20,460 bases of DNA from a bacterium. Lineage in GTDB: Bacteria > UBP7 > UBA6624. Location of the stretch: positions 1 to 20,460 of the forward strand of contig JACNFQ010000018.1 of assembly GCA_014384545.1 (NCBI GenBank), given 5' to 3'. The notes beneath the pieces were generated by a model. The model ran no database searches. It saw nothing but the letters and a program-made list of their open reading frames with translations, and was not told the DNA's origin. Made by a program: the position numbers and the translations under genes. Shown piece after piece: positions 1 to 20,460 of this stretch (its first letter is position 1; every line of letters starts with the position of its first letter).

Positions 1-656
1 AGGGAAGCAACCGAGGTCTGCTCCAGTTCCAGACGAGAAGCTCTTCCCACACCAGCCACGGGTGTGCCATGAGATTCATCCCCTTGGTGGGAAGGGTCCC
101 AACAACCGTGAATATCGTTGGGGCAACCATAGGCACCCACATTGGGATTATCCCAGAGGTTTCCTGCAATATCTTCGTGTGTTTCAATCACCCCATTGTC
201 GTGGACAAGAACGATAATTCCTGTCGCATCCGTCAAGATATCCCAAGCCTCTTGAGCATCCAAATCTAGATCATCTAAACCTTGATTAGAGCTGGTGGAA
301 TGGAGACGCCAAAGGTTACTGGGGTAATGGGTGTCGTTAGGTACTTTTTGCATATCCCATAACTGATAGGGCATCGATGTCGCCACAAAACCCTGTGCCT
401 TCAAATCACTCACCAATTGATCCCTATCACTGATTGCCTTTACACGGAACCACTGGGTTAGAGCGACACCCTGCCACTCCACTTCACCCACTCCTACAAG
501 GTAATCTTCCAACACGGAACGAACAACCCCATCAGCCACCCGCACATAAAGTCGAGAACCAACCCACTGTTCTTCAGGGGTGTCAATACCCGAGAGAGGT
601 GCGCCAAAAAGCCCCCCAAACAGAGCCAAGATAAAAAATGGACGCAATCGTTTCAT
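1..656 (-). CDS. Secreted subtilisin-like serine protease (S8), N-terminal part, cut by window edge
   Basis: The frame is open from an ATG at 656 to the window edge, giving 218 residues. It begins with a signal peptide: basic MKRLR, then a hydrophobic stretch to about residue 22. Residues 24-120 resemble the N-terminal region of exported subtilases, ending in an NLWRLHS segment like the 'QWHL' entry of the S8 domain. The catalytic Asp lies in LVHDNGV (Asp153, family form DTGV/DNGV) and the catalytic His in ESHGTPVAG (His196, family form HGTHVAG), a normal 43-residue spacing. The catalytic Ser is beyond the window. Cys178 and Cys185 could form a disulfide. A GGGAG ribosome-binding site sits 6 bases before the ATG. 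The protein probably degrades or processes protein outside the cytoplasm; its substrate is unknown. The family call is firm; whether the gene is intact is not visible. Confidence 0.88.
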   Translation of the reverse strand, partial: MKRLRPFFILALFGGLFGAPLSGIDTPEEQWVGSRLYVRVADGVVRSVLEDYLVGVGEVEWQGVALTQWFRVKAISDRDQLVSDLKAQGFVATSMPYQLWDMQKVPNDTHYPSNLWRLHSTSSNQGLDDLDLDAQEAWDILTDATGIIVLVHDNGVIETHEDIAGNLWDNPNVGAYGCPNDIHGCWDPSHQGDESHGTPVAGVGRASRLELEQTSVAS

Positions 657-662
657 ACAGTT

Positions 663-667
663 CTCCC
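663..667 (-). promoter_or_regulatory. Ribosome-binding site of the subtilase gene
   Basis: On the minus strand GGGAG ends 6 bases before the ATG at 656. It supports that start and contrasts with the many genes here that lack such a site. Confidence 0.6.
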
Positions 668-697
668 GGTCAAAAGTCAAATCCTTCAAACCGAGCC

Positions 698-724
698 ATT
701 ATAGTAGGAATCTGTGACTGTCAA
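698..724 (-). promoter_or_regulatory. Sigma-70-type promoter for the subtilase gene
   Basis: The minus strand has a perfect TTGACA (719-724) and a perfect TATAAT (698-703), separated by 15 bases, two short of the usual 17. Transcription would start near 690 and leave a leader of about 35 bases that includes the GGGAG site. The -35/-10 region lies across the GTG start (714) of the divergent gene, so the two units probably interfere with each other. A TATAGT on the plus strand (700-705) overlaps the TATAAT and could serve that gene. Confidence 0.55.
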
Positions 725-1250
725 GGGTTGGATTCTTATCATCCTCGTTGTAGGGGTCGCTTTGGCCCTTGCTTCATCTGCCGCGGCGGGCTTCAAGCCC
801 TCTGGTGGAGGAGATGCCATTCTCATTCTTGGTGGTTCATTGTTGGTCATCATTGTGATTATGGCAATCTATTGGAAAGAAGGGGCGGGGCGGGATAGAT
901 CTCGAATGCCGAGAATCCGCACTTCGGCTTCTTTGAACCGTCATACTCTCCGAAAAGAACACATAATGCTGTCGTTTAGGAGTTGGGTGGCATCCCCTAG
1001 TGGCACCCTACCCCCTTGCCCCAAATTGGCAACCCATGACGAAGAATTTTCCAGTTGTTGGGCAAGAGGCGACCTTGAAGGATGTTACACCCGGCTGGAT
1101 GAACTCTTGGAAGAGAACCGAGACCCTTCCTCGCCAGAACACACAATGACTCTCCTCTACATGCGCACATTGGAGCGCATGGAGAAAGAGGTCATGACCA
1201 CCTTTCCTCAACTAGGGTCTGAAGGCTCCATCTTTGACGAGACAGACTAG
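714..1250 (+). CDS. Small membrane protein of unknown function
   Basis: A 178-residue open frame starts at GTG 714; an in-frame stop at 705 means it cannot extend upstream. Residues 5-26 (rich in I, L, V, A) and 35-53 are two hydrophobic segments separated by a small Gly-rich loop, consistent with two membrane spans or a signal anchor plus one span. A basic linker (57-82) follows, then an acidic, helix-prone tail (107-178) with three Cys and the repeated LDELLEE-like character of a soluble helical domain. I recognise no family. AGGA lies 4 bases before the GTG, and a TATAGT 8 bases before it could make the transcript nearly leaderless. The last 39 bases overlap the 3' end of aroQ on the other strand. 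The membrane half supports a real gene; a start further in, or two separate genes, cannot be excluded. Confidence 0.6.
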   Translation: MTVKGWILIILVVGVALALASSAAAGFKPSGGGDAILILGGSLLVIIVIMAIYWKEGAGRDRSRMPRIRTSASLNRHTLRKEHIMLSFRSWVASPSGTLPPCPKLATHDEEFSSCWARGDLEGCYTRLDELLEENRDPSSPEHTMTLLYMRTLERMEKEVMTTFPQLGSEGSIFDETD

Positions 1251-1667
1251 GGCACAAATGCCTAGTTGATACCCTAGATACCCCATACCCGAAATCACAG
1301 GATGACCTGCACCAGCAACGACGAGTTTCCTGCGCCAAGCTTCTCGCCTTCCATGAATCGCCGAAAGGTGGGCTTCTACCAAAGGGAGAGCTGTGCCCTT
1401 TGCTCCATCCCGCAAGGCAAGAGAAGCGTGAGAAAAGGCGCCTGGGTTGAAAAGAACGCCCACAAACCCCTTCTCTTTCGCTTCTGCCAGACAAGCGACT
1501 AGGGCTGCCTCGTCTCCTTCCTGCTCCAAGACCAACTCCCACCCCTTCTCTTTTGCCCATTTCACCAATCTTGCCAAGGCTTCACTTCTTTTCTCGTCCC
1601 CATAGATTTCAGGTTCTCTTCTACCAACACCATCAAGATTGGGTCCCTCTAATACCAAGAACTTCAT
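1212..1667 (-). CDS. aroQ: 3-Dehydroquinate dehydratase, type II
   Basis: This enzyme dehydrates 3-dehydroquinate to 3-dehydroshikimate, step 3 of the shikimate pathway, in the cytoplasm. At 151 residues it has normal type II length. Residues matching the known active site are present: Asn10 in EGPNL, Arg17 and Tyr22 in RREPEIYG, the Asn of the FNPGAF segment, the Asp of LALRD, Glu and His in VEAHLS, and an Arg in the REAWRRK segment. The usual QSNHEGEL segment is altered to EQEGDEAAL. The ATG at 1667 is preferred over an upstream in-frame ATG at 1685 because MKFLVLEGPNL matches the family start and because it overlaps the aroKB stop as ATGA. It is the last gene of the aro operon, and its end overlaps the convergent small gene by 39 bases. 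Confidence 0.95.
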   Translation of the reverse strand: MKFLVLEGPNLDGVGRREPEIYGDEKRSEALARLVKWAKEKGWELVLEQEGDEAALVACLAEAKEKGFVGVLFNPGAFSHASLALRDGAKGTALPLVEAHLSAIHGRREAWRRKLVVAGAGHPVISGMGYLGYQLGICALVCLVKDGAFRP

Positions 1668-3199
1668 GCGATTTGGGCTAACCACTCATCAATGGGAGGG
1701 CGTTTCGTTCTATAAACCATTATGGTGTCCCATTCTCCCCCATCACCATTTGGAATCTGAGTCGGTAAAAGGACTTGGAGTTCTCCCTTGTCCCATTTCT
1801 TATCTTTCAGAATCGCTTCCTTGAAAGCTTCTGGGTTAAGTTCTCTATCTAATGAGGTCGGCAACCCCACCCTTACCAACTCCTTTTCCAGAAAAGCCGC
1901 TGTTCCCTTGGGGGCTACTCCCAATCTCTCTGCCCAACGAGTATTGGTAAGCATCCCCAATCCCACGCCCTCTCCGTGGCGTATCCGAGGAACTGTTGAA
2001 CTCTCTAATGCGTGCCCTACTGTATGCCCAAAGTTCAGCAAGATTCGAAGTCCCCTCTTTTCTAGTAAGTCCCTCTTCACAATCTTCAGTTTCCCCTTTG
2101 CAGCCCATTGAATCCCTCTCTCTATTGGGATAAGCCTCCCCTTCCCCATCCCCTCCCACTCTTCCTCTCCCATTGCTAAGGCTGCCTGCCGCCATACCCA
2201 AGACATTTTGATGATTTCCGCGGCTCCATTCCTAATTTCTCTCAAGGGCAACCCAGCCAAGAGTGTGGGATCAATCACCACCGAATCGGGGAGCCGAACG
2301 ACCCCCAACAAGTTCTTCCCTTTGCCGCGATTGACACCGAACTTCCCTCCCAATGCAGCATCTGCCATGCCCAATACAGTTGTAGGAACTAGATGGATGG
2401 CGATCCCTCTAAGATAAAGAGCTGCCGCGAGACCTGCCACATCGGTGATGCCCCCTCCCCCCAAAACCCACAACGCCCCGTCCTTGCCTACTCCAGATAC
2501 TGAAAGTCCTTCTAGGATGCGTTCAACAGTCCTCAAGTTCTTTGCTCGGTCCTTCCCTACCAGAGGGAGATGAGAGACTCCTCCTTCAGGCGCTTCGCTT
2601 ACTAAAGCCCCCAGTCGTTGATCAAAAAGCCCCACCCACTTACCTGTCGTGGTGGGAAGAGGTCGGCTCATTTGACCCCAACCCATCAAGACTCCATCCC
2701 CGATTTTCTGACTCGCTTTATCTGGGTATAACTGACGAAGGACACGACCCGCAACAGCACCTTGTGTAAGCCCCTCTGTCTGGACAGGAATCCCCAACGC
2801 GCCTTCTCCTTCTCGCTCTAAGTAGAGCTTCTTTCGCTCTTTCCACAAGGGGCGTCCTTCCCCCTTGCCCAACCGAGCCTCAATCACCGAAAGGGGAGCT
2901 CTGAGTCGAGCAACACTTTTCCCTTTCAAGAAATCTCTTGTTTCCCCGTTCAAATCACTTCCTCCACCCATTGCCACGACCTCGTTTCCCCTAATCTGGG
3001 TGATTACCCTTTTTTCTTGGTCTCTAAATGCCTCCATCCCTCGCTCTTGTATCACCGCTCTGGGCGACCGACCACCCAACGCCTTGGCAACGACTTTGTC
3101 CGTATCCACAAAAGGGCGTTCTAGGAGGCGGGCCAAACGCCTGCCCACCACACTCTTCCCCGTTCCCATGAATCCTGCCAAGAAGAGAGCTTCAGACAT
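1664..3199 (-). CDS. aroKB: Bifunctional shikimate kinase / 3-dehydroquinate synthase fusion
   Basis: One 511-residue chain carries two pathway enzymes. Residues 1 to about 165 are shikimate kinase: Walker A GFMGTGKS (9-16), DTD (32-34), Arg59 in FRDQE, GGG (78-80) and the lid RPLW (116-119). Residues from about 185 to 511 are 3-dehydroquinate synthase: the glycine-rich NAD site GGGGITDVAG (247-256), VPTT (271-274), GGKFGVN, GKN (294-296), and the zinc ligands Glu328 (AAEIIK), His392 (FGHTVGHA) and His408 (RHGEGV). The usual GDLAG of the NAD site reads TDVAG. Together they convert DAHP to dehydroquinate and phosphorylate shikimate, which are not consecutive steps. SK-DHQS fusions are known, for example in Thermotoga. 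The ATG at 3199 overlaps the aroC stop as TGATG; a TTG at 3211 is a weaker alternative. Confidence 0.95.
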   Translation of the reverse strand: MSEALFLAGFMGTGKSVVGRRLARLLERPFVDTDKVVAKALGGRSPRAVIQERGMEAFRDQEKRVITQIRGNEVVAMGGGSDLNGETRDFLKGKSVARLRAPLSVIEARLGKGEGRPLWKERKKLYLEREGEGALGIPVQTEGLTQGAVAGRVLRQLYPDKASQKIGDGVLMGWGQMSRPLPTTTGKWVGLFDQRLGALVSEAPEGGVSHLPLVGKDRAKNLRTVERILEGLSVSGVGKDGALWVLGGGGITDVAGLAAALYLRGIAIHLVPTTVLGMADAALGGKFGVNRGKGKNLLGVVRLPDSVVIDPTLLAGLPLREIRNGAAEIIKMSWVWRQAALAMGEEEWEGMGKGRLIPIERGIQWAAKGKLKIVKRDLLEKRGLRILLNFGHTVGHALESSTVPRIRHGEGVGLGMLTNTRWAERLGVAPKGTAAFLEKELVRVGLPTSLDRELNPEAFKEAILKDKKWDKGELQVLLPTQIPNGDGGEWDTIMVYRTKRPPIDEWLAQIA

Positions 3200-4290
3200 C
3201 AAGGAAGCCAATCGGGGGTGGCATCACGGTGAGCTTCGTAACGCTCTTTCCACGCCTCCCAATGCCCTCCACCCAAGAAAGATGCCCCTGCTTGGGCCAA
3301 TACTAAGCCCGTAAGTGCTTTCGCAATAACCCCAATCGCTCCCACCACACAGACATCACTCCTCAAGTGAGGAGCTGGTATTGATTGACCGGTCTGGAGA
3401 TTGACCGAAGGGAGGGGGGTTCGTTGTGTGGAAATGGGCTTAGCCCATAGAGTCGCTCTGATTGGTTTCCCGTTCGTCCTACCCCCTTCTATTCCCCCAG
3501 CCATGTTCCCTTCACCCAGAGGGTCATCATGAGCTCCACTTCCCTTCATAGATGCTTGAGTAAGCCCCTTCCCCAACGAGACAGCCCTTACTGAAGGAAT
3601 GGAGAGTAGAGCACCACCCAAGAGGACGGACAACCGGTCGGCAGGTTGAGAGCTCTCTCCCCACCCTCCCGGAAGACCTCTTGCCTCAATTTGGACGGAA
3701 CCTCCCAAGGTTGTCCCTTCTCTTCCTGCCATCTTGATGGCATCAATCGCAAGAGCTTCGGTGGAAGAATCGGGCCAACGAAGACTGTTGGCAGAGGGAT
3801 TCTGGTTTTTCCCCGTCGTATGAACCGCTCCAATGGATAGAGACCAGGATTCAATCTCAATCTCTCCCAAATCCTCCAAGAGAGCGGAGGCAACACCGCC
3901 CAACGCGGTCCGCATCGCACTTTCGCGGGCACTCCCCCTTTCGGCTTGGGCTTCGGGGGGTTGCCCCGTCCTCAGAAACCCCGACAAATCACCATGTCCT
4001 GGTCGAGCCACCCAACATGCATCTGCCAACGGCTCTTTCTCTCCAGCATTTTCTAGAAGTAGCAAAAGAGGCGCCCCTGTTGTTTTTCCCTTGTAAACGC
4101 CCCCATGAACTTCCACCTTGTCCTTTTCCCATTTCTGTCGATGACTTCTGCCGAAACCTGCTGATCTTTCCGCCAGAAACTCTTGCGCCTTATCAAGCCG
4201 AATCGTCCACCCTGCTGGTAGCCCCTCAAGAACCCCCATGAGGAAAGGTCCATGACTATCCCCAGCAGTCCACCACCGTAACGGCGTCAC
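3199..4290 (-). CDS. aroC: Chorismate synthase
   Basis: The enzyme converts 5-enolpyruvylshikimate-3-phosphate to chorismate with reduced FMN, the last step of the pathway. At 363 residues it has normal length. It shows the family start LRWWTAGDSHGP with catalytic His13, then RPGHGDLSG with His99, the ERGSARESAMRTA segment, and the glycine-rich NMAGGIEGGRTNGKPI. The C-terminal segment that is normally RHDPC reads RSDVC: the Asp is kept and the His is lost. I chose the GTG at 4290 because it overlaps the aroE stop as GTGA, has GGAG 9 bases upstream and gives the family-typical N-terminus. An ATG at 4299 and a far upstream start at 4341 are possible but fit less well. Confidence 0.94.
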   Translation of the reverse strand: MTPLRWWTAGDSHGPFLMGVLEGLPAGWTIRLDKAQEFLAERSAGFGRSHRQKWEKDKVEVHGGVYKGKTTGAPLLLLLENAGEKEPLADACWVARPGHGDLSGFLRTGQPPEAQAERGSARESAMRTALGGVASALLEDLGEIEIESWSLSIGAVHTTGKNQNPSANSLRWPDSSTEALAIDAIKMAGREGTTLGGSVQIEARGLPGGWGESSQPADRLSVLLGGALLSIPSVRAVSLGKGLTQASMKGSGAHDDPLGEGNMAGGIEGGRTNGKPIRATLWAKPISTQRTPLPSVNLQTGQSIPAPHLRSDVCVVGAIGVIAKALTGLVLAQAGASFLGGGHWEAWKERYEAHRDATPDWLP

Positions 4291-4988
4291 GCTTTCCATC
4301 TCCGTGCCGAAAGACGGGCTTGATCTACAAACATTCCCCACCCCCCTTCAGTGCGCAACCCCATCTGTCTAGCTTCTGTCAGGAAGGCACTCTCCTTTCC
4401 ATACGAAAGATCCACGACCCAAGCATCGGCGGGAAGTCTGTCTAAAGAAAGAGGAGGGCAAGGCACCGAAGTCGCGTTGACCACGCCATTCACCTTTTCT
4501 ACAGAAGAGATTGCTTCCTCATATCCTACTTCTCCCTTCTCTTCTATTGGGGATCTGCTGACGATTTGGGACGACGCTCCCATTCCTTCCAGAGCGACCG
4601 ATACAGCGCGTGCCGCCCCCCCTGAACCGAGTACGAGCCATTCCTGGTCCTCACAGGCACCTAGGCGACGAAAGGTACGAGCAAACGCGGGCAAGTCGGT
4701 GTTATCGCCCACCAAACTTCCCTCCTTCCAGATTAGGAGGTTTACGGCTTTGCATTGGGTGGCAGCATGGGTCAGTCGATCAGCACATTCTAGGGCTATG
4801 CCTTTATGGGGAGAAGTAATGTTGACAGCAAGAAACTCCTCCACAATCCGTCGAAGCTGCTTTCTTGATAGGGGGGGGCGAAGGGGCACAGAACGATAGG
4901 ACCACGGACGCCCCCCCAGCCGTTGGCGGTGCCAACTTGGAGATGCGGTACCTACCAAAGGCCATCCCACCACGGCAAGAGCTTTCAT
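4287..4988 (-). CDS. aroE: Shikimate dehydrogenase (NADP-dependent), short and divergent
   Basis: It reduces 3-dehydroshikimate to shikimate. The chain is 233 residues, shorter than the usual 265-290. The catalytic Lys62 lies in NITSPHK and the catalytic Asp98 in GDNTD. The NADP-binding glycine motif is GSGGAARA (121-128), followed by NATSVP and a C-terminal GWGMFVDQA that matches the family GxGMLxxQA. The shikimate-binding SKS of the N-terminus reads TAS (residues 14-16), a conservative change at the first Ser and a loss of Lys. The ATG at 4988 overlaps the aroA stop as ATGA; an upstream in-frame start at 5051 would run into aroA and adds no family sequence. A run of eight C lies in codons 38-40 (RPPL). 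Confidence 0.9.
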   Translation of the reverse strand: MKALAVVGWPLVGTASPSWHRQRLGGRPWSYRSVPLRPPLSRKQLRRIVEEFLAVNITSPHKGIALECADRLTHAATQCKAVNLLIWKEGSLVGDNTDLPAFARTFRRLGACEDQEWLVLGSGGAARAVSVALEGMGASSQIVSRSPIEEKGEVGYEEAISSVEKVNGVVNATSVPCPPLSLDRLPADAWVVDLSYGKESAFLTEARQMGLRTEGGWGMFVDQARLSARRWKA

Positions 4989-6235
4989 GAAAAGAGGACC
5001 CCCACTCCTTCCAGTGCTTCTTGCCACCCTGGGAAAGCGATACCCCCCCATTCATTCTCTGATAAATCCACTCCTTCATCACTTCCAATACCTGCAACGG
5101 CCGCAGCGAGAACGAGACGATGGTCCGCTCTTGTATCCACCTTTCCGCCTTTCAAAGAACCCGGGCTCCCCTTGACCACCAAATCTTCCCCTTCTATCAA
5201 TGCGTTTCCTCCCAAAGTCGTAATAAGGTCTGCTGTTCCCTCCAACCTGTCCGACTCTTTATTCCGCAACAATCCCCCTGTCCTAAATCTTGTGGTGCCC
5301 CTCCTCGTTGTCGCAAAGACAGCCGCCAAAGGGACTTCATCAATCATATCCATTAAGTCCTGCCCCTCAACGATAAGGTCTCCCTGTGGCAGTTCTCCAG
5401 GGTGCTCTACTTGAACCCGACCAACCAACTCTGGCCACACCTCTTCTCTGTTGTGTTTGACGGTGATTCCCGCTTTGCCCAGAAATCGAAGGAGTCCTGT
5501 GCGGCGGAGATTCGTAAGGACTTTACCACCAATCTTAGAACGAGGAATCATAGCTGCAGCCGTAGCAAGAACAGCGAAAGCAGAGGGGTCAGGGGGAATC
5601 TCCGCCCAATAGGGTTCCGACCGGCTTCCCTCAACGCGTGGCCAACACCCCGCAGCAGCAAAAAGTCTCTCTGTGTGGTCTCTACTCAGAGGATCCTCTT
5701 TCCATGAAATGGACGCCCCACTCCGCACAGCCGCCAACAGGAGAGCCCCTTTTCTGGTGCCACTTCCTGGGATGATGGAAGCACGGAAAGGTCCTTGCAC
5801 AGGTCCACAAGCAAAGGCTGGAAAGCAACCCTTCGTCCCCCCCGCTTGTCCTCCCCAATGGCGAATATCTTCATTGAGGCGCCCTACCTTTCTGGACAGG
5901 AGACTCTTATCTCCCTCTACCCAAACGGGCTCTTTCCCACCCGCAGCCCAGCCTAGGCAGAAACGTGCTGTTGTCCCCGAGTTGCCCGCATGAATGCGAC
6001 TCTCACCAGTGGGAGATGCTCCTGGCCAAATCCGAAGACCCTGCCGTCCAGTCTGAACCCGAGCCCCCAGAATACGAACCGCACTCAACGCACTTCTTGC
6101 GTCCTTCCCTATTGACCCTCCAACGACTCTAACGGGCAAGAGTAATCCCAAGAATAACGCCCTAATTGTGATGGACTTGTCGCCAGGTATTCGGACCTTT
6201 CCCCGCAGAGGAGAACGAGACGGTTGAACCTTCAA
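4985..6235 (-). CDS. aroA: 3-Phosphoshikimate 1-carboxyvinyltransferase (EPSP synthase)
   Basis: It joins shikimate-3-phosphate and PEP. The 416 residues are close to family length. Visible motifs are GDKSITIRA (18-26, Lys20, Ser21, Arg25), GNSGTTARF (84-92), SRDHTERL, DPSAFAVLATAA, the catalytic Asp in DMIDEVPLAAV, LLRNKESDRLEG and a C-terminal DHRLVLAAAV. Two places deviate: the usual His of KSISHRA is Ile, and the S-x-Q segment that contacts shikimate-3-phosphate reads SGT (158-160) in PGSGTRKGALLLA. The start is TTG at 6235, since the N-terminus MKVQPSRSPL matches the family and GGGGAG lies about 10 bases upstream in a purine-rich tract. It is the first aro gene after an 87-base gap and overlaps aroE by 4 bp. 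Confidence 0.94.
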   Translation of the reverse strand: MKVQPSRSPLRGKVRIPGDKSITIRALFLGLLLPVRVVGGSIGKDARSALSAVRILGARVQTGRQGLRIWPGASPTGESRIHAGNSGTTARFCLGWAAGGKEPVWVEGDKSLLSRKVGRLNEDIRHWGGQAGGTKGCFPAFACGPVQGPFRASIIPGSGTRKGALLLAAVRSGASISWKEDPLSRDHTERLFAAAGCWPRVEGSRSEPYWAEIPPDPSAFAVLATAAAMIPRSKIGGKVLTNLRRTGLLRFLGKAGITVKHNREEVWPELVGRVQVEHPGELPQGDLIVEGQDLMDMIDEVPLAAVFATTRRGTTRFRTGGLLRNKESDRLEGTADLITTLGGNALIEGEDLVVKGSPGSLKGGKVDTRADHRLVLAAAVAGIGSDEGVDLSENEWGGIAFPGWQEALEGVGVLFS

Positions 6236-6322
6236 ATCTCTCTCTCTCCCCTATCAATCCCCTCTCTAAAGGAGACTCTTACGCCCACTTGCAATGCCAA
6301 AGATGATTCTACCAAAGCCCCC
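6236..6322 (-). promoter_or_regulatory. Gap before aroA with possible internal promoter
   Basis: This 87-base gap is the largest non-coding stretch in the window and the only real break in the purF-aroQ operon. On the minus strand a TAGAAT lies at 6306-6311, the same hexamer found before several other genes here, and would leave a leader of about 65 bases. I see no convincing -35 box. Next to the TTG start is a purine-rich tract (GGGGAG followed by alternating GA). No strong hairpin, T-run or recognisable riboswitch is visible. Confidence 0.3.
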
Positions 6323-6868
6323 TTATAGTAAGGAGGAGAAGATGTTCTCCACAATGCGGGATGTATTATCTGATAGGAATGAGTCTGGATGGAAGAGAAG
6401 CCCATACCAAGGACGCCCCTCCACCCCCAAAGCCAAGGGGTGTCCTTCAGAATCCCAACCCCAAACTTCAAGAGGCGGGGGAAGTTCCCCTAATCCCAAC
6501 GAGTTATATCTGCCCACACGCACTCTCTCTTCGATTCCTTGGAGAATACCAATTCCCTTATGAGTCATTCTGACCGCCTCCCCATGGCAAGGACGCCCCA
6601 TAGTCAAAGTCGCTCCAAAGTGAGTCGCTATCATTTGGCATCCTAAGCAGATACCTAGCAAGGGGCGCTTTCCCCACCGAGCCAATAGTTGCATAGATTC
6701 TGGCCAATCCTCAGGTCTACCAGGTCCTGGTCCCAAAACCAAGCCATCAAACGGCTCAACTTCTAGAGTAGAAGCGGCACTCACAACGTCAAACCCACTA
6801 TCTTCTAACCAAGCGAATACATTCTGCGTAAAGGAGTCGTTGTGATCAACGAGTAAGAGACGTGTCAA
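6323..6868 (-). CDS. pabA/trpG: Glutamine amidotransferase subunit of anthranilate/aminodeoxychorismate synthase
   Basis: Class I glutamine amidotransferase of 181 residues, usual length about 190. It should release ammonia from glutamine for a TrpE or PabB partner acting on chorismate. Visible are DHNDSFTQN at the start, the oxyanion region LGPGPGRPED, the nucleophile Cys74 in GICLGCQ, HGE and RYNSL typical of TrpG/PabA, and the triad His160 in LFHPDSF. The third triad residue, normally Glu in HPES, is Asp162. No trpE or pabB is nearby, so tryptophan and folate roles cannot be separated. The start is TTG at 6868, overlapping the purF stop as TTGA. Its place before the chorismate genes fits a chorismate-using enzyme. 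Confidence 0.88.
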   Translation of the reverse strand: MTRLLLVDHNDSFTQNVFAWLEDSGFDVVSAASTLEVEPFDGLVLGPGPGRPEDWPESMQLLARWGKRPLLGICLGCQMIATHFGATLTMGRPCHGEAVRMTHKGIGILQGIEERVRVGRYNSLGLGELPPPLEVWGWDSEGHPLALGVEGRPWYGLLFHPDSFLSDNTSRIVENIFSSLL

Positions 6869-8259
6869 GGTGAGGCGTCACCACGTGTGGAGACAGGTAT
6901 GACTCTCTCCTTGATACCTAGTGGATACTCCCCCGAAAAACAGGCGGTGCAAAATGCCTCTTCATTCTTCGGTATCTTCATGAGATCCCTGAGAGAAAGG
7001 TAGGTTAGAGAATCTGCTCCTAAGTGCCTAGAAAGGTCATCTTGAGAGATTTGATTAATGACCAGCTCTTCTTTTGTGGGTGTATCAATCCCATAGAAAC
7101 AAGGATGAGCAACGGGGGGAGAACCGATTCGGATATGAATCTCCTTGGCTCCCGCCCTCCTAATCATTGAGACGAGTTTCCGCATCGTGCTTCCTCGCAC
7201 GATTGAATCATCAACCAAAACGACTTTCTTTCCTTCGAAAAACCCCGGAACGGGATTGAATTTCTCTTTGACTTTTTCGTCCCTAATGGATTGATCAGGT
7301 GCGATAAACGTTCGCCCTACATAGTGGTTCCTCATCAATCCAAATCCGAAAGGGAGATTCCGTGCCTCAGCATACCCCAAGGCAATCACATTGCTTGAAT
7401 CGGGTACAGCGATAACGACATCCGTTTCAAGCGCATCATCCTTAGCCGCCAAAGACGCTCCTAATCCCTTCCTGAATGCATACACTCCTTCTCCAAATTG
7501 GTCTCCATCGGGACGAGCAAAATAGATCAACTCAAAGATACAGTGGTGTTTGGGGGCATCGGGCTCCAAATCAAACTGTTGGGGATTGCCCTTGCCAAAA
7601 ACGACCAATGACCCGGGAGAAACTTCATGAATCTCGTCAGTTACATGGATATCCACCCCCACTGACTCTGAAGAAACGACATATCCTCCTTTTGGAAGAG
7701 GTGCCATTGAGAGTGGTCTAATCCCCCAAGGATCTCTGAACGCTATTAGGTTATCTCCCACAAGAGCTACAACGCTGTATGCGCCTTTAATCTCTTCCAT
7801 CAGTTGACGAACAGCTTCGGGCAAGGTCTTCCCTTCCCCAAGTTCCATCGCAAGGAACCGGGCCAACAACTCACCATCATTTTGACCCGAGAACTGAAGA
7901 CCTTTTTTCTCTAATCTAAGGCGCAAACTGTGGTAGTTTACCAAATCACCGTTCCCCGCTAACGCAACGGGTGGATGCCCTTCACCTTCTACTAGATGAG
8001 GCTGAGTATTCGCTAAAGTAACAGGCCCCTGTGTGGGATACCGGACATGCCCAATGGCGGATTGCCCTCCTAGGGAGTCTAGCGCGGTGGGATTGAAAAT
8101 CTCCTTCACCATCCCTAATCCTCTGTGGAGAGTATGGATGCCGTCTTGTGCTGACACAATCCCAGCCCCATTCTGCCCACGATGTTGTTGAGCGAAAAGA
8201 CTTGTGACCGCCTTTAGCGCAGCCTGACTGGCTCCATGAATGCCTACTACACCGCACAT
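6865..8259 (-). CDS. purF: Amidophosphoribosyltransferase (glutamine PRPP amidotransferase), Fe-S type
   Basis: It catalyses the first step of purine synthesis, PRPP plus glutamine to phosphoribosylamine. The 464 residues begin MCGVVGIHG, so Cys2 is the nucleophile directly after Met with no propeptide, unlike Bacillus subtilis PurF. HVRYPTQG (71-78) and GNGDLVN (102-108) mark the glutaminase domain; VVLVDDSIVRGST (346-358) is the PRPP site. Cys240, Cys387, Cys437 and Cys440 match the four ligands of the structural 4Fe-4S cluster of the Bacillus-type enzyme, which suggests oxygen sensitivity. It heads the operon and overlaps the next gene by 4 bp. There is no Shine-Dalgarno sequence before the ATG; the N-terminal Cys fixes the start. 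Confidence 0.96.
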   Translation of the reverse strand: MCGVVGIHGASQAALKAVTSLFAQQHRGQNGAGIVSAQDGIHTLHRGLGMVKEIFNPTALDSLGGQSAIGHVRYPTQGPVTLANTQPHLVEGEGHPPVALAGNGDLVNYHSLRLRLEKKGLQFSGQNDGELLARFLAMELGEGKTLPEAVRQLMEEIKGAYSVVALVGDNLIAFRDPWGIRPLSMAPLPKGGYVVSSESVGVDIHVTDEIHEVSPGSLVVFGKGNPQQFDLEPDAPKHHCIFELIYFARPDGDQFGEGVYAFRKGLGASLAAKDDALETDVVIAVPDSSNVIALGYAEARNLPFGFGLMRNHYVGRTFIAPDQSIRDEKVKEKFNPVPGFFEGKKVVLVDDSIVRGSTMRKLVSMIRRAGAKEIHIRIGSPPVAHPCFYGIDTPTKEELVINQISQDDLSRHLGADSLTYLSLRDLMKIPKNEEAFCTACFSGEYPLGIKERVIPVSTRGDASP

Positions 8260-8269
8260 GGGCAGGGAG

Positions 8270-8297
8270 ATTCTAGGCTTCGGCGTGGGTGGGACAA
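8270..8297 (-). promoter_or_regulatory. Promoter of the purF-aro operon
   Basis: On the minus strand TTGTCC (8292-8297) and TAGAAT (8270-8275) are 16 bases apart. The -10 box ends only 10 bases before the purF ATG, so the leader would be about 3-4 bases, with no room for a ribosome-binding site, riboswitch or attenuator. The -35 box abuts the -10-like TAGGAT of the divergent M20 gene, so the two promoters overlap. Confidence 0.5.
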
Positions 8298-8303
8298 TAG
8301 GAT
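8298..8303 (+). promoter_or_regulatory. Leaderless-type -10 element of the M20 gene
   Basis: TAGGAT ends 6 bases before the ATG at 8310. The GGAG between them is only one base from the ATG, too close to act as a ribosome-binding site. No clear -35 box is seen. Confidence 0.45.
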
Positions 8304-8309
8304 TGGAGT

Positions 8310-9527
8310 ATGGACTTTACCTCCCTTGATCAAGGAATCGATGATATGGAGTCTTTGGCGATTGAACTCCAAACGCGCCTGACAGCTGTCCCTGCAATCG
8401 GACCGTTGAATGAGGGCAGAGGCGAAAAAGCAAAGATGGAGGTCTTGGAGAGTTCGTTGGCTGAACTGGGATTCCCAAAAGGAGAGCGGATTGATGCCTC
8501 CGATGATAGGTGTGATGGGGGGATTCGTCCCAATCTTGTAGTCCGTTCGGGCGACAAAGAAGGACCCACATTGTGGATACTCTCCCATATCGATGTCGTG
8601 CCACCGGGAGATATCGATCTTTGGGAGACCGATCCTTGGACGGTTTCCCGAGATGGTCCCTTGATTCGAGGGCGGGGGGTTGAAGACAACCAACAAGGGC
8701 TCGTCTCTTCTATTCTCGCCCTAAAATCTGTAAGAGAAGCACCTATTTCTCACAATGTGGGTCTCCTTTTTGTGAGTGATGAAGAGACGGGAAGTGCTTT
8801 AGGGCTAGGACATGTTCTCAAGACCCGTCCCGAACTTATCAAGCCTACAGATCTTGTACTCGTTCCCGATGCTGGGAACGCTGACGGAACGATGGTAGAA
8901 GTTGCCGAAAAATCAATGTTGTGGATGAAGATCGTTGTTGAAGGCGAACAATGCCATGGCTCAATGCCTGCCTTGGGAACGAATGCAGCTATAGCAGGTG
9001 CAGACCTCCTCCTACGGCTTGATTCAGCTTTCAGAGATAGTTTTCCTGAAATAGACCCGTTGTTTGACCCCCCCACATCCACTTTTGCACCCACCCGAAG
9101 AGAAGAGAATCAGCCCAACATCAATATGGTTCCTGGACGAGATGTTCTCTATTTTGATTGTCGGGTCCTACCCCAAACACCCTTATCTGATGTCAGACGC
9201 GTTGCGAGGGAGATTGCAGATGAGGTAGAGACCCAACGGGGTGTTTCTATTACTCTTAGCGACCATATGGCTGCAAGCGCTGCCCCCCCAACTCCTCTTG
9301 ATGCTCCAGTTGTTACTGCCCTTCTTTCTGCTCTAGAAGAAGTAACAGGTAAAAGGGGGAAGCCTGCTGGGATTGGTGGGGGCACCGTTGCCGCTCTCTT
9401 TAGGGAGTCTGGTATTCCAGCTGTCGTTTGGAGCACCCTTGAAGACCAAGCCCATCAACCTAACGAGTCTTGCCGTTTGAGTAACCTCCTTAGTGATGCG
9501 AAGGTAATGGTTCGCCTTATGGCTTAG
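8310..9527 (+). CDS. M20-family metallopeptidase/deacylase (DapE/ArgE-like)
   Basis: A zinc amidohydrolase of 405 residues with the full M20 ligand set: His93 in LSHIDVVPPGD, bridging Asp126 in GRGVEDNQQG, catalytic and ligand Glu158/159 in SDEETGSALG, Asp187 in VPDAGNAD, and a C-terminal His in EDQAHQPNES. The dimerisation (lid) domain lies around 205-315 (ECHGSMPALGTNA-like region, with NINMVPG). The GVEDNQQG form occurs in the M20 subgroup annotated as succinyl-diaminopimelate desuccinylase-like, but such proteins often cleave other N-acyl amino acids or dipeptides. No lysine or arginine synthesis genes are adjacent, so I give no symbol. There is no signal peptide, so it is cytoplasmic. 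Its TAG stop interlocks with the TAA of the convergent gene. Confidence 0.88.
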   Translation: MDFTSLDQGIDDMESLAIELQTRLTAVPAIGPLNEGRGEKAKMEVLESSLAELGFPKGERIDASDDRCDGGIRPNLVVRSGDKEGPTLWILSHIDVVPPGDIDLWETDPWTVSRDGPLIRGRGVEDNQQGLVSSILALKSVREAPISHNVGLLFVSDEETGSALGLGHVLKTRPELIKPTDLVLVPDAGNADGTMVEVAEKSMLWMKIVVEGEQCHGSMPALGTNAAIAGADLLLRLDSAFRDSFPEIDPLFDPPTSTFAPTRREENQPNINMVPGRDVLYFDCRVLPQTPLSDVRRVAREIADEVETQRGVSITLSDHMAASAAPPTPLDAPVVTALLSALEEVTGKRGKPAGIGGGTVAALFRESGIPAVVWSTLEDQAHQPNESCRLSNLLSDAKVMVRLMA

Positions 9528-10006
9528 GGGCATGGTTCTCTTCGGCTATCTTCTGTCCCTTCCAGTTCAGTCCACAAGGCCTCTTGGGTCCTTTCCCATA
9601 CGTCTCTAGGCACGCCATTTACAGACAACTTCCCTCTCCCTTTATGGAACTGAGAGCCAGCAAACTGGTGGAAAGCGATGTTGGGGATTTTCACACCCTT
9701 TGCCACACTCAGTTCCATCCCTTCTTTCTGGGTTCCTCTAAATCCAAGCCTAAACCCAGCATTTTGGAAGAGTGAAGGTAAGAGGTGTGAATAGTCAGAG
9801 AGATGGATGCCCAAGTCAATGTCGGGATCATTCGAAATGAAATCTCCTTCACGAAACCAACCCAATAGAGTGCCCGAAGTCAACCAAAAAGGAATCTGGG
9901 CACTATTCAAGATGGAAACAACCTCTGATAATACCCGTCGAGCCCTCATCCTGCGCCCCTTGACACCCCCCAGAAACGCTTGGATACAATCACGGGTTAT
10001 CCCCAC
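9524..10006 (-). CDS. Small LicD/fukutin-like nucleotidyltransferase-fold protein
   Basis: The 160 residues contain the core motif of the LicD/FKTN/FKRP family: LTSGTLLGWFREGDFI followed by NDPDIDLGI, with candidate metal ligands Asp62 and Asp64 (SGTLLG at 44-49). Members transfer phosphocholine or phospho-sugars to cell-surface glycans, and similar minimal versions are of unknown specificity. This one is short and lacks membrane segments or added domains. Around residues 85-125 sits KGVKIPNIAFHQF, which may be the acceptor-side strand. No glycan synthesis cluster lies nearby, so the substrate is unknown. The start is GTG at 10006, with a TAGGAT 6 bases upstream and no Shine-Dalgarno sequence. 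The end interlocks with the M20 gene. Confidence 0.7.
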   Translation of the reverse strand: MGITRDCIQAFLGGVKGRRMRARRVLSEVVSILNSAQIPFWLTSGTLLGWFREGDFISNDPDIDLGIHLSDYSHLLPSLFQNAGFRLGFRGTQKEGMELSVAKGVKIPNIAFHQFAGSQFHKGRGKLSVNGVPRDVWERTQEALWTELEGTEDSRREPCP

Positions 10007-10012
10007 AACGAA

Positions 10013-10018
10013 ATCCTA
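10013..10018 (-). promoter_or_regulatory. Leaderless-type -10 element of the LicD-like gene
   Basis: The minus strand reads TAGGAT, then 6 bases, then GTG at 10006. No ribosome-binding site lies between. The 66-base divergent gap to the M61 gene holds both starts and a T-rich tract (10031-10042). Confidence 0.45.
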
Positions 10019-10060
10019 GAGAGACTCCTCTTTGTTTTTTTCTTGTCCAAAAGAGGATTC

Positions 10061-10066
10061 TAGATT
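10061..10066 (+). promoter_or_regulatory. Leaderless-type -10 element of the M61 fusion gene
   Basis: TAGATT ends 6 bases before the GTG at 10073. An out-of-frame ATG at 10069 lies between and cannot encode the protein. The match in spacing to neighbouring genes is the main reason to prefer the GTG over the in-frame ATG at 10082. Confidence 0.4.
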
Positions 10067-10072
10067 GCATGG

Positions 10073-12718
10073 GTGGACGGGATGTTCACCTTGTATAGGA
10101 TTGGCACTATGCTTATTTCTCTCTTTTTGGCACCTCTTGTTTATACGGTAGATGTTGGTAACCCCTCCGATGGACTTGTCCATTTCTCAGTGGAAGCGCC
10201 TCAGGCTGGTCGCAATCCCACTTTCTCTGTGCCCGTTTGGACACCCGGACATTACAAAGCAGATATGCCCGTTGCCACCATCCAAGATGTAGCTGCATTT
10301 GATGGGGACGGAAATCTCCTTCCTGTCCAGAAAACAGGGCTTTCTGAATGGACAGTCTCTTCGCGTCGAGGATCCGTAACGCTTTCATACAAAGCGCACT
10401 TGGCAAAACCAGGACCAACTGGATCTGAACTCACACCAGACCATCTCTATTTCCATCCCACCGATTTCTTCCCAATATTGAATGATGATTTGGACCAATC
10501 TAGCCGCATCCTTCTTGCAGGACTCCCAAATGACTGGCGTGTAGCAACCGCCCTAAAGCGATGCGCAGACGGAGAGGGTTGGTGTGCCCCTAACGCTCAT
10601 CGCCTTTACGACAGCCCTTTTGAAATCTCAGATTACCAGGAACTTACCTACGAAAGTGGTGGTGCCACTTTCCACATCATTATCTCAGGAAATGGTGGAC
10701 CTTACGATCTGGAGGTTTTTCCGTTTGTTGATGATTTCAAGAGATTTACGGATGCTCAGATTGAGGTTTTTGACGGCATTGCACCTGGTGGTATTAGCGA
10801 CTATTGGTGGTTGTTATTCCCTGGCGGTGGGGGTGGCTTGGAACATAGAGATTCCACCACTATTTACTTTAACAAACGAGTTTTTGAGGGGAATAGGGGG
10901 AGTTATGACAGCCTCGTTTCCGTCTCCAGTCACGAGCTCTTTCACGCGTGGAATGTGAAGAGGATTCGCCCTGCTGTCATGGTTCCTTATTCATATACAG
11001 AACCCCCCCCCACATCCTTGTTGTGGGTTAGCGAAGGGATAACTTCATACTATGGCCGTCTTGCTAGGGTGCGTGGCGGAAATATGACGGTCAAGGAGTA
11101 CTTTGAAGGTCTGGCTGGGGTGATAAACGCTGTCGCCAACAGCCTAGGGTATCCCCAAACGAGTGCGGCTCTTTCTTCTTATGATACTTGGATCGGTCAG
11201 GGGACCGCTTCGGAACAGAGAAGTATCTCCTACTACACGACGGGTGAGATGCTTGGGTTCTTCATGGAAGCGAAACTTCGAGAAGAGAGTGGGGGCATAG
11301 TTTCATTAGATGACTTGATGACCTATCTTTATCAAACGAAGTGGAACGAGGATAGAGGCCCCGGGTTTACCGAAGAAGATCTTCTCGTGTGGTTAGAGCG
11401 GTCAACAGAAGGGGACAACGGATGGGATGCCTTCTTTGATCAATGGGTACGTGGTAGCGACGACCTTCCCTTAGAGGCGTGGCCTTGGTCATTGGTGGGT
11501 ATGGAGGCTACGGGGACAGAGCAACCTAGCTTGGGCATGGAAGTTCGGGGCAGTTGGCCCCTAACGGTCTCCCATATCTATCCACAGGAAGCTGCCTCCG
11601 AGGCCGGCTTTTTTACAGGAGATGAGATTCTTCTCATTGGTGATGAAAAAGCGACATTAGCCAACCTAAAAAGCCTTGAAGAACCCACAGAAGTTTCATT
11701 CCTTCGCCACGATCGCCTATTGAAAACAGTCTATCTTCCTGGTGTTAGGACGAATTGGAAAGTGTCCCTTTCCCTTCCCCAAGAGGAAGATGAGAGCTTG
11801 GCTTGGACCCAAGATTGGTTGGCGATTCCCCCACCAGTCATGGAACCAGTCCAAGAGGATGTGGAATCAGAACTTGAGGATATCTACGATGAATCGGCAA
11901 TCGCTGAAGAGGATATCTCGACCGCTCTTGAGATGGCTAACACAGAGAACAGGCGTGTCCTCTTGGTCTATGGAGGAAACTGGTGTGGTTGGTGTCATGC
12001 CCTACACAGACTCTTTGCGAGCAACACAGGTATTCGAAAGAAACTCCAATATGAGTATGAAGTGGTGATGGTTGATATAGGCAATTTTGATAAGAATATG
12101 GAGATTGCTCAACGATTTGGCGCCAATCTAAAGAAGACAGGCGTCCCCTTCTTGACGGTTCTGGATCGTGATGGAAATCTAGTGGTTAATCAGGAAACAG
12201 GCTCGCTAGAAGAGGGAAATGGTCATAGCCCTGATGCGGTGATGGCGTTCCTAACAGCGTGGCAAGCCACACCTTTACGAGCCGATTCTGTGCTTATTTC
12301 CGGGTTATCAATGGCGAGAGAGAAAGAGAGACTCGTTTTCCTCCATACGGGGGCACCTTGGTGCGGTTGGTGCAAACGCCTTGAGTCTTTTCTTCTTCGC
12401 CCAGATATCGCACCTATTATGGAAAGAGCGTTTGTAGATGTAAAGATTGATGTGGACCGAATGGAGGGTGGCGCAGAGTTATCTGCCTCATTGCGTGAAT
12501 CCGAAAAGGGGGGTATCCCTTGGATTGCGATTCTCTCTGCAGACGGTGAGGTCTTGATTCATAGTGACGAAGCCTCTGAAGGGAATATTGGGTTTCCCGT
12601 GGCAGACCACGAAATTGCTTTCTTTATGAGGATGTTAGCCCTATCACCTCTTTCTGATGAAGACCTCTCATTCATTGAGACCGCACTCAACGAAAGTGCC
12701 ACCAAGATACTGGGCTAA
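10073..12718 (+). CDS. Exported M61 glycyl-aminopeptidase-like protease with PDZ and two thioredoxin-like domains
   Basis: An 881-residue chain. Residues 5-24 form a signal peptide or anchor (RIGTMLISLFLAPLVYT). About 25-230 is the M61 N-terminal beta domain, with a Cys164/Cys171 pair. The gluzincin site is HELFHAW (287-293), with Glu321 in WVSEGITSYYG as third zinc ligand. The helical M61 C-terminal domain follows to about 480, then a PDZ-like segment (about 487-560). After an acidic linker (about 590-625) come two thioredoxin-like domains, each with the redox motif WCGWC (637-641 and 763-767) and a cis-Pro candidate (TGVPFLTVL, GGIPWIAIL). Standard M61 proteins end after the PDZ domain at about 600 residues. 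The second half therefore suggests a periplasmic enzyme joining proteolysis to disulfide chemistry. The start is GTG 10073 or ATG 10082. Confidence 0.9.
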   Translation: MDGMFTLYRIGTMLISLFLAPLVYTVDVGNPSDGLVHFSVEAPQAGRNPTFSVPVWTPGHYKADMPVATIQDVAAFDGDGNLLPVQKTGLSEWTVSSRRGSVTLSYKAHLAKPGPTGSELTPDHLYFHPTDFFPILNDDLDQSSRILLAGLPNDWRVATALKRCADGEGWCAPNAHRLYDSPFEISDYQELTYESGGATFHIIISGNGGPYDLEVFPFVDDFKRFTDAQIEVFDGIAPGGISDYWWLLFPGGGGGLEHRDSTTIYFNKRVFEGNRGSYDSLVSVSSHELFHAWNVKRIRPAVMVPYSYTEPPPTSLLWVSEGITSYYGRLARVRGGNMTVKEYFEGLAGVINAVANSLGYPQTSAALSSYDTWIGQGTASEQRSISYYTTGEMLGFFMEAKLREESGGIVSLDDLMTYLYQTKWNEDRGPGFTEEDLLVWLERSTEGDNGWDAFFDQWVRGSDDLPLEAWPWSLVGMEATGTEQPSLGMEVRGSWPLTVSHIYPQEAASEAGFFTGDEILLIGDEKATLANLKSLEEPTEVSFLRHDRLLKTVYLPGVRTNWKVSLSLPQEEDESLAWTQDWLAIPPPVMEPVQEDVESELEDIYDESAIAEEDISTALEMANTENRRVLLVYGGNWCGWCHALHRLFASNTGIRKKLQYEYEVVMVDIGNFDKNMEIAQRFGANLKKTGVPFLTVLDRDGNLVVNQETGSLEEGNGHSPDAVMAFLTAWQATPLRADSVLISGLSMAREKERLVFLHTGAPWCGWCKRLESFLLRPDIAPIMERAFVDVKIDVDRMEGGAELSASLRESEKGGIPWIAILSADGEVLIHSDEASEGNIGFPVADHEIAFFMRMLALSPLSDEDLSFIETALNESATKILG

Positions 12719-13611
12719 CTAGGAAGAAAAAGGAGAGCCGTTCCAGTTATTGCCACGAGGGCACCAGCCAAGATACCTTTCTTGGGCTTCTCGCTAGCAA
12801 TCCAAAATGCAATAGGAATAGCAAAGAGAGGGACTGTTGCTCCAATGGCACCTACCATGGTGGCTCGGGTTAAACGAGCACCCGCTTGATAGAGTGCCAT
12901 CCCAATACCTGTTCCCAAAAGCCCACCCCAGAGAATAAGGGGTCGATGGGGACCAGGTGCCATCGCTCGAGAAAAACTCTTTCTAGGTCCTGAAAAGAGA
13001 AAGAGCCCCACCACGCCTGCACCTACCCTTACTGCAGTGGATGTAGCCAAACTCCACTCGGGTGAGATATCAAAAGACCAGCGCACCATCACCTGTCCCG
13101 CTGCCATAAGGACCGCTGCACCCAAAACGAGCATCGCCCCAGACTTGGGGTCGATTCCTCTTTCTTGGCTTGCCTTTATGGGGTCTTTTCCACCTAGCGC
13201 AAGTCGCACACCTAGAAGGACAAGAGCGATGCCAAAAAGGTGGATAGGGAGTGGTCTGTACCCTAGAAAAGTAGCCTCAAAGAGGAGTGCAAATAAGGGC
13301 GTGGAGAGGATGCCTACAGTTGCTGCACCCACACCAATAGTCTGAACAGCACGCAAAAAGAGGGAATCTCCTAGCCCCATCCCTATCGCTCCAGCTAGTG
13401 CCATGGCACCGATAGCTGGAAAACTGTCCCCCGCATTCCATCCTCCCGAAACGAAGACCCAAGCCAATGCAAAGAGCAACCCCACACTATTCTTGACCGT
13501 ATTCAATCCCATCGCGTCAACACCTTTGCCGGCACGCTTAAATAGAGAGAGAGCTGTAGCCCAAACGACACAAGCCCCCAACAAATAGATGTTCCCCAAC
13601 ACGATGTTCAT
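12715..13611 (-). CDS. EamA/DMT-family membrane transporter
   Basis: The 298 residues are almost entirely hydrophobic helices, about ten spans in two EamA repeats (roughly 1-135 and 150-298), the drug/metabolite transporter layout. The first repeat begins NIYLLGACVVWATALSLFKRA, with the small residues and Trp typical of the family; each repeat ends in a VLLGV- or AITGTALLF-like last helix. Substrates in this family range from amino acids and metabolites to drugs and cannot be predicted. The ATG at 13611 lies 3 bases past the thyX stop, with GAGG 8 bases upstream, so it is the last gene of that unit. Its TAG overlaps the TAA of the convergent M61 gene (CTAA). Confidence 0.85.
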   Translation of the reverse strand: MNIVLGNIYLLGACVVWATALSLFKRAGKGVDAMGLNTVKNSVGLLFALAWVFVSGGWNAGDSFPAIGAMALAGAIGMGLGDSLFLRAVQTIGVGAATVGILSTPLFALLFEATFLGYRPLPIHLFGIALVLLGVRLALGGKDPIKASQERGIDPKSGAMLVLGAAVLMAAGQVMVRWSFDISPEWSLATSTAVRVGAGVVGLFLFSGPRKSFSRAMAPGPHRPLILWGGLLGTGIGMALYQAGARLTRATMVGAIGATVPLFAIPIAFWIASEKPKKGILAGALVAITGTALLFLPS

Positions 13612-13614
13612 GGA

Positions 13615-14319
13615 CTAAGCCTCGGGGTCTAAATCGAGAGAGGAGAGGAAAAGTTCCCGGAATGCAGAAGCCGTCCAAGGGAGATGTTCTTCAAAAACTC
13701 GGAGCAGAGGAACGGCGTAAGCACGAATCTCTTTTTGGGCATGGATTTCGGTACGCAAGCGGAGAAAATTCATCAAACTCCGCGCGTTCACCTTCCAGTA
13801 GAACTCAGTATAAAGAGAAAGGGGCAAGACGGTTCTGGCAATCTCACGAGCGACCCCTGCTTCTAGAAGAGATTCGTAAGTACTATAGGCTGCCCTAGCA
13901 CTCTTATCCATCTCCCCAAGCAAACCCTCTTCTTCTTCTTTAGAGAACCCACCCTCAACACTCCCTTGTTTGTTTTTCATGTCCGGCGTACGGAGAGTAC
14001 TGGGCAGAAAGAACCGATGCTCTAAAGAGACATACCTTCCACTAATCTCATTGAACGAAGACCACCGATGACGGAACCACTGCCGAGCGACAAAAATAGG
14101 AGCACGGATGTGGAACTTGAAAGCGGTCATTTCAAAAGGAGTTCCGTGGTCATGAGCAAGGAGATACTTGATAAGCCCACGATCTGCCTTCTCTCCTTTG
14201 GATTCGTTTCCAAAAGAGACGCGGGCAGCACCCACGATGCCCACATCATCTCCCATCACCTCAAGGACTCGAACGAACCCGTGGTCTAGAACGGGAATAG
14301 CATGGGGAGGAAGGGGCAT
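13615..14319 (-). CDS. thyX: Flavin-dependent thymidylate synthase
   Basis: It methylates dUMP to dTMP using methylenetetrahydrofolate, FAD and NADPH. The signature RHRX7S is intact: RHRWSSFNEIS (83-93). HGTPFEM (58-64), the REIARTVLPLSLYTEFYW segment and the C-terminal NARSLMNFLRLR with AQKEIR match the family; 234 residues is normal length. The start is ATG at 14319, which overlaps the upstream stop as TGATG. The open frame continues upstream to 14505 but that part lies inside the dehydrogenase gene and has no family features. With ThyX, the cell may lack ThyA and dihydrofolate reductase. Confidence 0.96.
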   Translation of the reverse strand: MPLPPHAIPVLDHGFVRVLEVMGDDVGIVGAARVSFGNESKGEKADRGLIKYLLAHDHGTPFEMTAFKFHIRAPIFVARQWFRHRWSSFNEISGRYVSLEHRFFLPSTLRTPDMKNKQGSVEGGFSKEEEEGLLGEMDKSARAAYSTYESLLEAGVAREIARTVLPLSLYTEFYWKVNARSLMNFLRLRTEIHAQKEIRAYAVPLLRVFEEHLPWTASAFRELFLSSLDLDPEA

Positions 14320-15491
14320 CAAGAAAAGGCGTTCAGCCCTGTAATCTCTCGACCCAAAATCAGGGTGTGAACTTCGTGGGTTCCTTCGTAAGTAATCACA
14401 CTTTCCATATTCATGGAGTGGCGCTGACAATGAAAATCCGCCAAGATTCCTGACCCTCCCAGCATGCTCCGGGCTTCTCGTGCTGCCCGAATACCTAACT
14501 CGCAACAGACACGCTTGGCCATAGAGACTTGCTGGTGTGTCAGAGTGCCTGCCTCTTTCGCTTTCCCCATATGGTAAAGCATACCTTGAGCACCTGTGAT
14601 GTCACACAAAAGCTGCACCAACTTTGCTTGTGTCAGTTGGAAACCCGCAATGGGTCTCCCAAATTGCTCTCGCTCTTTGGTGTATTGGAGAGCTTCTCTA
14701 TAACAATCAATCGCCAGCCCCAATGTGCCCCAAGCGATACCAAATCGGGCTTGGGTCAAACAAGAGAGTGGTGCCCCCAAACCTTGCGCCGTTGGCAAAC
14801 GATTGGCGTCGGGCACTTGCACCTTGTCCATCACCAGTTCGCTGGTAACACTTGCCCGAAGCGAAAGTTTCCCTTCCATTTCGGGGGCGCTAAACCCTTC
14901 CATTCCTTTTTCAAGAACGAATCCCAATACTTCATCCGTCTCACTGTGCTTAGCCCACACCACAGCCAAGTCAGCCAGGGTCCCATTCGTAATCCACATC
15001 TTTCTACCCGAAATCTCCCATCCCTTTTCTGTGGGTTTGGCTGTAGTGGACATACCTCCTGGGTCGCTCCCAGCATCGGGTTCTGTGAGCCCAAAACAAC
15101 CAATTAGCTCGCCCTTTGCCATTTGTGGCAGCCATCGCATCCTTTGCTCTTCACTCCCATACCTAAAAATAGGATACATACAGAGAGCACCCTGAACAGA
15201 AACAAAAGAGCGAATACCCGAATCGCCCGCTTCCAGTTCTTGAAGCATCAGCCCATAAGCGATATCTCCCAAGTCCATCCCCCCGTACTTCTTGGGGAGG
15301 GTGGGACCCAAGAACCCCAAAGAAGCAACTTTGGGAATGATAGAAGTAGGAAACTCCCCTTTAAGGAAAGCGTCAGCAATAATCGGTTCAATCTCCTTTT
15401 GCACAAATGCCCGTGCAGCCTTGCGAACACCCTTCTCGATAGGTGTATACCTCTCCTCAAGGTTTAGGAAATCAGGGAAAGAGGAGTCCAT
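14319..15491 (-). CDS. gcdH: Acyl-CoA dehydrogenase, glutaryl-CoA dehydrogenase type
   Basis: An FAD-dependent acyl-CoA dehydrogenase of 390 residues. The FAD motif is GLTEPDAGSDP (134-144) with MWITNG (165-170). Three regions match glutaryl-CoA dehydrogenase better than the general family: IRSFVSVQGAL (93-103, substrate Arg94), ARFGIAWGTLGLA with QYTKEREQFGRPI, and RHSMNMESVITYEGTHEVHTLILGREITG with catalytic Glu369. The enzyme oxidises and usually decarboxylates glutaryl-CoA to crotonyl-CoA in lysine and tryptophan breakdown. No CoA-transferase or electron-transfer flavoprotein gene is nearby. The ATG at 15491 has no Shine-Dalgarno sequence but a TAGAAT 7 bases upstream; that hexamer includes the RNase D stop. 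It is coupled to thyX. Confidence 0.9.
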   Translation of the reverse strand: MDSSFPDFLNLEERYTPIEKGVRKAARAFVQKEIEPIIADAFLKGEFPTSIIPKVASLGFLGPTLPKKYGGMDLGDIAYGLMLQELEAGDSGIRSFVSVQGALCMYPIFRYGSEEQRMRWLPQMAKGELIGCFGLTEPDAGSDPGGMSTTAKPTEKGWEISGRKMWITNGTLADLAVVWAKHSETDEVLGFVLEKGMEGFSAPEMEGKLSLRASVTSELVMDKVQVPDANRLPTAQGLGAPLSCLTQARFGIAWGTLGLAIDCYREALQYTKEREQFGRPIAGFQLTQAKLVQLLCDITGAQGMLYHMGKAKEAGTLTHQQVSMAKRVCCELGIRAAREARSMLGGSGILADFHCQRHSMNMESVITYEGTHEVHTLILGREITGLNAFS

Positions 15492-15498
15492 ACGGTGG

Positions 15499-15504
15499 AT
15501 TCTA
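15499..15504 (-). promoter_or_regulatory. Leaderless-type -10 element of gcdH
   Basis: On the minus strand TAGAAT ends 7 bases before the gcdH ATG. Its first three bases are the TAG stop of RNase D, so the element would be an internal promoter embedded in a gene end. No clear -35 box. Confidence 0.35.
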
Positions 15505-16674
15505 ATTCCGCAAGGACGCTAAGGCGTTCAGGATCGCTTCCCCAAAGGCCTCTACCCGCCAAGCAGCAACCCCCTCTACTTGTCGAAGTGATTCAAGGGA
15601 ACGAGGTCGGGCTTTAGCAATCGCAACCAACGACCTTCCAGGTAAGGCAGTGGCGACTTGAATGCCTGCCTTTTTGGCAAATCGCTCCCGCGCTTCTCTT
15701 AAGACTTCAGATGCAGCGGGTGGCCCTATGGGTGGCTTGTTCCTCTTTGGGGGGTTGTGGCTGGGGTAATCGGTGGGCACAACCGCAAGCCCCCTCTTTA
15801 GGGCACTTTCAAACCTCTTCTTTTGTTGGGGTTTCATCCTTCGAGGCAGAATATCTAGATTCTGTGGTGGGCCTCCTTTTTTCTGGTGCGTCGCTAGACG
15901 GAACAGAGCATCATTGCCTACCAGACGAAATGTCGCTACATTCCTCCTCTTCCCCCATGCCTCTCTCTCCAACCAAAGCGCTTCAAGTACAGCGAGTTGC
16001 CAAGGGGGAAGTCCCCTTGTTCCCTTAATCCGATGCGCATGCTGGACTGTGGCAGGATTTGGAATCGTCGGTTCTAAGGATTCGTATACTTGAGACTCTT
16101 CTTCAAACCAACTCTCTCTCCCTTTTTCTTTGAGGTCCTCAAACATATCGTCTCTCAAAGCAAGTAGGTCTCTCACATCCCCAGCGGCATAGGTTTCTAG
16201 GGCATCACCTAGGGGGCGTTTGGCCCAGTTGGCGCGCTGGAGTTTCTTCGACTTATTGACCACAATCCCCAATCTATCCTCCAAGAGGGCTCCCAAACTA
16301 AGACGGGGTGCCCCAATCAACTCCCCCAAGATCTTTGTATCTTCCAAAGAGACGGGTGTCTTACCATAAACCTCCTTGATCATCCGCATGTCGTAGTCCG
16401 AACCATGAAAGACCTTCACAATTGCTTGGTCCCACCACAGTTCGCCCAATGGAGGAATCCCCTCCCAAGCAAGGGGGTCTAACAGATAAGGATCGTCCAA
16501 AACAGCGAGTTGCCAAAGGCAGACTTGGGGAGCATAGGCATGGAATCCGTCCGCCTCCATATCAACCGCCACACGACCCTCCTTGGAAGCACGCCTCAGG
16601 AAACTCTCCCATTCTGTTGGCGTTCTTATCCAACGAATCTTTTTTGGAGAGGGAGAGGGCTTAGATGGTGACAT
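15502..16674 (-). CDS. rnd: Ribonuclease D (DEDDy 3'-5' exonuclease with HRDC domains)
   Basis: It trims RNA 3' ends, classically tRNA precursors. The exonuclease domain (about 12-185) has Exo I DME (38-40), Exo II Asp95 in FHGSDYDMRM and Exo III Tyr162/Asp166 in TYAAGDVRDL, which makes it DEDDy. PKRPLGD-like ANWAKRPLGDALE is typical of RNase D. Two HRDC-type helical regions follow, one around PPWQLAVLEALWLEREAWGKRRN and one at the C-terminus (SLESLRQVEGVAAWRVEAFG). The 390 residues match the family. The N-terminus is rich in Ser, Pro and Lys. The ATG at 16674 has only GGAA directly against it; TAGAAT lies 17 bases upstream (16692-16697). Confidence 0.94.
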   Translation of the reverse strand: MSPSKPSPSPKKIRWIRTPTEWESFLRRASKEGRVAVDMEADGFHAYAPQVCLWQLAVLDDPYLLDPLAWEGIPPLGELWWDQAIVKVFHGSDYDMRMIKEVYGKTPVSLEDTKILGELIGAPRLSLGALLEDRLGIVVNKSKKLQRANWAKRPLGDALETYAAGDVRDLLALRDDMFEDLKEKGRESWFEEESQVYESLEPTIPNPATVQHAHRIKGTRGLPPWQLAVLEALWLEREAWGKRRNVATFRLVGNDALFRLATHQKKGGPPQNLDILPRRMKPQQKKRFESALKRGLAVVPTDYPSHNPPKRNKPPIGPPAASEVLREARERFAKKAGIQVATALPGRSLVAIAKARPRSLESLRQVEGVAAWRVEAFGEAILNALASLRN

Positions 16675-16691
16675 TTCCGGGCAGATTCTCT

Positions 16692-16697
16692 ATTCTA
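16692..16697 (-). promoter_or_regulatory. Possible -10 element of the rnd-gcdH-thyX unit
   Basis: The minus strand has TAGAAT ending 17 bases before the RNase D ATG, giving a leader of about 10 bases. It lies in the 62-base divergent gap to the PadR gene, which also holds the TAGAAT of that gene. Confidence 0.35.
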
Positions 16698-16723
16698 CCA
16701 CCACAAAGCACGGATAGTCTAGT

Positions 16724-16729
16724 TAGAAT
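16724..16729 (+). promoter_or_regulatory. Leaderless-type -10 element of the padR-efflux operon
   Basis: TAGAAT ends 7 bases before the ATG at 16737, and no Shine-Dalgarno sequence is present. PadR proteins often repress their own operon, so an operator could overlap this site; the nearby CTAGTTAG is too short to call one. Confidence 0.45.
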
Positions 16730-16736
16730 AATCAAT

Positions 16737-17258
16737 ATGGATTTGGATATGCGCGCTATCGCACTCTTGGGGCTATTGATGGATGGTCCCCAACACGGGT
16801 ATGGATTGCGGAAACTGATGGATGGGGTTCTCTCCCGCATCGTTCCCATCAAAGGAGGAACTCTTTACTACACCCTAAAGTCTCTCCACAAGGAAGGACT
16901 CGTTGCACCGATGGGGGAAGAGCGATCTGGGAGGCGCCCCTCCCGCCTCCTTTATCACATTACTCCCAAAGGAGAAAAGGCATTCCGCCAAAGAGCTTTG
17001 CGTCTCTTCCAGCCCGAGTTTCGCCCTTACTTTCCGATGCACTTACCCCTCTACTTCCACCAGCATATTCCAAAGAAAGACTTGGAGAGAGCTGTTCGAG
17101 CAAGGAAAGAAGGTCTGACCAAATACCTTGATCGCTTCCGACGAGGAGGGGTGGTCAAGGAGACATCAAGACCCCTCTCTTGGTTGGGAAGCCACGCCAA
17201 AAAGATCGTGGGTACAACGATTCGTTGGCTCAGTGAAGTTGAGGAGGACCTCTCTTGA
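16737..17258 (+). CDS. PadR-family transcriptional regulator
   Basis: A 173-residue regulator. Residues 1-80 form the PadR winged helix: MRAIALLGLLMDGPQHGYGLRKLM, then PIKGGTLYYTLKSLHKEGLV with the recognition helix, and the wing GRRPSRLLYHITPKGEKAF, all characteristic of the family. Residues 90-173 form the C-terminal helical (Vir_C-like) effector and dimer domain. The frame opens upstream to 16665, but the family N-terminus and the TAGAAT spacing favour 16737. It is the first gene of an efflux operon and overlaps the next gene as TTGA, so it is most likely the local regulator, responding to a pump substrate. This last point is inference. Confidence 0.9.
   Translation: MDLDMRAIALLGLLMDGPQHGYGLRKLMDGVLSRIVPIKGGTLYYTLKSLHKEGLVAPMGEERSGRRPSRLLYHITPKGEKAFRQRALRLFQPEFRPYFPMHLPLYFHQHIPKKDLERAVRARKEGLTKYLDRFRRGGVVKETSRPLSWLGSHAKKIVGTTIRWLSEVEEDLS
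17241..17247 (+). promoter_or_regulatory. Strong ribosome-binding site of the membrane-fusion gene
   Basis: GAGGAGG lies 7 bases before the TTG at 17255, inside the end of padR. It supports the TTG start and shows that genes within operons here can use a classical site. Confidence 0.6.
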
Positions 17259-18295
17259 AAACCCAATGCTTGCTTCTCTTAGCCCTTTGGGGATGCCAAC
17301 CCTCTCAAACTGAGGAGAGTTCTGAGAGACGATCTCCTATCCAGCCTCTCGTTCAGGGGCAATACGCAGAGACAACGACCCAGAGCCGTAAGGAGAATCT
17401 CTTGGGGCGCATCGAAACTCCAGGGACGGGATCCTTTCTTTGGAAGGGGAGTGGAAACATAACCCAACGGTTCATTGAACCAGGTTTAGTCGTTAGCAAA
17501 GGGGATCTAATGGGGAGGGTAGATTGTGAACTCCCCGAAAGGAATCTCCTTCTTGCTTCTTTGGGTGTTGAAGGTGCTCGACTTGTTTGGGATGCACTCA
17601 ATGACAATCTCTCTCGATTGGAATCTGTAGCCACAGGTGGCAGCATCCCCGAAGAGAGCCTCTACAATGCTCAAAATTCACGAGCACAAGCTGAAGTATC
17701 TTGGGAAAAAGCGAAGACAAATCAAGACATTTCTCAGTTGTCTGTTGAAGACTGCAACGCAATAGCCCCCTTTGACGCCCGGGTTGAAGAGGTCTATGGC
17801 GTTGTAGGTGAAATGGTATCCCCAGGCACCCCCTTTGCCCTGCTCTTGCCTCTGGATGGTCTCCGACTTGAGATTCCTCTACCCCCCTCTCTAGCCCTCG
17901 CTTTACCTTTAGGGATAGAAGGAACGGGGAAAGAAGATGGCTCACTCTGGAAACTAGACCATGTGGGCTCAGTCGTTGACCCCCTCTCGGGCACGCTCAA
18001 CACCTTGTGGCAACCCTTACTACCCTACCCCCCTACGGATGGACTTTGGATGAAACTTGCGTTATCTTGGGGGAAACAAGAAGGGACACTTGTACCCGAC
18101 CACGCCCTGATTGAACGTGATGGTTCTATGGGTGTTTGGATCTTAGTAGATGGTCTCTTGGCGTTTCGAGCCGTAGAGATTATCAATACAACGAGTGGCT
18201 TTAGTCTCGTTCAGGGATTACGCCAAAATGACTACTTCGTTTCTTCTCGCCCCGGCGGACTTAGAGAGGGAATGGAGGTGCGTTTTCAAGAGTGA
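17255..18295 (+). CDS. Lipoprotein periplasmic adaptor (RND membrane-fusion protein)
   Basis: The 346-residue chain links an inner-membrane RND pump to an outer-membrane channel. A short signal (LLLLALWGC) ends in a lipobox with Cys14 as lipid site; Trp at -2 is unusual. The lipoyl-type halves are around 60-90 (GSGNITQRFIEPGLVVSKGDLMGRV) and 160-190 (NAIAPFDARVEEVYGVVGEMVSPGTPFALL, the typical 'AP-DG-V' strand). Between them lies a short helical hairpin (about 93-150). A beta-barrel and a C-terminal membrane-proximal domain follow (VPDHALIERDG, FRAVEIINTT, EGMEVRF). Sequence identity to known adaptors appears low but the domain order is clear. It starts at TTG, overlapping padR by 4 bp, and its stop overlaps the pump gene as GTGA. 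Confidence 0.85.
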   Translation: MKTQCLLLLALWGCQPSQTEESSERRSPIQPLVQGQYAETTTQSRKENLLGRIETPGTGSFLWKGSGNITQRFIEPGLVVSKGDLMGRVDCELPERNLLLASLGVEGARLVWDALNDNLSRLESVATGGSIPEESLYNAQNSRAQAEVSWEKAKTNQDISQLSVEDCNAIAPFDARVEEVYGVVGEMVSPGTPFALLLPLDGLRLEIPLPPSLALALPLGIEGTGKEDGSLWKLDHVGSVVDPLSGTLNTLWQPLLPYPPTDGLWMKLALSWGKQEGTLVPDHALIERDGSMGVWILVDGLLAFRAVEIINTTSGFSLVQGLRQNDYFVSSRPGGLREGMEVRFQE

Positions 18296-20460
18296 GAGCC
18301 CTGACCGACTTTCTGATTGATCGATACCGCATCGTCCTCATTGTCGTCGTAGCCCTGTTAGCAGGAGGGCTTTATGCCTACAGAATCACCCCGGCCTCCC
18401 TTACCCCTGATATTCGTGTCCCCATGGTCTTTGTCCAAACGATGTGGCCAGGAGCGTCTGTCACTTCGGTTGAGAAAGAGATCACTCTCCCTATTGAAAG
18501 AGAGTTAGAGAAGCTCAAGAACCTCAAGACTTTGTCCTCCTTTTCCGGTGCAGGTTGGTCCTTTGTCATGGTGGAGTTTGAGGCAGGGAAAGATACAGAT
18601 GTTGCCCTAAGGGATGTCCGGGACGGAGTTGACGAAGCAAGAGATGACCTACCTCCAGATGCTCTTGCCCCTTCGGTAAGCGAGTTGGCTTTTGACGAAG
18701 TCCCCATCCTTATCCTCTCCCTATCGGGAACGAATCCCTCTTCTTTGAGAGAATCTGCAGAACGAATTCAAGAACGGCTTGAATCGATCGATGGCGTTGC
18801 AGGTGCTGAGATTTTTGGAGCCCCCCAAAGAGATCTCCTCATCGAACCAGACCCCCTCCTCTTGCGTGCCAAGGGGCTTACATTATCCACCCTTTCAGAC
18901 CTCATTGCTGGGGTGGGGCAAGACCTCCCCATTGGTGAGGTTTCTCCGGGCGGAACCGAGACTCAAATTACATTTAGAGGTCGTCCCGAGACGATTGAAG
19001 AGATTGAAAATCTGTACTTGTTGGGACCTGGAGGAGGGTTTCGAGTTGGTGAGATTGCAACGGTTCGGGTCGGTGCTCGCCACACAGCCTCAATCTCACG
19101 ACAAGATGGTCTCCCTGCAGTCTCATTGGTCATTACAAAAGGAACGGGGCACAATACGATTCTTGTGACTGAAACTGTTTTGGGTATCGTCGATGAAGAG
19201 AGAGCGTCGTTGCCTCTTGGGCAATCACTTGCTCTAATCGGTGAACAAGCCACAACGATCAAGGCAAGACTAGGTGGAATGCTCAAGAATCTCGGTTGGG
19301 GGTTTCTCCTAGTAACGATCATTCTGTTCGCTTTTATCGGTTTTAGGAGCGCCCTCCTCATCTCGTTAGGTATTCCCCTTTCGGTGGGCTTTGCACTCAT
19401 CCTCATGAATGCTGGCTCGTTGACATTCAACAATGTCACTCTCTTTGGACTGATTCTCGTATTGGGCATGATCGTGGACGACGATATCATTGTGGTAGAG
19501 AACATCTATAGACATATCGAAAATGGACTCTCCCCAATCAAAGCTGCGCGGAAAGGTATCCACGAAGTTTCTGTCCCGATTCTCACCGCCATTGGCACGA
19601 CGATCTTGGCGTTTTTTCCCCTTACTCGACTCTCTGGAATCATGGGCGAATTCATCAAGTACATCCCTTTCATGGTGATCTTTTGCTTGTTGGGAGCACT
19701 CATTGTAGGACACTTCATCGCCCCTCCCCTCGCCCGTATTTGGCTCAAGAGAAGATCAAGGAAACATACAGAGCAAGCATCTCATTGGCGCGACCGTCAC
19801 GCTGCTCTTCTTCGTCGATGGGGGATGCGCCCGGGTTGGGTATTGGGGGGTGCATTGACAGCCCTAGGGCTATCCCTCTTTGCGATTAGTTTCCTGAAGT
19901 TTGAGTTCTTTCCCTCTGTGCCCGATGCCTCTTTCCGCATCAAGATTGAAGCACCTGTAGGTACCGCTTTGGAGCGAACCAACGAAATCGCCTACCGTGT
20001 AGAAGAAGTCTTGGAGAGGCATCCAGAGTGGATTCGCTTTGTGACCACCAATGTAGGAACTTCGGGTGCCTCAGTCTCCCCTAACGATGTAGGAGGAGGG
20101 GGTCCTTTTTATGCCCGCATTTCTGGAGAGTTCCACGAATCTTTGTGGCTTGAATCTCCTAGAATTCAACGAGAACTTGAGGAAGAACTCGCTTCAGTAC
20201 CTGGGGCGCGTATCCAGTTTGAACCGATCAATATGGGACCACCCGTTGGTCGAGATATTGTGATGCAGATTTCCGGTACAGAGTTCTCTGATCTTATCCT
20301 TGTTTCTGAAGAGGTTGAACACCTCATGAGGGGCTTTCCCTTTCTCCAAAATGTGGACCGAAGCCACGCCTCTTCTAACCCAGAGAAGCGCGTGGTCGTT
20401 GATAGCCACCTAGCTGCCAATCATGCTGTTTCTTCGGGGGGGGCTGCACGAGAAATGCGG
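18292..20460 (+). CDS. RND-family efflux transporter, N-terminal 723 residues, cut by window edge
   Basis: This is an inner-membrane proton-driven exporter of the AcrB/HAE1 type; the full length is usually about 1030 residues. TM1 is near residues 12-30 (RIVLIVVVALLAGGLYAY), followed by RITPASLTPDI and the porter segments VEKEITLPIERELE and VRDGVDEARDDLPPDA. TM2-TM6 cover about 335-485. The proton-relay motif is GMIVDDDIIVVENI with Asp396-Asp397 (AcrB Asp407/408). TM7 is near 520-540 (WVLGGALTALGLSLFAISF), and FEFFPSVPDASFRIKIEAPVGT begins the second porter half. The gene starts at GTG 18292, overlapping the adaptor stop as GTGA. With adaptor and PadR it forms a regulated efflux operon; no outer-membrane channel is seen within the window. 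The frame is open to the last base. Confidence 0.92.
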   Translation, partial: MRALTDFLIDRYRIVLIVVVALLAGGLYAYRITPASLTPDIRVPMVFVQTMWPGASVTSVEKEITLPIERELEKLKNLKTLSSFSGAGWSFVMVEFEAGKDTDVALRDVRDGVDEARDDLPPDALAPSVSELAFDEVPILILSLSGTNPSSLRESAERIQERLESIDGVAGAEIFGAPQRDLLIEPDPLLLRAKGLTLSTLSDLIAGVGQDLPIGEVSPGGTETQITFRGRPETIEEIENLYLLGPGGGFRVGEIATVRVGARHTASISRQDGLPAVSLVITKGTGHNTILVTETVLGIVDEERASLPLGQSLALIGEQATTIKARLGGMLKNLGWGFLLVTIILFAFIGFRSALLISLGIPLSVGFALILMNAGSLTFNNVTLFGLILVLGMIVDDDIIVVENIYRHIENGLSPIKAARKGIHEVSVPILTAIGTTILAFFPLTRLSGIMGEFIKYIPFMVIFCLLGALIVGHFIAPPLARIWLKRRSRKHTEQASHWRDRHAALLRRWGMRPGWVLGGALTALGLSLFAISFLKFEFFPSVPDASFRIKIEAPVGTALERTNEIAYRVEEVLERHPEWIRFVTTNVGTSGASVSPNDVGGGGPFYARISGEFHESLWLESPRIQRELEEELASVPGARIQFEPINMGPPVGRDIVMQISGTEFSDLILVSEEVEHLMRGFPFLQNVDRSHASSNPEKRVVVDSHLAANHAVSSGGAAREMR

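Follow-up and report, generated by a model that had tools for sequence, protein, structure and literature searches.

An M61 metallopeptidase joined to two thioredoxin domains in one reading frame: a so far unique architecture built of known parts

The fusion gene and its domains

The gene lies on a contig of 20,460 bases, which is the window analysed here (the whole stretch of DNA), in a small genome of 1.39 Mb that is 79% complete, distributed over 107 contigs and from a sparsely sampled phylum. A signal-peptide-like start is followed in the encoded protein by Peptidase_M61_N, Peptidase_M61, a PDZ-like segment, a short acidic linker and two thioredoxin domains. The frame is free of internal stops, and the whole protein matches only itself within its own genome. 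The features are listed below; residue numbers refer to the fusion protein.

10073..12718, forward strand: whole reading frame, 881 aa; GTG start, alternative ATG at 10082, stop at 12716-12718
10073..10147, forward strand: signal-peptide-like N-terminus from sequence and hydropathy, hydrophobic stretch from about residue 10
10142..10630, forward strand: Peptidase_M61_N domain, residues 24-186 (PF17899, E 4.9e-28)
10562..10585, forward strand: Cys164 and Cys171, a pair absent from the other M61 proteins aligned
10916..11254, forward strand: Peptidase_M61 catalytic domain, residues 282-394 (PF05299, E 7.9e-32; matches to 4fgm and 8j9c)
10931..10945, forward strand: HELFH zinc-binding motif, residues 287-291; H, E and H invariant in 28 M61 sequences
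11033..11035, forward strand: Glu321, third zinc ligand by homology, invariant in 28 M61 sequences
11474..11788, forward strand: PDZ-like segment, about residues 468-572, aligning with the PDZ parts of 4fgm and other M61 proteins
11789..11836, forward strand: C-terminal M61 segment ending in W-L, about residues 573-588, the usual end of other M61 proteins
11837..11884, forward strand: acidic linker, about residues 589-604, lacking a hydrophobic signal segment
11879..12271, forward strand: first thioredoxin domain, about residues 603-733 (Thioredoxin_7; AlphaFold2 pLDDT 95; 3fk8 Z 19.9)
11981..11995, forward strand: WCGWC of domain 1, residues 637-641; Cys invariant in the tandem family
12146..12148, forward strand: Pro692, cis-Pro position of domain 1 (GVP), invariant in 46 sequences; cis geometry inferred
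12272..12715, forward strand: second thioredoxin domain and C-terminal helix, about residues 734-881 (Thioredox_DsbH/Thioredoxin_7; AlphaFold2)
12359..12373, forward strand: WCGWC of domain 2, residues 763-767; first Cys is TGA in part of the family
12518..12520, forward strand: Pro816, cis-Pro position of domain 2 (GIP), invariant in 46 sequences; cis geometry inferred

Four Pfam models (Peptidase_M61_N, Peptidase_M61, Thioredoxin_7 and Thioredox_DsbH) matched the fusion protein far above their cut-offs, and chance is excluded for the predicted domain assignments by the homology E-values. An earlier note on this DNA had placed an exported M61 peptidase, a PDZ-like segment and two thioredoxin domains in one real frame, which the Pfam search and the alignments supported; its frame, coordinates and numbering of HELFH, Glu321, both WCGWC motifs and Cys164/Cys171 were correct. 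Together with Cys164 and Cys171, the two CXXC pairs make up all six cysteines of the protein.

The peptidase half

The protein belongs to the M61 family, scoring 110.6 and 98.7 bits with PF05299 and PF17899 against cut-offs of 22 and 23, respectively. In an alignment with 27 other M61 proteins the Glu-His pair 257-258 was invariant too, in addition to the zinc-binding residues listed above. The M61 zinc-peptidase site is intact, and this half is predicted to be an enzyme. The closest solved structure for residues 38-537 was 4fgm. Pfam PDZ models gave no match to the fusion protein at E 1; the PDZ-like segment was recognised by its alignment with the PDZ region of the M61 protein 4fgm and of the 27 other M61 proteins.

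These other M61 proteins end 302-335 residues past HExxH, mostly soon after a conserved W-L, which the fusion protein reaches at about residue 588 and then runs on. The solved M61-PDZ peptidases 4fgm (aminopeptidase N family) and 8j9c/8j9d (putative glycyl aminopeptidase) likewise have Peptidase_M61_N, HExxH plus Glu and a PDZ-like end; they stop after the PDZ and a short C-terminal segment, whereas the fusion adds two thioredoxin domains. An M61-PDZ protein extended by a second enzyme-like domain, as in the fusion, was observed at L128 (G141:C398; 2085-5240, 1,052 aa), but there the extension, judged by eye, resembles an S41-type protease that has a PDZ of its own, and not a thioredoxin.

The earlier proposal that Cys164 and Cys171 could form an internal redox target found no support: none of the 27 other M61 homologues shares the pair, and it was rejected as a conserved redox pair. 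At a separate locus (L026, G008:C258) an M61 gene contains one in-frame TGA, which may reflect a sequencing error, a pseudogene or something else; it sits outside any redox motif and was not read as selenocysteine.

The thioredoxin half and its family

Thioredoxin_7 (3.2e-17) and Thioredox_DsbH (2.1e-14) each matched the tail over two stretches. Structure prediction, proposed earlier as a check, was run on the tail with AlphaFold2 and gave a pLDDT of 95.3. Domain 1 superimposed on 3fk8, a disulphide isomerase of Xylella fastidiosa, with Z 19.9 over 128 residues at 1.9 A (VIA-align), followed by DsbD-gamma and DsbH; 3fk8 was also the closest solved structure for residues 604-724. All three share the fold and the CXXC site of domain 1; unlike the fusion, they have one thioredoxin domain and no peptidase.

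By pattern scan, residues 590-881 were found homologous to a two-domain protein at 68 loci of the genome_contigs collection, with the full tandem present at 62 of them. These loci are mostly from Planctomycetota, many labelled Phycisphaerae or Phycisphaerales, and a few others carry the labels Aminicenantes, Hydrogenedentota or unclassified. The typical member is a stand-alone protein of about 325 aa, mostly with a signal-peptide-like start. Identity between the tail and 45 tandem proteins lies at 38-49%, and the 46 aligned Cys-type sequences have 28 invariant columns, including both CXXC pairs and Pro103 and Pro227 of the tail. It carries both motifs, the cis-Pro position in each domain and a YDE-type start, without a signal peptide of its own; it is fused behind M61, a homologous module in a different architecture. 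Judged from sequence, the tail is a member of a defined two-domain thioredoxin family with the motifs G[AG]NWCGWC and then GAPW[C/U]GWC. The stand-alone Planctomycetota protein (L060-L121) has the same domains, motifs, mature YDES N-terminus and C-terminal helix, but has its own signal peptide and, in part, TGA in motif 2, neither of which is found in the tail of the fusion.

The difference between the two domain motifs, pointed out in the earlier note, is real, but it is an old property of the tandem family and not special to the fusion. That the domains act in series, as also suggested there, is possible; the evidence consists of the two kept motifs and the confinement of TGA to the second.

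No NCBIfam model was matched over its cut-off by any tandem member tested. The DsbH equivalog NF043050 gave 35 bits with the fusion protein, below its cut-off of 190 bits. Among the matches of the fusion protein with E up to 1, the Trx7/PDZ (seleno)protein model NF041199 was absent; the highest score that tandem relatives reached with it was 22 bits (cut-off 300). Like the fusion, the NF041199 protein combines Thioredoxin_7 with PDZ, and it has selenocysteine members; it differs from the fusion in its CxxU pattern and in lacking M61.

Rarity of the fusion

The survey of architectures proposed in the earlier note yielded no further M61-thioredoxin example in the collections searched. Neither 386 genomes sampled across the domain nor 392 genomes of Planctomycetota, the phylum of L060, yielded one (in both searches the best candidates per genome were scored), and none turned up at the 62 tandem loci, in ten tandem-bearing genomes or among 72,556 plasmids. 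All GTDB species were scanned with short patterns; the searched collections are samples and not all of nature. The full-length fusion protein scanned over genome_contigs gave no relative; relatives emerged from the tail alignment. No paper on an M61-thioredoxin fusion was found in the literature. The combination of M61 with a twin thioredoxin is new to every collection searched, and each half on its own is of a known kind.

Long M61 or thioredoxin frames in G783, G694, G539, G634, G491, G561, G393 and G612 were considered as candidates and rejected, none having both halves. The frame from G783 (L167, 1,005 aa) combines carboxypeptidase-regulatory-like domains with one C-terminal thioredoxin domain (ATWCGPC), and that from G694 (L168, 1,005 aa) resembles it, with a C-terminal thioredoxin domain; the domain scan covered L167 only.

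At the tandem loci examined no M61 gene lies beside the tandem gene, and gene neighbourhood thus lends no support to a general partnership. In other genomes M61 genes and tandem modules occur together, unlinked.

Genomic setting

Three genomes of the phylum of the fusion were compared; neighbouring genes were named partly with Pfam and otherwise by eye. In the sister genus (G001) the shared gene order begins with dehydroquinase, aroKB, aroC, aroE, aroA and a glutamine amidotransferase, and continues with EamA, thyX, acyl-CoA dehydrogenase, 3'-5' exonuclease, an HlyD-like gene and an RND transporter. Between amidotransferase and EamA, G001 has one Gfo/Idh-like gene, and the window has, at 6865-12718, four genes: PurF-like, M20 peptidase, LicD-like and the fusion. 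Since this block is missing from G001 within a conserved order, the fusion belongs to a variable block. Neither the M20 peptidase nor the fusion has a relative in either sister genome, both of which are incomplete. Promoter and terminator scans gave nothing exceeding chance. Elsewhere the same genome also encodes a full-length DsbD, whose thioredoxin end carries WCIPC. Within the shikimate gene cluster, which is retained in G001, a single frame at 1664-3211 appears by eye to join a shikimate kinase-like and a 3-dehydroquinate synthase-like part (aroK-aroB fusion).

The junction and the proposed function

The C-terminal end of the peptidase is complete, and the thioredoxin part starts, without signal peptide, where the mature stand-alone protein starts; in the alignment the linker falls on that protein's mature N-terminus. 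The maximum 15-residue hydropathy was 0.5 in residues 560-625 versus 2.0 at the N-terminus. After a lost stop or a frameshift, a start codon and signal peptide would remain, which disfavours a two-gene artefact; likewise, a missed stop between two genes is disfavoured because the junction is clean and an inner signal peptide is absent. The precise join, the whole parts and the shed inner signal peptide, seen in one sequence only, suggest that the joined form has been maintained. The fusion is a real, well-formed and so far unique architecture built of known parts.

We consider it fairly probable that the gene is a lineage-specific fusion of two exported enzymes in which a DsbD-fed module reduces and M61 then trims. 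This explanation starts from the frame, the domains with their intact motifs, the clean junction, the DsbD gene and the rarity of the fusion in the samples, and adds an inferred location, electron flow, reducing direction and sharing of substrates. DsbD is an electron donor to periplasmic thioredoxin-like proteins. A twin-thioredoxin module of the Planctomycetota type would have lost its own signal peptide and become joined to a complete M61-PDZ peptidase; electrons from DsbD would keep it reduced, one or both WCGWC sites would open disulfides of substrates (peptides or misfolded proteins of the envelope) that the PDZ/peptidase part holds, and the opened substrates would then be trimmed at the M61 site. 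A coupling of disulfide reduction to proteolysis is plausible given the full DsbD in the genome. The most specific form of this idea, an exported 'reduce-then-cut' enzyme whose module, supplied with electrons by DsbD, hands reduced substrates in cis to M61, is put forward tentatively and may well be wrong. What counts against the explanation is the single fusion sequence in the collections searched, with which selection on the combination is not measurable, and no conserved neighbour points to substrates.

The main alternative is tethering without cooperation, in which a rearrangement or deletion in a small genome joined two periplasmic genes with unrelated substrates. M61 and the module are separate genes elsewhere, so the fusion is not required for either to function; moreover, the tail is also joined to a HEAT-repeat region in one relative (L068), and the M61-PDZ protein of G141 continues into its S41-type protease-like region (by eye), so that such joins have no common theme. 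The precision of the join, the wholeness of both parts and the shedding of the inner signal peptide speak against mere tethering, which we regard as rather unlikely.

It would also be conceivable that the module oxidises or isomerises in the manner of PDI, the M61 part being a domain for holding or checking substrates. Two tandem CXXC domains resemble PDI, many PDI and QSOX structures were among the Foldseek matches, and a DsbB-like gene (CPLCILQRMG, by eye) lies near the tandem gene in L098, L101 (cluster of three loci). However, the TM-scores of PDI and QSOX were merely about 0.2-0.4 over the query, every M61 active-site residue is intact, and family knowledge of CGWC, of Thioredoxin_7/DsbH-type domains and of DsbD favours reduction; we judge this alternative improbable. 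An assembly or sequencing artefact joining two genes is very improbable: the source assembly is fragmented and the fusion has no second copy among the collections searched, but the frame is continuous with no start codon and signal peptide between the halves, the linker matches the mature stand-alone N-terminus, and the flanking gene order is the same as in the sister genus.

M61 peptidases are common and their substrates are poorly known. A natural fusion to a disulfide-exchange module provides a testable clue that M61 peptidases may process cysteine-containing envelope proteins.

Probable selenocysteine in relatives of the tail

Exactly one in-frame stop was found in 9 of the 62 tandem genes (L063, L074, L078, L079, L108, L113, L114, L117 and L121); in all nine it is TGA, at the first Cys of motif 2. 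A second survey yielded more, and the four that were read (L151, L152, L159 and L162) have TGA at the same codon. In six of the nine genes the true stop codon is itself TGA, so a simple reassignment of the codon does not account for them. Seven of the nine genomes gave a SelA match, as did some genomes with Cys-type genes. TGA at motif 2 very probably encodes selenocysteine. Hairpins fold downstream of the nine TGA codons, but Cys forms fold likewise, and no bacterial SECIS is claimed.

The fusion gene itself has TGC, cysteine, at that position and no internal stop, and SelA gave no match in any of the three genomes of its phylum, including the host genome (79% complete). In the tree the fusion tail stands beside L068 at 98/72 and with the larger Sec clade at 86/48, a weak placement. 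At L068 (2795-4576) the tandem-thioredoxin module lies behind the HEAT-repeat region of a protein with a signal-peptide-like N-terminus.

Two reviews, of 2022 and 2026 (PMC9312934, PMC13188914), include among their selenoproteins a Thioredoxin_7/PDZ protein with CxxU; no entry matching the tandem family was found in them, and their generic thioredoxin entries could include it. Of wider scope than the fusion is the tandem-thioredoxin family with its recurrent probable selenocysteine site: the comparison reveals a widespread exported family that falls outside the cut-offs of the NCBIfam models and is largely undescribed. With a probable selenocysteine at one fixed position of domain 2 in many members, it offers a natural set for asking what selenium contributes at one of two linked thioredoxin sites.
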